A stretch of DNA of 64,000 bases from Halosimplex halophilum (GTDB lineage Archaea > Halobacteriota > Halobacteria > Halobacteriales > Haloarculaceae): assembly GCF_004698125.1 (NCBI RefSeq), contig NZ_ML214297.1, forward strand, positions 186,001-250,000. Reading direction: 5' to 3'. Within the stretch, counting starts at the first letter, position 1, and every line of letters starts with the position of its first letter. Positions 1-64,000 of the stretch are shown here, one piece after another. Under the pieces are notes generated by a model. That model worked only from the letters and a program-made list of their open reading frames with translations, was not told the DNA's origin and ran no database searches. The translations under genes were made by a program, and so were the position numbers.

Positions 1-2
1 GG

Positions 3-674
3 GAGGGCGCCGCCGACGTGGCCGTCCTCGCCGACGAGCAGACCGGCGGCCGGGGCCGACTCGACCGGGAGTGGTCCTCCCCGAGCGGCGGGGTCTGGCT
101 GAGCCTGCTGGTGCGGCCGGACGTACCGGCCACCCACGCGCCCGCGTTCACGCTCGCAGCGGCGGTGGCCGTCGCACGGGCCGCTCGCGAGGCCGGTGTC
201 GACGCGCGGATCAAGTGGCCCAACGACGTGGTCGTCCCCGCCGAGGACGCCGACGGCGACGGGATCGAGCGGAAGCTCGCGGGGATCCTCACGGAGATGG
301 AGGGCGAGGCCGACCGCGTCTCGTGGGTCGTCGTCGGGATGGGGATCAACGCCAACGTCGACCCCGCGGACCTGCCGAGCGAGGCGCGACCGGCGACGCT
401 GTCGGCGGAGGCAGGCGAGGTCGACCGGCGGGTGTTCACCCAGCGCGTGCTGGAGGAGTTCGACGACCTGCGCGGTGACCTGGAGTCGGTCGTGCCCGCG
501 TGGCGCGAGCACGCGACGACGCTCGGCAAGCGCGTCCGCGTCGACACGCCCGGCGGCGAGGTCGTCGGCGAGGCCGTCGACGTGACGTTCCCGGGAACGC
601 TCGTCGTCGACACCGGCGACGAGCGGGTAACGGTCACCGCCGGCGACTGCGAGCACCTGCGCCCGGTCGAGTGA
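3..674 (+). CDS. birA: Biotin--[acetyl-CoA-carboxylase] ligase, 5' end missing
   Basis: Forms biotinyl-AMP and transfers biotin to the carboxyl-carrier lysine of acetyl/propionyl-CoA carboxylase in the cytoplasm. The reading frame is open from the window edge, so the N-terminus (probably a wHTH domain or the start of the catalytic core) lies outside. The visible part begins just before the biotin/AMP loop GRGRLDREW, then has KWPNDV with the catalytic lysine, LAGIL and the GMGIN strand, and ends in a small SH3-like C-terminal domain. The GTG at 18 is an internal codon because the family motif continues upstream of it. Confident family assignment; full length cannot be judged. Confidence 0.9.
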   Translation, partial: EGAADVAVLADEQTGGRGRLDREWSSPSGGVWLSLLVRPDVPATHAPAFTLAAAVAVARAAREAGVDARIKWPNDVVVPAEDADGDGIERKLAGILTEMEGEADRVSWVVVGMGINANVDPADLPSEARPATLSAEAGEVDRRVFTQRVLEEFDDLRGDLESVVPAWREHATTLGKRVRVDTPGGEVVGEAVDVTFPGTLVVDTGDERVTVTAGDCEHLRPVE

Positions 675-707
675 AGGGGAGACGGGCGGACGGTCAGACC
701 GGCCGTC

Positions 708-1211
708 TCAGGAGCTCTCGACGCCGGCCGCGGGGTCGGCGTCGGCCTCGACGACCTCGTCGGCCTCGACGGCGCCCTCGCTGACCGGCACCGTCACGAC
801 GGGCACGGCCGACTTCCGGACGACCCGCTCGGCGACGCTCCCCAGCAGCAGGCGGTCGATCCCGCCGCGGCCGTGGGTGCCCATCACCACCACGTCGACG
901 GGCTGGTCGCGCGTGTAGCGGACGATCTCGGTGCTCGGCGTCCCCTCGACGGTCTCGGCCTCGACGGCCACGTCGTCGGGGGCCAGCCGCTGGACCCCCT
1001 CCAGCGCCGTCTCGCCCTCCGACTCCAGGACGTTGCGGACGCCCTCCCAGGAGGTCTCCATCGGGAGCCCGGTGAAACTCGTCGCGTCGACGACGTACAG
1101 CGCCTGAATCGTCGCATCGTGGACCCGCGCCAGTTCCCCCGCGTGGTCGACCACCCGCTCGATGCCCGCCGAGCCGTCCGTCGGCAGCAGGATCGTGTCG
1201 TACATCCCCAT
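708..1211 (-). CDS. Universal stress protein (UspA family)
   Basis: A single 167-residue Usp domain. It opens with the family start MYDTILLPTDGS after two extra residues and carries the ATP-binding signature G-2x-G-9x-G-S in MGTHGRGGIDRLLLGS, so it is probably an ATP-binding dimer. The last 25 residues are an acidic, Val/Ala/Glu-rich tail. A TATA-like GTTATACC at 1234-1241 (read on the minus strand) lies 26 nt before the ATG at 1211, which favours that start over the second ATG at 1205. It converges with birA. The physiological role of haloarchaeal Usps cannot be read from sequence. Confidence 0.88.
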   Translation of the reverse strand: MGMYDTILLPTDGSAGIERVVDHAGELARVHDATIQALYVVDATSFTGLPMETSWEGVRNVLESEGETALEGVQRLAPDDVAVEAETVEGTPSTEIVRYTRDQPVDVVVMGTHGRGGIDRLLLGSVAERVVRKSAVPVVTVPVSEGAVEADEVVEADADPAAGVESS

Positions 1212-1334
1212 GCCAGTACGTACCACGCACGGCGGTATAACACTTCGGCAGGATCGGACGGGCCACGTCGAGAGCACGGCAGAGACGGGATCAGGACGGA
1301 GAGAGCGGCAGGAGGATGGCTCGCCGTCCGTCGG

Positions 1335-1691
1335 TCAGGCGCCGGCCATCTCCCGGCAGGACTCCGCGCACTCCTGCAGCACGTCGGCGCAGACCTGGCA
1401 GTGGTCGGCGTCGTGCTTGCCGCACTCCTCGGCGCAGGCCTCGCAGGCGTCGGCGCAGGCCTCGGCGAGCGTGGAGCTGAACTGCGAGTCGCGGGCCATG
1501 AACCGGGCGTGCAGCGAGGCGAGGTCGGCCACGTCCCGACAGAGCCGGGCGCACTCCTCCATCTCGGCGTCGCCGAGACACTCGTCGGCGCACCACTCGC
1601 AGACCTCGGCGGCCTCGTTGCAGTTCTCGATGCACTCGCGCTGCTCGTCGCTCAGGCGGTCGATCCTGGAGACGGTGTCGGCAAGTGACAT
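1335..1691 (-). CDS. Cys-rich four-helix-bundle protein, copper-storage (Csp/DUF326) like
   Basis: 118 residues with about 15 cysteines, mostly in CxxxC or CxxC spacing on predicted amphipathic helices (CIENCNEAAEVCEWC, CARLC, CADACEACAEEC, CQVCADVLQEC, CREM). This is the layout of Csp-type four-helix bundles that line their core with Cu(I)-binding cysteines. No Tat or Sec signal is present, so it would be the cytosolic Csp3-like kind. The ATG at 1691 starts the conserved part (MSLADTVSR); a longer frame to 1727 has no support. No copper ATPase or chaperone is adjacent. Copper binding is inferred from the Cys pattern. Confidence 0.8.
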   Translation of the reverse strand: MSLADTVSRIDRLSDEQRECIENCNEAAEVCEWCADECLGDAEMEECARLCRDVADLASLHARFMARDSQFSSTLAEACADACEACAEECGKHDADHCQVCADVLQECAESCREMAGA

Positions 1692-1811
1692 TGCGTGTTC
1701 GGATAGGCGTGTGATTCCAGTCAACACACTGCCTGTATCTCCAAGCGGTGCCGTCCGAACAGTGGATCGGCCGATATCGGTGCCTTCGGGACGGTAGCGG
1801 GGGCGTACCGC

Positions 1812-2843
1812 TCAGCGCTCGGGCAGGTACACGTCGGTCACGTCGGCGACGCCGGCGCGGCGGACGACGGCACGGACGACATCCTGCGCGCCCGCGAGGT
1901 TGTCGGAGTCGCCGTCGAGCACCAGCAGTTTGGCGTCGCGGCCGGGCTCGACGAGCCCGCAGTTGCGGTCGGCGATCTCGGCGCCGTTGACCGTCGCCAT
2001 CCGCAGCACGTCGCGGGCGCTCACGTCCGCGAGCTTCGCGGCGAACTCCATCTCGCGGAACATCGACGGGCTGTTCAGGAAGACGTTGTCCGTGCCGAGC
2101 GCGACGGTCGTCCGTTCGAGGAGCTCCTCGATCGGGGGGAAGCCCACGTCGGTGACGAGATTCGAGCGGGGGCAGACGACGACCGGGATCTCGCTGTCTG
2201 CCACCCGATCCATGTGCAGTTCCTCGGCGTGGACCATGTGGACGAGGAAGTCGGGATCGAGGTCCAGGGCGGGGTTGATGTCGGAGGCGTCGACCTCGCC
2301 GGCGTGGATGCCGAAGGGTTTGCCGGCGCGGGCGGTCGCCGTCCGCTCCCGCGAGAAGTCGGCGTCGTTGGCGCCGCTGGCGCCGAAGCCGTCGGCGGCC
2401 TCCATCGCCTCGACCGTCTCCCGGCCCATGACCATCGGGTCGATGGGCAGTCCGTGGACGGCCCGCTCGAAGGCCTCGACGCCCGCGACGCCGCCCTCGC
2501 GGAACTCGATGCAGGCCGCCGTCCCGGAATCGACCATGAACTCCAGCGACCGGCGCATCGCCTCTACCTTCTCCTCGGTGCTGGCCTGCCGGAGCAGCCG
2601 GTGTTTCAGCCCGTCCGGCGGCGCGACCAGCTCCTCCAGCGAGAGGCCGCCGCCGGCCTCCTTGGCGATGGAGTCGCCGATGTGGGTGTGGGTGTTGACG
2701 AACGCCGGGAGGACGATGTCGTCGCTGTGGGTCGGGGCCTCCTCGACGGCCGTAATCTGGCCGTCCTCGACGACGACGCGGCCCTCGACGGGCTCGAACT
2801 CGCGCCCGCGGAGGATCCGTCCCTCGAACGTGGTGGAACTCAT
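1812..2843 (-). CDS. Amidohydrolase family protein (cytosine/guanine deaminase-like TIM barrel)
   Basis: A metal-dependent hydrolase of 343 residues. It has the N-terminal composite beta-sandwich strand, the metal motif HTHIGDS (about residue 52), a second His in GIHAGEV (about 189), a His in HMVHAEEL (about 212) and the metal-ligand Asp in ALGTDN (about 269). This set is typical of deaminase/chlorohydrolase relatives; the substrate is unknown. The C-terminal VEPGRDAKLLVLDGDS is the usual return to the small sandwich domain. A TATA-like CTTTAACTG at 2866-2874 is 27 nt upstream of the ATG, indicating a leaderless single-gene transcript. Confidence 0.85.
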   Translation of the reverse strand: MSSTTFEGRILRGREFEPVEGRVVVEDGQITAVEEAPTHSDDIVLPAFVNTHTHIGDSIAKEAGGGLSLEELVAPPDGLKHRLLRQASTEEKVEAMRRSLEFMVDSGTAACIEFREGGVAGVEAFERAVHGLPIDPMVMGRETVEAMEAADGFGASGANDADFSRERTATARAGKPFGIHAGEVDASDINPALDLDPDFLVHMVHAEELHMDRVADSEIPVVVCPRSNLVTDVGFPPIEELLERTTVALGTDNVFLNSPSMFREMEFAAKLADVSARDVLRMATVNGAEIADRNCGLVEPGRDAKLLVLDGDSDNLAGAQDVVRAVVRRAGVADVTDVYLPER

Positions 2844-2865
2844 GACTTGGAGTCGCCCGAGGCGT

Positions 2866-2874
2866 CAGTTAAAG
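2866..2874 (-). promoter_or_regulatory. TATA-like box for the amidohydrolase gene
   Basis: Reads CTTTAACTG on the minus strand and is centred about 27 nt before the ATG at 2843, as expected for a leaderless transcript. Confidence 0.55.
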
Positions 2875-2919
2875 CCGTCGGGGCGCCCCGACAGCGGGAC
2901 CCCGGAGCGGGCCTCGGCC

Positions 2920-4143
2920 TCAATTGAACTCGTCGAGGGTCGCGTGGACGCCGGGGCGCACGTCGCGGACCCGGGTGTCGTCGAGGTCGAGCCCGAGCGT
3001 CCGGACGGCGGCGTTGCCGACCCGCTCGGCCGTCTCGGCGGGGGCGTAGACGCCCAGCCGCCACTGGTCGCGCTGGGCGGCCCGCAGGGCGTTGACCAGC
3101 GTCGACTGCTCGCTCAGCCGGCGCACCTCGCCGTTCACGAGGACGCGGCTCGACGACTCCTTCATCGAGGGGCGGTCGGGCACGTCGAGGATCACGGCGT
3201 CGGGGTCGACGTTGGCCTCGTCGGCGACTGCGCGCTCGTGGTCGTGGATGGCCTCCTGGTCGGCGTCGAGCAACGCCTCGGGGACCGCCCCCATCTCGGC
3301 CCAGACGCCCCGCTTGTACAGGTCCCGGCGGTCGAGCCGGTGGGCGAGCGCGGCTGTCGCGTCGCACTGCCGGAGGGCCACGCGCAGCCCGCAGTCGTCC
3401 ATCCGCCGCAGTTCCGCGGCGTCGATGTCGGTGTGGACGAGCAGCCGCTGGGTCGCCCGCCGGAGCATCGCCTTCGCGATGCGGGCGACGTGGTGGCTGT
3501 AGACGGTCGGGTTCATCAGCGCCCGGGCGAGCAGGAGGCTCTCGGCGGTCTGGACGTTGCCCTCGTCGAGAACGAGGTCGCCGTCGACGAACCGCAGCGC
3601 CCGCACCAGCCGCTCGGCGTCGATGGTGCCGTAGGGGACGCCCGTGTGGTGGGCGTCCCGGACGAGGTAGTCCATCCGGTCGACGTCGAGTTCGCCGGAG
3701 ACGATCTGGCCGAGTTCGCCGTCGCCGGCCACGAGGTCCGCCACGGCGCCCGGGTCGAGGTCGTGGTCGTCCAGAGCCCGGGCGACGGGCCCGCTGTCGA
3801 TGAGGTCGTGAACGTCGTCGTGGTACTTGCCCGTCCGGCGGTGGATGATGTCCTCGATGTTGTGGCTGTAGGGAGCGTGGCCCACGTCGTGGAGCATCGC
3901 CGCCGCGCGGACCCGCTCGGCCTGCCGGCCCTCGATGCCGAGGTGGGCCAGCGCCTCGTTGGCGAGGTGGTAGACGCCCAGCGAGTGCTCGAAGCGGGTG
4001 TGGTTGGCGGAGGGGTAGACGAAGGTGACCGTCCCGAGCTGTTTGATCCGCCGGAGCCGCTGGACGGGCGGCGTGTCCAGCAGCGCCGCCGCGACGCCCT
4101 CGACCGCGATGTGGTCGTGGACGCTGTCCTTGATCGTCGTCAT
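2920..4143 (-). CDS. HD-domain phosphohydrolase (dNTPase-like)
   Basis: 407 residues resembling archaeal/bacterial dGTPase-like HD proteins. The metal-binding set is visible: H/R region NHTRFEHSLG (residues 48-56), MLHDVGHAPYSH (HD at 85-86, His 94) and a later Asp in DVDRMDYLVRD (about 162). Probable role is hydrolysis of a nucleotide phosphate; the substrate is not evident. An ATG at 4164 would add seven residues, but a TATA-like CCTTATGT at 4168-4175 sits 29 nt before the ATG at 4143, and the family usually begins at the equivalent of MTTIKDSVHD, so 4143 was chosen. Confidence 0.85.
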   Translation of the reverse strand: MTTIKDSVHDHIAVEGVAAALLDTPPVQRLRRIKQLGTVTFVYPSANHTRFEHSLGVYHLANEALAHLGIEGRQAERVRAAAMLHDVGHAPYSHNIEDIIHRRTGKYHDDVHDLIDSGPVARALDDHDLDPGAVADLVAGDGELGQIVSGELDVDRMDYLVRDAHHTGVPYGTIDAERLVRALRFVDGDLVLDEGNVQTAESLLLARALMNPTVYSHHVARIAKAMLRRATQRLLVHTDIDAAELRRMDDCGLRVALRQCDATAALAHRLDRRDLYKRGVWAEMGAVPEALLDADQEAIHDHERAVADEANVDPDAVILDVPDRPSMKESSSRVLVNGEVRRLSEQSTLVNALRAAQRDQWRLGVYAPAETAERVGNAAVRTLGLDLDDTRVRDVRPGVHATLDEFN

Positions 4144-4277
4144 CGCTCCGGACTTGTGCGCCATCGGACATAAGGATACGGACGACTCCCGGGCGAGCGC
4201 GGCGCTGTCGGCGCGTGCCGACGGGGTCGCCGGGCGCCGGCAGCCGTCCGGTCGGTGGCCGTTCGGCTGTTCGACCC

Positions 4278-4829
4278 TCAGCGGACGACCGTCAGCAGGT
4301 CGTGCAGTTCCGCTTCGGAGGCGTTGCCCTCGCGGACGGGTTCGCGGGGCTGGCGGCCCATCTCCTCGACGGTCTCGATGGCCCGTTCGGGCTCGTAGCC
4401 GCGGTCGTGGGCGAGCCAGGCGGCGAGCACCTGGCCGGTGCGACCCGTCCCGTCGAGGCAGTGGACGACGACCCGCTCGTCCGCCTCGACGGCCTCGTCG
4501 AGGAAGGGCAACACCTCCTGTTTCAGGCGGGCGGGAGAGGCGAGGCGCCCGTCCGGGACCGGCGCGTGGAGGACGTTGTCCTCGCCGAACGCGTCGACGT
4601 ACCCGTCGACCTCGGGGTCGGCGGGCGACTGGTCGCCCGGGAGGAGCGAGCAGACCCGTTCGATGTCCCTGGCGCGGACGACGGCGATCCAGTCGGCGAG
4701 GGCGCGGCTCCGGTCGGCTGCGCTGTGCCAGCCGGGGCTGCAGGCACCGTAGACGTGCTCCTCGTCCGGTGCAGCGGGGGCGAGCCGGTGGGCGTCCGAC
4801 CCGGACTCGCGGTCGTGAACGTCTGGCAT
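4278..4829 (-). CDS. Dual-specificity / tyrosine-type protein phosphatase
   Basis: 183 residues with the Cys-based phosphatase loop VHCLDGTGRTG, giving nucleophile Cys 124 and phosphate-binding Arg 130, and a likely general acid at Asp 93 in PDGRLAS. A Trp/His-containing stretch near residue 34 (PGWHSA) and helices around the loop fit the compact DSP fold. It could dephosphorylate proteins or small phosphorylated molecules. It stands alone between an HD hydrolase and a CARF-like regulator, all on the minus strand but with sizeable gaps, so a shared operon is uncertain. Confidence 0.85.
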   Translation of the reverse strand: MPDVHDRESGSDAHRLAPAAPDEEHVYGACSPGWHSAADRSRALADWIAVVRARDIERVCSLLPGDQSPADPEVDGYVDAFGEDNVLHAPVPDGRLASPARLKQEVLPFLDEAVEADERVVVHCLDGTGRTGQVLAAWLAHDRGYEPERAIETVEEMGRQPREPVREGNASEAELHDLLTVVR

Positions 4830-4943
4830 CTGGTCCTAGTCGTAGGACTCGACGCCCCCTCTTGAGTGGCGCGGTGCAATTCTCACGTCTGACAACTGCA
4901 CGTGCCGGTGTGACGGGGTCGGGGACGGCGGCCCGCCGCCGGC

Positions 4944-5675
4944 TCAGTCGTCCTCGACGAGGTAGCGGAACGCCCGGAGCGTGTTGCGGCCGCTCTCGGT
5001 CAGCGAGACGCGGGTCGAGCGGCCGACCTCCTCGAGGGCGACGTAGCCGTTGTCGGCCAGCGGCCCGAGGACGTGGCTGTCGAGCAGGCGGTACTCGCTC
5101 TTGCGGTTGGCGGCGTCGCGGTCGGCGATGAAGGGCAGGCCCTCCTCCTTGCCGAAGTCGATGAGGTCGCGCTTGCGGGCGCCGTCCTCGCGGTCGAGGT
5201 AGTCCATGACCGCGACGTGCTGGGGTTCGGGGCTCTGCATCGGGTAGGTCGGGAGTTCGGTGATCTCGCGGATCCCCTCGGCCACGTCGCCGTCGGTCTC
5301 CGCGGCGTAGCGCTGGGCGCGGACGTAGTAGGGGGTCGCGCCGGTGGCCATGCAGGCGATCATGCCGCCGATGGCCGTCACCTTCGACCCCGAGGCGAGG
5401 TTGACGTACACCTCGTGGTCGGCGAAGCGGGTCGCCAGCTCCGCCACGGTCCCGATGGAGTCGTAGAAGTCGAAGATGTTGCACGACACCGTCTCGTGGT
5501 CGATGCCCTCGTCGTCGAGCCGCCCCCGGACCGTCTCGACGTAGGAGGGGTGGTCCGTCTCGTCCTCGTATCGCAGGAGGACGACGCGGTCGGCCCGCAG
5601 CTCGACGGCCGGCAGGACGATCCGGTCGTTCTCGTAGCCCACCGGGATCAGGTGGACCCGCTCGGCGACTTCCAT
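4944..5675 (-). CDS. CARF-like sensor with C-terminal winged helix (HFX_2341 / DUF6293-type regulator)
   Basis: 243 residues. The N-terminal half (about 1-150) has a Rossmann-like beta-alpha pattern, with a loop near VNLASGSKVTAIGG (about residues 94-107) typical of the CARF-related domain in Csa3/Csx1-like proteins. The C-terminal part (about 160-243) is a winged helix. The family is common in haloarchaea and is a predicted transcriptional regulator; a nucleotide ligand is inferred, not shown. No CRISPR array or cas gene is in the window. A TATA-like CGTTTTGG about 28 nt upstream supports the ATG at 5675; frames extending to 5834 have no support. The family number is from recall. Confidence 0.75.
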   Translation of the reverse strand: MEVAERVHLIPVGYENDRIVLPAVELRADRVVLLRYEDETDHPSYVETVRGRLDDEGIDHETVSCNIFDFYDSIGTVAELATRFADHEVYVNLASGSKVTAIGGMIACMATGATPYYVRAQRYAAETDGDVAEGIREITELPTYPMQSPEPQHVAVMDYLDREDGARKRDLIDFGKEEGLPFIADRDAANRKSEYRLLDSHVLGPLADNGYVALEEVGRSTRVSLTESGRNTLRAFRYLVEDD

Positions 5676-5798
5676 ACCGCCCGCCTCGCGTCCCGGCCCC
5701 AAAACGATTGTCCCGACACAGTCGACATTGCGGTGGCAGTTACGCCGGCCGAGAACGCTGCGCGGGGTTTTTGTCGGACAGGTGCGACCGTCCGGCGT

Positions 5799-5960
5799 AT
5801 GCCGGTCATGGCGAGCGACGACTTCTCGGTCCACACGGACGACTGCGACCGCTTCGACGACGGGATGCCGATATCGGACCTGCCGGACGAGGTGAGTTCG
5901 ATCGAGGACCTGGACTGCGAGTGCTGGCGCGCGTTCGACTCGCTGGCCGAGGTCGAGTGA
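5799..5960 (+). CDS. Small acidic haloarchaeal protein, 53 aa
   Basis: Unrecognised. It is strongly acidic, with two cysteines close together (DLDCECWRAFDSL) and one earlier (DDCDRF). It is divergent from the CARF-like gene across a 123-nt spacer. A T-rich stretch GGGGTTTTTTG (5764-5773) lies about 30 nt upstream of the ATG at 5799, favouring that start over the ATG at 5808. Cys spacing could allow a metal site but nothing more can be said. Confidence 0.6.
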   Translation: MPVMASDDFSVHTDDCDRFDDGMPISDLPDEVSSIEDLDCECWRAFDSLAEVE

Positions 5961-5963
5961 CGG

Positions 5964-6107
5964 TCAGTCGACCGCCCGGATGCGGTTCATCCGGCATATC
6001 GGACAGCAGACCGCGGTCTCGTCCCTGGGGATGACGAACTCGACCTCGCAGGTCCTGCAAATGTAGGTCTTCCCCCGTTCCCCCGCCAGTTCGGTCACTT
6101 TAGCCAT
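5964..6107 (-). CDS. 47-aa zinc-ribbon protein
   Basis: Reading the minus strand from the ATG at 6107 gives a 47-residue protein starting MAKVTELAGERGKTYIC. It has CRTC (C-x2-C) and then CCPIC about 15 residues later, which forms a minimal treble/zinc ribbon, and ends in MNRIRAVD. A Shine-Dalgarno-like GGAGGGG lies just before the ATG, so initiation is leadered rather than leaderless. It ends 4 nt from the stop of the convergent 53-aa gene. Small stand-alone zinc ribbons of this kind are frequent in haloarchaea. Function unknown. Confidence 0.7.
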   Translation of the reverse strand: MAKVTELAGERGKTYICRTCEVEFVIPRDETAVCCPICRMNRIRAVD

Positions 6108-6164
6108 CGCGACCCCTCCGAGTTCCGCCTCGATTCGTGGTTCGTGGCTCCCGGTGTGTCGCCA
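6099..6164 (-). CDS. Putative 21-codon leader ORF of the zinc-ribbon gene
   Basis: An ATG at 6164 opens 21 codons that end in TAA at 6099-6101, overlapping the ATG of the 47-aa zinc-ribbon gene (6107) by a few bases. The Shine-Dalgarno of the zinc-ribbon gene lies inside it. The TATA support (CGTATCC around 6185-6192) is weak. It may act by translational coupling; it could also be chance. Confidence 0.3.
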
Positions 6165-6319
6165 TACGTCTGGTTCCGACGGGGGATACGGGCCGGTCCG
6201 TCTTGTCGGTTGTTACCAGTTAGCTCGACCCGGGCAGCGCCGCTCCGGCCCGTCTGCGATTCGACGAGGGTCCGCCGGCGGTACCAACGCCCAAATACTC
6301 CGCCCGACAACGCCGCGGT

Positions 6320-6829
6320 ATGGACGAGCTGCGCGACCCGGCGACGCTGCGCGAGGACCCCGACGTGGAGTACACGGAAGCGAGGACGACCGACGGCGCG
6401 GACGCCTTCGAGTACTTCTCGGAGGTCGAGGGGCTGGTCGCCGTCGGCGTCACGAGCGACGCCGGCGCGGTGTTGCTGATGGAAAGCCCCCACGGCTGGC
6501 GGCTGCCCTACGGGGCGGTTCCGGGCGGCGCCGACTGGCTCGACCGCGCCGGGGAGATCGCCGCGACGCTGACCGGTCGCGAGGTCGCGGCCGCCGAGGT
6601 GCTCCGGGTCAGCGCGGTCACCCACGAGCTGCGGAGCGACACCGACCGGACGGCGACGAGCTACGACGCCGTCGTGGGCACCGAGCCCGTGACGGGCGAA
6701 CCGGTCGCCGACGACCCGACGTTCGGCGAGTGGTCGGATCTGGACCTGGCGTGGTTCGCCGAGGTGCCCGACGACGCCTACCACGCCCACGGCGACGCCG
6801 TCGACGACATCGAGTACTTCCTTGAGTGA
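6320..6829 (+). CDS. Nudix-fold protein with degenerate Nudix box
   Basis: 169 residues with the Nudix sheet pattern, including GLVAVGVTSDAGAVLLMES and WRLPYGAVPGGADWLDRAGE. The expected box is GX5EX7REUXEEXGU; here the REUXEE part reads AGEIAATLTG, so the metal-binding glutamates are largely missing and hydrolysis is doubtful. Haloarchaea carry several such divergent Nudix proteins. TATA-like CAAATACT at 6292-6299 precedes the ATG by about 25 nt. It is followed by glyA after a 114-nt spacer and is probably monocistronic. It may bind a nucleotide without cleaving it. Confidence 0.7.
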   Translation: MDELRDPATLREDPDVEYTEARTTDGADAFEYFSEVEGLVAVGVTSDAGAVLLMESPHGWRLPYGAVPGGADWLDRAGEIAATLTGREVAAAEVLRVSAVTHELRSDTDRTATSYDAVVGTEPVTGEPVADDPTFGEWSDLDLAWFAEVPDDAYHAHGDAVDDIEYFLE

Positions 6830-6911
6830 CCGGGCCGCGGTCGGGCGACTCGCCGTGTCGACTGTATCGACTGTGTCGGCTATCACGTCGGACCGGTCCG
6901 TGTCAGCACAG

Positions 6912-6919
6912 TAGCTAAG
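6912..6919 (+). promoter_or_regulatory. TATA-like box for glyA
   Basis: TAGCTAAG centred about 28 nt before the ATG at 6944, consistent with a leaderless glyA transcript. Confidence 0.45.
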
Positions 6920-6943
6920 CCGGGACCGCCGGACCACTCGGAC

Positions 6944-8209
6944 ATGCCGACGGACCTCTCACCGGTCGACGACGCGCTGGCGGACGCGCTCGACGCCGAG
7001 CGGGCGCGCCAGCGCGAGACGCTGTCGCTGATCGCGAGCGAGAACCACGCGAGCGAGGCGGTCCTCGCCGCACAGGGCTCGGTCCTGACGAACAAGTACG
7101 CGGAGGGCGAGCCCGGCGACCGCTACTACGCCGGCTGCGAGCACGCCGACGCGGTCGAACGCCTCGCCCGCGAGCGCGCCCGGGAGCTGTTCGGCGCCGA
7201 CCACGCCAACGTCCAGCCCCACTCCGGCACGCAGGCCAACCTCGCCGCCTACCAGGCCGTCCTCGACTCCGGCGACACGATCCTCTCGCTGGAAATGAGC
7301 CACGGCGGCCACCTCAGCCACGGCCAGCCGTACACGATGGTCGACGAGCACTTCGAGGTCGCCCACTACGGCGTCGACGAGGCGACCGGCCGGCTGGACT
7401 ACGACGCCGTCGAAGCCCGTGCCGAAGCGGTCGACCCCGACCTGGTCGTCTCGGGGTTCTCCGCGTACCCGCGGCGGGTCGACTGGGAGCGGATGCAGGG
7501 GATCGCCGAGGCCGTCGACGCGTACCACGTCGCCGACATCGCACACCTCACGGGCCTCGTCGCGGCGGGCGTCCACCCCTCGCCGGTCGGGGTCGCCGAC
7601 CTCGTGACGGGGTCGACCCACAAGACGGTCCGGTCGGGCCGCGGCGGGATGGTGCTGTGCGGCGCGGACCTGGCCGATCGGGTCGACACCGCGGTGATGC
7701 CGGGCTGTCAGGGCGGCCCGCTGATGCACAACGTCGCCGGCAAGGCCGCGGGCTTCGCCGAGGCGCTGACCTCCGAGTTCGAGACGTACGCCCGTCAGGT
7801 GGTCGACAACGCCGCGGCCCTGGCCGACCGGCTACAGGAGCGCGGGTTCGAACTGGTCTCCGGCGGGACCGACGTGCACTTCGTCCTCGTCGACCTGCGG
7901 GAGACCCACCCCGACCTGACCGGCGAGCGGGCCGAGGACGCGCTCGAATCGGTGGGGCTGGTCGCGAACAAGCAGACGGTGCCCGGCGACGACCGTCCGG
8001 CGACCGTCGGGAGCGGCCTGCGGATCGGCACGCCGGCGGTCACCACGCGCGGGTTCGACGCCGCCGCGACCGAGCGGCTGGCCGACGCCGTCGCCGACGT
8101 GCTCGACTCGCCCGACGACGACGCGGCCGCCGACGCCGCCGCCGAGACGGTCGCCGACCTGTGCGATCGGTTCCCCGTCTACGGCGACGCGGCGGTCGCC
8201 TCGGCGTGA
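6944..8209 (+). CDS. glyA: Serine hydroxymethyltransferase
   Basis: PLP enzyme that interconverts serine and glycine with transfer of a one-carbon unit to a folate carrier. 421 residues, the usual length. Recognisable parts: LIASENHASEAVLAAQGS near the N-terminus, YAEGEPGDRYYAGCEHAD, the PLP-contact region NVQPHSGTQANLAAY, HLSHG, and the active lysine in STHKTVRSGRGG (about residue 227; many SHMTs have TLRGPRGG here). The C-terminal RIGTPAVTTRGF is also typical. Two nucleotides separate its stop from the downstream acetyltransferase, so the two are probably co-transcribed. Confidence 0.95.
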   Translation: MPTDLSPVDDALADALDAERARQRETLSLIASENHASEAVLAAQGSVLTNKYAEGEPGDRYYAGCEHADAVERLARERARELFGADHANVQPHSGTQANLAAYQAVLDSGDTILSLEMSHGGHLSHGQPYTMVDEHFEVAHYGVDEATGRLDYDAVEARAEAVDPDLVVSGFSAYPRRVDWERMQGIAEAVDAYHVADIAHLTGLVAAGVHPSPVGVADLVTGSTHKTVRSGRGGMVLCGADLADRVDTAVMPGCQGGPLMHNVAGKAAGFAEALTSEFETYARQVVDNAAALADRLQERGFELVSGGTDVHFVLVDLRETHPDLTGERAEDALESVGLVANKQTVPGDDRPATVGSGLRIGTPAVTTRGFDAAATERLADAVADVLDSPDDDAAADAAAETVADLCDRFPVYGDAAVASA

Positions 8210-8211
8210 GC

Positions 8212-8760
8212 ATGGTCGAGTCCACCGACCTGACGGTCCGCCGGTACCGCGCCGGCGACGGCGAGCGCGTCCGCGAGCTGAACCGCGAGGCGATGGCCGG
8301 GACGCCCGAGTGGGTCGTCGACGCGCCCGACACGGACCTGGAGGACGTGCGCGGCCACTACCTCGACGCCGGCGGCGAGTTCCTCGTCGGCGAACTCGCC
8401 GGCGGAGCGAGCGAGGCCGACCTCGACGACGGGGAGATCGTCGCCACCGGCGCGGTCGAGCCGCTGACGGGCTGGATGGCCGAGCGCTTCGACGCGGCGG
8501 CCGGCACCGGCGAACTCTCCCGCGTCCGCGTCGACCCGGCGATGCAGGGCCGGGGGATCGGGACCCGGATCGTCGAGGAGCTCGCCCGGCGGGCCCGCCG
8601 GCGCGGGTACCGCGCGCTGGTCCTGAACACCGGCGCGGACAACGAGCAGGCCCGCGGATTCTACGAGTCGCTCGGGTACGCCTGCGTCCGCGAGGAGACG
8701 GTGGAGTTCGACGACGCGACGCTCGATCTGGCGCTGTACTGGCGCCGCGTCGACGCGTGA
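8212..8760 (+). CDS. GNAT-family N-acetyltransferase
   Basis: 182 residues with a complete GNAT core: an RVDPAMQGRGIGTRIVEEL acetyl-CoA pyrophosphate loop (Q/RxxGxG/A), followed by ALVLNTGADNEQARGFYESLGY, the usual motif B. The acceptor substrate is unknown. It begins 2 nt after the glyA stop, suggesting transcriptional coupling. Two hairpins follow in the spacer before a convergent gene. Confidence 0.85.
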   Translation: MVESTDLTVRRYRAGDGERVRELNREAMAGTPEWVVDAPDTDLEDVRGHYLDAGGEFLVGELAGGASEADLDDGEIVATGAVEPLTGWMAERFDAAAGTGELSRVRVDPAMQGRGIGTRIVEELARRARRRGYRALVLNTGADNEQARGFYESLGYACVREETVEFDDATLDLALYWRRVDA

Positions 8761-8767
8761 CCGGACG

Positions 8768-8788
8768 GCTCGTCGTCCCGCGACGAGC
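8768..8788. terminator. Hairpin after the GNAT gene
   Basis: GCTCGTCG, a 5-nt loop TCCCG and CGACGAGC form a perfect 8-bp stem 8 nt after the stop codon at 8760. Possible transcript end; no T-run follows. Confidence 0.4.
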
Positions 8789-8895
8789 GGGGTCGGCGCC
8801 GGCCCGGTGGGCGTTTCTCCCGACCCGCCCTCTCGGAGACAGCGACCGCGAGCGCGTCGCGGGCGGTCGGCGCTCGCCGGCGAGTCCGGGAGCGA

Positions 8896-8915
8896 CTCCG
8901 GCTAGCGAGCCGGAG
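8896..8915. terminator. Perfect 8-bp hairpin between convergent genes
   Basis: CTCCGGCT-AGCG-AGCCGGAG, a perfect stem with a 4-nt loop, in the spacer between the converging GNAT and PUA-like genes. The spacer 8761-8959 also holds GACAGCGACCGCGAGCGCG (8838-8856), a string related to the dispersed repeat seen near 29024 and 39761. Confidence 0.4.
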
Positions 8916-8959
8916 CCGTCCGGCGTACTCCGTCGCCCGGAACCGGGCGCGGGCTCGCC

Positions 8960-9493
8960 TCACAGCTCCCGGCGACGACCCTTCGGGACCTGTGAGCGGA
9001 GTTCGCCGTGGACGTAGAGGCCGACGCCGACGGGCTCCGGCTCGCCCGCGACGTCGGTCGTGACGATCAGGTACCCCCAGTCGCCGTCCCAGTCGAGCTG
9101 TTGGTCGTCGCCGGCGACGAACGCGGCGGCCTCGTCCCGGGAGAGGTGGATCACGCAGTCGTCGGCGGCGTCGCCGAACCGCTGGACGGCCTCCAGGGTC
9201 GGCTTCCAGTGCTCGCGGCGCGTCCGCAGGAAGGCCAGCCCCAGGCCCTCGACCGCGACGGGCGAGGCCACGTCGTCGGCGAACGCCCAGACCTTGCCGG
9301 AGCCGCGCTCCCAGAAGGTGTGGCCGTCGAACGTCGCCGGCGGGATTCCGAACCGTTCGTCCCACCACTCCAGGACCTCCGCGCGGGTCGGCCGTCCCTC
9401 GACGACCCGCTCGTCGGCGGTCGCGGGCAGGCGGTCGAACTGCGTCCCGTCGTTCTCGGCGGGCGCGTCTCCGGCGCCGTCCTCGCCGCTCAT
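8960..9493 (-). CDS. PUA-like protein partner of the rRNA methyltransferase (RsmF-C/Nip7-like, DUF7122 type)
   Basis: 177 residues. The central stretch FGIPPATFDGHTFWERGSGK and KVWAFADD resembles the pre-PUA domain that follows the catalytic part of RsmF/NOP2 and occurs in Nip7. The C-terminal half (GDWGYLIVTTDVAGEPEPVGVGLYVHGE) looks like a PUA-type beta barrel. The gene overlaps the m5C methyltransferase stop in an ATGA arrangement, so the two domains that are one protein in many bacteria appear to be split but translationally coupled here. RNA binding is an inference from fold and context. Confidence 0.75.
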   Translation of the reverse strand: MSGEDGAGDAPAENDGTQFDRLPATADERVVEGRPTRAEVLEWWDERFGIPPATFDGHTFWERGSGKVWAFADDVASPVAVEGLGLAFLRTRREHWKPTLEAVQRFGDAADDCVIHLSRDEAAAFVAGDDQQLDWDGDWGYLIVTTDVAGEPEPVGVGLYVHGELRSQVPKGRRREL

Positions 9494-10428
9494 TCGGCGG
9501 TCACCTCCAGTTTCGCGCAGAAGAAGCCGCCGGTGTCGTTGTGGTGGGGGTAGATCCGCCTGGCCTTCCGCACCGATTCGTCGAACCGCTCGCCCTGCCA
9601 CTCGGTGATCCCGGGGGCCGAGTCGAGGGGCAGGTCGAACTCGACGAGCTCGCACGACTCCTCCGCGAGCGCGTGGTCGAGGACGGCCTCGTTCTCCTCG
9701 GGGGCGAACGTGCAGGTGGAGTAGACCACGGTCCCGCCTTCCCGAGTCGTCTGGACCGCCCGGCGGAGGACGCCCTTCTGGACGCCCGAGATGCCCTCGA
9801 CGTGGTCGAGCTCCCAGTCGTCGAGCGCGTCGGGGTTCTTCCGGATGGTGCCCTCGCAGGAACAGGGTACGTCCACCAGCGCGCGGTCGTAGGGCGCGCC
9901 TTCCTCGCCCTCGTCAGAATCCGGCGCGCGGAAGGGCTTCAGCGAGTGGTTGCGGGCGTCCTCGTGGGTGACGGCGACGTTCGTGACGCCGGCGCGCTCG
10001 GCGTTCGAGCGCAGCGCGGAGATGCGGCCGAGGTTGTTGTCCGTGGCGACCAGCAGGCCACGGTCCTCCATCAGCGCGGCGAGTTGCGTGGTCTTGCTCC
10101 CGGGCGCGGCGCAGGCGTCCCACACCCGTTCGCCGGGCCGGGGGTCGAGCACCTCGGCGGGGACGGCCGAGACCTCCTCCTGGCCGTGGATCCACCCGAG
10201 CACGTACGGCCAGTTCGTCCCCGGCTGGTCGTCGGGGAGAGCGAACAGGCCGTCGTGCCACCCGACGGGTTCGTGGGCGATGTCGGCCTCCGCGAGGGCG
10301 TCGCTGGCCCGCTCGACGGTCGTCTTCAGCGTGTTGACGCGGACGACCGACGGGAGCGGGCGCTCGCAGGCCGCCCGGAAGGCGTCGAAATCGTCGACGA
10401 GCGGCTCGTAGCGCTCCAGTACGTCCAT
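9490..10428 (-). CDS. RsmB/NOP2-family rRNA (cytosine-5) methyltransferase
   Basis: 312 residues. SAM-dependent RNA m5C methyltransferase with both catalytic cysteines: VPCSCEGT (motif IV) and YSTCTFAPEENE (motif VI). The SAM site is in DACAAPGSKTTQLA (about residues 108-121), and VRVNTLKT near residue 30 is the family N-terminal motif. The ATG at 10428 starts directly before the conserved region; the longer frame to 10506 is not supported. It overlaps by 4 nt (ATGA) with the downstream PUA-like gene. Target cytosine unknown. Confidence 0.9.
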   Translation of the reverse strand: MDVLERYEPLVDDFDAFRAACERPLPSVVRVNTLKTTVERASDALAEADIAHEPVGWHDGLFALPDDQPGTNWPYVLGWIHGQEEVSAVPAEVLDPRPGERVWDACAAPGSKTTQLAALMEDRGLLVATDNNLGRISALRSNAERAGVTNVAVTHEDARNHSLKPFRAPDSDEGEEGAPYDRALVDVPCSCEGTIRKNPDALDDWELDHVEGISGVQKGVLRRAVQTTREGGTVVYSTCTFAPEENEAVLDHALAEESCELVEFDLPLDSAPGITEWQGERFDESVRKARRIYPHHNDTGGFFCAKLEVTAE

Positions 10429-10522
10429 CGACTCCCCGTTGTCCGCCGCCCGTGTTAACCCTCTCGGCTCCGGTTCGCGGGCGAGCGGACGAGGCTCCCG
10501 GCGCACCCGCCGACCGCAGACG

Positions 10523-10530
10523 GATTTAAG
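10523..10530 (+). promoter_or_regulatory. TATA-like box for the PAC2 gene
   Basis: GATTTAAG centred 27 nt before the ATG at 10554; strong match to the haloarchaeal TATA pattern. Confidence 0.6.
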
Positions 10531-10553
10531 CCGCTGGCCGACTCGTTGCCGGT

Positions 10554-11291
10554 ATGGCGCACGTTCAGGTCCACCGCGAGGACATCGAGCTCGACGAACC
10601 GACGCTGGTCGAGGGGCTGCCGGGGGTCGGCCTCGTCGGCAAGATCGCCGCGGACCACCTCGTCGACGCGCTCGAGATGACCCACTACGCCTCGCTGCAC
10701 TGCGAGGGGATCCCCGAGGTCGCCGTCTTCGGGGAGAACGACCCGACCTACGACCCGCCGGTCCGGGTCTACGCCGACGCCGACCGAAACCTGCTGGCGC
10801 TCCAGAGCGACGTGCCCGTCTCGCCGAACGTCGCCGACGACTTCGCGACCTGCCTGACGCGGTGGCTCGGCGAGCGCGGCGCGACGGCGCTGTACGTCTC
10901 GGGGCTCCCCGCCGAGAAGGAGGGCGTCCCGGGGCTCTACGGCGTCGCCAGCGGCGACGCGACCGACCTGCTCGAGGAGTACGACATCTCGCCCCCCACC
11001 GAGAGCGGGGTCATCAGCGGCCCCACCGGCGCGCTGCTGTACGAGGCCAACCGGCACGACCTGGACGCGCTCGGCCTCGTGGTGGAGGCCAACCGGAACT
11101 TCCCGGACCCGGAGGCCGCGCGGGTCCTCCTCCTCGACGGCGTCGGCCCCATCGCGGGCGTCGACGTCGACACCGACCACCTCGTCGAACAGGCCGAGGA
11201 GATCAGCCAGGCCCGCGAGAACCTCGCCAAACGGATGCAGGAGGCCCAGGAGGAGAGCTCGAAGGCCCAGCCGATGGGGATGTATCAGTAG
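10554..11291 (+). CDS. PAC2-family protein (proteasome assembly chaperone-like)
   Basis: 245 residues. The N-terminus EPTLVEGLPGVGLVGKIAADHL is the PAC2 signature (PF09754). The fold continues through ALYVSGLPAEKEGVPGLYGVAS and a C-terminal helical tail (EISQARENLAKRMQEAQEES). Archaeal homologues (PbaA/PbaB type) are thought to act as chaperones or adaptors around the proteasome. Leaderless start is supported by GATTTAAG 27 nt upstream. The LysE-type exporter gene starts 8 nt after its stop. Confidence 0.88.
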   Translation: MAHVQVHREDIELDEPTLVEGLPGVGLVGKIAADHLVDALEMTHYASLHCEGIPEVAVFGENDPTYDPPVRVYADADRNLLALQSDVPVSPNVADDFATCLTRWLGERGATALYVSGLPAEKEGVPGLYGVASGDATDLLEEYDISPPTESGVISGPTGALLYEANRHDLDALGLVVEANRNFPDPEAARVLLLDGVGPIAGVDVDTDHLVEQAEEISQARENLAKRMQEAQEESSKAQPMGMYQ

Positions 11292-11299
11292 CGACCCCG

Positions 11300-12004
11300 A
11301 TGAGCCTCGCGACCGCCGCGGGCACGTTCGCCGTGGGCGTCGTCTTCGGCCTCGCGCTGGCGGCGCCGCCGGGCCCGATGAACGCCGTCATCGCCGAGGA
11401 GAGCGTCCTCCGCGGGTGGCTCGCCGGCTTCACCGCCGGGCTGGGCGCGATGACCGCCGACTTCGTCTTCTTCGTGCTGTCGCTGGCGGGTGTCGTCGCC
11501 TTCCTGGAGGGCGCCCGGACCCTGCGCGCGGTGATGGTCGGCGTCGGCGGCCTGCTGATGCTGTACTTCGCCGTCGGCGCCGTGCGCGACGCCCGGGCGG
11601 ACTTCCTCTCGGGGGAGCCCGGGCCGGACAGCGACGACGCCGACGCCCGCGGGTTCACGAAGGCGTTCGTCCTCGCGCTGACCAACCCCTACCAGATACT
11701 GTTCTGGCTGACCGTCGGCGTCGGCCTGCTCGAACCCGGCACCGTCGACGTGCTCTCCTACCTGCCGGTCGTCGGCGCGGACCTGGCCGGCGCGCTCGTC
11801 GTCCGGACGGGCAGCCCGGCGCTGCTGGCGGGGCTGTTCGGCGGCATCGTCGTCTGGATCACCGGGTTCCCGGCGACGCTGGTGGGCGTCGGCCGCCGGG
11901 TCGACGCGTTCGCGCCCGCCGCCGCGGTCGCCTCGGCGCTGGTGCTCGCGGGGTTCGGCGTCGCCTTCTGCTGGACGGCGGCGCGGACGCTGGTCAGCCT
12001 CTGA
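11300..12004 (+). CDS. LysE-family amino-acid/metabolite exporter
   Basis: 234-residue inner-membrane protein with about six hydrophobic segments. The N-terminal segment contains the LysE/RhtB hallmark GLALAAPPGPMNAVIAEES (about 17-35); a central conserved NPYQILFWLTVGVGLL corresponds to the NP-P region of the family. A charged, acidic loop (about 96-117) separates the halves. The substrate cannot be predicted. Likely second gene of an operon with the PAC2 protein (8-nt gap). Confidence 0.82.
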   Translation: MSLATAAGTFAVGVVFGLALAAPPGPMNAVIAEESVLRGWLAGFTAGLGAMTADFVFFVLSLAGVVAFLEGARTLRAVMVGVGGLLMLYFAVGAVRDARADFLSGEPGPDSDDADARGFTKAFVLALTNPYQILFWLTVGVGLLEPGTVDVLSYLPVVGADLAGALVVRTGSPALLAGLFGGIVVWITGFPATLVGVGRRVDAFAPAAAVASALVLAGFGVAFCWTAARTLVSL

Positions 12005-12008
12005 GCCG

Positions 12009-12057
12009 GCCGCGGTCCGGATCGCTCGCCGCGGTCCGGATCGCTCGCCGCGTCCGG
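12009..12057. repeat. 19-bp tandem repeat, about 2.5 copies
   Basis: GCCGCGGTCCGGATCGCTC occurs at 12009-12027 and again exactly at 12028-12046, followed by a partial copy with one deletion. It lies between the convergent LysE-type and HD genes. Function unknown. Confidence 0.85.
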
Positions 12058-12117
12058 GCGCCATCGGACGGCCGCGTCGCGGGTCGGTCGGCGTCGCGGG
12101 CTGGTTCGCGGCGCCGG

Positions 12118-12825
12118 TCAGTCCCCGCCGTCGGGCCGTCCCGGGAGCTCCTCGGGCTCGACGTCGGCGACCTCGGCTTCGAGCCACTCCTTGAACCACT
12201 TGACGCGCTTGAGCCGGCGGTGGCAGATGCTCTCGGCGGTGTCGCTGCGGATCCGCTCGCGGGCGTCGGTGCCGCGTTCGAGGACGCGCCCGACCATCTC
12301 GGCGGCGTCGATGTGCGTCCGGGACTCGTAACCCATCCGCAACAGCATGAGGGCGGTGCCGTTGGCGCCGACCTTGTCGAGCAGGTCCGCCTCGATGAGA
12401 CACTGCGTCTCCAGCGGCAGGTCGGTCAGCTCGCCCTGGTAGGAGTGGTCGCGGACGGCGGCGCAGACCTCGTCGACGAACGAGGCGGGGTAGTCGCCGT
12501 GGCTGGTGAGGTACTCGCGGGCGATGCGGGCGCCCTCCTCGGCGTGGAGGTCCTGGTCGACCTCCAGCTTCGCGATGTCGTGGAAGAGCGCGGCGACGCG
12601 GGTTACGTCCACGTTGGCACCCTCGGCTTCGGCGATCTCCTCGGCGAGTTCGACCACGTTGAGGATGTGGTTGAACCGGTACTCCGCGGAGTGCCACGGG
12701 TACCACCGCATGCGGCCGCCGTCGTCCTCGCTCTCGACGCTGGCGGCCAGGTAGTCGTGGACGAAGTCCTGCATCTCCGCGAACTCCTCGGCGGAGACGG
12801 GCGACTCCCTAATTTCGACGCCCAC
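12118..12825 (-). CDS. HD-domain metal-dependent phosphohydrolase
   Basis: 235 residues. An HD domain with His 53 in YRFNHILNVVEL, the HD pair at 82-83 in ALFHDIAKLEVD, His in LHAEEGARIA and a later Asp in IEADLLDKVG (about 150). This matches stand-alone HD hydrolases acting on nucleotides or phosphoesters; substrate unknown. Translation starts at GTG 12825 with a Shine-Dalgarno GGAGGTGG a few nt upstream, unlike most first genes here. A mini-ORF overlaps this start. Confidence 0.82.
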   Translation of the reverse strand: MGVEIRESPVSAEEFAEMQDFVHDYLAASVESEDDGGRMRWYPWHSAEYRFNHILNVVELAEEIAEAEGANVDVTRVAALFHDIAKLEVDQDLHAEEGARIAREYLTSHGDYPASFVDEVCAAVRDHSYQGELTDLPLETQCLIEADLLDKVGANGTALMLLRMGYESRTHIDAAEMVGRVLERGTDARERIRSDTAESICHRRLKRVKWFKEWLEAEVADVEPEELPGRPDGGD

Positions 12826-12859
12826 GGAACCACCTCCGGTAGATACGTGCGTCAGTCAT
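12809..12859 (-). CDS. Putative 16-codon leader ORF of the HD gene
   Basis: ATG at 12859 starts a basic 16-residue peptide (MTDARIYRRWFRGRRN) whose TAG is at 12809-12811, 14 nt past the GTG of the HD gene. The HD Shine-Dalgarno is inside it. A TATA-like CCTAAGAG around 12885-12892 is about 29 nt upstream of this ATG, so the transcript could start at the leader ATG and reach the HD gene by reinitiation. Confidence 0.4.
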   Translation of the reverse strand: MTDARIYRRWFRGRRN

Positions 12860-12892
12860 CTTACGAATAGAAAGGCGCGTTCGACTCTTAGG

Positions 12893-13183
12893 CGTTACGA
12901 CACCCGTGGCCCGCCGGATTCGACACCGCCGAACGCCCCCGACGGGCGTTCACCGACCGCCCGAAACCGCTCCACTGCGGCCGGATCCGCACGCTGTCCC
13001 CCGGTCTCGGTCGGGTCCGTGTCCCGGTGGACCGGGCGGCGGGCCCGTCGGTAGACCGCCTGCCGGACCCGTCGGTCCCCGACCCCGATGCGCGTTCCCG
13101 AACAGGGGCCGCGATCTCCACGCGTGTCCACCGTCCGGGCCGATCGGTTCGCGGGTCGGAACCCGACCCGCGGCGTGGCGTGG
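12893..13183. other. Intergenic region with no supported gene
   Basis: About 290 bases between the divergent HD and GNAT genes. Open frames occur on both strands but have no family resemblance, start context or biased composition. Promoters of the two flanking genes occupy its ends. Confidence 0.6.
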
Positions 13184-13190
13184 TTTTATC
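13184..13190 (+). promoter_or_regulatory. TATA-like box for the GNAT-zinc ribbon gene
   Basis: TTTTATC centred 28 nt before the ATG at 13215. Confidence 0.5.
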
Positions 13191-13214
13191 GTGGTGCGTG
13201 TCAACGTGTGACGT

Positions 13215-13940
13215 ATGAACGTGCGTACCGCGGAGCGGGGGGACCGACCGGCGATCCGGGACGTGGCGCGGCGCTCGCTGCAGGCGTCGTACTCGCTGAG
13301 CCCGGAGGCGATCACCGGCGCCGTCGCCGAGTGGTACGACGAGGCGGCGCTGGACGAGGCGACGACCGACGACGACCGGTACCTGCTCGTCGCCGAGCGG
13401 GAGGGGCAGGTCGTCGGCTTCGCCGAGAGCGAGCTGTCGGGCGAGGACGCGACGCTGCTGTGGCTCCACGTCGACCCGGCCTACCGCGGCGAGGGGGTCG
13501 GGACGGCGCTGTTCGAGGCGACCCGCGAGCGGCTGGAGGCGGCCGGCGCCGACCGCATGATCGGTCGCGTGCTCGCCGACAACGTCGACGGCAACGGCTT
13601 CTACGAGGCCCAGGGCTTCGAGCGGGTCGACGAGGCCGACCTGGAGATCGCCGGGCGCCACCACGTCGAGAACGTCTGGGCCGAGTCCGGCGACGACGGC
13701 CTCCAGCCCATCAAGAGCGCCGACGGCGAGACCGTCTACGTCGACGAGACCGACTGGGACGACGGCTCCGCCGCGAAGTTCTACACCGTGTACCGCGACG
13801 AGGACGGCGCCGACCACTACGGCTACTTCTGCAGCAACTGCAACCGCCTCGCCAACGCGATGGACGCGATGGGCCGCATCGAGTGCGATAGCTGCGGCAA
13901 CGCCCGCAAGCCCACCCGCTGGGACGCCGCGTACCTCTGA
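13215..13940 (+). CDS. GNAT acetyltransferase fused to a C-terminal zinc-ribbon domain
   Basis: 241 residues. Residues 1-150 are a GNAT domain with the acetyl-CoA loop HVDPAYRGEGVGTALFEA (about 86-103) and motif B VLADNVDGNGFYEAQGFE. A separate C-terminal domain (about 165-241) begins QPIKSADGETVYVDE and holds CSNCN and CDSCGN, one zinc-ribbon site. The same kind of tail is seen as a separate small domain in haloarchaea (from recall, DUF5816-like). The fusion suggests binding of a protein or nucleic-acid substrate through the ribbon. Leaderless start is supported by TTTTATC 28 nt upstream. Confidence 0.8.
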   Translation: MNVRTAERGDRPAIRDVARRSLQASYSLSPEAITGAVAEWYDEAALDEATTDDDRYLLVAEREGQVVGFAESELSGEDATLLWLHVDPAYRGEGVGTALFEATRERLEAAGADRMIGRVLADNVDGNGFYEAQGFERVDEADLEIAGRHHVENVWAESGDDGLQPIKSADGETVYVDETDWDDGSAAKFYTVYRDEDGADHYGYFCSNCNRLANAMDAMGRIECDSCGNARKPTRWDAAYL

Positions 13941-14112
13941 CCGTTCGCGACCCGCTTCCCGGTCGACGGTGAGCGGTGCACGCCCTCGACGCGCTCGTTC
14001 ACGCGGACGCCGGGACAGCCCTGCGACCGCACCGGCGACCGCCCCGCACAGCACCGCAACGGGCCCTCCCCTCTCCGAAGGTTCAAGTGCGGGAGCGCGA
14101 CCATCGCAGCCC

Positions 14113-14760
14113 ATGCTCGCGATCGCCGGCGGCAAGGGTGGCTGCGGGAAGACGACGACGGCGCTGGGGCTGGCGGCGGCGCTTGCCCGGGACGGGGGGC
14201 GGCCGCTCGTGGTCGACGCGGACTGCGACATGCCGAACCTGCACACGATGGCCGAGACGGACCGCTCGCCGGGCGTCGACGCCGTCGCCGAGGGCGACTC
14301 GATCGCCGCGGCGACTCACCGGAGCACCGTCGTCCCCGGCGTCGACGTGCTCCCGGCCGGGGACGCGTCGGGGTCGCTCGGCCGGACGGCGCTGCGTCGG
14401 CTCGGGCGCGCTCGCGGGCGAGTGATCCTCGACTGTCCCGCGGGCGGGTCGGACGGGGCCGCCGCGCCCCTGCGCCACGCCGACGCGGCGCTGGTCGTCT
14501 CGACGGGCGCGCCGGCGAGTCTCGGCGACGCCGCCAAGACCGCGCGGATGGCCGAGGCGCTGGGCGCGCGGGTCGTCGGCAGCGTCCTCACACGGACCGA
14601 CGATCCCCCGCCGACCGCCCCCGCGTCGGACGGTTCGGATCGCGCGCCGGAGCCGGTCCTGGCGACGGTCCCGGAGATCGACGGGGACGTGCTGGGCGAC
14701 CGGGTCGGACGCGCGTCGTACGATCGGCTCGCAACGGCGCTCGCGAGGCGGAATATTTAA
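14113..14760 (+). CDS. MinD/ParA-like P-loop ATPase
   Basis: 215 residues. Deviant Walker A KGGCGKTTTALGLAAAL (about 8-24) with the signature lysine, Walker A' LVVDADCDMPNLH and Walker B VILDCPAG. It is short for MinD (about 260) and lacks an obvious C-terminal amphipathic membrane helix, so a cell-division role is not implied; small MinD paralogues are numerous in haloarchaea. The promoter of the next gene overlaps its 3' end. It may act with the RAD55-like protein downstream. Confidence 0.8.
   Translation: MLAIAGGKGGCGKTTTALGLAAALARDGGRPLVVDADCDMPNLHTMAETDRSPGVDAVAEGDSIAAATHRSTVVPGVDVLPAGDASGSLGRTALRRLGRARGRVILDCPAGGSDGAAAPLRHADAALVVSTGAPASLGDAAKTARMAEALGARVVGSVLTRTDDPPPTAPASDGSDRAPEPVLATVPEIDGDVLGDRVGRASYDRLATALARRNI
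14753..14760 (+). promoter_or_regulatory. TATA box overlapping the MinD-like stop codon
   Basis: ATATTTAA, ending exactly at the stop codon of the upstream gene, is about 32 nt before the ATG at 14789. It gives the RAD55-like gene its own promoter. Confidence 0.55.
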
Positions 14761-14788
14761 TCTGGTGGGATCGTTATAGTTCGGTAGC

Positions 14789-15418
14789 ATGGTCAACCGG
14801 CTCGACACGGGGATCGATGTCCTCGACCGGAAGCTCGGGGGTGGGATCCCGGAGGGGAGCATCGTCGCCCTCAGTGCCCAGCCGGCCAGCCAGGCGGAGC
14901 TGTTCCTCTACGAACTCACCGCGACCCGCGGCACGCTGTACCTCTCGCTCGACCGCACCGCCCAGTCGGTCACCGCCAGCATCGAGCAGTCGCCCACCAC
15001 CACCGGCGACCCGACGGTCCGGCACATCTCCGGGGAGGCGCCGCTGGACAACGCCAGCAAGCTCGTCTCCGCGCTCCCGGAGACCTCCAACCTCATCGTC
15101 GACCCGCTGGACGTGCTGGAGGCCCAGGAGCCCCCCTCGCGGTACCGCTCGTTCATGAACGACCTGCAGAACCACATCGTCAACACGGGCAGCCTCGCGA
15201 TCGTCCACTGCCTCGACGGCCGCAGCGTCCCGCCGCTCCGGGACACCACCGAGCACTTCGCCGACGTGATCTTCGAGCTGAAGACCACGACCGACGCCGA
15301 CGAGGTGGAGAACCGGCTCGCGATCCCCAAGTTCCGCGGCGGCCGCGCCCCGACCGACATCATCAAGCTCGACCTCGTCGAGCAGGTGTCGATCGACACG
15401 AGCCGGGACATCGCGTAA
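14789..15418 (+). CDS. RAD55/KaiC-like protein lacking a Walker A motif
   Basis: 209 residues. It has the RAD55/KaiC opening LDTGIDVLDRKLGGGIPEGSI, but where GxxxxGKT should follow the sequence is SAQPASQAELFLY. The fold continues with a Walker-B-like NLIVDPLDVLE, a Ser/Thr-rich central part and RLAIPKFRGGRAP. It therefore probably does not hydrolyse ATP in the usual way. Such proteins are widespread in haloarchaea and often listed as RecA-superfamily regulators. It may be a pseudo-ATPase partner of another RAD55-like protein or of the adjacent MinD-like ATPase. Confidence 0.75.
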   Translation: MVNRLDTGIDVLDRKLGGGIPEGSIVALSAQPASQAELFLYELTATRGTLYLSLDRTAQSVTASIEQSPTTTGDPTVRHISGEAPLDNASKLVSALPETSNLIVDPLDVLEAQEPPSRYRSFMNDLQNHIVNTGSLAIVHCLDGRSVPPLRDTTEHFADVIFELKTTTDADEVENRLAIPKFRGGRAPTDIIKLDLVEQVSIDTSRDIA

Positions 15419-15557
15419 CCGCCGTCGGACCGACGAGTCCCAACGACGGGCGCCGAGTGGCAACCACCGGGCCGGTCGGCCGCAACGACCCGGAGGACGA
15501 GTGGCGACGATCGGGTCGGAGAAAAACACATACGGGACGAGAGCGAGTGGGCGAACG

Positions 15558-16745
15558 ATGGTAGCAATCGCGACCGACGTCAACCGGCCGTACGTGCCCG
15601 CCGACGGGGCGACGCTGACGGCGACGGTCGACGTCGAACCGGGGACTGGGAGCGGGTCCCACGAGCGGCACATCCTCCTCTGTCTGGACACGAGCGGCTC
15701 GATGGACGGGGCGAAACTCGACCGGGCCCGGGAGGGCGCCTCGTGGGTGTTCGGGCTCCTCGAACCCGACGACTACGTGGGCATCGTCGCCTTCGACTCC
15801 GACGCGGAGGTCGTCATGCGTCCCCAGCGGTGGGGGGACACCAGCCGCGAGGACGCGATGCACCGCGTCGACCAGCTGGGCGCGGGCGGCGGCACCGACA
15901 TGTACGACGGGCTCGACTCGGCCCGGACCGCGCTGGACTCGCTCTCCTACCGCCCGGAGACCGACGACGCCGTCCGCCGGGTCCTGCTGCTGTCGGACGG
16001 CAAGGACAACTCCCACGAGCCCGCGGACTTCCGGGACCTCGCGAAGGACATCGACGAGTCGGGCATCCGGATCCTCTCGGCGGGCATCGGGACCGACTAC
16101 GACGAGGAGACGATCCGCACGCTCGGGACGACCGCCCGCGGCGAGTGGACCCACCTCGAGTCGCCCGGCGACATCGAATCGTTCTTCGGGGACGCCGTCG
16201 AGCAGGCCCAGTCCGTCGTCGCCACGGAGGCCAGCCTCGAACTCGACGCCGCGGCGGGCGTCGAGGTGAGCGAGGTCTACCGCGCGCTCCCCCAGGCCCA
16301 GGAGGTCGACGTGACCTGGTCGGGCAACACGGCGACGGTTCCGCTGCCGGACCTGGCCGAGCGGGAGGACCAGCGAGTGGTCCTGAAGGTCCACGCGCCC
16401 GGGCGCGAGGAACTCGGCGAGCACACGCTGGTCGACGTGACGCTGACGGCGTCGGGCCGGCGGGCGGACGACCGGATCGCCGTCGAGTACACCGACGACA
16501 ACGCCGCACTCGCCGAGCACAACGAGTCGGTGTCGCTCGACCACCGCCAGACGGTCGTGCGCACCGAACTCGGCAAGGGCAACGTCGAGGCGGCCGAGAC
16601 GGAGGTCGAGCGGATGACCCGGATCCACGGCGAGGACACCGCCGTCGTCGAGGAGGCGAAGCGACAGACCCGCCTCGTCGACGAGGGCGGCCGGAGCGAG
16701 CGCGAGAACGCGACCCGGATCGTCGACGACTCCCGGCTAGAATGA
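15558..16745 (+). CDS. von Willebrand factor A (vWA) domain protein
   Basis: 395 residues. An N-terminal beta strand region (1-35) precedes a vWA domain with an intact MIDAS: DTSGSMDGAK (D-x-S-x-S), a Thr in GGGTDMYDG and an Asp in LLLSDGKDNS. The C-terminal part (about 230-395) is a beta-rich domain followed by a charged helical stretch, an arrangement seen in YegL-like and Mg-dependent adaptor vWA proteins. No signal peptide, so cytoplasmic. The ATG at 15558 fits an A-rich TATA-like element around 15522-15534. Its stop overlaps the kinase start by ATGA, making it the first gene of the kinase-phosphatase cluster. Confidence 0.87.
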   Translation: MVAIATDVNRPYVPADGATLTATVDVEPGTGSGSHERHILLCLDTSGSMDGAKLDRAREGASWVFGLLEPDDYVGIVAFDSDAEVVMRPQRWGDTSREDAMHRVDQLGAGGGTDMYDGLDSARTALDSLSYRPETDDAVRRVLLLSDGKDNSHEPADFRDLAKDIDESGIRILSAGIGTDYDEETIRTLGTTARGEWTHLESPGDIESFFGDAVEQAQSVVATEASLELDAAAGVEVSEVYRALPQAQEVDVTWSGNTATVPLPDLAEREDQRVVLKVHAPGREELGEHTLVDVTLTASGRRADDRIAVEYTDDNAALAEHNESVSLDHRQTVVRTELGKGNVEAAETEVERMTRIHGEDTAVVEEAKRQTRLVDEGGRSERENATRIVDDSRLE

Positions 16746-17974
16746 CGGCCGCGCCGGCGGAGGGTGATCTGGTCGTCGGCCGCTACGAGGTCGGCGAGGT
16801 GGTCGGCGAGGGCGGGTTCGCGAAGGTGTTCGACGCCGTCGACACCGAGACCGGCGAGGCCGTCGCGCTCAAGTACCCCAACTACGAGGGCAGTCAGAAC
16901 GACCGCGACATCGTCAGGACCTACTTCGAGAAGGAGGCGGAGACGCTGGCGGCGATCCGGTCGGCCGGCGGCCACCCCAACATCATGTCGCTGCGCGAGG
17001 TCGCCGAGGACGACGACGGCACGTCGGTCCTCGCCGTGGAGCTGGTCGACGGCTACGAGCTCGACGACGCCATCCGGCGGACGGGGCCGCTCGACGACAT
17101 CGACGAGGTGCGCCAGATCGGGATCGACCTCTGCGACGCGATGAGCTTCCTCCACGAGAACGAGATCGTCTACCGCGACCTGAAGCCGGACAACGTGATG
17201 ATCACACACCGCGGGGGGACGGTGACGCCGGTGCTCATCGACTTCAACACGGCGACGGGGTTCGACTCGGGGGCCGAGGCCGCCGACCAGACGACCATCG
17301 TCGGCCCGTACAAGCCCCGCGAGGTCGCCGAGGCCGACGCGACCGAGACGCGCCAGGGCCCGTGGTCGGACGTCTACTCCGTCGGGAAGATCCTGCTGTA
17401 CCTGCTCAAGGGCACGGTCCCGCGGAAGGACGGCGTCGACCCGCGCGACTTCGGCGCCGACTGCGAGCCCTATCTCGCCGAGATCGTCGAGAAGGCGACC
17501 GCCGCCGACTACGAGGAGCGCTACCGGAACGCGACGGCGATGAAGCGGGTCCTCGAGGCGCGCGACCCGAGCCCGCCGCCGTCGGCGACGGTCCGCTACA
17601 TCCAGGAGGGGGAGACCTACACGGTCTACCCCGGCGACACGATCGGGCGGCGCTACGCCGAGGGGCCGCGCTCGTCGGTCGTGATCGAGGACGAGGAGGA
17701 GTACATCTCGACGGTGCAGGTGCAGTTCGACACCGACGACGACGGGGAGTGGTTCATCCGCGACCGGAGCCTCAACGGGACGTACGTCCAGACCGGCGGG
17801 GGCTGGCAGCGCGTGCTCAGCGAGACCGGACGCGAGCGGCTGGAACAGCGGGGCGAGGACGCGACCGACGCCGAGGGGAACGTGCCGCCGGAGCTGTACG
17901 GGCTGCGCGAGGGCGACCTGATCGCCCTCGTCCACCCGAGCTACGGCGTCACCTTCGAGTTCAGCACAGCATGA
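16742..17974 (+). CDS. Hanks-type Ser/Thr protein kinase with C-terminal FHA domain
   Basis: 410 residues. Kinase domain about 8-275: Gly loop GEGGFAKVF, VALKYPN lysine, a Glu in the C helix (EKEAETLAAI), catalytic loop VYRDLKPDNVMI and metal-binding LIDFNTATG, which has DFN instead of the usual DFG. The activation segment includes GPYKPREVAE and GPWSDVYSVGKIL. From about 285 a phosphothreonine-binding FHA domain follows, with IGRRYAEGPRSSVVI and the RSLNGTYV strand. No membrane segment. ATGA overlaps join it to the vWA gene upstream and the PP2C gene downstream, so kinase, phosphatase and vWA protein should be made together. Confidence 0.9.
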   Translation: MTAAPAEGDLVVGRYEVGEVVGEGGFAKVFDAVDTETGEAVALKYPNYEGSQNDRDIVRTYFEKEAETLAAIRSAGGHPNIMSLREVAEDDDGTSVLAVELVDGYELDDAIRRTGPLDDIDEVRQIGIDLCDAMSFLHENEIVYRDLKPDNVMITHRGGTVTPVLIDFNTATGFDSGAEAADQTTIVGPYKPREVAEADATETRQGPWSDVYSVGKILLYLLKGTVPRKDGVDPRDFGADCEPYLAEIVEKATAADYEERYRNATAMKRVLEARDPSPPPSATVRYIQEGETYTVYPGDTIGRRYAEGPRSSVVIEDEEEYISTVQVQFDTDDDGEWFIRDRSLNGTYVQTGGGWQRVLSETGRERLEQRGEDATDAEGNVPPELYGLREGDLIALVHPSYGVTFEFSTA

Positions 17975-19137
17975 CCATGGACTACGCGACACACTACGAC
18001 GTGGGGGACCGCAAGCGCGACGGGGGGATCAACGAGGACAGCGTCGCGGTCTCCGTGTTCGAACAGGGCCACCGCGAGGGCTTTCTCGGGTACGACCGCG
18101 AGGGGCCCGACGGTGCGGAATCGGACGACGACCGGACCGACGAGGGCGGCGGAGACGGGGCGGCCCCGACCGCCGAGGCCGCCGACGGCGAACCGGGCGA
18201 GGGTCGGCCCGACGGCGGCCCCGACAACCGGAGCGCGGCGGTGTTCGCCCTGGCCGACGGCGCCGGGGGACACGACGCCGGCGACGCCGCCTCCTACATC
18301 GCGACGACGGCCGTCTGTGAGCGCCTCGCGGGGACCGCCGTCCGGGCGGCGCGTAGCGAGCCCGAGGGGTTCGACGTGGCCGTCGACGAGCCGCTGGCGG
18401 CCCCGCCGCGGGCCGCCGATCTGGAGGCGGCGGTCGCCGAGGCGGTCGTCGCGGCCCACCGCGAGGTCCTCGAGTACGCCGCCGACGCGGGCGAGCAGGC
18501 CCACGCGACCGTCGTCGCCGGGGTCGTCGTCGGCGGCCGCTGTCACTACGGGTGGGTCGGCGACAGCCGCGCCTACGTCGTCAACGCCGCCCGCGAGGAG
18601 ATCCTGCCGCTCACCACGGACCACGCCGTCGTCCAGCGGCTCCGGGAGGCCGGCGAGATCGACGACGTGGAGGCGCTGGTCCACCCGCGGGGCAACGAGA
18701 TCACCCGCGCCGTCGGCGGGAGCGGCCGGGACGACCCCGAGACCGCCACCGTCGACGTGGAGACGGCGACGGTTCCGCTGTACCGGGAGGACGTGCTGCT
18801 GGTGACCAGCGACGGCCTGCTGGACGCCCAGACCGAGGCGGCGAAGCTCTACGAGTGGTACGTCGACGCCGGCCGCGACGAGGAGATGGCCGCGGTGGTC
18901 CGGGACCGCGCCGTCACCGACGACGAGATCCGCGAGGCGGTGCTGTCGTCGCCGTCACTCGCCGACGCGGCCGAGCGGCTGGTCGAGCTCGCCAACGAGC
19001 GCGGCGGCAAGGACAACTGCTCGACGGTCCTGTTGCACGACGGGACGCTCCCGCCGACGCCCGAGGACCCGCCCGCCCGCGGAGCGGGCGCCGGGCCGCC
19101 GGTCGAGGACCGCGAGACCCTCGTCGAACGCGACTGA
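17971..19137 (+). CDS. PP2C/PPM-family Ser/Thr protein phosphatase
   Basis: 388 residues. Metal-dependent phosphatase motifs in order: RDGGINEDS (about 17-25), FALADGAGGHDAGD (about 92-105), GWVGDSRAYVV, LVTSDGLLD and GGKDNCSTVLL. The metal-binding aspartates are all present. An acidic, Gly/Glu-rich insert (about 46-80) splits the first strands, and the last 30 residues are Pro-rich. It probably reverses the action of the FHA-kinase encoded directly upstream (ATGA overlap). A second ATG at 17977 is possible. Confidence 0.9.
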   Translation: MTMDYATHYDVGDRKRDGGINEDSVAVSVFEQGHREGFLGYDREGPDGAESDDDRTDEGGGDGAAPTAEAADGEPGEGRPDGGPDNRSAAVFALADGAGGHDAGDAASYIATTAVCERLAGTAVRAARSEPEGFDVAVDEPLAAPPRAADLEAAVAEAVVAAHREVLEYAADAGEQAHATVVAGVVVGGRCHYGWVGDSRAYVVNAAREEILPLTTDHAVVQRLREAGEIDDVEALVHPRGNEITRAVGGSGRDDPETATVDVETATVPLYREDVLLVTSDGLLDAQTEAAKLYEWYVDAGRDEEMAAVVRDRAVTDDEIREAVLSSPSLADAAERLVELANERGGKDNCSTVLLHDGTLPPTPEDPPARGAGAGPPVEDRETLVERD

Positions 19138-19249
19138 GCGGCGACGGCCGACCGGTCGGGGACCGGCCGCGTCGGGGGCGCCCACCGTCCGACGCGACGG
19201 CGGGGCCGGGGCAACTGTTTTGATGACCGGCCCGCATATCCCGACAGCT

Positions 19250-20623
19250 ATGTCACACGGCACGAGCGGGACGGTCGAGTGCCCCCTCTGCGGGGAGGCG
19301 TTCGACCCGACCGCTGCGGGGGGCTGGTGTACGAACTCCGACTGCGGGGAATGGCAGTACGAGGCGGCCGCGCCCGAGGGGACGGACGGGGACGCCGAAG
19401 CAACGGACGGCGAGGGCGACGCGGAAGCGACGGACGGCAGGGCCGACGCGGAGCCGTCCCGGGCCGGCGTATCCGACCCTGCGGGCGCCTCGTCCGAGAC
19501 GAACGCGGCCGACGAGCCCGACTCCGGCGGCGAAGCCGGTTCGGACAGCAACTCCGGCCCCGGCAGTGACCGCGACCCGGCCGGCGACGCCGACCGCGAC
19601 CGCCGGGCGGCCGCCGACTCGGAAGCGGCCGACCCGGCCGACGCGGCCGACGGCGTCGCGGCCGCCGAGGGCGGGGCCGGCGTCGGCGCGCCGGACGCCG
19701 ACGGGACGGAACGGGCCGACACCGGAGCCGGCGAGGGGACCGCGACCGACGGCGAAACGGGGGGCGACGCGCCGGCGGAACCCCGAACGACCGAGGCCGG
19801 CACCGACGACACCGGCGCCGACGGCGCGGCGGCCGACACGGACGAGGCGGCCGACCCCGATGGGGCAACCGACGCCGACGCGGACGGAGACGCCGGCGCC
19901 GACGAGGGGGTCGACCTCGCGTGTCCGAACTGCGGCGAGTCGGTCGGCGCCGAGGACAACTTCTGCGCCAGCTGCGGGGAGGACGTGTCGACGCTACAGG
20001 CGGGGCCCCTGACGGAGTGTCCCGCCTGCGATGCCGAAGTGGACCCGGAGGACAACTTCTGCGCGTCGTGCGGCGAGAACCTCCACACCCACCGCTCGGG
20101 CGGCGGGGGCGCCCCCGCTGAGGACGACGGCACGCAGGACGACGCCACGCGGGACGACACCACGCCGGACGACGCCGCAGAGGGAGCGGCGCCCGGCGGG
20201 ACGAGCGCAGGTGAGGCCGCGAGCGCCGGGGGCGACGACCGGACGGTCGACCGAGACGACCGGACCGGCGACGCGGGAGCGGGGGCGGCGACCGGGGACG
20301 CCGACTCGACGGCGGAGGGACGGGAGTCGCTGGTGCTGGTCGTGCGCAACCGCGAGGTTGAAGTGCGCGACGGGGATACCGTCGGGAGAATCATCCGCAG
20401 TATCGTGGTGAACACGGGCGGCGACGAGGAGGAGGCGAGACAGATCCACCGCGAGCACGTGGAGTTCGTCCGCGAGGGCGGCCGGTTCCACCTCGTCGCG
20501 CTCGGGCGGAACCCGACGGTCGTCAACGGGGAGTCGCTCGACGAGGGCGAGCGCGTCCCCGTCTCGCCGGGCGACCGGATCGAACTCTCCGGCGTCGCCT
20601 CGATGCGCGTCGAAGCCCCCTGA
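19250..20623 (+). CDS. Zinc-ribbon / low-complexity / FHA domain protein
   Basis: 457 residues in four parts: an N-terminal zinc ribbon (VECPLCGEAFD...CTNSDCGEW, about 9-36), a long acidic Ala/Asp/Glu/Gly linker (about 40-220), a double zinc ribbon (CPNCGESVGAEDNFCASCGE and CPACDAEVDPEDNFCASCGE, about 223-285), a second acidic linker, and a C-terminal FHA-like domain (about 362-457) with VGRIIRSIVV, HREHVEF and NPTVVNGESL. FHA domains bind phosphothreonine, so this is a plausible receiver for the cluster kinase. The ATG at 19250 fits a T-rich element GTTTTGATG about 30 nt upstream; the ATG at 19220 would fall inside it. Confidence 0.8.
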   Translation: MSHGTSGTVECPLCGEAFDPTAAGGWCTNSDCGEWQYEAAAPEGTDGDAEATDGEGDAEATDGRADAEPSRAGVSDPAGASSETNAADEPDSGGEAGSDSNSGPGSDRDPAGDADRDRRAAADSEAADPADAADGVAAAEGGAGVGAPDADGTERADTGAGEGTATDGETGGDAPAEPRTTEAGTDDTGADGAAADTDEAADPDGATDADADGDAGADEGVDLACPNCGESVGAEDNFCASCGEDVSTLQAGPLTECPACDAEVDPEDNFCASCGENLHTHRSGGGGAPAEDDGTQDDATRDDTTPDDAAEGAAPGGTSAGEAASAGGDDRTVDRDDRTGDAGAGAATGDADSTAEGRESLVLVVRNREVEVRDGDTVGRIIRSIVVNTGGDEEEARQIHREHVEFVREGGRFHLVALGRNPTVVNGESLDEGERVPVSPGDRIELSGVASMRVEAP

Positions 20624-20650
20624 CCCCGCGGCACGGTCCGACGAGCGAGC

Positions 20651-21880
20651 ATGGATACCAGAGACACGCGCCGTGAACTCGGCAGGTCCGTCCGCCTCCT
20701 CACCGACGAGGAGCGGTGGCTGTTCGTCGGACTGGTCGCCGGCGCCGCCGGCTACCTCATCTGGCTGGCCGGCACCGGCGTCGCCGTCTCCCAGGTCGCC
20801 GACGTGGCCGTCGGCGCCTACACCGTCGACCCCTGGTCGACCGAGGCGGCCGGCCTCGCCGCCGCCCTCGCCGTCCTCTGGGTTCTCCTCCCGTCGGCCG
20901 TCGCCGTCCGCTACGTCGTCCGCAACCTCACGAACCTGCGGGGCAACGTCGAGCAGTGTTACCGCTTCGACCGGCCGCTGGTCGCGCTCGTGCCGCCGCT
21001 GGGCCTGCTGGCCGTCGCCGTCGCGGTCGGCGCGGTCCGCGGCGCCGCCACGTGGTACGTGCTCGCGCTGCTCGCGGTCGCGAACACCCTCCTGCTCGTC
21101 CGGACCGTCGCCTACGGCTACCGCGTCTACTCCTTCTCGGCGCCGCGGCTGCTGCAGGCGCTCGTGTTCATCTCGGCGGTCGTCGCGACGACGGCGACCG
21201 TCTCGCGGGCCGCGTCGCTGGGCGGCCAGGCCGCGCTGGTCGAGGCGGCCGCCGCGCGCTACGGCGTCGGCGACCTGGTCTTCGGCGAGGTGACCCGCGC
21301 CGGGCTCACCGCGCCGCTGCTGCCGCTGGTCGCGGTCGCCACCCCGGCCGTCCTCGGGCTGGCGTACGTGTGGGTCCAGCTGTTCGCCAGCCTCCTCGTC
21401 CGGGTCCGCCGGCCGGACGTGCCCCGGTCGGCGATCCGGGCCGGCCAGCGCTACCCCCAGGTCGTCCAGCCCGGCACGACCGACCGCCTGGCGATGGGTA
21501 CTGCCTCGGGCAGCGGTACCGACGACGGGTCCGCCGATGGGGTTTCGGAGTCGAGCGACTCGGCCGGCGGGTCCGCCGGGGGTTCGACCGCCGGCAGTTC
21601 GACCGCCGAGGCCGAGTCGGGCGGCAGCGACCCGGCGAGCGACGAACCCGGGTCGTCCGGCTCGGACGGGGACGCCGTCGAATCCCCGGGGCAGACGCGG
21701 GTGTTCACGCCGCCGGAGGACGCCGACGACGTGAGTCCCGAGGCCGCATCGGGCGCGACCGGGGGGACGGGCGAGCCGACGGTGAAAAACGAGTTCTGTC
21801 CGATCTGCGGGGAGACCTACGCCGCCGACGCCGACCACTCGAACTGCCCGAACTGCAACGCGGTCCTCGACAGGGACTGA
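20651..21880 (+). CDS. Multi-pass membrane protein with C-terminal zinc ribbon
   Basis: 409 residues. Residues about 20-260 contain roughly six hydrophobic segments with short loops (for example LFVGLVAGAAGYLIWLAG near the N-terminus). A Ser/Gly/Asp-rich linker (about 280-375) leads to a zinc ribbon at the C-terminus, FCPICGETY...CPNCNAVLD. The domain order suggests a membrane anchor presenting a cytoplasmic zinc ribbon. It starts 27 nt after the FHA/zinc-ribbon gene and is likely the last member of the kinase-phosphatase cluster. Family not recognised. Confidence 0.75.
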   Translation: MDTRDTRRELGRSVRLLTDEERWLFVGLVAGAAGYLIWLAGTGVAVSQVADVAVGAYTVDPWSTEAAGLAAALAVLWVLLPSAVAVRYVVRNLTNLRGNVEQCYRFDRPLVALVPPLGLLAVAVAVGAVRGAATWYVLALLAVANTLLLVRTVAYGYRVYSFSAPRLLQALVFISAVVATTATVSRAASLGGQAALVEAAAARYGVGDLVFGEVTRAGLTAPLLPLVAVATPAVLGLAYVWVQLFASLLVRVRRPDVPRSAIRAGQRYPQVVQPGTTDRLAMGTASGSGTDDGSADGVSESSDSAGGSAGGSTAGSSTAEAESGGSDPASDEPGSSGSDGDAVESPGQTRVFTPPEDADDVSPEAASGATGGTGEPTVKNEFCPICGETYAADADHSNCPNCNAVLDRD

Positions 21881-21972
21881 GCCCTGCGGCGAGGGCGTCG
21901 GCCCCCGCCGTCCGGCCCGCGGGACCGCCGAACCATCGTGATTTTTCACCGTTCGCCCTGTGAGTCGGTGAC

Positions 21973-23358
21973 ATGGTCTCCCGACGCGAGTTCCTCCGGA
22001 CCGTCAGCTTGCCCGTCGCCGCGTCCCTCGCGGGCTGTGGACTGTTTTCAGTCGATTCGGGGACGGAGACGAGCACTCCCGACGCCGATTCCCCGACCGA
22101 AACCCCCGGCGCGACGACGCCGGGCAACGCTTCCGACGCGTCGACGGCGACGCTCACGCCGACGGCGACGCTCACGCCGACCGACACTCCGTCGACGGGA
22201 ACCCCCGGGACGACAGCGCCCGGCCCGAGGGGCACGGCGACCCCGAGCCCGACGCCCCCCGGGAGCGCGACCGACTCAGGACTCGCCGGCACCGCGGCGT
22301 TCACGCCGGCGTCCGGACCGGCCGCGAGCGACTTCGGGACGGCGGTCGCGCTCTCGGAGGGGGTCGCACTGGTCGACTCGGACGGGGAGTCGGTCGCCGT
22401 CTTCGAGTCGGGCGGGGACGGGTGGCGCCGGACGGCAACGCTGGCCCCCGAGGGGGACCCGGAGGCGTACTCCTACCTGCCGCTCTCGATAGCGCTCGAC
22501 GGCGACACGGCGTTTCTCGGCGGACTGGAACTCGGCGACGAGGGCGCGGTCGCCGTCGTCGAGCGGGTCGGCGACGAGTGGACCCGTCGCGCGCTGGTCG
22601 CGCCCGGGGCGTCGAGCGACGAGGAGTACTACAACTTCGGGCGGTCGGTCGCCCACGACGACGGGACGCTGGTCGTCGGCGCCGTCAACGAGCCGACGAC
22701 GATGGTCTCCTACAGGGGTCACGTCTTCGTCTTCGAGGGGTCGGGCGACGACTGGTCGCAGGTCGCGAGGTTCGGTACCGAACCGCACGACCTGTTCGGC
22801 CGGTCGGTCGCCGTCTCCGGCGGGACGCTCCTCGTCGGCGCCCCCGCTGCGGGCGAGGGCACGGAGTGGGACGGCACGGTGTTCGTCTACGAGCGCTCGG
22901 GCGACGAGTGGAGCCGGAAGACGACGCTCTCGGTCGAGGCCGAGGACGCGGGCTTCGGTCGACAGGTCGCGCTCGACGGCGACACCGCCGTCGTCGGCGC
23001 GCTCGAGGCGAGCGACCGCGGCCGGGTTCACGTCTTCGAGCGGACCGCCGACGGCTGGACCGAGCGCGCGGCGTTCCCGGCGCTCGGCGACGCCGACGGT
23101 ACGGAGGCCGCCGGAACCGTCTCGGTCGACGGGACCACCGCGCTCGTCGGACGGCCCCGCGACGACGGGGCGGGCGAGGCGCTCCGGCTCGAACGGACCG
23201 GCGACGGGTGGGAACGGACGGCCCGGCTCGTCGCTGACCGCCGCGACGCGGTAGATCGGTTCGGCGCCGCGGTCGCGCTCCACGGGGAGTCGGCACTGGT
23301 CGGCGCGCCGACGACTGACGACGACCGGCCGGGACGGGCCTACCGGTTCGATCTGTAG
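21973..23358 (+). CDS. Tat-exported lipoprotein with FG-GAP-like beta-propeller repeats
   Basis: 461 residues. The N-terminus has a twin-arginine motif (SRREFLRTVSL) and a lipobox (SLAGC, about residues 17-21), so it should be folded, exported by Tat and lipid-anchored on the cell surface. A Thr/Pro/Ser-rich spacer (about 30-100) is followed by about seven repeats of the form GTLLVGAP...G.VFVYER.GDEW, which resemble FG-GAP/integrin-like propeller blades. The ligand is unknown. It follows the kinase cluster by about 90 nt and may or may not belong to it. Confidence 0.8.
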   Translation: MVSRREFLRTVSLPVAASLAGCGLFSVDSGTETSTPDADSPTETPGATTPGNASDASTATLTPTATLTPTDTPSTGTPGTTAPGPRGTATPSPTPPGSATDSGLAGTAAFTPASGPAASDFGTAVALSEGVALVDSDGESVAVFESGGDGWRRTATLAPEGDPEAYSYLPLSIALDGDTAFLGGLELGDEGAVAVVERVGDEWTRRALVAPGASSDEEYYNFGRSVAHDDGTLVVGAVNEPTTMVSYRGHVFVFEGSGDDWSQVARFGTEPHDLFGRSVAVSGGTLLVGAPAAGEGTEWDGTVFVYERSGDEWSRKTTLSVEAEDAGFGRQVALDGDTAVVGALEASDRGRVHVFERTADGWTERAAFPALGDADGTEAAGTVSVDGTTALVGRPRDDGAGEALRLERTGDGWERTARLVADRRDAVDRFGAAVALHGESALVGAPTTDDDRPGRAYRFDL

Positions 23359-23385
23359 GGTCGGAGAGACGACGGGACCGATCAA

Positions 23386-25470
23386 CTACCGTGCGTCCGC
23401 GACCTCCGCCAGCGCCTCGGGGTTCTCGATGGAGGACATGTCGCCGAGGTCCTCGCCGGTGTAGCTTCCCTCGATGGCCCGCCGGATGATCTTCCCGCTC
23501 TGGGTCTTGGGGAACTCGTCGACGAACAGCACCTCCCGCGGCCGGAACGGCTTGCCGAGTTCCGCGCCGACCAGCTCGCGGATCTCCGTCCGCAGTTCGT
23601 CCGACTCCTCGAAGCCGTCCTCGACGACGACGAAGAGGACGACGGCCGTGCCGGTGGTGTCGTCGGGGACGCCGACGGCGGCGGCCTGGTTGACCGCCTC
23701 GTGTTCGATGGCGGCCCCCTCGACCTCGGCGGGGCCGACCTTCCGGCCGGCGACGTTCAGCGCGTCGTCGGCCCGGCCGTGGAGGAACCAGAAGCCGTCG
23801 GCGTCCTTCTGGGCCCAGTCGCCGTGGTCCCACAGGTCCTCCCAGGTCGACCAGTACTCCCGGAGGTACCGCTCGTCGCCCGACCACAGCGACTTCGTCA
23901 TCGACGGACAGGAGTCGCGGGCGACGAGGTACCCCCGCTCGCCCGTGTCGGCGATGCTCTCGCCGTGTTCGTCGACGATGTCGATGTCCATCCCGAGGCC
24001 GGGACCGCCGAGCGTGCAGGGCTTGAGGTCCTGGACGGGCATCGGCATGAGGAAACAGCCGCAGATCTCGGTGCCGCCGGAGATGTTGATGATCGGCGTC
24101 TCCCCGTTGCCCACCTGCTCGTAGAACCACAGCCACGACTCGGGGTCCCAGGGCTCGCCGGTCGAGCCGAGGATCCGGAGGCTGGAGAGGTCGTGGCCCT
24201 CCAGCCACTCGTCGCCGTGTTTGCGCAGGGCTCGAATGGCCGTCGGGGAGATGCCGAACTGGGTGATCCCGTGGCGGTCGATCATCGCCCAGTAGCGGTC
24301 GGGCTCGGGGTAGTCCGGCGCGCCCTCGTACATGAAGACGGTGTTGCCGAAGTGGTGGTTGCCGATCAGGGTCCACGGCCCCATCATCCAGCCGATGTCG
24401 GACACCCAGAAAAAGCGGTCCGCGGGCTTCAGGTCGAACCCGAAGTACAGCTCCTTGGCGCACTGGACGTTGACGCCGGCGTGGGTGTGGACGATCCCCT
24501 TCGGCTCCCCGGTGGTCCCCGACGAGTAGAGGAGCATCGACTCCTGGCTCGCGTCGAGTTCGCGCGTCTCGAACGCGTCGTCGCACGTCTCGACCGCGTC
24601 GGCCCACCAGCGGTCCCGGCCCTCGGTCCAGGGGATGTCGTGGTCGCCCGCGTCCGCGTCGGCCGCGGCTTCGCCGTCCGCGGACCTGGTCCCCGCGTCG
24701 CCGCCGCGGGTTCCGAGCCGGTCGTAGACGACGACCTCCTCGACGTGGCCGGCCTCCGCGATCGCGTCGTCTGCGGTGCCCTTCAGCCGGACCTCGTCGC
24801 CGCGGCGGTAGAAGCCGTCGCCGGTGAACAGGACGGACGGCTCGGCGTCGTCGATCCGGGTGGCGGTGGCGTCGACGCCGAACCCGGAGAAGATCGGGAC
24901 GGCGATAGCGCCCACCTTGAAACAGCCGTAGAGGATCGAGACGACCTCGGGGACCATCGGCATGTACAGCCCGACGGTGTCCCCGACGCCGACGCCCCGC
25001 GAGTCGAGGTAGTTCGCCACCCTGTCGGCCTGGCGGCGGAGTTCGTGGAAGGTCACCTCCCGTATCTCGGCCGCCTCCCCGTTCGGTCCCACTGGCTCGC
25101 CCTCCCAGATGCAGGCGACCTTGTTCCGGGTCTCGGCGTCGGTCGCGGCGTGGCGGTCCAGCACGTTGTGGGCGACGTTGGTCGTCCCGCCGGGGTACCA
25201 GTCGGTGAACTGGGGGCCCTCGCTGTCGTCCCGGACGCGGTCGTACGGCTCGAAGAACTCGACATCGAGGTACCCGGTCATCGTGTCCCAGAACCAGTCG
25301 ATGCCCGAGGCGGGCCGGCCGGGGTCGGCTTCGGTCGTCCGGGCGATCAGCTCCTCGTAGTCGTCGATGTCGTAGGTCCGCATGAACTGCCAGACGTTCG
25401 TCGACTCGACGAACTCCCGGTCCGGGCGGTGGACCACCTCGTCGATGTCTCCGAGTGAGTCGGACGCCAT
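23386..25470 (-). CDS. AMP-forming acyl-CoA synthetase (acetyl-CoA synthetase-like)
   Basis: 694 residues. Activates a short-chain carboxylate through an acyl-AMP to acyl-CoA. Motifs in order: N-terminal ACAS_N-like region with YPGGTTNVAHN, the P-loop-like YSSGTTGEPKGIVHTH, GGTEICGCF (A5), the hinge WFLHGRADDALNVAGRK and the catalytic lysine in FPKTQSGKIIRR. It differs from canonical Acs (about 650) by an Asp/Gly/Ala-rich insert (about 265-290). The ATG at 25470 is preceded on the minus strand by a TATA-like AAATACTT and a perfect palindrome abutting the start. Substrate (acetate, propionate or other) is not decided. Confidence 0.87.
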   Translation of the reverse strand: MASDSLGDIDEVVHRPDREFVESTNVWQFMRTYDIDDYEELIARTTEADPGRPASGIDWFWDTMTGYLDVEFFEPYDRVRDDSEGPQFTDWYPGGTTNVAHNVLDRHAATDAETRNKVACIWEGEPVGPNGEAAEIREVTFHELRRQADRVANYLDSRGVGVGDTVGLYMPMVPEVVSILYGCFKVGAIAVPIFSGFGVDATATRIDDAEPSVLFTGDGFYRRGDEVRLKGTADDAIAEAGHVEEVVVYDRLGTRGGDAGTRSADGEAAADADAGDHDIPWTEGRDRWWADAVETCDDAFETRELDASQESMLLYSSGTTGEPKGIVHTHAGVNVQCAKELYFGFDLKPADRFFWVSDIGWMMGPWTLIGNHHFGNTVFMYEGAPDYPEPDRYWAMIDRHGITQFGISPTAIRALRKHGDEWLEGHDLSSLRILGSTGEPWDPESWLWFYEQVGNGETPIINISGGTEICGCFLMPMPVQDLKPCTLGGPGLGMDIDIVDEHGESIADTGERGYLVARDSCPSMTKSLWSGDERYLREYWSTWEDLWDHGDWAQKDADGFWFLHGRADDALNVAGRKVGPAEVEGAAIEHEAVNQAAAVGVPDDTTGTAVVLFVVVEDGFEESDELRTEIRELVGAELGKPFRPREVLFVDEFPKTQSGKIIRRAIEGSYTGEDLGDMSSIENPEALAEVADAR

Positions 25471-25488
25471 ACCGGACGTTCGTCCGGT
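25471..25488. promoter_or_regulatory. 18-bp palindromic operator at the acyl-CoA synthetase start
   Basis: ACCGGACG-TT-CGTCCGGT, perfect 8-bp arms, directly adjoins the ATG at 25470 and lies between it and the TATA-like box. Binding there would block initiation, so a repressor site is the simplest reading. The regulator is unknown. Confidence 0.6.
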
Positions 25489-25494
25489 GAACCC

Positions 25495-25504
25495 AAAGTA
25501 TTTG
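25495..25504 (-). promoter_or_regulatory. TATA-like box for the acyl-CoA synthetase
   Basis: CAAATACTTT on the minus strand, centred 29 nt before the ATG at 25470; implies a leaderless transcript beginning within or next to the palindrome. Confidence 0.55.
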
Positions 25505-25641
25505 CCCGGTCGATCGTGAACGACGGCGGCGGCGAGCGGTGGTTCTCCCGCTCGCCCGCCGCGGTTCGACGGGGTGGTCCCGCGCGTTCGCCGCGGCGAG
25601 TGCCCGCAAGTTCTTTTCGCGTGGCCGTCCGAGGGTCGGGT

Positions 25642-26223
25642 ATGTACGTTCGGGACGCCAAGAACCGCGACGAGGCCTGGCTGCTGGACCACATCGAGGC
25701 GATGGGGCTCGACGAGACAGCGTTCCGTTCGCGCGACTACGTGATCGCCGTCGACGAGGTGGACAACGTCAGGGCGGGATTCGGCCGGTACCGCGTCCAC
25801 AAGACCGACGACGCCGAGCACTGCGAGCTCACGAGCATCGGCGTCCTCGACGGCTGGCGGGGCCAGGGCGTCGGCGCCCACGTCGTCGAGCGGCTCGTCC
25901 GCACGGCCGCCGACGAGGGGTTCGAGACCGTCTACTCGCTGACCGACGAGCCCGACTACCTCGCGCAGTTCGGCTTCGACCCCATCGAGGAGTCGGCGCT
26001 GCCCGAGCGGCTCCGCGAGCGCCTCTCGGAGAAGCGCGACGGGGTCGCGCCCGAGGCGGTCCCGATGCGCGTCGACCCCGAGGAGTTCCGCGTGCCCGAC
26101 CGCCTCCGCCAGGCGTTCAAGGGCGCGGCCGCCGCGGAGGCCGACGACGAGCCCGAGGAGGGCCCCGAGGACTTCGGGATCGACCCCGACGAGGCGACCT
26201 ACAAGTACGACACCGGCCGGTGA
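25642..26223 (+). CDS. GNAT-family acetyltransferase
   Basis: 193 residues. GNAT core with LTSIGVLDGWRGQGVGAHVVERL (acetyl-CoA loop) and TVYSLTDEPDYLAQFGFDPI, the pattern also found in ArgA/N-acetylglutamate-synthase-like GNATs. The last 60 residues are charged and acidic and end in DPDEATYKYDTGR. Substrate unknown. It is divergent from the acyl-CoA synthetase across about 170 nt, so co-regulation by the shared spacer is possible. Confidence 0.8.
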   Translation: MYVRDAKNRDEAWLLDHIEAMGLDETAFRSRDYVIAVDEVDNVRAGFGRYRVHKTDDAEHCELTSIGVLDGWRGQGVGAHVVERLVRTAADEGFETVYSLTDEPDYLAQFGFDPIEESALPERLRERLSEKRDGVAPEAVPMRVDPEEFRVPDRLRQAFKGAAAAEADDEPEEGPEDFGIDPDEATYKYDTGR

Positions 26224-26293
26224 GCGCAGGATCCGGGGAGTTCCGCGACGCCCGGGCGGCGCCCAGGGACCGGCTCCCGCCCCGGGAACGGAA

Positions 26294-26301
26294 GTTTAAA
26301 G
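26294..26301 (+). promoter_or_regulatory. TATA-like box for the 95-aa membrane protein
   Basis: GTTTAAAG about 33 nt upstream of the ATG at 26331. Confidence 0.5.
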
Positions 26302-26330
26302 ATTGTATCACGGCCAGTTTCGGGACAAGA

Positions 26331-26618
26331 ATGCTCCCGATCCCGCTCCAGCTGGTCGACGGGTTCCTGCTGAAGGTCAACTTCGGCGACGCGCTCATCG
26401 TCGGGTTCGTCCTGGGACTGTTCGCCGTGGCCACCCAGCGCTCGCGGAAGCTGCTGACGCTGCACCTCATCGCGTTCGGCGCCCTGTTCCTGCTCGCGCC
26501 CGGCAGCATGTACGAGCCCCAGGAGCTGAGCCTCCTCAGCGGCATCCTGCAGTACAAGATCATCGGCCTCGTCCTGCTGGTCGTCTCGCCGGTCCTCTAC
26601 ACGACCGCCCAGAAGTAA
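26331..26618 (+). CDS. Small membrane protein, 95 aa
   Basis: Unrecognised protein with three hydrophobic segments (about residues 18-35, 42-57 and 74-92) and few charges except around QRSRK (36-40). No signal peptidase site is obvious. It has its own TATA-like box and a 60-nt spacer to the convergent nadK. Looks like a haloarchaeal-specific integral membrane protein. Confidence 0.7.
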   Translation: MLPIPLQLVDGFLLKVNFGDALIVGFVLGLFAVATQRSRKLLTLHLIAFGALFLLAPGSMYEPQELSLLSGILQYKIIGLVLLVVSPVLYTTAQK

Positions 26619-26676
26619 GCCCCTCTCCGTTCTCGTCGAGTCCCCGCCCGCGACGCGCCGACGGCGAGCAGCGGCG

Positions 26677-27531
26677 TCACTCGATCTTGCCGAGCGCGGT
26701 GAAGAAATCGAGCGGCGGGCCGGCGATCCGGACCGGACGGGCCGCGCGTTCGAGCGTCACCTCCGCGGGTACGTCGAGCTCCCGGCGGGCGCGACCGTCG
26801 CTGACGACGAAGCCGCCGTCGGCGTCGTCGACCCGGACCGTGACCGTGCTGTCGATGTCGACCGCCAGCGGCGGCATCGACTCCGCGCCGCACATCTCCG
26901 TGAGCACGAGCGTCGACACGTTCGGGTGGACCAGCGGGCCGCCCTCGCTGAGGTTGTACGCGGTCGAGCCGGTCGGCGTCGCCAGCAGGATCCCGTCGGC
27001 GTGGCCGCTGGTGTACAGCGAGCCGTCGACGCGCACCTCAAGGGCGGCGCCGCCGCCGTGACCCCTGCGCGGCCCCTGGACGACGACCTCGTTGAGCGCC
27101 GGCGGCAGCGACCACCCGTCGCCGCTCGCCTCGACCCGCGGCATGTCCCGGGTGTCGACCGCGCCGCGCTCCTGGTACTGTTCGACCTCCGCGGTGACGG
27201 CGGCGACGGCGTCCTCCGGCGGGACGGCGTTGAGAAAGCCGACCTCGCCGAGGTTGACGCCCATGATCGGCGTCGCCCCGGCGGCGCGGGCGGCGAACAG
27301 GAAGGTCCCGTCGCCGCCGATGCTCACCACCAGGTCGCAGTCGGCCAGTTCGTCGACCGGGACGCCCAGCTGCGCCGGGTCCGGGTGGTCGCTCGGCCAC
27401 GCCGCGGGGTCGTCCGCGGACTCCTCGTCGACCGCGACGGTCACGCCCATGTCGACCAGCCGCTCGTACAGGTCGGCCACGATGCCCGCGGCGCGGCGGT
27501 TGCCCCGCTGGCCGACGATTCCGACTCGCAT
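26677..27531 (-). CDS. nadK: NAD kinase
   Basis: Phosphorylates NAD(H) to NADP(H) with ATP or polyphosphate. 284 residues. Diagnostic motifs: SIGGDGTFLFAA (GGDGT at 72-76), NLGEVGFLN, ALNEVVV and LLATPTGSTAYNLSEGGPLVHP. The ATG at 27531 begins MRVGIVGQRG, the usual start; an ATG nine codons upstream is less likely because GTTTATT at 27557-27563 is 29 nt before 27531. No fused phosphatase domain. Confidence 0.93.
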   Translation of the reverse strand: MRVGIVGQRGNRRAAGIVADLYERLVDMGVTVAVDEESADDPAAWPSDHPDPAQLGVPVDELADCDLVVSIGGDGTFLFAARAAGATPIMGVNLGEVGFLNAVPPEDAVAAVTAEVEQYQERGAVDTRDMPRVEASGDGWSLPPALNEVVVQGPRRGHGGGAALEVRVDGSLYTSGHADGILLATPTGSTAYNLSEGGPLVHPNVSTLVLTEMCGAESMPPLAVDIDSTVTVRVDDADGGFVVSDGRARRELDVPAEVTLERAARPVRIAGPPLDFFTALGKIE

Positions 27532-27556
27532 TGGCGTCCGCTTCGCGTTCCTCCCC

Positions 27557-27563
27557 AATAAAC
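27557..27563 (-). promoter_or_regulatory. TATA-like box for nadK
   Basis: GTTTATT on the minus strand centred 29 nt upstream of the ATG at 27531; decides between two possible starts. Confidence 0.55.
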
Positions 27564-27673
27564 GACCCCGTCGGCGTCCGGCGACCGCCGGGGCCGGCGA
27601 CGCTCTCGTCTCGCCCCCGTCCCCGTTCTACGCCCCCGTGCCCGCTCGAATCAACTCCGATAGCCGGCGGGCA

Positions 27674-27681
27674 AGTTTAAT
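27674..27681 (+). promoter_or_regulatory. TATA-like box upstream of the KaiC-like gene
   Basis: AGTTTAAT centred 28 nt before the ATG of the 11-codon leader ORF at 27706, not before the KaiC-like ATG at 27738. Confidence 0.55.
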
Positions 27682-27705
27682 GCCGGGGGAGACGCACCTT
27701 CGCCC

Positions 27706-27741
27706 ATGAGTACCCCGGAATCCGGGGAGGCGAACGGATGA
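27706..27741 (+). CDS. Putative 11-codon leader ORF (MSTPESGEANG)
   Basis: Starts where a leaderless transcript from the TATA at 27674 should begin, and its TGA overlaps the ATG of the KaiC-like gene (ATGA). A Shine-Dalgarno-like GGGGAGG (27724-27730) inside it precedes the KaiC-like start by about 8 nt. Likely couples translation of the two frames. Confidence 0.45.
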   Translation: MSTPESGEANG

Positions 27742-28937
27742 GCGACGACGCGGACGACGACTGGTTCGAGGACGCGCTCCGCGACGACGAGGCCGAGGAG
27801 ACGGACGACTCCGCCGCGGACTCCGAGAGCGGTAACGAGGACGACGCGTTCGACGACTGGAGCGGCGACGACCCGGACGACCGCGAACCCTTCGACGAAC
27901 CGGGCGACGACGGGGCGTTCGCCGATTCGAGCGATGGCGCGGAACCCGGTAGTGGGACCGACGCGGACACCCGCGGGGACACTGGCGGTGGGAGCCCGTT
28001 CGGCGACACCGGGACAGGCGACGAGAGCCCGTTCGGTGACACCGGGAACAGCGGTGGAAGCGCGTTCGGCGACGTGGGGACCGGCGGCGAGAGCGCGTTC
28101 GGGGACGCCGGGAGCGGCGACGGCGGTGGCTTCGGCGGCGGCGACGGCGGCGGGCTCTTCGACGACGACTTCGCCGACGCCATGGGCGGCGTGGGCGGCG
28201 GCGACGCCGACTTCGAGGACGAGGACTTCGAGTCGGACATCCCCCGCCTCGACCTGGGTATCGAGGGGCTCGACAACATGGTCCAGGGCGGGATCCCGCT
28301 GCGCCACCTCATGGTCATCGTCGGCGGCGCCGGCACCGGCAAGACCACCTTCGGCCTCCAGTTCCTCCAGCACGGGCTGGAGAAGGACGACACCGACCGC
28401 GGCGTCTTCATCACCCTCGAACAGACCCACGAGGACATCATGGCCACCGCCCGCGAGCGGGGCTGGGAGTTCGAGCGCCACGAGGCGGAGGGCAACCTCG
28501 CGGTCGTCGACCTCGACCCCGTCGAGATGGCCAACAGCCTCGACAACATCCGCGGCGAGCTCCCCGAGCTCATCGAGGATTTCGGCGCCGACCGGTTCGT
28601 CCTCGACTCCGTCTCGCTGCTGGAGATGATGTACGACGACGTCTCCCGCCGGCGCACCGAGGTCTTCGACTTCACCCAGAGCCTGAAGGAGGCCGGCGTC
28701 ACGACCGTCCTCACCAGCGAGGCCAACGAGGACAACCCCTACGCCTCCCGCCACGGCATCATCGAATATCTCACCGACGCCGTCTTCCTGCTGCGATACG
28801 TCCGCTCGGAGACCCAGGAGACCCGCCTCGCCGTCGAGATCCAGAAGATACGCAACGCCAACCACTCCCGGGAGACCAAACCCTACGAGATCACCATGGA
28901 CGGCATCTCGGTGTACGAGCAGGCCAATATCTTCTGA
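27738..28937 (+). CDS. KaiC/RAD55-like ATPase with acidic repetitive N-terminus
   Basis: 399 residues. The first about 170 are Asp/Glu/Gly-rich and contain four near-repeats built on FGDTGTGDES (about residues 86-135). The ATPase domain starts IPRLDLGIEGLDNMVQGGIP, with Walker A GGAGTGKTT (about 195), the catalytic-Glu region FITLEQTHED, Walker B FVLDSVSLLEMM and a C-terminal KIRNANHSRETKPYEI, as in single-domain KaiC-like proteins. Unlike the RAD55-like protein at 14789 its P-loop is intact. A short T-run follows its stop. Confidence 0.85.
   Translation: MSDDADDDWFEDALRDDEAEETDDSAADSESGNEDDAFDDWSGDDPDDREPFDEPGDDGAFADSSDGAEPGSGTDADTRGDTGGGSPFGDTGTGDESPFGDTGNSGGSAFGDVGTGGESAFGDAGSGDGGGFGGGDGGGLFDDDFADAMGGVGGGDADFEDEDFESDIPRLDLGIEGLDNMVQGGIPLRHLMVIVGGAGTGKTTFGLQFLQHGLEKDDTDRGVFITLEQTHEDIMATARERGWEFERHEAEGNLAVVDLDPVEMANSLDNIRGELPELIEDFGADRFVLDSVSLLEMMYDDVSRRRTEVFDFTQSLKEAGVTTVLTSEANEDNPYASRHGIIEYLTDAVFLLRYVRSETQETRLAVEIQKIRNANHSRETKPYEITMDGISVYEQANIF
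27992..28140 (+). repeat. In-frame repeats encoding SxFGDxGxGxxS units
   Basis: Four adjacent 11-13 codon units inside the KaiC-like gene (GSPFGDTGTGDE, SPFGDTGNSGG, SAFGDVGTGGE, SAFGDAGSGDG). Acts as a flexible, acidic, Gly-rich linker; copy number may vary between strains. Confidence 0.7.
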
Positions 28938-28938
28938 C

Positions 28939-28949
28939 CATCTTTTTCG
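28939..28949 (+). terminator. T-run after the KaiC-like gene
   Basis: CATCTTTTTCG directly after the stop codon at 28937; archaeal termination commonly uses such T-runs. Confidence 0.4.
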
Positions 28950-28957
28950 CGGAGGGG

Positions 28958-29058
28958 CGGATATCCCGCTTGGTTCGGGAGCGCTTCGCTCTCTCGTCGC
29001 TGAGCGAATCGAAGATTTCCGGTGACAGCGACCGCGAGCGCGCCGAGGGCGTTCAACG
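28958..29058. repeat. Partial copy of a dispersed intergenic repeat
   Basis: CGGATATCCCGCT (28958-28970) and GACAGCGACCGCGAGCGCGCC continuing to about 29058 match the element at 39747-39793, where the two blocks are adjacent. Here they are separated by about 55 bases containing the inverted repeat GAGCGCTTCGCTC. The rest of 28938-29207 contains no gene. Confidence 0.65.
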
Positions 29059-29174
29059 GCTGCCATCGAGTGGGCCGCGCTCACTCGGCTCCTCTCCGCG
29101 ACAGACCGATCAGATCAACCCAAGCAACGAGCCACTCGAACCGGGCGGCGTCGCGGCGCCGCGCGCCGGCATAA

Positions 29175-29184
29175 AGAGTTTAGG
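29175..29184 (+). promoter_or_regulatory. TATA-like box for the 2Fe-2S ferredoxin
   Basis: AGAGTTTAGG centred about 28 nt before the ATG at 29208. Confidence 0.5.
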
Positions 29185-29207
29185 CGGAGAGTGTCGAATC
29201 GGGGGCC

Positions 29208-29549
29208 ATGACCGAGTACACCGTGGAGTTCGCGGGGACCGGCGAGCAGATCACGGTCTCCGACAAGGAGACCATCCTGAGCCGGTGCATCGAGGAGGGC
29301 ATCGCCCAGGAGTACTCCTGCCGCGTCGGGATGTGTCTCGCCTGCTCGGCGAGGATCGAGGAGGGCGAGGTCACCCAGCCCGCGGCCCGCGGGCTCACCG
29401 AGGAAGAGGCCGAGGACTACGCGCTGACCTGCATGGCCCGCCCGCAGTCGGATCTCGTGCTCGACCGGGGCAAGTACCCGCCGAGCATCGAGGACGACGC
29501 CGCCCGGGCCGCGGGCGCCGACCCCGACGCCGCCTCCGCCGACGACTGA
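29208..29549 (+). CDS. Plant-type [2Fe-2S] ferredoxin
   Basis: 113 residues. Cluster ligands are visible: Cys 38, Cys 43 and Cys 46 in YSCRVGMCLACSA and Cys 75 in ALTCMARPQ (C-x4-C-x2-C...C). A short acidic Ala/Asp tail follows; the halophilic acidic N-terminal insertion typical of the major haloarchaeal ferredoxin (about 128 aa) is absent, so this is a paralogue. Carries one electron in the cytoplasm; partner unknown. The downstream small membrane protein starts 21 nt later and may be co-transcribed. Confidence 0.9.
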   Translation: MTEYTVEFAGTGEQITVSDKETILSRCIEEGIAQEYSCRVGMCLACSARIEEGEVTQPAARGLTEEEAEDYALTCMARPQSDLVLDRGKYPPSIEDDAARAAGADPDAASADD

Positions 29550-29570
29550 CCGTCACCGAATCGAGTTCCC

Positions 29571-29873
29571 ATGAAGGTCCTCCGCGCCGTCGGCGTCGCC
29601 GCCCTCAGTATCGTCGACGCGCTCGTCCCCTCCGTCGTCGCCGCGCTCGCCGTCCTCTTCATCTCGGCGGACCCGTGGGTCGACGCCGCGAACCCGTGGC
29701 TGCTGGCCGCCATCGCGGGCGTCGTCGCCTTCCTCGGTACGCTCGCCGTCGGCTTCTCGATGACGCTGCTCGGCCACGGCCCGTTCCCGGTGACCCGGCT
29801 CACGAAGCGGCTCTGGGAGTGGTGGCACCGCCCCTGGTTCGCCGGCCGCAACCGGCGCGGCCGCGGCCGGTAG
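29571..29873 (+). CDS. Small membrane protein, 100 aa
   Basis: Two long hydrophobic segments (about residues 6-33 and 43-66) and a basic C-terminal tail rich in Arg and Trp (LWEWWHRPWFAGRNRRGRGR), which should face the cytoplasm. Not recognised. Lies 21 nt after the 2Fe-2S ferredoxin gene, suggesting the same transcript; an electron-transfer link is speculative. Confidence 0.65.
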   Translation: MKVLRAVGVAALSIVDALVPSVVAALAVLFISADPWVDAANPWLLAAIAGVVAFLGTLAVGFSMTLLGHGPFPVTRLTKRLWEWWHRPWFAGRNRRGRGR

Positions 29874-29934
29874 ATCCGTTACTGTCTCCCACGGCGGGGC
29901 AAACGCTTTTCGCTCGGGGCGCGACGGACCGGAT

Positions 29935-31023
29935 ATGAGCGACAGCGCCCCTCCCGACGAGTTCGTCACGCCGCCGCCGGCACAAGCGGGCGACCGGGTC
30001 GCCGTGGTCGCGCCCTCCAGCGGCGCGGCGACGGTGTTCCCGGACGTGCTGGACCTCGCGCTCGACCGCCTGCGCGACCGGTTCGACCTCGACCCGACCG
30101 TCTTCGAAACCGCCGAGGCCGACCCCGACGAACTCCGCGACCGCCCCGAACTGCGCGCCGCGGACGTACACGAGGCGTTCCGCGACCCCGACATCGCGGC
30201 GGTCTTCGCCACCATCGGCGGCGACGACCAGCTCCGGGTGCTGAAACACCTCGACCCACAGATCCTGCGGGCGAACCCCACCCGCTTCTTCGGCATGAGC
30301 GACAACACCTGCCTCGCCAGCTACCTCTGGACCCAGGGGGTCGTCTCCTACTACGGCGGGCAGCTGCTCAATCAGGTGGCGACGCCCGGACACCTCCCCG
30401 AGTACACCGAGCGGTACCTCCGCCGGGCGCTGTTCGAGGAGTCGCCGGGCGAACTCGAACCGGCCGACGAGTGGACCGACGACGTGGTCGAGTGGGGCAG
30501 CGAGGACTACCGGGAGACAGAGCCGGAGTACGAACCGAACGACGGCTGGCGGTGGGACGTGCCCGAGGAGCGCGCCGGCGAGGTGATCTCGGGCCGGCTC
30601 TGGGGCGGCTGTCTCACCGTCCTCCAGTGGTTGCTGGCCGCCGACCGCGCCGTCCCAGACCCGGCGGCCCTCGACGGGGCCGTCCTCGCCGTGGAGACCT
30701 CCGAGGAACTGCCGAGCGCCGACGAGGTGCGGCGGGTCCTGACCTGCGTCGGCGAGCGCGGCCTGCTGGAGCGGTTCGACGCCGTCCTCGTCGGCCGCCC
30801 GCAGACCCGCAGTCGCGACGACGACCGGACCGACGCGGAGCGGACGGAGTACCGCGAAGACCAGCGGGCGGCGGTCCGCGAGTGGGTCCGCGAGTACAAC
30901 GCCACCGCTCCGCTCGTCTTCGACCTCGACTTCGGCCACACGAACCCGACGGTTCCGATGCCGATGGGCGGCCGCGTCGCGATAGACACTGCCGACCGGA
31001 CCGTCGCGTTCACCGGCCGCTGA
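29935..31023 (+). CDS. S66-family serine peptidase (LD-carboxypeptidase/MccF-like)
   Basis: 362 residues. The S66 fold is indicated by GDRVAVVAPSS near the N-terminus, IFATIGG-type loop AVFATIGGDDQLRVL, the nucleophile Ser in FFGMSDNTCLA (about residue 122), a Glu in VLAVETSEELP and the catalytic His in DLDFGHTNPTVPMPMG. The longer insertion around residues 170-200 and the GMSDN loop resemble MccF, which cleaves microcin C-like acyl-adenylates, more than murein LD-carboxypeptidase. Haloarchaea have no murein, so a cytoplasmic detoxifying or peptide-recycling role is more likely. Confidence 0.82.
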   Translation: MSDSAPPDEFVTPPPAQAGDRVAVVAPSSGAATVFPDVLDLALDRLRDRFDLDPTVFETAEADPDELRDRPELRAADVHEAFRDPDIAAVFATIGGDDQLRVLKHLDPQILRANPTRFFGMSDNTCLASYLWTQGVVSYYGGQLLNQVATPGHLPEYTERYLRRALFEESPGELEPADEWTDDVVEWGSEDYRETEPEYEPNDGWRWDVPEERAGEVISGRLWGGCLTVLQWLLAADRAVPDPAALDGAVLAVETSEELPSADEVRRVLTCVGERGLLERFDAVLVGRPQTRSRDDDRTDAERTEYREDQRAAVREWVREYNATAPLVFDLDFGHTNPTVPMPMGGRVAIDTADRTVAFTGR

Positions 31024-31065
31024 CGGTCCCGGGAGTTCGGCCCCGCTCGGGTCGCGGACCGCCGG

Positions 31066-31437
31066 TCAGAACTCCTCCTCGCCCCCGCCGAACTCCTCCT
31101 CGCCGCCCCATTCGTCTTCTTCCTCGCCCCACTCCTCGTCTTCCTCCCACTCCTCCTCCTCCTCGCCGCCGCCGATCGCCGAGGCCACGGCGCCGAGCAG
31201 ACCCTCTTCCTCCTCTTCTTCGTACTCCTCCTCGTCGTCCAGGTCCACGTCGATGTCGCGGTCGGAGTGTCCGTGGCCGTGTTTGTGGCGTTTCGCCCCC
31301 GTCAGCTCTTCGAGTTCCCCGGGGTCGAGCCAGACGCCGCCGCAGTCCGGGCAGTAGTCGATCGTCACGTCGTGTTCCTCGCGCTGTTCGAACTCCGCGC
31401 CGCACTGTGGACAGTCCAGCGAGCGGTCGAGCACCAT
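31066..31437 (-). CDS. TFIIB-type zinc-finger protein with acidic tail
   Basis: 123 residues. An N-terminal zf-TFIIB-like domain (PF13453 style): CPQCGAEFEQ, then YCPDCGGVWLDPGELEELTG (residues about 9-48). The rest is a very acidic Glu/Asp/Trp/Gly tail (EEEEEWEEDEEWGEEEDEWG and similar). The N-terminal His-rich patch KRHKHGHGHSDRD could bind metal. Function unknown; the ATG at 31437 is preceded by an AT-rich element (AAAACTGTTTGG) about 30 nt upstream. Confidence 0.75.
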   Translation of the reverse strand: MVLDRSLDCPQCGAEFEQREEHDVTIDYCPDCGGVWLDPGELEELTGAKRHKHGHGHSDRDIDVDLDDEEEYEEEEEEGLLGAVASAIGGGEEEEEWEEDEEWGEEEDEWGGEEEFGGGEEEF

Positions 31438-31544
31438 GGTTGCGGGAATCGTGACGGAGAACCAAACAGTTTTCGCCCGTGATACGACGGGTGGTGGCCG
31501 CGGCGGAGCGGGGTCGGTAACGGGACGGTACCGGCGCGACAGGT

Positions 31545-32375
31545 TCACTCCTCGTCGACGGGGTCGAAGGCGTTGTCCCGCGTCGGGAACTCACCGGTCT
31601 CGACCTCGTCGACGTACTGTTCGACGGCGCGGCGGATCTCCGAGTCGAGGTCGGCGTACTCCTTCGCGAGGCTGTAGCCCGCTCCGCCGAGCCCGAGCAC
31701 GTCCGAGACGACGAGCACCTGGCCGTCCACGTAGCGGCCCGAGCCGATGCCGATGGTCGGGACCTCGACGGCCTCGGTGACCTCCCGGGCCACGCCCTCG
31801 CTCACCGTTTCGAGGACGATCGAGAACGCGCCGGCCTCCTCCAGCCGCTGGGCGGTTTCGACCAGCGCCTCCCCGGGCGAGGAGGTGTCGGTGTCCCGGC
31901 CCTGGACGTAGGCGCCCCCGATCTGGTGTTTGCGCTGGGGCGTGAGACCGACGTGGCCCTGGACCGGGATCCCGAGTTCGGTCAGCCGGTCGACGATCTC
32001 GACCGTCGTCTCGCCGTAGGGCGCGGTCTCCAGTTTCACGGCGTCGGCGCCTGCCTCCTTGAGGAACCGGCCGGCGTTCTCCACCGACTCCTCCATCGAC
32101 GTGCCGTAGGTGAGGAACGGCAGGTCGGCGACGACGAACGCCTCCTCGGTGCCGCGGACGACCGCCGCGGTGTTCGAGAGGGCCTCCTCCAGGGTGACCG
32201 GGAGCGTGTCGTCGTAGCCGAGGTGGTTGTCCCCGGCGCTGTCGCCGACGAGGATCATGTCGACGCCCGCCGCGTCGACCTGCCGGGCGATCGGCGCGTC
32301 GTAGGCGGTCAGCATCGTCAGGGGCGTCCCGTCCTCGTACTTCTCGTAGAGGTCCGGAATTGTCGTGCGAGACAT
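31545..32375 (-). CDS. panB: 3-methyl-2-oxobutanoate hydroxymethyltransferase
   Basis: Makes ketopantoate from 2-oxoisovalerate and methylene-tetrahydropterin for CoA synthesis. 276 residues, normal length. Motifs: MLTAYDAPIARQVD, MILVGDSAGDNHLGY with the Mg ligand Asp, VKLETAPYGE and GHVGLTPQRKHQIGG, then IGIGSGRYVDGQVLV. TATA-like TGATAAACC at 32403-32411 lies about 32 nt before the ATG at 32375. Divergent from trxB across a spacer with a repeat hairpin. Confidence 0.92.
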   Translation of the reverse strand: MSRTTIPDLYEKYEDGTPLTMLTAYDAPIARQVDAAGVDMILVGDSAGDNHLGYDDTLPVTLEEALSNTAAVVRGTEEAFVVADLPFLTYGTSMEESVENAGRFLKEAGADAVKLETAPYGETTVEIVDRLTELGIPVQGHVGLTPQRKHQIGGAYVQGRDTDTSSPGEALVETAQRLEEAGAFSIVLETVSEGVAREVTEAVEVPTIGIGSGRYVDGQVLVVSDVLGLGGAGYSLAKEYADLDSEIRRAVEQYVDEVETGEFPTRDNAFDPVDEE

Positions 32376-32529
32376 CGCGATTGGTCGCTCTTCGACGGCC
32401 AGCGGTTTATCAGTTGCCGGAGTCGGGACGAGGGCGTTCGGTTCGATGTGCGTACTTACCGTCGGCATCCGCGCGCCTGTGGCGCGCGGTTCGACCACCG
32501 GAGCCGTCGGAGACGGCGGAAGTGGCCTT

Positions 32530-32601
32530 TTTCACCCATGTTTTTGCCGGCGGGGTTCCCCGCAGGGAGCGGAGCGACCGAGGAAACCCCGCCGGGAAAA
32601 A
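32530..32601. repeat. Dispersed hairpin repeat (complete copy)
   Basis: CCGGCGGGGTT (32547-32557) pairs with AACCCCGCCGG (32585-32595), flanked by TTTTT (32541-32545) and AAAAA (32597-32601), giving an extended stem with one mismatch and a 27-nt GC-rich loop. The left part TTTCACCCATGTTTTTGCCG recurs in degenerate form at 51761-51802. It lies between panB and trxB, in a 351-nt spacer with no gene. Confidence 0.75.
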
Positions 32602-32693
32602 GATGGCCTACACTGAGCATCCGGTGGCGGAGAGCTCACGAAACCGACGGCGTCGAGGGGTGAGGGCTGTGCGGCGCTGGCGGGCGAGCGCAA

Positions 32694-32702
32694 GGTAAAT
32701 AC
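32694..32702 (+). promoter_or_regulatory. TATA-like box for trxB
   Basis: GGTAAATAC centred 29 nt before the ATG at 32727. Confidence 0.55.
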
Positions 32703-32726
32703 CCCATCCTCCGTTATCGGTGAGCA

Positions 32727-33773
32727 ATGAGTTCCGAGACGGCCGACCATCGACGGTTGATCATCGCGGGCTCGGGCATCGCGGGGCTGACCGCCGCCAT
32801 CTACGCGGCCCGGTCGAACCTCGACCCGCTCGTGCTGGAGGGCGACGAGCCCGGCGGCCAGCTCACGCTGACGACCGACGTGGAGAACTACCCCGGGTTC
32901 CCCGACGGCGTCGGCGGCACCGAGCTGGTCAACGACATGAAGGCCCAGGCCAAGCAGTTCGGCGCCGAGATCACCCACGGGATCGTCACCGACGTCGACG
33001 ACGAGGTCCGCCCGTTCGAGGTGGAACTGAACACGGGCGACACCTACACGGCCGACGCGTTCATCGCCGCCAGCGGCGCGAGCGCCCGCACCCTGGGGGT
33101 GCCGGGCGAGGACGACCTGATGGGCTTCGGCGTCTCGACCTGCGCCACCTGCGACGGCGCCTTCTTCCGCGGCGAGGACATGGTCGTCGTCGGCGGCGGC
33201 GACGCCGCCTTCGAGGAGGCCGACTTCCTGACGCGGTTCGCCGACACGGTCTACCTGGTCCACCGCCGCGAGGAGTTCCGCGCCGAGGACTACTGGGTCG
33301 ACCGCCTCCGGGAGAAGGTCGAGGACGGCGACGTGGAGATCATGACGAACACCGAACTGCTGGAGGTCCACGGCTCCCAGGAGGAGGGCGTCGACCACGT
33401 CACGCTCGCGCAGAACGAGTCGGGCCACCCGAAGGACAACCTCGACGACCCCGAGACCGAGACCTTCGACTTCGACGTGGGCGCCGTCTTCGTCGCCATC
33501 GGCCACACGCCCAACACCGACTACCTCGAAGACACGGGCGTCGAACTCGACGACGAGGGGTACGTCAGCACGCTCGGCGGCGAGGGCGGCAACCAGACCG
33601 CCACGGGCGTCGAGGGGCTGTTCGCCGCGGGCGACGTGGTCGACCACCACTACCAGCAGGCGATCACCGCCGGCGGCATGGGCTGCAAGGCCGCGATGGA
33701 CGCCGACGCCTACCTCGAACGCGAACTGTCGGCCGAGAGCGGCGCCGAGGCCGCGGCCGAAGCCGACGACTGA
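32727..33773 (+). CDS. trxB: Thioredoxin reductase (FAD/NAD(P)-dependent)
   Basis: 348 residues. N-terminal FAD motif IIAGSGIAGLTAAIYAAR (about 12-29), redox-active CATCD (about 139-143), second dinucleotide fold VVVGGGDAAFEEADFL and C-terminal LFAAGDVVDHHYQQAITA. Reduces thioredoxin with NAD(P)H, or a ferredoxin/other donor as in some archaeal homologues. A 15-residue Glu/Ala tail is extra. The 96-aa gene follows after about 90 nt with a T-run between, so separate transcription is likely. Confidence 0.9.
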   Translation: MSSETADHRRLIIAGSGIAGLTAAIYAARSNLDPLVLEGDEPGGQLTLTTDVENYPGFPDGVGGTELVNDMKAQAKQFGAEITHGIVTDVDDEVRPFEVELNTGDTYTADAFIAASGASARTLGVPGEDDLMGFGVSTCATCDGAFFRGEDMVVVGGGDAAFEEADFLTRFADTVYLVHRREEFRAEDYWVDRLREKVEDGDVEIMTNTELLEVHGSQEEGVDHVTLAQNESGHPKDNLDDPETETFDFDVGAVFVAIGHTPNTDYLEDTGVELDDEGYVSTLGGEGGNQTATGVEGLFAAGDVVDHHYQQAITAGGMGCKAAMDADAYLERELSAESGAEAAAEADD

Positions 33774-33790
33774 GACGGTCGCGGGCACCG

Positions 33791-33797
33791 ATTTTTC
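33791..33797 (+). terminator. T-run after trxB
   Basis: TTTTTC following the trxB stop at 33773 by about 18 nt; candidate termination site. Confidence 0.35.
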
Positions 33798-33862
33798 CGC
33801 GGGACGGTCCCGAGAGCGCACGCTTCCACCAGAGTCATACGTCGGCTCTCCCAACGGAGGCC

Positions 33863-34153
33863 ATGGCAGAACCCGAGACGGTCACGCTGACGCTCGAATC
33901 CGACGACGCGACCGACGAACTGGAAGTACCGGCCACGCTCGTCGAGATGCTCGCCGAGAGCGAGGACGAGTCGCCGCCCGAGGTCGTCGGCGACATCGCG
34001 ATGTTCGGCCTCGCGCAGCGCATCCACAGCGCCGCCCACCACAGCGAGGGCGAGCCCAGCGACGAGGTCGCGGAGACGGAGCAGCTGACGCTGGACCTGT
34101 TCGAGGAGCGGTTCGGCCGCTCGTTCGCGGAACTGACCGGCCACAGCCACTGA
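33863..34153 (+). CDS. Small acidic haloarchaeal protein, 96 aa
   Basis: Unrecognised beyond the haloarchaea. Beta strand TVTLTLES then ELEVPATLVEMLAESEDESPPEVV, a His-containing helix (LAQRIHSAAHHSEGE) and a Leu-rich LTLDLFEERFGRSFAELTG. No cysteines or membrane segments. A Shine-Dalgarno-like GGAGG lies immediately before the ATG. Confidence 0.65.
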   Translation: MAEPETVTLTLESDDATDELEVPATLVEMLAESEDESPPEVVGDIAMFGLAQRIHSAAHHSEGEPSDEVAETEQLTLDLFEERFGRSFAELTGHSH

Positions 34154-34208
34154 GACACTTCTCGCAGTAGTCGCGGTAGCCCACGACCGACGACGGGACC
34201 GGAGCCGC

Positions 34209-34871
34209 TCAGGGCACGTCCCAGCGGATCAGGACGCCGTCGTCGATCCGCTCCACGTCGCGCAGCGACAGCTCCGGGAAGTCGTCGACGAAGCCGTCGC
34301 CGTCGGCCAGAGTGGGGGCCTTCCACCCGCCGATGACGGCGGCGCCGACGAACGTCGAGAGCTCGTCGACCAGGTCGGCCGCGAACAGCGAGAAGATGAG
34401 TTCGCCGCCGCCCTCGACCATCAGCCGCTCGATGCCCCGCGACTCCAGCTCCGCCAGCGCCGCGGGGAGGTCGACCTGCTGCTGGCCGGCGGAGACGACC
34501 TCGGCGCCGGCCTCGGTTATCTCGGCGACGAAGTCCTGCGGCGCGGCCTCGCTGGTCAGGAGGATCGTCTCGGCGCGGTCGTCGAGGACGCGGGCGTCGG
34601 TGGGCGTGCGGATCCGCGAGTCGGCGACGATCCGGGCGGGGTTCTCGGGCTTGCCGGCGTCGCGCCGGCGCTCCCGGCGGGCGTCGTCGTCGACGGTCAG
34701 CGAGGGGTCGTCCGCCAGCACCGTGCCGACGCCGACCATGACGGCGTCGCTCTCGGCGCGCAGGGCGTCGACCCGGTCGAAATCGGCGGGGCCGCTGATC
34801 TCGACCTGTTCGCGCTCCCGGGTCGAGAGCTTCCCGTCGGCGCTCATGGCCGCGTTGACGACGACGTGCAT
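34209..34871 (-). CDS. 2,5-diamino-6-(ribosylamino)pyrimidinone 5'-phosphate reductase (RibD-C/RIB7 type)
   Basis: Reductase step of archaeal riboflavin/F420 precursor synthesis. 220 residues, one RibD C-terminal domain of the dihydrofolate-reductase fold. Recognisable parts: HVVVNAAMSADGKLS at the start, SDAVMVGVGTVLADDPSL (substrate/NADPH site) and RLMVEGGGELIFSLFAADLVDEL. No deaminase domain is fused, as expected in archaea. The next gene upstream on the minus strand starts 550 nt away with its own promoter. Confidence 0.85.
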   Translation of the reverse strand: MHVVVNAAMSADGKLSTREREQVEISGPADFDRVDALRAESDAVMVGVGTVLADDPSLTVDDDARRERRRDAGKPENPARIVADSRIRTPTDARVLDDRAETILLTSEAAPQDFVAEITEAGAEVVSAGQQQVDLPAALAELESRGIERLMVEGGGELIFSLFAADLVDELSTFVGAAVIGGWKAPTLADGDGFVDDFPELSLRDVERIDDGVLIRWDVP

Positions 34872-34965
34872 ACCCGGTAGCTGCGCGCTCGCGGGAAAAC
34901 CGCTTTCGATGTGAGACGCCGCGCTCTCGGGGCGCACACCCGTTCGCGGCCGCCCGGCCCGGCGG

Positions 34966-35421
34966 TCACTCCGGCCGTTCGGTCAGCTTCCGGGCGTCGA
35001 GGCGTTTGGCGCCGTCGATCCCGGCGGCGCGGAAGGCGACGGCGTCGCCGTCGGTCCACAGCTCGTCGAGGTCGAAGACGTACTCGTCGGTCCAGCTCTT
35101 GAGCCGCGCCTCGCCGGCGTCGTCGATCTCCAGGAAGGTGCGCGGCGTCTCCTGGGTGGCGATCTCCCACTCGTCGTCGCCAACCGCGAACGACTCGCTC
35201 TCGGCGTCGGACCAGGCGAACACGCAGCGGTACTGCTCGCGCGGCTGGTCCGAGCGCTCGTGGTCGACCCGCTTGTCCGTCTCGAAGTCGATGCCCCTGG
35301 CCGAACACCACTCGCGGAGGTGCGCCTCGTCGAACCGCTTCGGCGCGTCCGCGCCCGCCCCCGACCGCCGCCAGAGCACGTGCGACTCCGACGGCTTCCC
35401 CCGGAAGGTCGGAGGTTGCAT
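34966..35421 (-). CDS. Uncharacterised haloarchaeal protein, 151 aa
   Basis: Not recognised. Soluble, acidic, with two cysteines (EWCSARG and YRCVFAW). It contains strands such as QYRCVFAWSDAESESFAVG and a C-terminal AKRLDARKLTERPE. A TATA-like element at 35445-35452 is 28 nt before the ATG at 35421; longer upstream frames read into the iteron repeats and are rejected. It is divergent from rpa. Confidence 0.65.
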   Translation of the reverse strand: MQPPTFRGKPSESHVLWRRSGAGADAPKRFDEAHLREWCSARGIDFETDKRVDHERSDQPREQYRCVFAWSDAESESFAVGDDEWEIATQETPRTFLEIDDAGEARLKSWTDEYVFDLDELWTDGDAVAFRAAGIDGAKRLDARKLTERPE

Positions 35422-35444
35422 ACTCCCGATTCGACCGTCGGACC

Positions 35445-35452
35445 GTAAATAG
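35445..35452 (-). promoter_or_regulatory. TATA-like box for the 151-aa gene
   Basis: CTATTTAC on the minus strand, 28 nt before the ATG at 35421. Confidence 0.5.
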
Positions 35453-35482
35453 CTACCGCGAAAGTCACCGGCGGTGATAGCT

Positions 35483-35536
35483 CCGCCGCGGGTCGACCCC
35501 CCGCCGCGGGTCGACCCTCCACCGCGGGTCGGCCCG
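35483..35536. repeat. Three 18-bp iterons upstream of rpa, each centred on GGGTCGACCC or a variant
   Basis: Units CCGCCGCGGGTCGACCCC (35483-35500), a copy ending CCCT (35501-35518) and CCACCGCGGGTCGGCCCG (35519-35536). The first two contain the 10-bp perfect palindrome GGGTCGACCC; the third has it with one change. They lie in the divergent spacer, about 50-100 nt upstream of the rpa TATA. Confidence 0.8.
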
Positions 35537-35582
35537 TCGGCCGCGGCGAGAGCGGGCGCGGCGGCGGTCACCCGACGGGAAC

Positions 35583-35590
35583 GATTTTTA
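35583..35590 (+). promoter_or_regulatory. TATA-like box for the rpa operon
   Basis: GATTTTTA centred 27 nt before the ATG at 35614; it supports 35614 over the GTG at 35611. Confidence 0.6.
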
Positions 35591-35613
35591 CCGGGGCACC
35601 ACAAGGTCCGGTG

Positions 35614-36882
35614 ATGAGCTTAGACGACCATGCCGAGGAGCTCGCCTCCGACCTCGGCGTCGACAAAACGGAGGTCAAACGCGACCTGGAGAACCTCGTG
35701 GAGTACAGCGTCCCCGTCGAGGAGGCCAAGGACAGCCTCCGCCGGAAGTACGGCGACGGCTCCGACGACGGCGGCCCCACCACCAAGTCCATCGCCGAGA
35801 TCACCACCGGCGACTCGTCGGTCACGGTGACCGGGACGGTCCTCACCGTGGGCAAGCGGTCGATCCGCTACCAGGGGAGCGACCACGTCATCTTCGAGGG
35901 CGAGATCGCCGACGAGACCGGCAAGATATCCTACACCGCCTGGGACGACTTCGGCCTCCAGGCCGGCCAGACGATCACCGCCGGCAACGCGGGCATCCGC
36001 GAGTGGGAGGGCGAACCGGAGCTCAACCTCGGCGAGAGCACGACCATCGGGCTGGCCGACGAGGAGCTCGACGTGGCGTTCCCGGTCGGCGGCGACGCCG
36101 GCCTGGCCGAACTCGAACCGGGCGACCGCGGCCGCAACGTCGAGGTCACGGTACTGGAAGTCGAGACCAAGACCATCGACGGCCGGGACGGCGAGACGGA
36201 GATCCTCAGCGGCATCTTCGCCGACGAGACGACGCGGCTGCCGTTCACCGACTGGGAGCCCCACGACGAGATCACGGAGGGCGCCTCGGTCCGCCTGGAG
36301 GACGTGTTCGTCCGCGAGTTCCGCGGCGCGCCCTCCGTCAACGTCTCGGAGTTCACCGAGGTACGGGAACTCGACCGGCCCGTCGAGGCGACCGAGGACG
36401 CGCCCCGCCTGGCGGTCCGCGACGCCATCGAATCGGGCGGCCTGTTCGACGTGGAGCTGGTCGGCAACGTCATCGCCGTCCGGGACGGCTCCGGGCTCAT
36501 CGAGCGCTGTCCGGAGTGTGGCCGCGTCGTCCAAAACGGCCAGTGTCGCAGCCACGGCGCCGTCGACGGCGTCGACGACCTGCGCATCAAGGCGATCCTC
36601 GATGACGGCACCGGGACCGTGACGGCCATCCTCGACGACGAACTCACCGAGGAGGTCTACGGCGGCGACGTGGCGGACGCGAAGGAACACGCCCGCGACG
36701 AGATGGACCAGGAGGCGGTCGCCGACGCCATCCGCGAGACGCTCGTGGGGCGGGAGTTCCGCGTCCGCGGCTCGCTGTCGGTCGACGAGTACGGCGCCAA
36801 CCTCAACGCCCGGTCGTTCGACGAGACCGACGACGACCCGGCGAGTCGCGCCGCCGACCTGCTGACGGAGGTCCGGCCATGA
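35614..36882 (+). CDS. rpa: Replication protein A (ssDNA-binding, OB-fold) with zinc finger
   Basis: 422 residues. Coats single-stranded DNA in replication and repair. After an N-terminal helical region (LDDHAEELASDLGVDKTEVKRDLENLV) come three predicted OB folds (about 60-160, 170-260 and 270-400), seen as strand sets around SSVTVTGTVLTVGKRSIRYQG, VEVTVLEVETKTIDG and VELVGNVIAVRDGSGLIERC. A zinc-finger motif CPECGRVVQNGQCRSHG sits at about 299-315, as in RPA1/RPA3-type haloarchaeal proteins. First gene of a three-gene operon joined to the RPA-associated protein by an ATGA overlap. Confidence 0.9.
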   Translation: MSLDDHAEELASDLGVDKTEVKRDLENLVEYSVPVEEAKDSLRRKYGDGSDDGGPTTKSIAEITTGDSSVTVTGTVLTVGKRSIRYQGSDHVIFEGEIADETGKISYTAWDDFGLQAGQTITAGNAGIREWEGEPELNLGESTTIGLADEELDVAFPVGGDAGLAELEPGDRGRNVEVTVLEVETKTIDGRDGETEILSGIFADETTRLPFTDWEPHDEITEGASVRLEDVFVREFRGAPSVNVSEFTEVRELDRPVEATEDAPRLAVRDAIESGGLFDVELVGNVIAVRDGSGLIERCPECGRVVQNGQCRSHGAVDGVDDLRIKAILDDGTGTVTAILDDELTEEVYGGDVADAKEHARDEMDQEAVADAIRETLVGREFRVRGSLSVDEYGANLNARSFDETDDDPASRAADLLTEVRP

Positions 36883-38642
36883 GCGGCTCGGAGGACCAGG
36901 GCGGCGCGGGACGGCGCGAGGTCGCCTACCGCGTGTTCGCCGCGGAGTTCGACGACGCCGACTTCTCCTACTCCGAGAGCGACGAGGAGCGCGCCCCGAA
37001 CTACGTCGTCTCGCCGACGGGCGGCCGGATCAACCGGCTGTTCGTCGTCGGCGTCCTCACCGAGGTCGAGAACGCCAGCGAGGACGTGCTCCGCGCCCGG
37101 GTCGTCGACCCGACCGGCGCCTTCGTCGTCTACGCCGGCCAGTACCAGCCCGACGCCCGGGCCTTCTTCGAGCGCGCCGAGCCGCCGCTGTTCGTCGCCG
37201 TCACCGGGAAGGCCCGCACGTTCCAGCCCGACGACTCCGACGTGACCTACACCTCGATCCGGCCGGAGAACGTCAACGAGGTCGACGCAGAGACGCGGGA
37301 CCGCTGGACGGTCGGCACCGCCCGCCAGACGCTCGACCGCGTGCGGACGATGGCCGACGCGCTCGCGCGCGACCAGCGGGGCGACGAGCTCCGCGCGGCG
37401 CTCGAAGCGGAGGGCGTCGACACCGGGCTCGCGGCGGGCGTCCCGCTGGCCATCGACCACTACGGCACGACGGCGGCCTACCTCGACGCGGTGCGGAACA
37501 CGGCGGTCCAGGCCGCCGAGGTCGTCGCCGGCGAGCGCGAGGAGGTCGAACCCCACTCCGCCTCGCCGGACGCCCCGGGCGAGGCGGACCTCGCGACGCT
37601 GGCCGCGCTCGACGTGACCGCGAGCGTCGGCGGCGAGACGACGGACATCGGCGGCGCGGTCGAGACGGAGCCGTCGGGGGCCTCCGGCACCGCCTCGACG
37701 GACGCGGGGACCGACACGACCGAGACGGAAGCGGCGACCGGCACCGACACCGCGAGCGCGGACGCGAGCGGCGAGACGGCGTCCGCGGGCGGCGAAGCGG
37801 CCGGCGGCGAGAGCGCCACTGCGAGCGCGGAGGCGGACGAGACCGGGTCCCCTTCCACCGACTCCGAGCCGGCATCCGCCGAATCCGAACCGGTCGGTGC
37901 CGAGGGAGCGACCGGGGCCGAGGCCGAACCGTCCGGGTCCGGGTCGACGGAGTCCGCCGCAGTCGAGGCCGACCCCGCTCCGGCCGGCGAGAGCGCCGGG
38001 AGCGACGATATCGGTTCCGACGCCGGCGCCGATGCGGTAGACACGGGCGTCGACTCCGACGGCGACGACCTGGAAGACTTCGACGGCGAGTTCGAACTCG
38101 ACGAGGAGGAGCGCGAGGAGATCGAGGAGGAGTACGGCACGAGCTTCCAGAGCGGCACCGAGGTCGACGAGCCCGGCGAGGCCGGTATCGAGACGCCCGA
38201 CCCCGAGGAACTCGCCGAGGCCGAAGCGGAGGCCGGGGCCGGCGAGTCGCCGTCGGCGACCGCCGAAACCGGCAGTGAGGCGGACGAACCCGCGTCGGAA
38301 GCCGCCGAGACGGCCACCGGGACCGCGGAAGAACCGGCGACGGAGACGACCGACGAACCGGCGACCGACACCGGGCCGGAGTCGGAGCCGGAACCGGACA
38401 CCGCCGACGAGGTCGACTCCGCCGACGCCGAGGAGCCGGCGGAGGACGTCGACGTCGAGGACGCGGTGATGGACGCGATGGCCGAACACGACGACGGCGA
38501 GGGCGCCCACGCCGACGAGATCGTCGAGGCGGTGACCGCGCGGACCGGCGCCGCCGAAGAGGAAGTCCGGGAGGCCATCCAGGACGCGCTGATGGGCGGG
38601 CGCTGCTACGAGCCCGAGGACGACGTGTACAAGCCGATCTGA
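36879..38642 (+). CDS. RPA-associated protein (RPAP, COG3390 type) with long acidic linker
   Basis: 587 residues. An N-terminal OB-like domain (about 12-135; REVAYRVFAAEFDDADFSYSES, RINRLFVVGVLTEVEN) is followed by a helical stretch to about 220. Residues about 225-520 are a Ser/Thr/Glu/Ala/Gly low-complexity linker with no cysteine. The C-terminal about 65 residues (VDVEDAVMDAMAEHDD...EVREAIQDALMGGRCYEP) form a winged-helix like the RPA2 C-terminus. In Haloferax such proteins bind their cognate RPA. ATGA overlap with rpa and a 1-nt overlap (TGATG) with the phosphoesterase gene. Confidence 0.87.
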   Translation: MSGSEDQGGAGRREVAYRVFAAEFDDADFSYSESDEERAPNYVVSPTGGRINRLFVVGVLTEVENASEDVLRARVVDPTGAFVVYAGQYQPDARAFFERAEPPLFVAVTGKARTFQPDDSDVTYTSIRPENVNEVDAETRDRWTVGTARQTLDRVRTMADALARDQRGDELRAALEAEGVDTGLAAGVPLAIDHYGTTAAYLDAVRNTAVQAAEVVAGEREEVEPHSASPDAPGEADLATLAALDVTASVGGETTDIGGAVETEPSGASGTASTDAGTDTTETEAATGTDTASADASGETASAGGEAAGGESATASAEADETGSPSTDSEPASAESEPVGAEGATGAEAEPSGSGSTESAAVEADPAPAGESAGSDDIGSDAGADAVDTGVDSDGDDLEDFDGEFELDEEEREEIEEEYGTSFQSGTEVDEPGEAGIETPDPEELAEAEAEAGAGESPSATAETGSEADEPASEAAETATGTAEEPATETTDEPATDTGPESEPEPDTADEVDSADAEEPAEDVDVEDAVMDAMAEHDDGEGAHADEIVEAVTARTGAAEEEVREAIQDALMGGRCYEPEDDVYKPI

Positions 38643-39394
38643 TGGGCGTCGAACCGATCCCCGACGAGCCCGCGGCGGTCGGGACCTGCGGCGGCGAGCG
38701 GGTGCTCGTCGTCGCGGACTTCCACGCCGGCATCGAGGCCGGACTGCGCCGCGAGGGGGTCGAACTCCCCGACCACGCGCCCGACCGCCGCGAGTCGCTG
38801 TGCGCGCTCGTCGACGCCGAGCGGCCGGACCGGCTCCTCTTCCTCGGCGACCTCGGCCACTCGATCGGCGACCCCGGCCGCGACGAACGGGAGGAGGTCC
38901 TCGCGCTGTTCGACGCGCTCCCGGACCTGCCGGTCACGCTCGTCAAGGGCAACCACGACGGCGACGCCCAGTCGGTCCTCGAACGGGTCGACCAGCCCGT
39001 CGAGGTCACGCCCGGTCACGGCGTCCGGATCGGCGAGGTCGGGTTCGCCCACGGCCACACCTGGCCGAGCCCGGACGTGCTCGCCGCCGATACCGTCTGC
39101 GTCGGCCACGAACATCCGGTCGTCCGCCTCGAAGACGAGGTCGGCGGCGCCCGCGTCGAGCGGGTGTGGCTCCGGGGCGACCTCGACCCCGAACCCTTCC
39201 GGGAGTTCCACGGCGGCGACCTCGCCGTCGACGGCGAACTCGTCGTCTTCCCGGGGTTCAACGACCTTTCCGGCGGCACCTGGGTCAACGTCGCCGGCCA
39301 GGAGTTCCTCGCCCCGTTCCTCCCCGACGGGCTGGTCGACGGCGAGGCGTACCTCCTCGACGGTACCCGCCTGGGCGACTACCGCCGGGTCTGA
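38642..39394 (+). CDS. Calcineurin-like metallophosphoesterase of the RPA operon
   Basis: 250 residues. Metallophosphoesterase motifs: VVADFHAGIEAG (D-x-H), LLFLGDLGHS (GD), LVKGNHDGD (GNHD), FAHGHTWPS and CVGHEHPVVRL (GH-x-H). These match the archaeal YfcE/MJ0037-like group. Gene order rpa-rpap-phosphoesterase is found in other haloarchaea. The target may be nucleic-acid ends or a nucleotide; not resolved. Translationally coupled to the RPA-associated protein. Confidence 0.85.
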   Translation: MGVEPIPDEPAAVGTCGGERVLVVADFHAGIEAGLRREGVELPDHAPDRRESLCALVDAERPDRLLFLGDLGHSIGDPGRDEREEVLALFDALPDLPVTLVKGNHDGDAQSVLERVDQPVEVTPGHGVRIGEVGFAHGHTWPSPDVLAADTVCVGHEHPVVRLEDEVGGARVERVWLRGDLDPEPFREFHGGDLAVDGELVVFPGFNDLSGGTWVNVAGQEFLAPFLPDGLVDGEAYLLDGTRLGDYRRV

Positions 39395-39477
39395 GCCCGC
39401 CGTGTCCGCGTGGCGAGTTCGGACCGGTCGTCCCTGGAGCGATCAGGTGAGAGTCGGTGCGGTGCGGTCGGCGTGCG

Positions 39478-39503
39478 CTGTCGCGCGTTTCATCGCGCGA
39501 CAG
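39478..39503. repeat. Perfect 10-bp stem hairpin
   Basis: CTGTCGCGCG, loop TTTCAT, CGCGCGACAG. Lies about 85 nt after the phosphoesterase stop; it may end the rpa operon transcript or belong to a repeat element. Confidence 0.6.
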
Positions 39504-39746
39504 TAGCCGCGCGAGGGATGAGCACCGCACGCCGCAGGCGCGCGGAGCGCAATCGGCTGGGGAGGTTCGTGGCTGTCTGCGTGTTGTGCGGGCGGTCGCG
39601 GTACCGTGCTGTGCGGTCCCTGGTGGACTGAAAGGGCGAGGCGCGCTCGCGCCGAGAGCCGCCTGAGCGGGCCACTATCCGCGCGGTGCGAGGCGCGTGG
39701 CGCCTCGAAGCGAACGGCTGTGCCGTGAGCGGGCGGTGCGGAGAGC

Positions 39747-39793
39747 GCGGATATCCCGCTCAGCGACCGCGAGCGCGCCGAGGGCTTTCAACG
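39747..39793. repeat. Dispersed intergenic repeat (fuller copy)
   Basis: GCGGATATCCCGCT directly followed by CAGCGACCGCGAGCGCGCCG and AGGGCTTTCAACG. A split copy lies at 28958-29058 and a shorter related string at 8838-8856. Upstream text from about 39630 (AAAGGGCGAGGCGCGCTCGC onward) looks like part of the same element. Confidence 0.6.
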
Positions 39794-39881
39794 CCTGCTG
39801 TCTCCTTCGGTTGCGGCACTGCTAGCGAACGTGCCGAGAGGTTTGAGCACACACCGAAGAGTGCATCCACCGCCATCGACA

Positions 39882-40910
39882 TCAGTCGTCGAGTGCGTCG
39901 GCGACCCGCGGGGCGAGTCCGTCGGCGATGGAGGCCATGCCGGCGTCGCCCGGGTGGAGCAGGTCTGTGGTCAGGCCGTCGGCCGGGGACAGTTCGCGGC
40001 CGTCGACGAGGGAGACGTTCGGTGATGCACACCCTTCCACGACGGATTCGAGCGCCTCGCGGTAGGCGCGGGCGCGCTCGCGGTCGCCGCTCTCCCGGAG
40101 GTCGGCGTGGTAGGGGAACAGCGTCACGCAGACGACCGGGCGGTCGGGGTCGGCCGCCGCCACGGTCTCGACGAGGGACGCGGCGCGCTCGCGGAACTGC
40201 TCGACGGTGAACCCGCGGTTGGCCATGTTGACCGACAGCGACAGCGTCGCAACGGCCCAGTCGTCGCGCTCGGCGATGTGGTCGGCGACGGCCGGCTCGC
40301 AGTAGGCGGCCCCGGACATGCCGAGGTTCACCGGGTCCAGCCCGCAGTCGCGGGCCACGCGGGCGACGTAGTTCAGGTGGGTAGCCGACGCGGCCGCGCC
40401 CTCCGTGATCGAGGTGCCGTAGGCGAGGTACCGGCGGTCGGGCACCTCGTCGGGGTCGGGCGGGCGACACTCGCCCCGCACGTCGTGGAGCGCGACCGGC
40501 GCCCGGGGCTCGAACCGGAGCCGGCAGACCAGCGGGTCGAACGCGCCGGCGGCCTCGGCCGCGGCCGCGGGGGTCAGGTCGGTCAGCGGCTCGGGCACCG
40601 ACAGCTCGACCTCGGTCGGTTCCGGACCGAGCTCAAGCGCGTCCTCGCCCTGGAAAGTCCCCCAGAACGGGCGGACGACCGTCTCGGCGGCCGCCGAGAG
40701 GGTCAGCCGGACGGGGCCGCCGCCCCGCGAGACGAACCTGACCTCGCACCCGGCGGGGTGGCGGATCCGGTCGCGGGCGGCGACGTTCAGGTTCCCGGCG
40801 ACCCCGCTCGGGACGCGCCGGAGTTCGTCGCCCGCGTCGGTCCAGTCGGGGTCGGCCAGTTCGGCCACGCCGTGCAGTGCCACCGACGGGTAGTCGTCTC
40901 CCGGGGACAT
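39882..40910 (-). CDS. SGNH/GDSL-type hydrolase with N-terminal beta domain
   Basis: 342 residues. The N-terminal about 150 residues form a beta-sandwich-like region; the SGNH core follows with nucleophile Ser 167 in YGTSITEGAAAS, Gly in NLGMSGAAYCEP (about 199), a later Asn (LSVNMANRG) and the Asp-His pair in TTDLLHPGDAG (about 317-322). The layout resembles carbohydrate-esterase-type SGNH proteins (CE2/CE3-like). No signal peptide, so cytoplasmic; substrate unknown. The ATG at 40910 starts MSPGDDYPSV; longer frames to 41525 are rejected. Confidence 0.8.
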   Translation of the reverse strand: MSPGDDYPSVALHGVAELADPDWTDAGDELRRVPSGVAGNLNVAARDRIRHPAGCEVRFVSRGGGPVRLTLSAAAETVVRPFWGTFQGEDALELGPEPTEVELSVPEPLTDLTPAAAAEAAGAFDPLVCRLRFEPRAPVALHDVRGECRPPDPDEVPDRRYLAYGTSITEGAAASATHLNYVARVARDCGLDPVNLGMSGAAYCEPAVADHIAERDDWAVATLSLSVNMANRGFTVEQFRERAASLVETVAAADPDRPVVCVTLFPYHADLRESGDRERARAYREALESVVEGCASPNVSLVDGRELSPADGLTTDLLHPGDAGMASIADGLAPRVADALDD

Positions 40911-41029
40911 CCGTTGATACGCCACCTGTCGGTAGCAGGGTCGAAACCGTTTCGGTCGGGGCGGGTCGTGCCGGGGCCGGCGGGCGCCCGTCGCGCCGGA
41001 AATATCAGAGCATTTCGATGTATTGGGAA

Positions 41030-41037
41030 GATTTAAG
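41030..41037 (+). promoter_or_regulatory. TATA-like box for the CAP-domain gene
   Basis: GATTTAAG centred 28 nt before the ATG at 41062. Confidence 0.6.
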
Positions 41038-41061
41038 TCTCGACTCGGGCACCGAACGGGT

Positions 41062-41934
41062 ATGGTCGACCGGAAGGTGGTCGTCGCGGGCGCAGTCGCC
41101 GCGGTCGCCGTGCTCGTGCTCGGGGGGATCGCGGGCGCGATGGTCCTCGGCGGTGGCGGCGGCGGCGACACGCCGACGCCCGACGACGCGGACGGTTCGG
41201 ACGAGCCAGACGACAGCGGCGGGTCCGCGGACACGCCGACGCGGGCTCCGACGACCGCCGGGAACGGGACCGCGACGAACGGGACTGCGACGGCCTTCCC
41301 GACGCTGACGCCCACGTCGGCGGCGACGCCGACCGCGACGCCGACCGCCACCCCGACGGTCACGCCGACGCCGACGGTGGTCCCGACGCGGACGCCGATG
41401 CTCCCGCGGCGGTTCAGCGAGCGCGAGGTCGAACTCGAACTCCGCCGGCTGATCAACGACTGGCGGCGGTCCAACGGCCTGAAGGTGTACGCGAACGCGA
41501 ACGGGTCGCTGGTCGAGCGCATCAACCGGATGTCGCTGAACCACAGCGAGGCGATGGCCGAGCGGGGCGAACTCGTCTACGAGACGCACAACCTGTCGGT
41601 CGCCGGGCGCTACAAGGAGTTCGGGCTGTTCGAGACCTGCAAGTTCAAGAAGAAGGACGCGCAGTTCATCGTCAGGCCCGACAAGAACCAGTTCCAGGTG
41701 ATCGGCCAGACCTACATCGCCCGCAACTTCCAGGAGAACGGCGAGACGGTCTACCACGAGAACGAGACCGCCGTCGCGCGCGAGATCTTCAGGGACTGGA
41801 CGGACAACCGGGTCTACGCCCAGGTGCTCGACTACCCCAACGCCAACCGCCTCGGCCTCGGCATCGAGATCACCGAGGACAACGAGGTGTGGGTGACGGG
41901 CAACATCTGCGGCACCGGCGACGACCCGAGCTGA
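41062..41934 (+). CDS. Membrane-anchored extracellular CAP (SCP/PR-1)-domain protein
   Basis: 290 residues. An N-terminal hydrophobic segment (about 7-32) anchors or exports it; a Thr/Pro-rich spacer (about 40-115) containing several N-glycosylation sequons (NGT) follows. The CAP domain begins REVELELRRLINDWRRSNGL and has the conserved NHSEAMAERGELVYET helix, with strands to GLGIEITEDNEVWVTGNICG. Only two cysteines are in the domain. Outward location is inferred from the TM plus T/P spacer. Function of archaeal CAP proteins is unknown. Leaderless start from GATTTAAG. Confidence 0.78.
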   Translation: MVDRKVVVAGAVAAVAVLVLGGIAGAMVLGGGGGGDTPTPDDADGSDEPDDSGGSADTPTRAPTTAGNGTATNGTATAFPTLTPTSAATPTATPTATPTVTPTPTVVPTRTPMLPRRFSEREVELELRRLINDWRRSNGLKVYANANGSLVERINRMSLNHSEAMAERGELVYETHNLSVAGRYKEFGLFETCKFKKKDAQFIVRPDKNQFQVIGQTYIARNFQENGETVYHENETAVAREIFRDWTDNRVYAQVLDYPNANRLGLGIEITEDNEVWVTGNICGTGDDPS

Positions 41935-42056
41935 CGACCGCCGCGTCGACCGGCGTGGCCGCAGTCCGCGGCGCCCGTCGGCGGTACCCGTTCCCGTTCC
42001 CGCTCCCGCTTCCGGGACCGGAACGCCGATAACACAGAGGCGTCCAACGGACGGGT

Positions 42057-43061
42057 ATGGTTCAGCTATCGCTCGTGTTACCCCGCCAGCCCGACGAGCG
42101 CTGGCAGCTCGCGAAGCAGATGGGCGTCGAGCAGGCCGTCGTCCACCCGCTGGAGGTCGGCGACGACAAGACCCACTGGTCGTACGACGACCTGCTGGGG
42201 ACGAAAAACTGGCTCGAAGACGCCGGCCTGGAGTTCGGCGTGCTGGAGGGCAGCGTCCCCATCAGCGACCGCATCAGGCTCGGACTCGACGGCCGCGACG
42301 AGGACATCGCGGAGTTCAAGCAGTTCCTCCGGGACTGCGGCGACGTGGGGATCCCGGTGGTCTGCTACGACTGGATGGCCGGCGTCCGCTGGGCGCGCAC
42401 CGAGGCCCACCTCGAAGCGCGCGGCGGGTCGTACACGACGGGCTACGACAACGCGAAGATGCGAACCGGGTCCGGTGAGGCCGCGGACGTGACGCGCGAA
42501 CAGGTGTGGGAGGCCATCGAGTACTTCCTGAACGAAGTGGTCCCGGTCGCCGAGGCGGCCGGCGTCAAGCTCGGCCTGCACCCCGACGACCCGCCGCGCG
42601 AATCCGTGGGCGACATCCCCCGGATCGCCAACAGCGTCGAGAACTACGACCGCGTGCTCGACATCTACGACAGCGAGTACAACGGCGTCACGTTCTGCCA
42701 GGGCAACTTCGCGGCGATGGGCGTCGACGTACCCGAGACGATCCGCCACTTCGGCGAGAAGATCAACTTCGCGCACTTCCGCGACGTCGAGGGCGACGCC
42801 GACCGCTTCGTCGAGACCTGGCACGACGACGGCCCGACCGACATGCAGGCGGCGATGGACGCCTACGTCGATGTGGGTTTCGACGGCCCGATGCGCCCCG
42901 ACCACGTGCCGACGATGGCCGGCGAGGACAACTCGAACCCGGGCTACCACACCAAGGGTCGGCTGTTCGCCGTCGGGTACATGCGCGGCCTGCTCGAATC
43001 GGCCGAACGAACGGACGGTGCGACCGACGGGACGGACGGAACGACCGACGGAGGTGTCTGA
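42057..43061 (+). CDS. uxuA: Mannonate dehydratase
   Basis: Dehydrates D-mannonate to 2-keto-3-deoxygluconate. 334 residues of the UxuA TIM-barrel family: PVVCYDWMAGVRWAR (about 98-112), GVKLGLHPDDPPRESVGDIPRI (metal/active-site His), TFCQGNFAAMGVDV, NFAHFRDVEG and GPMRPDHVPTMAGEDNSNPGY. The C-terminus carries a short TDG-repeat tail. Could equally be a close sugar-acid dehydratase. The SMP-30 gene starts 1 nt after its stop with its own Shine-Dalgarno, forming a two-gene sugar-acid operon. TATA-like CCGATAAC 26 nt upstream. Confidence 0.9.
   Translation: MVQLSLVLPRQPDERWQLAKQMGVEQAVVHPLEVGDDKTHWSYDDLLGTKNWLEDAGLEFGVLEGSVPISDRIRLGLDGRDEDIAEFKQFLRDCGDVGIPVVCYDWMAGVRWARTEAHLEARGGSYTTGYDNAKMRTGSGEAADVTREQVWEAIEYFLNEVVPVAEAAGVKLGLHPDDPPRESVGDIPRIANSVENYDRVLDIYDSEYNGVTFCQGNFAAMGVDVPETIRHFGEKINFAHFRDVEGDADRFVETWHDDGPTDMQAAMDAYVDVGFDGPMRPDHVPTMAGEDNSNPGYHTKGRLFAVGYMRGLLESAERTDGATDGTDGTTDGGV
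43050..43056 (+). promoter_or_regulatory. Shine-Dalgarno of the SMP-30 gene
   Basis: GGAGGTG inside the end of uxuA, about 6 nt before the ATG at 43063; supports that start. Confidence 0.5.
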
Positions 43062-43062
43062 G

Positions 43063-43965
43063 ATGGTCGGAGCGTCGCCGGAGCCGTCGGTCGTCGCCGA
43101 CACGCGGTGCCACACGGGCGAAGGGCCGCTCTGGCACCCCGACGAGGAGGTCGTCTACTTCCTCGACATCCCCCGAGCCGACCTCTACCGCTACGACCCC
43201 GCCGTGGGGTCCCACGAGCGCGCCCTCGACGCCGAAGGCTCCATCGGCGGGTTCACCATCCAGGAGTCGGGCGACCTGCTGCTGTTCTGCGACGAGGGCC
43301 GGATCCAGCCGTGGAGTCCCGAGACGGGGCTGGGCGACCCGCTCGTGGCGTCCATCGACGGCGAGGAGGAGTCGCGGTTCAACGACGTGATCGCCGACCC
43401 GGAGGGCCGGGTCTTCTGCGGGACGATGCCGACGCCGGACGGCGAGCCCGGGACCCTCTACCGGCTCGACACCGACGGCTCGCTGTCGGTCGCCGTCGAG
43501 GACGCCGAACTCTCGAACGGGCTCGGGTTCACGCCGGACCGGGAGCGGCTCTACTTCACCGAGACGGAGGCGAGCCGGATCTCCCGGTACCGCTACGACC
43601 GGGCGACGGGCGAGCTCTCCGACCGCGAGACGTTCCTCGACGCGAGCGACCTGGCGGGCCACCCCGACGGGATGACCGTCGACGCCCAGGGCTGCGTCTG
43701 GTCGGCGTTCTGGGACGGCGGCCGGATCGCCCGCTACGACCCCGACGGGACGGAACTGGCCCGGGTCGAGTTCCCGGCGAAGAAGGTCTCGGCGGTCACC
43801 TTCGGCGGCCCCGACTACCACACCGCCTACGTGACGACCGCGCTCGGCCCCGGCGAGGGGCCGGCGGGCACCCGCGAGGAGGAGGGCTCCGGCGCCGGGG
43901 CGCTCTTTTCCGTCGACCTCGGCGTCGGCGGCGTCCCCGAGCACCGATCGCGGATCGAGTACTGA
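43063..43965 (+). CDS. SMP-30/gluconolactonase-family lactonase
   Basis: 300 residues, six-bladed propeller. Metal ligands typical of the family are visible: Glu 20 in HTGEGPLWHP, Asn in LSNGLGFTPD and Asp in GHPDGMTVDAQG; an Asn in SRFNDVIADP is also conserved. Hydrolyses a sugar lactone. Placed with uxuA it would supply an aldonate for dehydration to 2-keto-3-deoxygluconate. An acidic Gly/Glu loop near the C-terminus is a halophilic insertion. Confidence 0.88.
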   Translation: MVGASPEPSVVADTRCHTGEGPLWHPDEEVVYFLDIPRADLYRYDPAVGSHERALDAEGSIGGFTIQESGDLLLFCDEGRIQPWSPETGLGDPLVASIDGEEESRFNDVIADPEGRVFCGTMPTPDGEPGTLYRLDTDGSLSVAVEDAELSNGLGFTPDRERLYFTETEASRISRYRYDRATGELSDRETFLDASDLAGHPDGMTVDAQGCVWSAFWDGGRIARYDPDGTELARVEFPAKKVSAVTFGGPDYHTAYVTTALGPGEGPAGTREEEGSGAGALFSVDLGVGGVPEHRSRIEY

Positions 43966-44008
43966 CCGAGCGGCGACTCGGGGAAGAGGGGATTCCCGAC
44001 CGGAGGTT

Positions 44009-44533
44009 CTAATGCAGCGTCCCCTCGCGCTGTTCCACGTCGTAGGCGAACAGGGCGTACCCAACGTCGTCCACCGAGTAGCTCGTCTCCGCGGCGATCT
44101 CGCGGATCGGCTCGATCATCGTCACGTAGTCGGCGGCGTCGAACGACTCCCTGCGGCCGTCGAGGTAGCCGAGGCGGTCGAGCGACGCCCAGACGCGGGT
44201 GTCGACGACGGCGTGGCGCCCGGGGTCCAGCGCCGTCAGGACGCAGGAGGCGGTCGGCGCCTTGAACCCCGAGAGGCCGGTCAGTAGCTGTATCTTCGAG
44301 AAGTCGCCGTCGACCGCGAGGACGTTCGCGGTCACCTCCCGGCACCGCTCGGGCGGGTTCGACTCGACGTGGTAGGCGCTCCGGGTCGAGCTCTCGAAGG
44401 CGACCTCGTAGAGCTGGTCGCGGGTGAGATGGCCCTGCTCGCGGTAGGCCCGGCCGAACTCGTCGAGCCGGTCCGGGTCGAGGCCCTGGGTCTCCGCGTA
44501 CGTGTCGAGCGCGTCGGCGATCAGCTCCTCCAT
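44009..44533 (-). CDS. HhH-GPD-like DNA glycosylase-fold protein (tentative)
   Basis: 174 residues. The central helix-hairpin-helix-like segment LTGLSGFKAPTASCVLTAL (Lys in the K of HhH-GPD Lys enzymes) followed about 15 residues later by AVVDTRVWASLDRLGYL (Asp) resembles the HhH-GPD catalytic layout. No FeS cysteines at the C-terminus. It could be an AGOG/OGG-fold-like protein or a non-enzymatic relative. Stand-alone gene converging on the SMP-30 gene. The ATG at 44533 is used; the longer frame to 44563 is less likely. Confidence 0.5.
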   Translation of the reverse strand: MEELIADALDTYAETQGLDPDRLDEFGRAYREQGHLTRDQLYEVAFESSTRSAYHVESNPPERCREVTANVLAVDGDFSKIQLLTGLSGFKAPTASCVLTALDPGRHAVVDTRVWASLDRLGYLDGRRESFDAADYVTMIEPIREIAAETSYSVDDVGYALFAYDVEQREGTLH

Positions 44534-44695
44534 ACCCCCCGGGACGGACGCTCCGGGCTTCAAAGCCGCAGGTTTCGCGCCGGATTCACGCGCGACCGGC
44601 CGCGGCCCCGTTCGAGCGGCTTACCGCGGACAAACGTCGGCTTACCGGCGCACACCGTCGCGAGTGTTTTCCGCCGGCGGGGCGTCGGTCCGGCC

Positions 44696-45268
44696 ATGGG
44701 CTCGTTCCTGGTCTGCTACGGGTCGAGCGAGGGACAGACCGCGAAGATCGCCGACCGGGTCGCCGCGCGGCTGCGCGACCGCGGCCACGAGGCGACGGCC
44801 GTCGACGCGGGCGCGCTGGAGACCGACTACTCGCTGGACGACTTCGACGCGGTCGTGGTCGGGTCGTCCATCCACGTCGGGAAACACCAGGCCTCCGTCC
44901 GGTCGTTCGTCGACGCGAACGCCGCGGAGCTGACGGCGCTCCCGACCGCGTTCTTCCAGGTGTCGCTGTCGTCGGCCTCGGACGACCCGGAGCGACGCGC
45001 CGAGGCGGCCCGCTACGTCGAGGAGTTCCTCGAAGACACGGGCTACGAGCCCGACCGGATCGCGCGGTTCGGCGGCGCGCTCCGCTACTCGAAGTACGGC
45101 TTCCTCAAGCGCCTGCTGATGAAACGGATCGCCAGCGACGCGACGGGCGACACCGACACCTCCCGCGACTACGAGTACACCGACTGGGCGGAGGTCGAGG
45201 GGTTCACCGACGACTTCGCCGCGTTCGTCGAGGGACGGCTCGCGACGGCGCCGGACGTGTCGGGCTGA
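44696..45268 (+). CDS. Flavodoxin-domain protein (HemG-like protoporphyrinogen oxidase family)
   Basis: 190 residues. FMN phosphate loop VCYGSSEGQTAKIADRV (about 6-22), a central AVVVGSSIHVGKHQASV and FFQVSLSSASDD, typical of the flavodoxin_5/HemG family. HemG oxidises protoporphyrinogen using menaquinone; in haloarchaea the role is unproven, especially because this genome encodes the Ahb haem route (see 51905), which does not need HemG. A helical insertion FLKRLLMKRIASD could contact membrane. Confidence 0.75.
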   Translation: MGSFLVCYGSSEGQTAKIADRVAARLRDRGHEATAVDAGALETDYSLDDFDAVVVGSSIHVGKHQASVRSFVDANAAELTALPTAFFQVSLSSASDDPERRAEAARYVEEFLEDTGYEPDRIARFGGALRYSKYGFLKRLLMKRIASDATGDTDTSRDYEYTDWAEVEGFTDDFAAFVEGRLATAPDVSG

Positions 45269-45283
45269 GGACCCCTTCGCCGG

Positions 45284-45535
45284 TCAGGGCGACTCGACGA
45301 GCCGTCCCCGCGCCGAGGCGTCGGCGGCCGCCAGCCGCTCCTGGCCGAACCGCTCGGCCGACAGCTGCCGCGCCCACAGCGCCCGCCGCAGCGACCGCAC
45401 CGACTCGGCGTCGCCCCGGAGCGCGACGCCGTCCGCCGACTCGACCACGTCGACCGCCTCCACGGTTCTGGCCGCACGCCTGAGTTCCGCGGCCGCGTCC
45501 GATCCGATCCCGTCGACGCCGTGTTCGGTTTCCAT
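45284..45535 (-). CDS. Small hypothetical protein, 83 aa
   Basis: Unrecognised. Acidic N-terminus, then an alpha-beta pattern: DAAAELRRAARTVEAVDVVES, GVALRGDAESVRSLRRALWARQL and a charged C-terminus. No cysteines. It overlaps nothing; its ATG at 45535 is followed on the other side by a 96-nt spacer before the F420-type enzyme. Could be a small helical adaptor; unknown. Confidence 0.55.
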   Translation of the reverse strand: METEHGVDGIGSDAAAELRRAARTVEAVDVVESADGVALRGDAESVRSLRRALWARQLSAERFGQERLAAADASARGRLVESP

Positions 45536-45631
45536 ACCGCTCCTCGGGACGCTCTCGGGGTATCGATGCTACCAAACTCGTTAGGTTCGCCCGGGAACGG
45601 CGACAGGGCAGCAGAGCGGTGGAGCGGCGAG

Positions 45632-46639
45632 TCAGTCGAACGACGGGGCGACCTCGCGCTCGAAGACCTCGCAGAAGGCGGCCTGGTCGGGGCTGGAGCT
45701 CTGGAAGACCACCTCGTCGAAGCCGGCGTCGACGTAGGCCGCGGCGGCGTCGACGATGTCCTGGGGGTCGGTCGTGATCACGAACGTCTCCCGGAGTTCG
45801 GCCTCGCTCACGTCCTCGGCGTGTTGCTGGAGTTCGCGCGGGTCGGCCAGGTCCGCCTCGAACACCTCGGGTTTCAGCGTGAGCCGCCAGGGGAGGCAGG
45901 GTTCGAGGGCGGCGGCGTCCGTCTCGGCGTAGGAGACGTGCAGGTGGACGGTCCTGTGAACGTCGTCGGGGTCGTCGTTGCGGTCGGACCTGGCGACGCC
46001 GCGCTCGACGGCCGGGAACAGTTCCTCGCGAGCCGATTCCGGCGTCTCGTAGACGGTGACGAAGCCGTCGCCCAGGTCGCCGGCCATCCGCGCGGCGGTC
46101 GCGCCGTTGCCCGCGACGTGGATCGGCGGCGCCTCGTCGGGGCCGGTGTAGCAGTTCGCGCCGTCGAGCGTCCAGAACTCGCCGTCGAAGTCGACGAACT
46201 CCTCGGCGAACAGCCGCCGAATCACTCGGATGGCCTCGGCCGTGCGGCGGGCGCGCTCGCCGTAGTCGGGCCAGTCGTAGCCCAGCGGCGACTCGTTGAG
46301 CGCCTCGCCCGTCCCCAGCCCGAGGAACACGCGGTCGGGGTACAGCTCGGTCAGGGTCGCGAGCCGGTGGGCGACGTTCCCGGGGTGGTAGCGGTTCAGG
46401 ACGGCGGTCACGCCCGTTCCCATCCGGATGTCGTCGGTGCGTTCGAGCGCCGCGGGGAGCCACTCCCAGGGGTTGCCGCCGTGGGCGGGCGAGCCGTCGC
46501 CCAGCCGGTCGAACCAGGGGTGGAAGTGGTCGTTGACCCAGGCGCTGTCGAAGCCCGCGCGCTCGGCGCGTTCGACCTGTTCGAGGCAGTCCGCGGGGGA
46601 GAACTCTTCCAGCGACGCGAAGTAGCCGAACTCGACCAT
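45632..46639 (-). CDS. F420-dependent LLM-class oxidoreductase (TIGR03557 type)
   Basis: 335 residues. Luciferase-like TIM barrel: VEFGYFASLEEFSPADCLEQVERAE, VNDHFHPWFDRLG (active-site His/Trp region), GTGVTAVLNRYHPGNVAHRLATL, VFLGLGTGEALNESPLGYDWP and HVAGNGATAARMAGDLGDGF. This matches the archaeal/actinobacterial F420 group that includes glucose-6-phosphate dehydrogenase-like enzymes; substrate unknown. Stand-alone. Confidence 0.88.
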   Translation of the reverse strand: MVEFGYFASLEEFSPADCLEQVERAERAGFDSAWVNDHFHPWFDRLGDGSPAHGGNPWEWLPAALERTDDIRMGTGVTAVLNRYHPGNVAHRLATLTELYPDRVFLGLGTGEALNESPLGYDWPDYGERARRTAEAIRVIRRLFAEEFVDFDGEFWTLDGANCYTGPDEAPPIHVAGNGATAARMAGDLGDGFVTVYETPESAREELFPAVERGVARSDRNDDPDDVHRTVHLHVSYAETDAAALEPCLPWRLTLKPEVFEADLADPRELQQHAEDVSEAELRETFVITTDPQDIVDAAAAYVDAGFDEVVFQSSSPDQAAFCEVFEREVAPSFD

Positions 46640-46720
46640 ACCGACACGGCCGCTCGCGGCGGGCTTAATCGCTGGGACTGGTCGTCGGCCGGACCGGGGT
46701 CGGTCGCCCCCGAAACGTTG

Positions 46721-46728
46721 TTCTTAAG
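46721..46728 (+). promoter_or_regulatory. TATA-like box for the FKBP gene
   Basis: TTCTTAAG centred 28 nt before the ATG at 46753. Confidence 0.55.
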
Positions 46729-46752
46729 AGTGCAACGCGAGTCGTTGACGGT

Positions 46753-47751
46753 ATGAGCAACGAGTCCGAGGCCGACGAGGCCGAGCAGGACGCAGCCGAC
46801 GAGACAGCCGCGGACGCCGAGAGCGAGCAACAGACCGAGTCCGAGGCCGAGGAGGAAGCCGAGGGACTCCAGCGCGGCGACTTCATCGAACTGGACTACA
46901 CCGCCCGCACCGTCGAGGGCGGCGACCTGGTCGACACGACCGACCCCGAGGTCGCGGAGGAGGAGGGCGTCGGCGAGGACCAGGAGTTCGGTCCCCGCAC
47001 CATCGTCCTCGGCGAGGGGCACGTCTTCGACGCCGTCGAGGAGGACATCCTCGGGAGCGAGGTCGGCGACACCGGATCCGTGACCGTCCCCGCCGAGGAG
47101 GCGTTCGGCGAGTTCGACGAGGACGAGGTCCGCACCATCAGCGCCGACCGCATCCCCGAGGACGACCGCTACCCCGGCGCCCACGTCGACATCGACGGCG
47201 AGCACGGCCACATCAACACGATCATCGGCGGCCGCGCCCGCGTCGACTTCAACCACCCGCTCGCCGGCGAGGACATCGAGTACGACTGGGAGGTCCTCTC
47301 CGAAGTCGAGGACCGCGAGGAGCGCGCGGGCGCGCTGCTCGACGTGTTCCTCGACATGGATCTGGAGGTCTGGTTCGAGACGGACACCGTCGAGGAGGAA
47401 CAGCTCGTCGAGTCCGACGACGACGACGAGGACGAGGCGGAGAGCGAGCCCGAGTACGAGGTCGTCGAGACCGAGAAGGAGACGCTGTACATCGAGGCGA
47501 CGCCGCAGCTGACGATGAACCAGCAGTGGATGATGGGCAAACAGCAGATCGCCCAGCAGCTCACGGACCTGCTCGACATCGACCGCATCATCGTCCAGGA
47601 GGAGCTGGGCGGCGGCATGGGCATGATGGGCGGCATGGGCGGCATGATGGGCGGTATGGGCGGCGGCGGTGGCGACCTCGAAGAGGCCCTGGAGGACGAG
47701 GACATCGACGCCGAGGAGATCGTCGACGAGCTCGAAGGCGCCGAGGAGTAA
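46753..47751 (+). CDS. FKBP-type peptidyl-prolyl isomerase (SlyD-like) with Met/Gly C-terminal region
   Basis: 332 residues. After an acidic 38-residue N-terminus comes the archaeal long FKBP core: GDFIELDYTARTVEGGDLVDTT, TIVLGEGHVFDAVEEDILGSEVGD and the IF insert with VDFNHPLAGEDIEYDWEV. A second acidic region leads to LTMNQQWMMGKQQIAQQLTD and a striking GGGMGMMGGMGGMMGGMGGGGG-like stretch (about 288-309), then an acidic end. Folds proteins in the cytoplasm. The Met/Gly segment resembles the flexible C-terminal tails of chaperonins and could bind metal or hydrophobic clients; that is inference. Confidence 0.87.
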   Translation: MSNESEADEAEQDAADETAADAESEQQTESEAEEEAEGLQRGDFIELDYTARTVEGGDLVDTTDPEVAEEEGVGEDQEFGPRTIVLGEGHVFDAVEEDILGSEVGDTGSVTVPAEEAFGEFDEDEVRTISADRIPEDDRYPGAHVDIDGEHGHINTIIGGRARVDFNHPLAGEDIEYDWEVLSEVEDREERAGALLDVFLDMDLEVWFETDTVEEEQLVESDDDDEDEAESEPEYEVVETEKETLYIEATPQLTMNQQWMMGKQQIAQQLTDLLDIDRIIVQEELGGGMGMMGGMGGMMGGMGGGGGDLEEALEDEDIDAEEIVDELEGAEE

Positions 47752-47823
47752 CCCGCTCGCTTTTCCGCCCCGTCCCTGCCGTCGCTCCGCCGTTCGGCCA
47801 CGGGTCGACGCTCGGCCGACCGA

Positions 47824-48222
47824 TCAGCCGTCGGCTTCGGCGTCCGGCTGTCGCCCGTCGAGCACCGCGTTGCAGCTGTTGACGAACTGGCCGAGCCCCT
47901 GGGCCACATCGCGGTCGAGCGAGACGATGATGCCGGCCTCGGCCCCCTCCCGGAAGTGGAGGACGGCGGCGTGGTCGTGCAGCTCCACGGTGGCCTGCGT
48001 CCCGCCGAGCCGGTCGTACTGGTCGGCCGGGACGATCGATTCGTCCGCCCGCGCCCGGTCGGTGATCGCGCCGAGCGCCTGTTTCAGGTCCCCGGTCGCC
48101 ACGTCGTCACGGAGGTACAGTGCCTCCCATCCCTCCGCGTCGTAGCGGACGGCGCCCCGAAACGCGTCGCCCGCCCTGCTGTGGACCAGCTTGAGGAGCG
48201 GCTGGTACCGTTCGTTGGGCAT
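47824..48222 (-). CDS. Haloarchaeal protein, 132 aa (DUF7522-like)
   Basis: Not functionally recognised; from recall it matches a haloarchaeal family numbered DUF7522 (unverified). Alpha-beta fold with RYQPLLKLVHSRAGDAFRGAVRYD, WEALYLRDDV and the strand pair ATVELHDHAAVLHF/EAGIIVSLDR, ending in an Asp/Ala tail. Start at ATG 48222 is preferred because the ten extra residues to 48252 are not conserved-looking. Confidence 0.6.
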   Translation of the reverse strand: MPNERYQPLLKLVHSRAGDAFRGAVRYDAEGWEALYLRDDVATGDLKQALGAITDRARADESIVPADQYDRLGGTQATVELHDHAAVLHFREGAEAGIIVSLDRDVAQGLGQFVNSCNAVLDGRQPDAEADG

Positions 48223-48303
48223 GCCCGGTCGAACGTGACTGAGCCGTTTCAATCTGTGGGGCCACTCCCGCCGGGCGCGACCGCTCGCTCGTCGAACCGG
48301 CGA

Positions 48304-48435
48304 CTACGCGAACAGCCCCTGGATCACGTCGCCGAACCGTATCAGCACGATCCCCCCGACGAGCATCGCGAGCAGCCACAGGAGCGTGATGAGCACGCTC
48401 CGCCGCATGAACGGGTCTTCGGTCCAAGTTGTCAT
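48304..48435 (-). CDS. 43-aa single-span membrane protein
   Basis: Starts MTTWTEDPFMRRSVLITLLW and has one transmembrane segment (about 14-33) flanked by RR on the N-terminal side and RFGDVIQG after it. Ends near the convergent position of the DUF7522-like gene (also minus strand, 81 nt downstream). Very short; the in-frame extension to 48519 is basic and unlike it. Confidence 0.6.
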   Translation of the reverse strand: MTTWTEDPFMRRSVLITLLWLLAMLVGGIVLIRFGDVIQGLFA

Positions 48436-48550
48436 ACCACACACTCGGTCGCCCGGGCTCAAAAGTCTCCCGTCGGTCCGGCGCGGCGGCGGCTCGCGCC
48501 CGTCGGGCCGGTCATCCACCGGCGGAACCGCCCCGCTGGGGGCACTTTCC

Positions 48551-48602
48551 GTCGCAAAGTAAGCTTTGCACTACAAAGTTAATTTGCGACGCAAACTTTA
48601 TT
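48551..48602. promoter_or_regulatory. AT-rich palindromic promoter/operator of the ABC operon
   Basis: GTCGCAAA (48551-48558) pairs with TTTGCGAC (48583-48590). Inside are GCAAAG-TAAG-CTTTGC (48553-48568), TTTGC-GAC-GCAAA (48583-48595) and AAAGTT/AACTTT arms. The TATA-like ACTTTATT (48595-48602) follows. The composition differs sharply from the GC-rich surroundings; several dimer sites are likely. Confidence 0.65.
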
Positions 48603-48631
48603 GGTTCGGAAACTCGTTTTCGGATCGAGGC

Positions 48632-48709
48632 ATGATCGAGACGGTCCCCGCCCCGACCGAGCAAGACAGCCCGACCGCCGCCCGCCCAGCGGAGGTGCGG
48701 GTCGGATGA
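48632..48709 (+). CDS. Putative 25-codon leader ORF of the ABC operon
   Basis: First ATG after the TATA-like box (about 33 nt upstream). The peptide begins MIETVPAPTEQDSPTAARPA and its TGA overlaps the ATG of the ATPase gene (ATGA). The Shine-Dalgarno of the ATPase (48691-48697) lies inside it. Either a leader for translational coupling or a tiny protein. Confidence 0.45.
   Translation: MIETVPAPTEQDSPTAARPAEVRVG
48691..48697 (+). promoter_or_regulatory. Shine-Dalgarno of the ABC ATPase gene
   Basis: GGAGGTG about 9 nt before the ATG at 48706, embedded in the leader ORF. Confidence 0.55.
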
Positions 48710-49737
48710 GCGCGGTCGAGATGGACGGACTCACGAAGCGGTTCGGCGACGTGACCGCGGTCGAGAGCCTCTCGCTGTCGGTCGACCGCGGCGAGGTGTT
48801 CGGCTTCCTCGGGCCGAACGGCGCCGGGAAGTCGACGACGATCAACGTCCTCCTGGGGTTTCTCGACCCGACCGCGGGGTCGGTCCGGGTCCTCGGGACG
48901 GACGTGACCGAGGACGTTCAGCGAGTCAAGCGACGGGTGGGACTGCTCCCGGAGGCGTTCGAGCCGGTCCCGAACCTCACCGGGCGCGAGCACGTCGCGG
49001 CGGCGGTCGAGACCAAGGGAGCCGACGACGACCCGGACGCCCTCCTCGACCGGGTCGGGCTCGCCCCCGAGGACGCCCGCCGGCCCGCCGACGACTACTC
49101 GACGGGGATGTTCCAGCGGATGGCGCTGGCGGTCGCGCTGGTCGGCGAACCGGACCTGCTCGTCCTCGACGAGCCCTCCGCGGGGCTGGATCCCAACGGC
49201 GTCCGACTGGTCCGCGAGGTCGTCCGCGAGGAGGCCGACCGCGGCGCGGCCGTGTTCTTCTCCTCGCACATCCTCGACGAGGTCGAACGCGTCTCCGACC
49301 GCGTGGGGATCCTCCAGGACGGCGAGCTGACGGCGGTCAACTCCGTCGAGAACCTCCGGGCCGAGCTGGGGATGGGGAGCGTCGTCTCGGCGACCGTCGA
49401 CGAAGTGCCGGACCTCGACCCGGTCGCCGCGGTCGACGGCGTCGCCGACGTCTCCGCCGACGGCTCGACGGTCCGGGTGTCCTGCGCGGCGCCCCGGGCG
49501 AAGATGGCGGCGCTCCGCCGGCTCGACGACCGCGCGACGGTCGCGGACGTGGCCATCGAGGAGTCGTCGCTGGAGGACCTGTTCGAGGCCTACACGACCG
49601 ACCGGCCGGCGGCCGACGGAGACGCCGACAGCGCCCGGGGCGCGGACGGCGACGCCGGAACGACCCGGGACGCCGACGACGCGAGCGCAGCGGACGGTGA
49701 TACCCCGGCGGCGACCGCGGGAGGTGACGGGACGTGA
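48706..49737 (+). CDS. ABC-2-type exporter ATPase subunit
   Basis: 343 residues. ATP-binding cassette: Walker A FLGPNGAGKSTTINVLLG (about 33-50), a Q-loop-position GLLPEAFEP, signature YSTGMFQRMALA (in place of LSGGQ), Walker B LLVLDEPSAGLDPNG and H-loop FFSSHILDEVE. C-terminal regulatory part to about 300, then an Asp/Ala/Gly-rich acidic tail. Pairs with the permease that starts inside its stop (GTGA). Cargo unknown; the CcmA/NatA group fits drug, lipid or copper export. Confidence 0.88.
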   Translation: MSAVEMDGLTKRFGDVTAVESLSLSVDRGEVFGFLGPNGAGKSTTINVLLGFLDPTAGSVRVLGTDVTEDVQRVKRRVGLLPEAFEPVPNLTGREHVAAAVETKGADDDPDALLDRVGLAPEDARRPADDYSTGMFQRMALAVALVGEPDLLVLDEPSAGLDPNGVRLVREVVREEADRGAAVFFSSHILDEVERVSDRVGILQDGELTAVNSVENLRAELGMGSVVSATVDEVPDLDPVAAVDGVADVSADGSTVRVSCAAPRAKMAALRRLDDRATVADVAIEESSLEDLFEAYTTDRPAADGDADSARGADGDAGTTRDADDASAADGDTPAATAGGDGT

Positions 49738-50582
49738 GCACGCGGACCGTCGCCGGCGTGGACTTCCGGAGCGTCAGGCGCTCGTACGTCGTGGTCGGCG
49801 TGGCCGCGACGTTCGCGGCGCTGGTCGGGCTGGCGTTCCTCGGGTCGAGCGAGGTCCACCCCCACCCGGTCCGGACGACCTGGGGGCTGGCGGCGCTGGT
49901 CGCCTGGGTCCTCCCGCTGTTGCTCGCCCCGCTGGCGTACCTGGCGGTCGCCGGCGACCGCGCCCGCGGGACGGTCACCTACCACCTCGGCCTGCCGAAC
50001 TCGCGGGCGGCGTACTTCCGCGGGAAGTACGTCACGCGGGCGGCCGTCGCCGTCGCGACGACGCTGCTGGGCGTCGCGGTCGCCGTCGCCGTCGCGCTCG
50101 CGACCTACGAGCACGCCCCCGACCCCGGCCGCTTCCTCGCGCTCGGCGCCCTCTCGGCGGCGTTCGCCCTCGCGATGGTGGGGATCTTCCTCGCCGTCTC
50201 CGCCTCGGTCGCCTCCCGGTCGCGCGCGATGGTCGGCGTCGTCGGCGCGTACTTCCTCCTGTCGGCGTTCTGGATCGGTCCCCTCCCGGCCCTGAACCTC
50301 GACACGGCGCTGGACGCCGTCGCCGCTCTCACGGGCGTCGCGATCCCCGAGTCGACGCGGGCGGTGATCGGCGCGCTCTCCCCCGCTGGCGCGTACTTCA
50401 ACCTCCTCCCGGAACTCGTCTGGGCGGACGCCCCCGGCCAGTACGACGTGTTCGCCCAGTTCGCCGACGTGCCCGACTACCTCGGCTACGAACCGTGGTT
50501 CAACGCCGCCGTCCTGGCCGCCTGGACGGTCGGCGCGCCGCTCGTCGGCTACCTCCGGTTCCGCTCGGCGGAGCTGGGGTAG
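49734..50582 (+). CDS. ABC-2-type permease subunit
   Basis: 282 residues with about six hydrophobic segments. The first charged loop (DRARGTVTYHLGLPNSRAAYFRGKYV) is the ABC2 motif that contacts the ATPase. GTG start at 49734 overlaps the ATPase stop (GTGA) and has GGAGGTG upstream (49720-49726). An extracellular loop contains DVFAQFADVPDYLGYEPW. Forms a transporter with the preceding ATPase. Confidence 0.85.
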   Translation: MSTRTVAGVDFRSVRRSYVVVGVAATFAALVGLAFLGSSEVHPHPVRTTWGLAALVAWVLPLLLAPLAYLAVAGDRARGTVTYHLGLPNSRAAYFRGKYVTRAAVAVATTLLGVAVAVAVALATYEHAPDPGRFLALGALSAAFALAMVGIFLAVSASVASRSRAMVGVVGAYFLLSAFWIGPLPALNLDTALDAVAALTGVAIPESTRAVIGALSPAGAYFNLLPELVWADAPGQYDVFAQFADVPDYLGYEPWFNAAVLAAWTVGAPLVGYLRFRSAELG

Positions 50583-50668
50583 CCTCCCTGGCGGTCCCCG
50601 CCGACGCTTCCGGAACCGACTTACCGGCCCTCCGACAACACCGCGGCAACGACCCCCACAGCACACGG

Positions 50669-50761
50669 ATGACGACGGACCCACACCCCACCGCGCCGAA
50701 CCGACGCAGGACCGCCCCCGACTCGGACCGCCGGCGCGACCGCCGGAGGTGGTCGCCGTGA
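50669..50761 (+). CDS. Putative 30-codon basic leader ORF
   Basis: ATG at 50669 starts a very basic peptide (MTTDPHPTAPNRRRTAPDSD, then Arg-rich) whose TGA overlaps the GTG at 50758 of the next gene (GTGA). GGAGGTG (50746-50752) within it serves the GTG. No clear TATA is present, so it may be read from the ABC transcript. Confidence 0.35.
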   Translation: MTTDPHPTAPNRRRTAPDSDRRRDRRRWSP

Positions 50762-51444
50762 GCGACGCCCACGAGGGGGACGGCCCGGTCGACGACTCAG
50801 AGGCGGGCCCTGTCGACGACCCGGATGTTGACCCGGACGAGCTCCGGCGCCAGCTCTCGGAGATCAAGGGCGCGATGGGCCTGGCGGAACGGTACCCCGG
50901 GCGGGCGCGCCTGTGGCTGCTCGCCGGGTTCGTCGTCGGCGGCGCCGCGCTGCTGGCGCAGGCGACGTTTTTCCTCTACGAGCGCCTGGGCGGCGCCGAG
51001 TACACGGCGGTCTGGTTCGGGTTCGTCGCGGTCGCCGGCGCCGCGACCTGGTGGATGGCCTCGCGGCTCCCGAGCGCGACCGCCCCCGGGACGGCGCCGA
51101 GCTGGCGGGCGGTCTTCGGGTCGCTCGCGGCCTTTCTCGTCGCCGCGGCGGGCGTCGCCGGCGAGGCCGCCCGGCAGGTCGGCGGGCTCGACCGCGCGCT
51201 GCTGTACTTCGGGCTCGTAATCGCGACGGTCGGGCTCGGCCTGTTGCTGACCGGCGCCGTGCTGTCGGCCTACCGGGTCCGCCGGCGCGACCGGCTGGTG
51301 TTCTACGCCGGCGGCGCGTGGATCCTCGTCTATGCCTCGTGGCTACCCTACGTGCAGGTCCTCCGCTGGGTCGGCGTCGGCCTCTTCGGCATCCTCTTCA
51401 TCGTGTACGCGATAGGCGCCTACGTGTACCTGACGCGGGCCTGA
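50758..51444 (+). CDS. Membrane protein of the ABC operon, 228 aa
   Basis: An acidic N-terminus (about 1-25) followed by LRRQLSEIKGAMGLAERYPGRARLW and five or six hydrophobic segments, e.g. LWLLAGFVVGGAALLAQATFF and LLYFGLVIATVGLGLLLTGA. No known family assigned. GTG start preceded by GGAGGTG; a second possible GTG is nine nt upstream. It lies between the ABC permease and the wHTH gene, which suggests a role as sensor or partner for the exporter. Confidence 0.72.
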   Translation: MSDAHEGDGPVDDSEAGPVDDPDVDPDELRRQLSEIKGAMGLAERYPGRARLWLLAGFVVGGAALLAQATFFLYERLGGAEYTAVWFGFVAVAGAATWWMASRLPSATAPGTAPSWRAVFGSLAAFLVAAAGVAGEAARQVGGLDRALLYFGLVIATVGLGLLLTGAVLSAYRVRRRDRLVFYAGGAWILVYASWLPYVQVLRWVGVGLFGILFIVYAIGAYVYLTRA

Positions 51445-51446
51445 CC

Positions 51447-51731
51447 ATGGACTTCGACAAACTCGTCCACCAGCCGACGCGGCTCCAGATCTTCGCCTAC
51501 CTCTACCAGCACGGCGAGACGAGTTTCCCCGACCTCAAGGAGGCCCTGGACGTGACCGAGGGCAACCTCGCCAGCCACATCGGGAAGATGGAGGACGCCG
51601 ACTGCGTCGCCGTCGAGAAGCAGTTCGTCGACCGCAAACCGCAGACCACCTACGAACTCACCGACCGCGGCCGCGAGAAGTTCGAGGAGCACATCGGGAC
51701 GCTCGAGGCGCTGATCGAGGATCTGGAGTGA
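51447..51731 (+). CDS. Winged-helix transcriptional regulator (HTH_34 type)
   Basis: 94 residues. DFDKLVHQPTRLQIFAYLYQ, helix-turn-helix FPDLKEALDVTEGNLASHIGKMEDADC, the wing EKQFVDRKPQTTYELTDRG and a C-terminal dimerisation helix FEEHIGTLEALIEDL. MarR/PadR-like dimers of this sort repress nearby transporter genes. It starts 2 nt after the membrane protein stop, so it closes the ABC operon and is the obvious candidate ligand of the palindromes at 48551-48602. Confidence 0.85.
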   Translation: MDFDKLVHQPTRLQIFAYLYQHGETSFPDLKEALDVTEGNLASHIGKMEDADCVAVEKQFVDRKPQTTYELTDRGREKFEEHIGTLEALIEDLE

Positions 51732-51760
51732 GGCCGCGAGCGACCGGCGGGAGCGAGCGC

Positions 51761-51802
51761 GTTTTCACCCGTGTTTTTGGCCCGGGGGTTCCCCGCAGGG
51801 AG
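51761..51802. repeat. Truncated copy of the dispersed hairpin repeat
   Basis: TTTTCACCCGTGTTTTTG and GGGGTTCCCCGCAGGGAGC match the left half of the element at 32530-32601 with a few differences; the right arm of the stem is missing. Confidence 0.6.
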
Positions 51803-51872
51803 CACTTCGATGCGAACGGCCCGGCGACGAGGAGGACGACGACACCGAACGCGCGTCCGTCGAAAGAGATGG

Positions 51873-51880
51873 TTTGATAC
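51873..51880 (+). promoter_or_regulatory. TATA-like box for the Ahb-type gene
   Basis: TTTGATAC centred about 28 nt before the ATG at 51905. Confidence 0.45.
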
Positions 51881-51904
51881 GCTTCTGTTCCCTAGTCCCG
51901 TCGA

Positions 51905-52954
51905 ATGAGTCAGGGGACGGCCGACTGGCGGGCGCGGGTCGACGCCGTCGACGCGGCCATCGTCGACGGGTGGCAGAGCGGGTTCCCCGTCCGGGAGCGG
52001 CCCTTCGAGGCCGTCGCGGCGGACCTGGGCGTCGCGGAGAGCGAGGCGCTCGAACGGGTCCGGCGGCTCTACGACGAGGGGATCTTCCGGCGGTTCGGCC
52101 CCGTGTTGAACCCGCCGGTGATCGGCAGTTCGACGCTGGCGGCGGTGCGGGCGCCGGTCGACCGCTTCGACGAGGTCGCCGCCGTGATCAACGGCTACGA
52201 GCAGGTCAACCACAACTACGCACGGGACCACGAGTGGAACATGTGGTTCGTCGTGACCGCCGCCTCGAAGGAGCGTCGCGACGCCATCCTCGCGGAGATC
52301 GAGGAGCGGACCGGCTGCGAGGTCCTCGTCCTCCCGATGCTGACGGACTTCTACATCGACCTGGAGTTCCCGGTGGTCAACGGCGACCGCTTCGCCCGGG
52401 AGAGCCTGGCGGAGACGGACGTGTCGGCGACGACGATCAGCGAGCGGGCGGCCGCGGACCTGTCGGCGCTGGACCGGCGCGTCCTGCTGGAGGTCCAGGG
52501 CGGGTTCCCGCTCTCGGCGACCCCCTATCGGGACGTGGCCGCGGCGGTCGACGCGCCGGTCGCGGACGTGCTCGCGAGCGTCGAGAAACTGCTCGCCGAC
52601 GGCTGTATCAAGCGGATCGGCTGCGTCGTCAACCACCTCGTGACGGGGTTCGACGCCAACTGCATGGTCGTCTGGGACGTGCCCGACGACGAACTCGACG
52701 AGCGGGGCGTCGAGGTGGGCAAACTCCCGTACGTGACGCTGTGTTACCACCGACCGCGTCGGCCCGAGCGGGAGTGGCCCTACAACCTGTTCACGATGAT
52801 CCACGGGCGCGAGCAGGACGCCGTCGACGCGAAGATCGACGAGCTGGCCGCCGAGTACCTGCCCGTCACCCACGAGCGGCTCTACTCGACGGAGACGCTG
52901 AAACAGACGGGCGCCCGCTACGAGGACCTCGTCGACGAGCACGCCGGCGAGTGA
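51905..52954 (+). CDS. ahbAB: AhbA-AhbB fusion (siroheme decarboxylase, Lrp/AsnC-like)
   Basis: Decarboxylates siroheme to didecarboxysiroheme in the alternative haem pathway. 349 residues formed by two Lrp-like halves: each has a wHTH (SGFPVRERPFEAVAADLGV and GGFPLSATPYRDVAAAV) and an ACT/RAM-like domain. Diagnostic haem-enzyme motifs occur once per half: HNYARDHEWNMWF (about 101-113) and CYHRPRRPEREWPYNLFTMIHG (about 279-300). In most organisms AhbA and AhbB are separate; fused forms occur in haloarchaea. Which half is A or B was not determined. Stand-alone with its own TATA. Confidence 0.85.
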   Translation: MSQGTADWRARVDAVDAAIVDGWQSGFPVRERPFEAVAADLGVAESEALERVRRLYDEGIFRRFGPVLNPPVIGSSTLAAVRAPVDRFDEVAAVINGYEQVNHNYARDHEWNMWFVVTAASKERRDAILAEIEERTGCEVLVLPMLTDFYIDLEFPVVNGDRFARESLAETDVSATTISERAAADLSALDRRVLLEVQGGFPLSATPYRDVAAAVDAPVADVLASVEKLLADGCIKRIGCVVNHLVTGFDANCMVVWDVPDDELDERGVEVGKLPYVTLCYHRPRRPEREWPYNLFTMIHGREQDAVDAKIDELAAEYLPVTHERLYSTETLKQTGARYEDLVDEHAGE

Positions 52955-53044
52955 GCGGCGAGACCGCCGATATCGGGGGACGGGGTCCGCTACCGAACCG
53001 ACGGAAGCTTTTTGCGCCCGCTCGGTCCATACACCCACGTTCGT

Positions 53045-53614
53045 ATGACGGGTCCGAAGCGGGGGGTCGTGCTGATCGTCGACGACGAGCCCGAAGTCGC
53101 CGACGCGTACGCCGCACACGTCCGGGACGCACACGAGGTGCGGACGGCCTACGGGGGGGAGGAGGCGCTCGCGAAACTCGACGAGGACGTCGACGTGGTG
53201 CTGCTGGACCGGCGGATGCCGGACATGGTCGGCGACGAGGTCCTGGAGACGGTCCGCGACCGGGGGCTGGACTGCCGGGTGGCGATGGTCACGGCCGTCG
53301 ACGCCGACTTCGACATCGTCGACATGGAGTTCGACGACTACGTCGTCAAGCCGGTCAGCGGCGAGGAGCTGCTCGACACCGTCGACCGGCTCCTGCGCTG
53401 TGCCGACTACGAGCGGGCGCTGCGGGAGTACTACCGGGTCACCCGCACCCAGGTCGCGCTCCAGTCGGCGAAAGGCGCCGCCGAGCTGGCCGACAGCGAC
53501 GAGTTCGGCCGGCTGGAGGAGCGCCGGGCGGAGCTGCGCGACTCGCTGTCGGCGGCCGCCGAGCGCCTCGCCGACGAGGACTTCGAGTCGCTGTTCCGCG
53601 ACCTCCGGGAGTGA
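53045..53614 (+). CDS. Response regulator with HalX domain
   Basis: 189 residues. Receiver domain 1-115: acidic pair Asp 13-Asp 14, phospho-acceptor Asp 55 in VVLLDRRMPD, Thr 83 in MVTAVD and Lys 102 in VVKPVSGEE. The C-terminal HalX domain (about 120-189) has CADYERALREYYRVTRTQVALQS and a coiled helical end. No DNA-binding domain is evident; HalX is a haloarchaeal output of unknown action. No histidine kinase is in the window. Confidence 0.88.
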   Translation: MTGPKRGVVLIVDDEPEVADAYAAHVRDAHEVRTAYGGEEALAKLDEDVDVVLLDRRMPDMVGDEVLETVRDRGLDCRVAMVTAVDADFDIVDMEFDDYVVKPVSGEELLDTVDRLLRCADYERALREYYRVTRTQVALQSAKGAAELADSDEFGRLEERRAELRDSLSAAAERLADEDFESLFRDLRE

Positions 53615-53777
53615 CCGGGCGGGCGGCGGGCGGAGTCGCAGCGGCCGACGACGACCGGAGCCGGGGCGGCCGTCCCGCGACGGGGCGCGCCCTCCCAGGG
53701 CGACGCGTCGTCACCGAGCGAGGCGGGTATCGAGCCTTTCGTAAACACTATTCGGGGAAGGTCCTAAGCCGGGCGCA

Positions 53778-54713
53778 ATGACTCCGCAACTGCCGGACGT
53801 CCAGGCGTCGAGCCCGGACGTGACCGTCGGCCTCAACCGCGTCGGCGTCACCGGCGTCGAGAAGTTAGTCGAGATCAGCCGCGAGGAGAAACGCCCGTAC
53901 GTCCTGATGGCCGAGTTCGAGGTGTTCGTCGACCTGCCCTCCTGGCGGAAGGGCGCCGACATGAGCCGCAACATGGAGGTCGTCGACGAGACCCTGGAGG
54001 AGGCGGTCAGCCACAGCGACCTCCGCATCGAGGACATCTGCGGCGCCGCCGCCGAGCGCCTGCTCGACAAGCACGACTACACCGAGCGGGCGGAGGTCCG
54101 CATGGAGGCGGAGTTCGTCACGCGCGAGCGGACGCCCGAGAGCGACCTGCCCACCCAGTCGACCGCCGACGTGATCGCCTCGGCGACCGCCACCGAGGAC
54201 GGCGACATCCGCGAGGAGATCGGCGCCGAGGTCACCGGCATGACCGTCTGCCCCTGCTCGCAGGGGATGTCCGCCGCCCGCGCCCGCGAGAAACTCCGCG
54301 AGCAGGGCGTCGACGACCGCACCATCGAGGAGTTCCTCGAGGAGGTGCCCCAGCCGGGCCACTCCCAGCGCGGCCACGCCACCCTGACCGTCGAGAGCGA
54401 GGGCGGCCCGGACGTGGACCTGGTCGAGCTGATCGAGGTGGCCCGCGACTCGATGAGCGCCCGCATCTACAACCTCGCCAAGCGCCCCGACGAGGACCAC
54501 ATGACCTACCAGTCCCACCTCGACGCGAAGTTCGTCGAGGACTGCGTCCGCGCGATGGCCGAGGGCGTCATCGAGGAGTTCCCCGGCCTCGACGACGACG
54601 CCGTCGTCCGCATGGAGCAGTCCAACGACGAGTCCATCCACCAGCACAACGCCCACGCCGAGCGGGTCGCCGAGGTGGCGACCCTGCGCGAGGAAGTCAA
54701 CGGCGGCGACTGA
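53778..54713 (+). CDS. mptA: GTP cyclohydrolase MptA (GCYH-IB/FolE2-like)
   Basis: Fe(II)-dependent conversion of GTP to 7,8-dihydroneopterin 2',3'-cyclic phosphate for (methano)pterin/folate synthesis. 311 residues. The catalytic Cys lies in [19 protein letters not shown] (about 155-173), the metal His in [12 protein letters not shown], and the conserved Glu-rich N-terminal VKL region is [33 protein letters not shown]. The C-terminal [14 protein letters not shown] is the substrate loop. Stand-alone gene. Confidence 0.92.
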
Positions 54714-54736
54714 CCGGTTTTCGCGGCGGGCGGCGC

Positions 54737-55150
54737 TCAGGAGGACGACTCGGCGTCCGTGGGGCCCTCCCGGTAGACGATCAGGTAGAATAGCGGCAGC
54801 AGCGCCAGCAGGGCGCCGAAGGTGTTGCGCGGCTGGGCGAACACGTCCGGCGGCGAGAGGACGGTCCCGGCCATCATCGCCGCCAGCAGCGCCAGCAGGA
54901 CGGTCAGCGCCAGCCGCTCGCGGTCGGACTGCGGGGCGGTCCGTTCCGGTCGGTAGTGGACGTACGCGACCAGCGCGGGCGGGAACGCGGCGACCGCGAG
55001 CGTCGAGCCGACCGGGTGGTCGGCCGCGCGGGCGACGGCGTCCAGGTAGACCCAGGTGACAAGCGCGACCCACGTCAGCGCGGGGAACGCCGCCGCCGCG
55101 ACCGCGGCCCCGGTCGACTGGAGCGGCGCCGCGGCGAGCGTGTCGAGCAT
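54737..55150 (-). CDS. Membrane protein, 137 aa
   Basis: Four predicted transmembrane segments (e.g. LTWVALVTWVYLDAVARA, TLAVAAFPPALVAYVHY, ALTVLLALLAAMMAG and TFGALLALLPLFYLIVY), with a charged RPERTAPQSDRERL loop. Not recognised. Converges with mptA. The ATG at 55150 gives the membrane protein; upstream frames are the shadow of the divergent UspA gene. Confidence 0.65.
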   Translation of the reverse strand: MLDTLAAAPLQSTGAAVAAAAFPALTWVALVTWVYLDAVARAADHPVGSTLAVAAFPPALVAYVHYRPERTAPQSDRERLALTVLLALLAAMMAGTVLSPPDVFAQPRNTFGALLALLPLFYLIVYREGPTDAESSS

Positions 55151-55264
55151 ACCGCGGGGTAGGCCGGGGGACGCCCTAAGGGTTGCCGGTCCGGCCGGCC
55201 CGTGCGGTTCCCCGGGGTCGGGACCCGCCGAAGATTGAAGCCGCGAGCGGGTCGTACGTGGGGC

Positions 55265-55693
55265 ATGGGCAAGCGCATCCTGGTCCCGGTCGACGGGTCC
55301 GAGCAGGCACACAGGGCGTTCGAGTTCGTCGCCGAGGAGTTCGGCGACGCTGAGGTGGTGCTGTTGCACGTCGTCAACCCCGCGGAGGCCGGCTACAGCG
55401 CCCAGGCCTCCATCCCGAGCTTCTCCGAGGAGTGGTACAAGAGCGAGCGGGCCGCCGCCGAGGAGCTGTTCGACGAGATCGCCGCCCTCGCCGACGGGAC
55501 CGACCTCTCGATCGAGCGGGAGATCGAGGTCGGCAAGCCGATCCGCGTCATCGTCGAGTTCGCCGAGGAGGAGGCGGTCGACCAGATCGTCATGGGGAGC
55601 CACGGCCGCTCGGGCGTCACCCGGATCCTCCTGGGCAGCGTCGCCGAGGCGGTCGTCCGGCGCTCGCCCGTCCCCGTTACCGTCGTGCGCTGA
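55265..55693 (+). CDS. Universal stress protein (UspA family)
   Basis: 142 residues, one Usp domain with the N-terminal RILVPVDGSEQAHRAFEFV and the ATP-binding pattern MGSHGRSGVTRILLGSVAEAVV (G-2x-G-9x-G-S), so likely ATP-binding and dimeric. A TATA-like AGATTGAAG about 30 nt upstream of the ATG at 55265 supports the start. It faces a second, atypical UspA gene convergently; the two may respond to similar conditions but are on opposite strands. Confidence 0.9.
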   Translation: MGKRILVPVDGSEQAHRAFEFVAEEFGDAEVVLLHVVNPAEAGYSAQASIPSFSEEWYKSERAAAEELFDEIAALADGTDLSIEREIEVGKPIRVIVEFAEEEAVDQIVMGSHGRSGVTRILLGSVAEAVVRRSPVPVTVVR

Positions 55694-55723
55694 GGCGTCC
55701 GGACGCGCCGGGGCGCGCAGCGG

Positions 55724-56194
55724 TCAGTCGGAGCCCGTGTCGGTCTCGCCGGCGTGGCGGACGATGTGTACGTCGTAGCGGGGGTCCTCGGAGACCGGCG
55801 CGCCGACGCTGGAGACGGGCGTCGAGACGCGGCCGGCGTTCTCGCTGCCGATGAACACGATCTCGGCGCCGACCTCCTCGGCGACCGCGCGGATCGTCCG
55901 GACCACGTCGGTCGTGACCGAGGCGACCGAGCTCACGTCCTCGGGGCGCTCGCACCGGAACGTCGCGTCCGGCGCGACGGCGCGGATCTTCGCCTCGAGC
56001 GCCGACTCGATGTCGTCGGGGTCGTAGCGCTCGTCCTCGTCGATCCACCCGCGCTCGACGGCGAACTCCCGTTCGTCGAGCGGGATGACGACGAGCGCGA
56101 CGACCTCGGTGTCCGTGAGGTCGCCGAACTCCGTCGCCCGCTCCAGGGCGGCCTCGGACAGCGCCGACCCGTCGAAGGGCACCAGGTAGGTCAT
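55724..56194 (-). CDS. Divergent universal stress protein without the standard ATP motif
   Basis: 156 residues. Usp start MTYLVPFDGSALSEAALERATEF and secondary structure fit the family, but the G-2x-G-9x-G-S/T motif is replaced by IGSENAGRVSTPVSSVGAPV, so ATP binding is doubtful. The central region DERYDPDDIESALEAKIR is a halophilic acidic insert. Convergent with the canonical UspA gene, 30 nt apart. Confidence 0.78.
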   Translation of the reverse strand: MTYLVPFDGSALSEAALERATEFGDLTDTEVVALVVIPLDEREFAVERGWIDEDERYDPDDIESALEAKIRAVAPDATFRCERPEDVSSVASVTTDVVRTIRAVAEEVGAEIVFIGSENAGRVSTPVSSVGAPVSEDPRYDVHIVRHAGETDTGSD

Positions 56195-56364
56195 GTCACG
56201 TGGTGGGGCCGCCCGCGTCTTATAGCCGGTGGGGCGACCGTCCCGGCCGCCGGGGCCGGGACCGAGCGCGGACCGGCGGCCCGGGGACGAACGCCGGCAC
56301 GGCGGCCCGCGGAAGACTCGCCCGAAGCGACAGACGAAAGGTCCGTCGCCGCCGATCGGCCCGT

Positions 56365-56703
56365 ATGGCAGAGGACGGTCCCGTCGACCCGGCCACGATC
56401 GGCGAGCGCGACGCGCCCCCCGTCGAGGAGAAGCCGTACAAGATCATCTTCGAGGCGAACAAGTGCTTCGGCGCCGGGAAGTGCGCGGAGGTCTCGGACA
56501 ACTGGACGCTGGACATCTCGACGGGGATCGCCAGGCCGGAGGCGTACTTCATCGGCGAGGACGAACTGGACGAGAACGTCCGCGCGGCGGAGGTCTGCCC
56601 CGCGAAGAAAGACCGGGGCGTCATCCACGTCGTCGACCGCCGCACCGACGAGGAGATCGCGCCCGACCCGAACGGCGACGGCACGCTCTCGGTCGACTGG
56701 TGA
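56365..56703 (+). CDS. Single-cluster ferredoxin ([3Fe-4S]/[4Fe-4S] P450-type)
   Basis: 112 residues. The motif CFGAGKC (Cys 34 and Cys 40) with a distant AEVCPAKKD (Cys 78-Pro) is the C-x5-C...C-P layout of small [3Fe-4S] ferredoxins that feed cytochromes P450, in which the second ligand of the usual C-x2-C-x2-C is not Cys. The N-terminus is a short acidic extension; the C-terminus holds DPNGDGTLSVDW. No P450 is nearby. Cluster type is inferred. Confidence 0.78.
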   Translation: MAEDGPVDPATIGERDAPPVEEKPYKIIFEANKCFGAGKCAEVSDNWTLDISTGIARPEAYFIGEDELDENVRAAEVCPAKKDRGVIHVVDRRTDEEIAPDPNGDGTLSVDW

Positions 56704-56861
56704 GGGGGTGGCCGGGGCGCCGACCTGGCCGTCCCGGTGGCTACCCGGATCGCGCGACGAACGAACGAGTGCGGTGTGCGGACTGCCGTAGCCGGTTCGC
56801 ATCGCGCCTCCTGACTACCGACAGCGGCGAAAACGGGCCGTGAGACCGGTCGAGACCGGCG

Positions 56862-57833
56862 TTACATGTAGCCGAGGTCGCGCAGGCGCTCCATCAGGTC
56901 CTCCTTGTCCTGGGCGCGGCCCGCGCGCTCGGTCGTCGATTCCAGATCCTGCTGCCAGGCCGGTTCCTCGGCGGCCTTGTCCGTGCTGACCTCGGAGCCG
57001 AGCGACCGGAAGCCGGCGAAGTACTTCGGCGAGACGGGGATGTCCTCCTGGGAGACGCCCTCGGGGAGGTCGTCGTCGGTCTCGGGGACGTAGCCCTCGT
57101 CGGGGAACTCGTCGACGGTGTCCGGGACCACGAAGTTCCAGAACGCCTCCCAGACGGCGGCCTCGTCGAACTGGAGGATGGTCTGGACCCGGTCGTGGGG
57201 CGGGTAGATGTCGGGGTCGTGGCGCGGCGAGAAGAACGTCTCGTCGGCGCGGGACTCCTGCTCGTCCCAGCGGATGCCCGAGATGATGCCGTCCACGTCG
57301 TGGGCCTCGATAGCGTCGTTGAGCGCGACGGTCTTGAGGAGGTGGTTGCCGACGTAGGTGTCCAGCAGGAACGGGAAGGTGTCCTCCTCGTACTCGAGGA
57401 TCTCGCGGACGTGGTGCTGGTTGTGCTCGGAGAGCTCGTCGATCGGGATGTCGTCGCCGGGTTCGAGGCCGTGCTCGTCGACGTACTCACCCACGTCCTC
57501 GTTGCGGGCCCAGATCACGTCCAGATCCCACTCGTCGGCCCAGTGCTCGACGAAGTCGATCAGCTCGTCGAAGTGCTGGTAGTGGTCGATGAACACGACC
57601 GGCGGGACTTCGAGGTCGAACTGGTCGGCGACCTCCTTGACGAAGTACAGCGTGAGCGTCGAGTCCTTGCCGCCCGTCCACATCACGACCGGGTTCTCGT
57701 ACTCCTCGAGGCCCTTCCGGGTGACCTCGATGGCCTTCTCGATCTTGTCGTTGACGTGCGGGTAGTCGGCCGGGTCCTCGCCTTCGCCTGCGCTGTAGTC
57801 GACGTCCAGGTAGTCGGGGAACTCGTCTGTCAT
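56862..57833 (-). CDS. PP-loop ATPase of the PAPS reductase / CysD family
   Basis: 323 residues. The adenine-nucleotide PP-loop VVMWTGGKDSTLTLYF (Gly 53-54, Lys 56, Asp 57, Ser 58) is followed by VVFIDHYQHFDELIDFV and the ISGIRWDEQESRADETFFSPRHD loop and a late helical tail. It lacks the C-terminal ECGLH Cys of PAPS reductases, so it is closer to the CysD subunit of ATP sulphurylase or a PP-loop ligase. No CysN/GTPase partner is beside it. TATA-like CTTAACC at 57860-57866 lies 30 nt before the ATG at 57833. Confidence 0.85.
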   Translation of the reverse strand: MTDEFPDYLDVDYSAGEGEDPADYPHVNDKIEKAIEVTRKGLEEYENPVVMWTGGKDSTLTLYFVKEVADQFDLEVPPVVFIDHYQHFDELIDFVEHWADEWDLDVIWARNEDVGEYVDEHGLEPGDDIPIDELSEHNQHHVREILEYEEDTFPFLLDTYVGNHLLKTVALNDAIEAHDVDGIISGIRWDEQESRADETFFSPRHDPDIYPPHDRVQTILQFDEAAVWEAFWNFVVPDTVDEFPDEGYVPETDDDLPEGVSQEDIPVSPKYFAGFRSLGSEVSTDKAAEEPAWQQDLESTTERAGRAQDKEDLMERLRDLGYM

Positions 57834-57897
57834 CGGTAATGAGATGTAATTAGCGCGCCGGTTAAGTTCTTTTTGGAGGACCAGTCGTTCGGCGTAT

Positions 57898-57987
57898 GTG
57901 ATCGTGTGTCAGGATCGCGGGGCGAGTGCGGCGGGCGGTCGTGTCGGTCGGAGGACAGAAGGGGGCGGGGGCCGAACGGCGAGGTAA
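57898..57987 (+). CDS. Putative GTG-started 29-codon leader ORF
   Basis: GTG at 57898 opens a basic Gly/Arg-rich frame whose TAA (57985-57987) overlaps the ATG of the SpoIIM-like gene (TAATG). The GTTAAG-type element at 57861-57867 is about 33 nt upstream. Weaker case than the other leaders because the start is GTG and no strong Shine-Dalgarno follows. Confidence 0.25.
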   Translation: MIVCQDRGASAAGGRVGRRTEGGGGRTAR

Positions 57988-58724
57988 TGAGCGGAGACAG
58001 CGACCGCCGGGAGACGGAGGGGAGCGCGGACCGAGGCGGGGATCCGGACCCGGCTCCGGACCGGACCCGAGACCCGGACAGATCGAACGGGGGGACGAGC
58101 GGGGGATCGATCCGGGCGCTGCACCGGGAGGCGCGGTTCACGCGGTGGCTGCGGTGGCACCTGGTCGCGGCGCTTTTCGTCTTCTTCGGGAGCGCGTTCG
58201 CGGCCTACGCCGTGGTCGGGTCGGTCCCAATCGCCCAGCTGGAGGCGCTGGTCGAGCAGCTCCAGGCGGAGGCGCCGGCCGACAGCCCCCTCCCCGAGCT
58301 GGCGTTCGTGCCGCTGCTGGTCAACAACCTCCGGGCGCTCGCTCTGATCGGGCTCGGGGCGATCACCGGCGGGCTGCTTTCGCTGTTCGGGCTGGTCGTC
58401 AACGGTGTCATCGTCGGCGCGGTGGTCTCGGTCGTCGTCCGCCAGACCTCCTGGGCGGTGATCCTCGCGCTGTTGCTCCCCCACGGGGTGATCGAACTCT
58501 CGGCGTTCTTCGTCGCGGCGGCGGTCGGGCTGCGGGTCCCCCACCGGGTCGTCCGCTACCTGCTCGGCTGGGACGAGACCCCGCTCAGCCGGGTCGAACT
58601 GTACGAACTCGCGGTCATCGCGGTCGTCCTCGTCGCCATGATCGTCGTCGCCGCCTGGATCGAGGTGTATCTCACCCGCGACGTGGCCGAGTGGCTCCTC
58701 GGCCCCGGCGCCCTCCCGGAGTGA
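57987..58724 (+). CDS. SpoIIM-family (stage II sporulation protein M-like) membrane protein
   Basis: 245 residues. A disordered, charged N-terminus (about 1-45) then five transmembrane segments (HLVAALFVFFGSAFAAYAVV, ALALIGLGAITGGLLSLFGLVV, GVIVGAVVSVVV, AVILALLLPHGVIELSAFFVAA, ELAVIAVVLVAMIVVAAWI). The family signature is LLVNNLRALALIGLGAITGG and VNGVIVGAVV, with LLPHGVIELSA. Archaeal SpoIIM-like proteins are of unknown function. The ATG at 57987 is preceded by GAGGT. Confidence 0.8.
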   Translation: MSGDSDRRETEGSADRGGDPDPAPDRTRDPDRSNGGTSGGSIRALHREARFTRWLRWHLVAALFVFFGSAFAAYAVVGSVPIAQLEALVEQLQAEAPADSPLPELAFVPLLVNNLRALALIGLGAITGGLLSLFGLVVNGVIVGAVVSVVVRQTSWAVILALLLPHGVIELSAFFVAAAVGLRVPHRVVRYLLGWDETPLSRVELYELAVIAVVLVAMIVVAAWIEVYLTRDVAEWLLGPGALPE

Positions 58725-58778
58725 CCGTCTCTCCGGCGGCCTTCAAGTTCGTCGAACGTCGAGTGAACCTTCGGTGGA

Positions 58779-58786
58779 GTTTTACG
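58779..58786 (+). promoter_or_regulatory. TATA-like box for the HalOD1 gene
   Basis: GTTTTACG centred 27 nt before the ATG at 58810. Confidence 0.5.
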
Positions 58787-58809
58787 TGGGACTGGAGAAC
58801 CCGCGCTCA

Positions 58810-59049
58810 ATGAGTACGACCGCACCAGGTCACGGCGACGACCACCAGCAGCCGAGCGAGACAGTCGTCTCGTCGGTCGCCGCCCACAAGGGCGTCGACG
58901 AGGTCGCGTTGCCGCCGCTGTACGAGGCGCTTGACCCGGACGCGCTCGACGCGCTGTTCACGACCGGCGGCGGCCGAGTGCGCTTCGACTACGCCGGCTG
59001 TACGGTCGAGTACGAGAGCGACGGCGGCGTCGACGTCCGCGACGCGTAG
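58810..59049 (+). CDS. HalOD1 output-domain protein, 79 aa
   Basis: Stand-alone HalOD1-like domain: ETVVSSVAAHKGVDEVALPPLYEALDPDALDALF followed by RVRFDYAGCTVEYES. In haloarchaea this domain is an output module of two-component systems and also occurs alone. Start at the ATG at 58810 fits the TATA at 58779; the ATG at 58774 would be inside the promoter. No receiver domain or kinase is adjacent. Confidence 0.85.
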   Translation: MSTTAPGHGDDHQQPSETVVSSVAAHKGVDEVALPPLYEALDPDALDALFTTGGGRVRFDYAGCTVEYESDGGVDVRDA

Positions 59050-59132
59050 GTCCGACAGCTCCGCGGCTGGCGACTGCGGCTACGGGGAAAAGCGGGGGGA
59101 GCGGGGACGGCGCGGAGATAGCAGGGCGACGG

Positions 59133-59738
59133 TCAGCCGGAGATGAACTCGTTGTCGCGCCAGTTGACGCCCTCGGAGTCCTCGTCCTCGCGGGGGTCCT
59201 CGACGACGTTGATCGAGGCCGGGCGGTCCTCGCCGTCGACGATGCGGACCGCCTCAAGGTCGTCGTCGGGCGAGGTGATGGCGGTGAGCGTGCCCTTCTC
59301 GGCCTCGCGGGCGATCTCGCAGAGCACGAGGAACATCTCGTACTGGAGGGTGCTGTTCTGCAGGACCGTCTCGCGGTCGCCCTTGAAGCAGGCGTACTCG
59401 ACCAGTTCCGAGGGGGGTTCCTCCTCTTCCTCCTCGAGGGCGCCCCACTGCGGGCCGCCCGCGGTGTCGGTCGTGTGGACGGGGGAGCTGTCCTCGTCCT
59501 CGTCCTCCTCGATCTCCTCGTAGACGCGGTTCTCCGTGACGCTGGCCTTCAGCTGGGCCGTGGGCGTGTACTTGCTGATGCTCTCGTCGGCGGAGACAGC
59601 GCTGATGATGAGCGTGTTGTTCCGGCGTGTGATGTCGACGTCCTCGATGTCCTCGGGGAGATCCGGGTCATCGAAGAAGTCGTACACGTCCTCCAGGGGC
59701 AGTTCCAGTGTCGAGTGGAGTCTGTATACGCGGGACAT
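59133..59738 (-). CDS. Haloarchaeal acidic protein of unknown function, 201 aa
   Basis: Begins MSRVYRLHSTLELPLEDVYD, which looks like a small alpha-beta domain, followed by RRNNTLIISAVSADESISKYTPTAQLKASVTEN. The C-terminal two thirds are very acidic (EEDEDEDSS, EEEEEPPSEL) with LVEYACFKGDRETVLQNSTLQYEMFLVL and a final WRDNEFISG. Conserved among haloarchaea from recall. Divergent from the DUF5788-like gene across an almost symmetrical TATA (CCCATATAGGGC), which could serve either direction. Confidence 0.65.
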   Translation of the reverse strand: MSRVYRLHSTLELPLEDVYDFFDDPDLPEDIEDVDITRRNNTLIISAVSADESISKYTPTAQLKASVTENRVYEEIEEDEDEDSSPVHTTDTAGGPQWGALEEEEEEPPSELVEYACFKGDRETVLQNSTLQYEMFLVLCEIAREAEKGTLTAITSPDDDLEAVRIVDGEDRPASINVVEDPREDEDSEGVNWRDNEFISG

Positions 59739-59798
59739 AGTTGGGTGAATCGCCGGCCGTCCGCTGACGACGGTGCTACACCCCCGTAGGACGCCCAC

Positions 59799-59810
59799 CC
59801 ATATAGGGCC
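59799..59810. promoter_or_regulatory. Near-palindromic CCCATATAGGGC element
   Basis: A TATA-like core in a symmetric GC frame between divergent genes. For the plus-strand ATG at 59826 it is about 22 nt away; for the minus-strand ATG at 59738 it would give a leader of about 40 nt. Confidence 0.4.
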
Positions 59811-59933
59811 TACCCTTCCGATCCGATGGGTCCTCGCCGTTCGCCCGCCGACGTGTCCGGTCCGTCCCGCCGGAATCCGCCACGGACGGAACCACCGCGT
59901 GGGTTTTTCACCGTCGAGACCGGACTGGCGAGC

Positions 59934-60383
59934 GTGCAAGAGTACGAGCGCAAACAGCTCCTGGAGCGCATCGGTCGCGAGGGAGCCACCGTGGGCGCGA
60001 CGATCCCCGAGCGCATCGAGATCCAGGGGGAGACGATCGACCTGCGGGAGTTCGTCTTCGAGATCAAGCGCCGCGAGACCATCCCGGCGGGCGAGCGCGA
60101 GCGCGTCGAGCGGGCGAAGACGAACCTCCGGCGCGAGCGCAGGGAGCGAAAGGAACGCATCGAGGAGGGCGACATCTCACGCGAGGAGGGCGAGCGGCTG
60201 GTCGAGGCGATCGTCGGCATCGACCGCGCGCTCAACGCCCTGGAGAACCTCGGCCCGACGAACCTCGAGGCGGAGATCGAGGCCCAGGAGACCGCCGACA
60301 AGAAGCGCTGGATGAACTTCCTCAAGAAGGCGCTGGGCGACGACCGGGACAGCCAGGGCAGCCACCGGTCGGGGTCGCCATGA
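59934..60383 (+). CDS. DUF5788-like haloarchaeal protein
   Basis: 149 residues from the GTG at 59934. Highly charged and helical: VQEYERKQLLERIGREGATVGATIPERIEI, EFVFEIKRRETIPAGERERVERAKTNLRRERRERK, EEGDISREEGERLVEAIVGIDRALNAL and AQETADKKRWMNFLKKALGDD. The conserved part starts at the GTG, which has TTTTTCAC (59902-59910) about 27 nt upstream; an ATG at 59826 would add an unlike Pro/Arg-rich segment. ATGA overlap with polX, so it probably works with the polymerase. Family number from recall. Confidence 0.75.
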   Translation: MQEYERKQLLERIGREGATVGATIPERIEIQGETIDLREFVFEIKRRETIPAGERERVERAKTNLRRERRERKERIEEGDISREEGERLVEAIVGIDRALNALENLGPTNLEAEIEAQETADKKRWMNFLKKALGDDRDSQGSHRSGSP

Positions 60384-62122
60384 GCCGCAACGACGAGATC
60401 GCCGACCGCCTCGAGGAGTTCGCCGACCGCCTCGAGGCGAAGGGCGTCGAGTACAAGCCCCGCGCCTACCGCCGCGCCGCCGAGAACGTGCGGGCGTTCC
60501 CCGGCGACGTGGCCGGCCTCGCCGAGGACGACGGCGAAGACGCGGTGGGCGAGATCGAGGGCGTCGGGGACGCCATCTCGTCGAAGGTCGTCGAGTACGT
60601 CGAGACCGGCGCGATCGAGGAGCTGGAGGAACTGCGAGCGGAGATGCCGGTCGACATCGAGGCGCTCACCCGCGTCGAGGGGGTCGGCCCGAAGACGGTC
60701 GGGAGCCTCTACGAGGCGCTGGGCGTCGAGACGCTCGACGACCTCGAAGCCGCGGCCGAGGCCGGCGAGATCCGCGAGGTCAGCGGCTTCGGCGAGAAGA
60801 CCGAACAGAACATCCTGGAGAACGTCGGGTTCGCCCGCGAGGCGACCGAGCGCGAGTCGCTGGGCGAGGCGCGGCCCCGCGGCGAGAGCGTCGTCTCGTA
60901 CCTCGACGGACAGCCGGGCGTCGAGCGGGTGGATCTGGCGGGGTCGCTACGCCGCTGGAAGGAGACCATCGGCGACGTGGACGTGCTCGTCGGGAGTGCC
61001 GAGCCCGAGCGGGTGGTCGAGGCGTTCACCGACTGGCCCGAGGCCGACACCGTCATCGAGGCCGGCGACCAGAAGGCCAGCGTCCGCTCGGGCGAGGTCC
61101 GGGTCGACCTGCGGGTGGTCGACCCCTCGGAGTTCGGCAGCGCCCTGCAGTACTTCACCGGCAGCAAGGACCACAACGTCACGCTCCGGAACGTCGCCAT
61201 CGAGGCGGACCTGAAGATGAACGAGTACGGCGTCTTCGACGTCTCGGAGGTGGACGACCCCGACGCCGACCAGCGGGCCGGCGAGCGCGTCGCGGGGGAG
61301 ACCGAGGAGGGGATGTACGAGGCCGTCGGCCTGCCGTGGATGCCCCCCGAGCTCCGGGAGAACTGGGGGGAGATCGAGGCCGCACGGGACGGCGAGTTGC
61401 CGGAGTTGGTCGCCGTCGAGGACGTGCGCGGGGACCTGCACACCCACACGGGCTGGTCGGACGGCGACCACACGGTCGCGGAGATGGTCGCGGGCGCCGC
61501 CGAGTTCGGCCACGACTACGTCGCGATCACCGACCACGCGACCGGGCCCGGGATGGTCGGCGGCGTCGGCGTCCCCGACGACGAACTCCGCGAGCAGCTC
61601 GACGAGGTGCGGGCGGTCGCCGACGAGGCCGACATCGGGGTGTTCTCGGGCGTCGAAGCGAACATCGGGGCAGACGGGTCGATCTCGGTGGCCGACGACC
61701 TGCTGGCCGACCTGGACGTGGTCGTCGCCTCCCCGCACTCCGGGCTGGACGGCGACGGCACCGACCGGCTGGTCGCCGCGGCCGAACACCCCGAGGTCGA
61801 CGTTATCGGCCACCCGACCGGCCGGTACATCAACCAGCGGTCGGGGCTGGACCTGGACGTCGAGCGGCTGGCGTCGGCCGCGGCCGAGCACGACACCGCG
61901 CTGGAGGTCAACGCGAACCCGGCGCGGCTGGACCTGGGCGGCGGCGCGGTCAAGGCGGCCGTCGAGGCGGGGGCGACGGTCGCCGTCAACACCGACGCCC
62001 ACCGACCCGGCGGGTACCGGCGCGTCCGCTACGGCGTCCACACGGCCCGGCGGGGCTGGGCCGAACAGACCGACGTACTCAATACGCGAGGCGTCGAAGG
62101 CCTGCGCGAGTTCCTCGAATGA
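60380..62122 (+). CDS. polX: Family X DNA polymerase with PHP domain
   Basis: Gap-filling repair polymerase. 580 residues. Two helix-hairpin-helix motifs (GVGDAISSKVVEYV and VEGVGPKTVGSLYEAL with SGFGEKTEQNIL), palm with the nucleotidyltransferase motif DLAGSLRRWKETIGDVDVLVG (GS...DxD) and DLRVVDPSEFGSALQYFTGSKDHN. The C-terminal PHP domain (about 350-580) has DLHTHTGWSDGD, YVAITDHATGPG, GVEANIG, ASPHSGLDGD and VNTDAHRPGG, suggesting 3'-5' exonuclease/AP-endonuclease activity. Overlaps both neighbours by ATGA, so three proteins are co-translated. Confidence 0.94.
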   Translation: MSRNDEIADRLEEFADRLEAKGVEYKPRAYRRAAENVRAFPGDVAGLAEDDGEDAVGEIEGVGDAISSKVVEYVETGAIEELEELRAEMPVDIEALTRVEGVGPKTVGSLYEALGVETLDDLEAAAEAGEIREVSGFGEKTEQNILENVGFAREATERESLGEARPRGESVVSYLDGQPGVERVDLAGSLRRWKETIGDVDVLVGSAEPERVVEAFTDWPEADTVIEAGDQKASVRSGEVRVDLRVVDPSEFGSALQYFTGSKDHNVTLRNVAIEADLKMNEYGVFDVSEVDDPDADQRAGERVAGETEEGMYEAVGLPWMPPELRENWGEIEAARDGELPELVAVEDVRGDLHTHTGWSDGDHTVAEMVAGAAEFGHDYVAITDHATGPGMVGGVGVPDDELREQLDEVRAVADEADIGVFSGVEANIGADGSISVADDLLADLDVVVASPHSGLDGDGTDRLVAAAEHPEVDVIGHPTGRYINQRSGLDLDVERLASAAAEHDTALEVNANPARLDLGGGAVKAAVEAGATVAVNTDAHRPGGYRRVRYGVHTARRGWAEQTDVLNTRGVEGLREFLE

Positions 62123-62727
62123 CCGGCGACGAGCCCGACACCGACGAGCGCGCGAGCGAGCGACGAGCCAGCACCGTGGCCGCCGACCCGGTCGAGGACG
62201 GAGGCGGTCGCGGCGACGGCGCCGACCGGGGCGACGGCGACGAACACGACAGCGACGACCTCCCCCAGGAGCCGGCGGGGGAGACGGCGCTGTTGCTCGA
62301 CACCATGCTCGGGAAGCTGGCGACGTACCTGCGGATGTGCGGGTACGACGCCGCCTACGCGGGCGAGCGCGGCGTCGAGGCCGACGACGACGTGCTGGCG
62401 CTGGCCCACACCGAGGGCCGGGTGCTGGTGACCCGCGACCGCGAGCTGGCCGCCCGCGCCGAGCGGTCGCAGTTGCTCTCGACCCGGGAGGTCACCGAGC
62501 AGCTGCGCGAACTCCGGCGGTCGGGGTTCGACCTCGAACTGTCCGACGAGCCCGCGCGTTGCTCGGCCTGCAACGGCCCGCTCGAACGCGTCGACCGGAC
62601 GGAGCCGACGCCCGACTACGCGCCCGAGACCCACGAGGAGACCGTCTGGCGCTGCCGGAACTGCGGCCAGCACTTCTGGAAGGGGAGCCACTGGGCGGAC
62701 GTGGCCGGCACGCTCGAAGACCTCTGA
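62119..62727 (+). CDS. Mut7-C (PIN-like) RNase-domain protein with zinc ribbon
   Basis: 202 residues. After an acidic, low-complexity N-terminus (about 1-52) the Mut7-C domain begins LLLDTMLGKLATYLRMCGYDAAY, with GRVLVTRDRELAARA, and ends in a zinc ribbon CSACNGPLERV...WRCRNCGQHFWKGSHW (about 148-188). PIN-like acidic residues (Asp in LLDTM, VTRD) are present, suggesting nuclease activity. Third gene of the DUF5788-polX operon (ATGA overlap). Confidence 0.85.
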   Translation: MTGDEPDTDERASERRASTVAADPVEDGGGRGDGADRGDGDEHDSDDLPQEPAGETALLLDTMLGKLATYLRMCGYDAAYAGERGVEADDDVLALAHTEGRVLVTRDRELAARAERSQLLSTREVTEQLRELRRSGFDLELSDEPARCSACNGPLERVDRTEPTPDYAPETHEETVWRCRNCGQHFWKGSHWADVAGTLEDL

Positions 62728-62761
62728 GCGGGAGCGCCGGCGGCGTCCGGCAAGCAACACG

Positions 62762-62770
62762 GATTAATAA
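62762..62770 (+). promoter_or_regulatory. TATA-like box for the DUF5797-like gene
   Basis: GATTAATAA centred 29 nt before the ATG at 62795. Confidence 0.6.
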
Positions 62771-62794
62771 CCCGGTGAACCTACCCCCGGACGA

Positions 62795-63289
62795 ATGACG
62801 CTATCGGACGAGGCCCGCGAGCGACTCGCGGACGTGGTGGCGCTCCAGCCGACGAAAAACGCCGAGCTGCAGGCCCAGTGGGACATGGACAGCGGGAGCG
62901 ACGTCCACCAGTACCTCGAATCCGAACTGAAGGACTACTACTACCGCGACGAGGACAGCCTCATCTGCGCGACGCCGGAGGCCAACCGCCTCGTCGGCGA
63001 CGACGTCGAGGGGGAGATCGACGAGCAGGTCGTCACCGTCCCCGCGCTGCAGGCGGCGACCATCGATGTCCTCCCCGACCACGACGCCGAGCCCCAGAGC
63101 GTCGTCGCGACGCTGCACGACCTCCGGGCGGCCGGCCGCGACCCCGAGGTCGACGAGGTGCGCTCGGCGCTGCGCTCGCTCGCCGAGAAGGGCGTCGTCG
63201 AGCGCGTCCAGAAGACCGTCCCGACCTACCGGCTGGCCGTCGAGCGCGACGCGCTGGAGGTCCAGCGCCTGGACGACGGCGACGACTGA
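62795..63289 (+). CDS. Haloarchaeal wHTH-like protein, 164 aa (DUF5797-like)
   Basis: Begins LSDEARERLADVVALQPTKNAELQAQWDMDSGSDVHQYLESEL, a helical segment typical of the haloarchaeal DUF5797 group, then strands DYYYRDEDSLICATPEANRLV. The C-terminal half, VRSALRSLAEKGVVERVQKTVPTYRL, has a winged-helix shape. Possible DNA-binding protein; function unknown. Leaderless start from GATTAATAA. Confidence 0.78.
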   Translation: MTLSDEARERLADVVALQPTKNAELQAQWDMDSGSDVHQYLESELKDYYYRDEDSLICATPEANRLVGDDVEGEIDEQVVTVPALQAATIDVLPDHDAEPQSVVATLHDLRAAGRDPEVDEVRSALRSLAEKGVVERVQKTVPTYRLAVERDALEVQRLDDGDD

Positions 63290-63350
63290 GAGACCCCGTT
63301 TCCCCCGTCGAACGGAGTCGTTTACGGGCCGGCGGTCGTAGGAGTCTGCA

Positions 63351-63674
63351 ATGACGGCCTTCGACCCGGAGAAGTTCGAGGACAAGTACGTCCACTACAT
63401 GGACGAGCTACAGACCGCCTACAGGAACGCCTACCAGCAGCTCCACGGCCGGTACGACTCGACGCTCCTCAAGGCGATCGACCGCCGGGTCCTCGACGGG
63501 AGCGAGCCGTTCTACGAAGGTGACGGCGAGTTCCGGGTCGAACTCCCGGCCAACCCGCGCGAACGGGCGGGAGACGTGCCCGTCGACGACGAGACGTTCG
63601 ACGCCGTTCTCGACGAGTTCGTCGACCGCATCGAGTTCGAGCTACGGCGGATCTTCGGGTTCGAGGACGACTGA
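63351..63674 (+). CDS. Haloarchaeal protein, 107 aa (DUF5783-like)
   Basis: Charged helical protein: FDPEKFEDKYVHYMDELQTAYRNAYQQLHGRYDSTLLKAIDRRVLDG, then EPFYEGDGEFRVELP and DDETFDAVLDEFVDRIEFELRRIFGFEDD. Matches a small haloarchaeal family from recall. No cysteine or membrane segment. Follows the DUF5797-like gene by about 60 nt. Confidence 0.72.
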   Translation: MTAFDPEKFEDKYVHYMDELQTAYRNAYQQLHGRYDSTLLKAIDRRVLDGSEPFYEGDGEFRVELPANPRERAGDVPVDDETFDAVLDEFVDRIEFELRRIFGFEDD

Positions 63675-63728
63675 GCGTGCGGAGACGGCGAGCGGCTGGA
63701 GCCACAGACCGGCGCGGCCGCCGCGACG

Positions 63729-63974
63729 CTACGGTTCCTCGTCCAGCCCCGGTCGCTGGCGCCGCCGCTGTCGTTCCAGCAGCCGCTTGATCCCCTTGCC
63801 GGGGCCGCCCGAGACGGGCCAGCCGTTCGAGCGCCACGCCGGCGGTTCCGGTTCGAACTCGGGGCAAGATCCCGAGCACTCGCCGGCGGTCGGGTGACAC
63901 TCCTTCGCGGCACAGCGGGGCAGGAAGCCCGCCCCGGCGTCGGTCAGCCGGAAGTGCCGGCAGTCGGGGCGCAT
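63729..63974 (-). CDS. Cys-rich small protein, possibly extending past the window edge
   Basis: 81 residues from ATG 63974: cysteines at DCRHF, RCAAKECHPTAGECSGSCPEF (about 5-37), then a basic tail LLERQRRRQRPGLDEEP. The Cys/His pattern could bind one or two metals. Upstream on the minus strand the frame stays open to the window end (GWRAYADT before the Met), so the true start may lie outside. Confidence 0.6.
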   Translation of the reverse strand: MRPDCRHFRLTDAGAGFLPRCAAKECHPTAGECSGSCPEFEPEPPAWRSNGWPVSGGPGKGIKRLLERQRRRQRPGLDEEP

Positions 63975-64000
63975 CGTGTCGGCGTAGGCGCGCCAGCCGC

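Follow-up and report, generated by a model that had tools for sequence, protein, structure and literature searches.

A probable ArnAB-like phosphothreonine module in Halobacteria, with a putative membrane partner in one family

When a protein kinase, a protein phosphatase and proteins carrying FHA domains are encoded next to each other in an archaeon, the question is whether they make up one switch and, if so, which of the known switches it resembles. Such a cluster occurs in Halosimplex halophilum, within the window considered here, a stretch of 64,000 nucleotides. Its five genes, all on the + strand, are present as the first-pass annotation described them. A gene for a von Willebrand factor A (vWA) protein (395 aa, 15558..16745) is followed by genes for a Hanks-type Ser/Thr kinase with a C-terminal FHA domain (410 aa, 16742..17974) and a PP2C-type Ser/Thr phosphatase (388 aa, 17971..19137); the ATGA overlaps said to join these three are genuine and lie at 16742-16745 (vWA/kinase-FHA) and 17971-17974 (kinase-FHA/PP2C). 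After 112 bases comes the gene for a zinc-ribbon-FHA protein (457 aa, 19250..20623) and, after a further 27 bases, that for a multi-pass membrane protein with a zinc ribbon (409 aa, 20651..21880). Pfam matches, hydropathy and residue conservation bear out the identities assigned to all five genes, as well as the intact MIDAS of the vWA protein.

In particular, the residues required of a working writer and eraser are in place. The kinase matches Pfam Pkinase (2.6e-32), and K44, D146, N151 and D167 are invariant in 61/61 sequences of its family, with E65 kept in 60/61; the DFG motif reads DFN or DFT in all 61, and the His of HRD is Tyr in most sequences. The FHA domain of the kinase (residues 300-351, 17639..17794, Pfam FHA 1.1e-6) retains the conserved GR, S and NGT, namely G302, R303, N345, G346 and T347 in 61/61 sequences and S323 in 59/61, the 'His' position being occupied by Gln in 36/61. 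In the phosphatase (Pfam PP2C_2 8.6e-11), the metal-site residues are kept in 40/40 homologues. The vWA protein (Pfam VWA 6.6e-18) carries the MIDAS motif D44-T-S-G-S48 (15687..15701); the site residues D44/S46/S48/T113/D147 are invariant in 47/47 homologues.

Do these genes belong together? High-scoring homologues of the kinase, vWA, PP2C and zinc-ribbon-FHA proteins are found in an identical set of 39 out of 294 Halobacteria genomes, about one in eight, and in no others. The scores separate cleanly: at least 490 bits for vWA in these 39 genomes versus 283 or less elsewhere, at least 95 versus 64 or less for the zinc-ribbon-FHA protein, and above 160 versus 56 or less for PP2C. The distribution is patchy and extends over at least three families. 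The vWA/kinase-FHA/PP2C triad forms a single locus in every genome examined; in one of these genomes the zinc-ribbon-FHA gene lies apart from it. For lower-GC loci that the codon-bias gene caller handled badly (L111, L115, L133, L134), tblastn placements were used. The four genes constitute a true module, and the earlier proposal of a phosphothreonine writer/eraser/reader set with a MIDAS-bearing vWA protein is supported by this exact co-occurrence. The co-conservation once suggested for all five genes holds for these four and fails for the membrane gene, which 26 of these 39 genomes have, all of them in one family; the five are not a fixed set. In the loci opened, no effector gene other than the membrane gene is conserved beside the module across genera, and a search of 72,556 plasmid records for a plasmid-borne cassette returned no match. 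A second kinase-FHA gene adjoins the module in two order-level families among the loci opened.

The closest described counterpart is found in Sulfolobus, where ArnA (zinc finger and FHA) and ArnB (vWA) are switched by the kinase ArnC and the phosphatase PP2A (PMC12852372, PMC6509490, PMC4858521); the supposition that an archaeal version with a phosphothreonine reader had not been described is thereby superseded. ArnC phosphorylates Thr residues in the C-terminal bundle of ArnB, the FHA domain of ArnA binds the phosphorylated Thr, and unphosphorylated ArnB is bound by the zinc finger of ArnA (PMC12852372). The best PDB sequence match of the haloarchaeal vWA-family profile is ArnB itself (8S05, chain 8s05_A, E 2.3e-22; the next non-Arn match is at 2.4e-16). 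An AlphaFold2 model of moderate confidence (pLDDT 73.8) predicts strands at residues 3-27, the vWA domain at 36-217, further strands at 225-311 and four helices at 315-386 (16500..16715), i.e. a split beta-sandwich around the vWA domain followed by C-terminal helices, with the parts in the order seen in ArnB (PMC12852372). When this model was used in Foldseek, 4fx5 and 8s05 led, with 8s05 within the top three over ~410 columns at a low TM of about 0.45. In the model, residues 315-386 occupy the position equivalent to the regulatory helical bundle of ArnB; an ArnB C-terminal domain does not figure among the Pfam matches of the protein up to E 0.05.

The zinc-ribbon-FHA protein (Pfam Zn_ribbon_3 2.7e-15, FHA 3.1e-8) consists of an N-terminal zinc ribbon (C11, C14, C27, C32; 19280..19345), a long acidic linker, two further zinc ribbons (19922..20074; Pfam DZR, residues 225-275) and a C-terminal FHA domain (residues 379-446, 20384..20587). 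Both ends are kept across an alignment of 19 homologues, with the four Cys invariant in 19/19 and G379 and N421 invariant in the FHA domain. The profile of this family reaches ArnA solely at the zinc finger, through the third ribbon of the profile, and the FHA domain is not matched. We propose that the N-terminal zinc ribbon corresponds to the zinc finger with which ArnA docks on ArnB. Since the FHA domain of ArnA is not recognised by sequence and Pfam gives no match to an ArnB C-terminal domain, "ArnAB-like" is used here for a resemblance rather than for orthology.

Both systems, then, pair a split beta-sandwich vWA protein ending in helices with a zinc-finger and FHA protein, and both have a Hanks kinase to write Thr-phosphate and a Ser/Thr phosphatase to erase it, in the haloarchaeal case by prediction. 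The haloarchaeal system differs in that the kinase and the phosphatase share the operon with the ArnAB-like pair, the phosphatase is PP2C rather than PP2A, the kinase bears an FHA domain of its own, unlike ArnC as described, the FHA protein has three zinc ribbons, and there are an optional membrane partner and a Thr motif in the vWA tail. The operonic kinase and PP2C, the FHA domain on the kinase, the optional membrane partner and the Thr motif in both the vWA tail and the membrane linker are new, and no haloarchaeal kinase-FHA-PP2C-vWA operon is reported in the open-licence papers searched. The Arn module belongs to the archaellum regulatory network of Sulfolobus acidocaldarius, whereas the haloarchaeal locus has no known link to archaella. 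Could it nevertheless be a functional ArnA-ArnB ortholog that represses the archaellum by controlling archaellin expression? The relationship of the vWA protein to ArnB in sequence and fold would fit, as would the presence of archaellin genes in 38/39 module genomes against 197/255 others (Fisher P 0.002, uncorrected for phylogeny). However, archaellin is absent from one module genome (G231), the module is absent from most archaellin-bearing haloarchaea, within the window no gene near the module was identified as an archaellum gene, and ArnA itself is also active in the DNA damage response (PMC10470591), so that we regard a dedicated archaellum function as quite unlikely.

Where would the kinase place its mark? 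Most homologues of the vWA protein carry the motif T-x-[VI]-[VFY] at their C-terminus; in Halosimplex it is T386-R-I-V (16713..16724), about 10 residues from the end. Its strict form is present in 9/15 vWA homologues of less than 70% identity, against 0.44 expected from shuffled tails, and is missing in 6/15, the shuffle tests on both Thr motifs taking no account of shared ancestry. A similar motif, T349-R-V-F (21695..21706), lies in the disordered linker of the membrane protein, which has several hydrophobic segments by hydropathy and a C-terminal zinc ribbon; the ribbon, below threshold, is its sole Pfam match, and its structure model (pLDDT 48.3) is too poor for a fold search. T-[RS]-V-[FY] was found in the linker of 10/10 homologues inspected, T-R-V is invariant in the linker alignment, and 6/6 representatives have the motif against 0.0075 expected from shuffled linkers. 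Judging from these sequences, we read T386 and T349 as candidate phosphosites. The candidate site presumably resembles ETTSVF of the GarA/OdhI switches. GarA and OdhI are FHA proteins with a phosphorylated Thr near a terminus; there the Thr lies within the FHA protein and the output is metabolic enzymes, whereas the haloarchaeal candidate Thr residues are in partner proteins. In OdhI of Actinobacteria, Thr14/Thr15 are phosphorylated, and a phospho-Ser/Thr phosphatase removes the phosphate (PMC2784874).

The invariance of the linker motif could also mean that the membrane protein is the main target of the kinase, the phosphatase and the FHA proteins, with vWA as a regulator and membrane transport or the envelope as the output. 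Gene linkage lends this some credit: the zinc-ribbon-FHA and membrane genes stay paired where separated from the triad (L035, G201), and two MAGs have the kinase, FHA and membrane genes together with vWA/PP2C not adjoining. Yet in one of these MAGs vWA and PP2C are present on another contig and, because 13/39 module genomes have no membrane gene, the membrane protein cannot be the universal target. This alternative appears rather unlikely.

Clusters of the same three biochemical gene types, a kinase, a PP2C and a vWA protein, are known from bacteria, E. coli YegI-PphC(YegK)-YegL being the example that the first-pass annotation chose for comparison. Kinship with it does not hold: BLASTP gives E above 1 for the kinase and the phosphatase, and the similarity to YegL, a short vWA protein, is confined to a 22-residue MIDAS stretch (0.005); no FHA protein is found in the annotated E. 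coli neighbourhood. Another likeness is provided by the bacterial MAG PMG_196 (L065), where genes of the kinase-FHA, PP2C, vWA and zinc-ribbon-FHA types adjoin one another. There, too, the kinase has an FHA domain, a double zinc ribbon is joined to an FHA domain, and the vWA protein has a Thr-rich C-terminus, ending in TKKTKRLA; the differences are identities of 24-31%, another gene order, a long N-terminal part on PP2C and an AIM24-family neighbour. No membrane zinc-ribbon gene is found among the scanned neighbours of that locus. The post-translational PpkA/PppA/Fha pathway of type VI secretion, which comes with neighbouring T6SS structural genes and a TagH-type FHA protein, can be set aside: the VI_FHA model reaches 16.6 bits against a cut-off of 120, and nothing at the locus was recognised as a secretion gene. 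Conflict systems with kinase/PP2C/vWA neighbours, linked to GTPases, have also been reported (PMC7159879), and PADLOC kinase models, among them PD-T4-6 and mad6, pick up the kinase domain. That the locus is itself a defence system with kinase and vWA parts is highly improbable: these matches reflect generic Hanks-kinase similarity, PADLOC matches none of the other four proteins (vWA, PP2C, zinc-ribbon-FHA, membrane), and nothing at the locus was recognised as a gene for a nuclease, a protease, a GTPase or another effector.

We consider it probable that these genes make up a self-contained phosphothreonine switch working like ArnA-ArnB of Sulfolobus, with membrane recruitment in genomes that have the membrane gene. 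What the sequences show directly is the gene content, the intact active and binding residues, the co-occurrence and linkage of the genes, the relationship to ArnB and the conserved Thr motifs; which protein phosphorylates which, the pairing of FHA domains with sites and the membrane recruitment are what we infer. In a loose complex, the N-terminal zinc ribbon would be docked on the vWA protein; the kinase would phosphorylate the vWA tail, binding of this phosphothreonine by the FHA domains of the zinc-ribbon protein and of the kinase would make the complex tight, and PP2C would take the phosphate off. If a genome has the membrane gene, its kinase and FHA domains may also use the matching TRV[FY] site of the linker, assumed to be cytoplasmic, which could bring the complex to the membrane. 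A ligand or a downstream target probably sits at the MIDAS and, by analogy, the output may be surface-structure expression or a stress response. A more far-reaching version, which we put forward tentatively and hold to be doubtful, is that the two FHA readers choose between the near-identical acceptors of the vWA tail and the membrane protein, so that phosphorylation shuttles the ArnAB-like complex between cytosol and membrane; the cassette would be gained and lost as a unit between lineages, share its outline with bacteria and possibly be related to the ancestor from which the Sulfolobus Arn network arose.

Molecular detail on archaeal phosphothreonine signalling comes almost only from Sulfolobales; a 2019 JBC paper noted that most archaeal genomes analysed have no FHA proteins, the ones studied coming from one family in the class Thermoprotei (PMC6509490). 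The compact set described here, of writer, eraser, reader and putative substrate, co-occurs perfectly in ~13% of the sampled Halobacteria genomes, Halosimplex included. Because the phosphosites are predicted to the residue and can be compared clearly with those of ArnAB-type proteins, the generality of such switches, archaeal and bacterial, becomes directly testable.

The signalling cluster described in the first-pass annotation of Halosimplex halophilum is indeed present in the window. The vWA gene (15558-16745) shares an ATGA overlap with the kinase-FHA gene (16742-17974), which overlaps the PP2C gene (17971-19137) in the same manner; the zinc-ribbon-FHA gene (19250-20623) follows after 112 bases and a membrane protein gene (20651-21880) after another 27. 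Pfam domains were found in the first four products, and the fifth contains several hydrophobic segments (residues 23-252) and a Cys4 ribbon at its C-terminus. The identical five genes were called in the window by a codon-bias gene caller, which is a consistency check and not an independent proof, as four of the five belonged to its initial training set. The kinase is 87-96% identical to its closest named relatives, which come from Halosimplex genomes. The flanking genes are of unrelated types, namely, a DUF7125/KaiC-like protein, a ParA-like ATPase and an acetyltransferase upstream, and an FG-GAP repeat protein and an acetyl-CoA-synthetase-like enzyme downstream. Elsewhere in the window, at 35614-39394, there are three more tightly packed genes with overlapping ends (35614-36882, 36879-38642 and 38642-39394).

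The residues expected to be essential are retained in all or nearly all homologues. The MIDAS of the vWA protein (D44, S46, S48, T113, D147) is identical in 47/47 homologues, K44, D146, N151 and D167 of the kinase are kept in 61/61, and the metal-site residues of PP2C in 40/40; in the kinase FHA domain, GR and NGT are found in all 61 homologues and the Ser in 59. In the kinase family, DFN or DFT replaces DFG, and YRD mostly replaces HRD; these variants are a family trait and not decay, since the Lys, the catalytic Asp, the Asn and the metal Asp are all retained.

Among 294 genomes of Halobacteria, full-length kinase homologues occur in 39, with a 40th, partial match (3.3e-12) in genome G037. 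With bit-score cut-offs that were chosen after the gaps had been seen, the gaps being wide, the other profiles separate the same way. The vWA profile scores 490 bits or more in 39 genomes and no more than 283 in eight others; for PP2C, the scores are 163 or more in 39 genomes and 56 or less elsewhere; zinc-ribbon-FHA reaches 95 or more in 39, and its matches in other genomes, none above 64 bits, are of the zinc-ribbon type only. All four genes thus define one common set of 39 genomes; two such sets would coincide by chance with log10 P ~ -49 if phylogeny is ignored, and chance is not a credible source of this identity. Hence the co-conservation on which the first-pass annotation had staked its reading holds for four genes and fails for the membrane gene, which is found in 26 of the 39 genomes, all of one family. 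The distribution of the module over at least three families, patchy inside genera, suggests that the four genes were gained and lost as one unit.

The first three genes are linked at every locus opened. The zinc-ribbon-FHA gene lies ~70 kb away from them in one genome, G201, and the membrane gene still adjoins the relocated zinc-ribbon-FHA gene there and at locus L035, which suggests two sub-units, the triad and a reader/membrane pair. In G041, G059 and G115, which belong to a single genus, the membrane gene is separate from the remaining module genes. In two order-level families, PP2C is extended at its C-terminus by an FHA-like part, and many loci have a second kinase-FHA gene next. At locus L036 (6273-6569), the zinc-ribbon-FHA gene is cut to 99 aa and most of the FHA domain, including the Gly-Arg, is absent, the kinase and membrane genes beside it being apparently full-length. 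In the halophilic archaeon J07HX64 (L039:8982-12056), the kinase match starts only at residue 75, PP2C follows, and the module vWA gene was not recognised anywhere in the genome; this locus is perhaps a degraded module.

The claim that archaeal versions containing a phosphothreonine reader were undescribed proved wrong, since the ArnA-ArnB pair of the Sulfolobus archaellum regulatory network has been published (PMC12852372, PMC4858521). In that system, the kinase ArnC phosphorylates Thr in the C-terminal bundle of ArnB (vWA), whereupon the FHA domain of ArnA binds tightly; unphosphorylated ArnB is held loosely by the ArnA zinc finger, and the reported counter-phosphatase is PP2A (PMC12852372). 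According to Makarova et al., the ArnA and ArnB genes often share one predicted operon and never lie within pilus or archaellum loci (PMC4858521). The best PDB match of a vWA profile built from 18 haloarchaeal homologues was ArnB of Sulfolobus acidocaldarius (8S05 chain A, E 2.3e-22), the next non-Arn match having E 2.4e-16. In the AlphaFold2 model (pLDDT 73.8), the predicted order of parts, two strands, vWA (36-217), strands (225-311) and four helices (315-386), is that reported for ArnB; a Foldseek search with this model ranked the bacterial vWA protein 4fx5 and two ArnB chains first, with TM-scores of only about 0.45 because the domain packing of the model is uncertain. The zinc-ribbon-FHA family, with its invariant N-terminal Cys4 and C-terminal FHA domain, has the layout of ArnA, and its profile matches ArnA via a zinc ribbon only. 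More distant ArnB-like vWA genes adjoin an Hsp70-like gene and have a GrpE-like gene nearby at L132:2413-6050 and L136:3197-7817, both from haloarchaea without the module kinase.

The same four protein types stand side by side in a bacterium, MAG PMG_196 (L065:9986-16001), as kinase-FHA, PP2C, an ArnB-like vWA protein with a Thr-rich tail and a double zinc-ribbon-FHA protein, followed by an AIM24-family gene. As kinase-PP2C-vWA linkage has also been reported in bacterial conflict systems (PMC7159879), the haloarchaeal module is a variant of an already known kind. For the operonic kinase-PP2C form with a kinase-borne FHA domain and a membrane partner, we found no description in the open-licence papers searched, where this form appears to be undescribed.

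Two candidate phosphosites were found. Of 15 representatives sharing <70% identity, 9 carry T-x-[VI]-[VFY] in the vWA tail, vs 0.44 expected from shuffled tails (T386-R-I-V here; TKIV, TVVY and TVVF in other homologues), and most of the remaining six keep a Thr at or adjoining that column. All ten membrane-protein homologues inspected carry T-[RS]-V-[FY] (T349-R-V-F in the window) within a linker that is otherwise unalignable, and the motif is found in 6/6 representatives vs 0.0075 expected from shuffled linkers. Across the 64-kb window, the frequency of the general motif is ~1 per 900 residues, and just 2 of the 73 proteins have it in their final 20 residues. The P values overstate this case because the motif was picked once the alignments had been viewed and shared ancestry is not taken into account in the shuffle tests; the stronger argument is that the putative acceptor motif recurs in two module proteins that are unrelated to each other. 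The motif presumably resembles the acceptor sites of the FHA-linked bacterial switches GarA/OdhI. One membrane protein homologue (L130:5215-6483) has the linker motif twice, TRVFSP and TSVFTP, as if the candidate phosphosite had been duplicated.

The favoured interpretation is a switch in which the kinase would write phosphate on the vWA tail and, where the membrane gene is present, on the membrane-protein linker, which may allow recruitment to the membrane; the two FHA domains, on the zinc-ribbon protein and on the kinase, would read the mark, PP2C would erase it, and the N-terminal zinc ribbon would provide a loose docking state. As to the output, archaellin genes are found in 38/39 module genomes vs 197/255 others, an association that is too weak and phylogenetically confounded for assigning motility; in S. 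islandicus, ArnA represses DNA-damage genes as well (PMC10470591). Every step of the proposed switch is open to direct testing.
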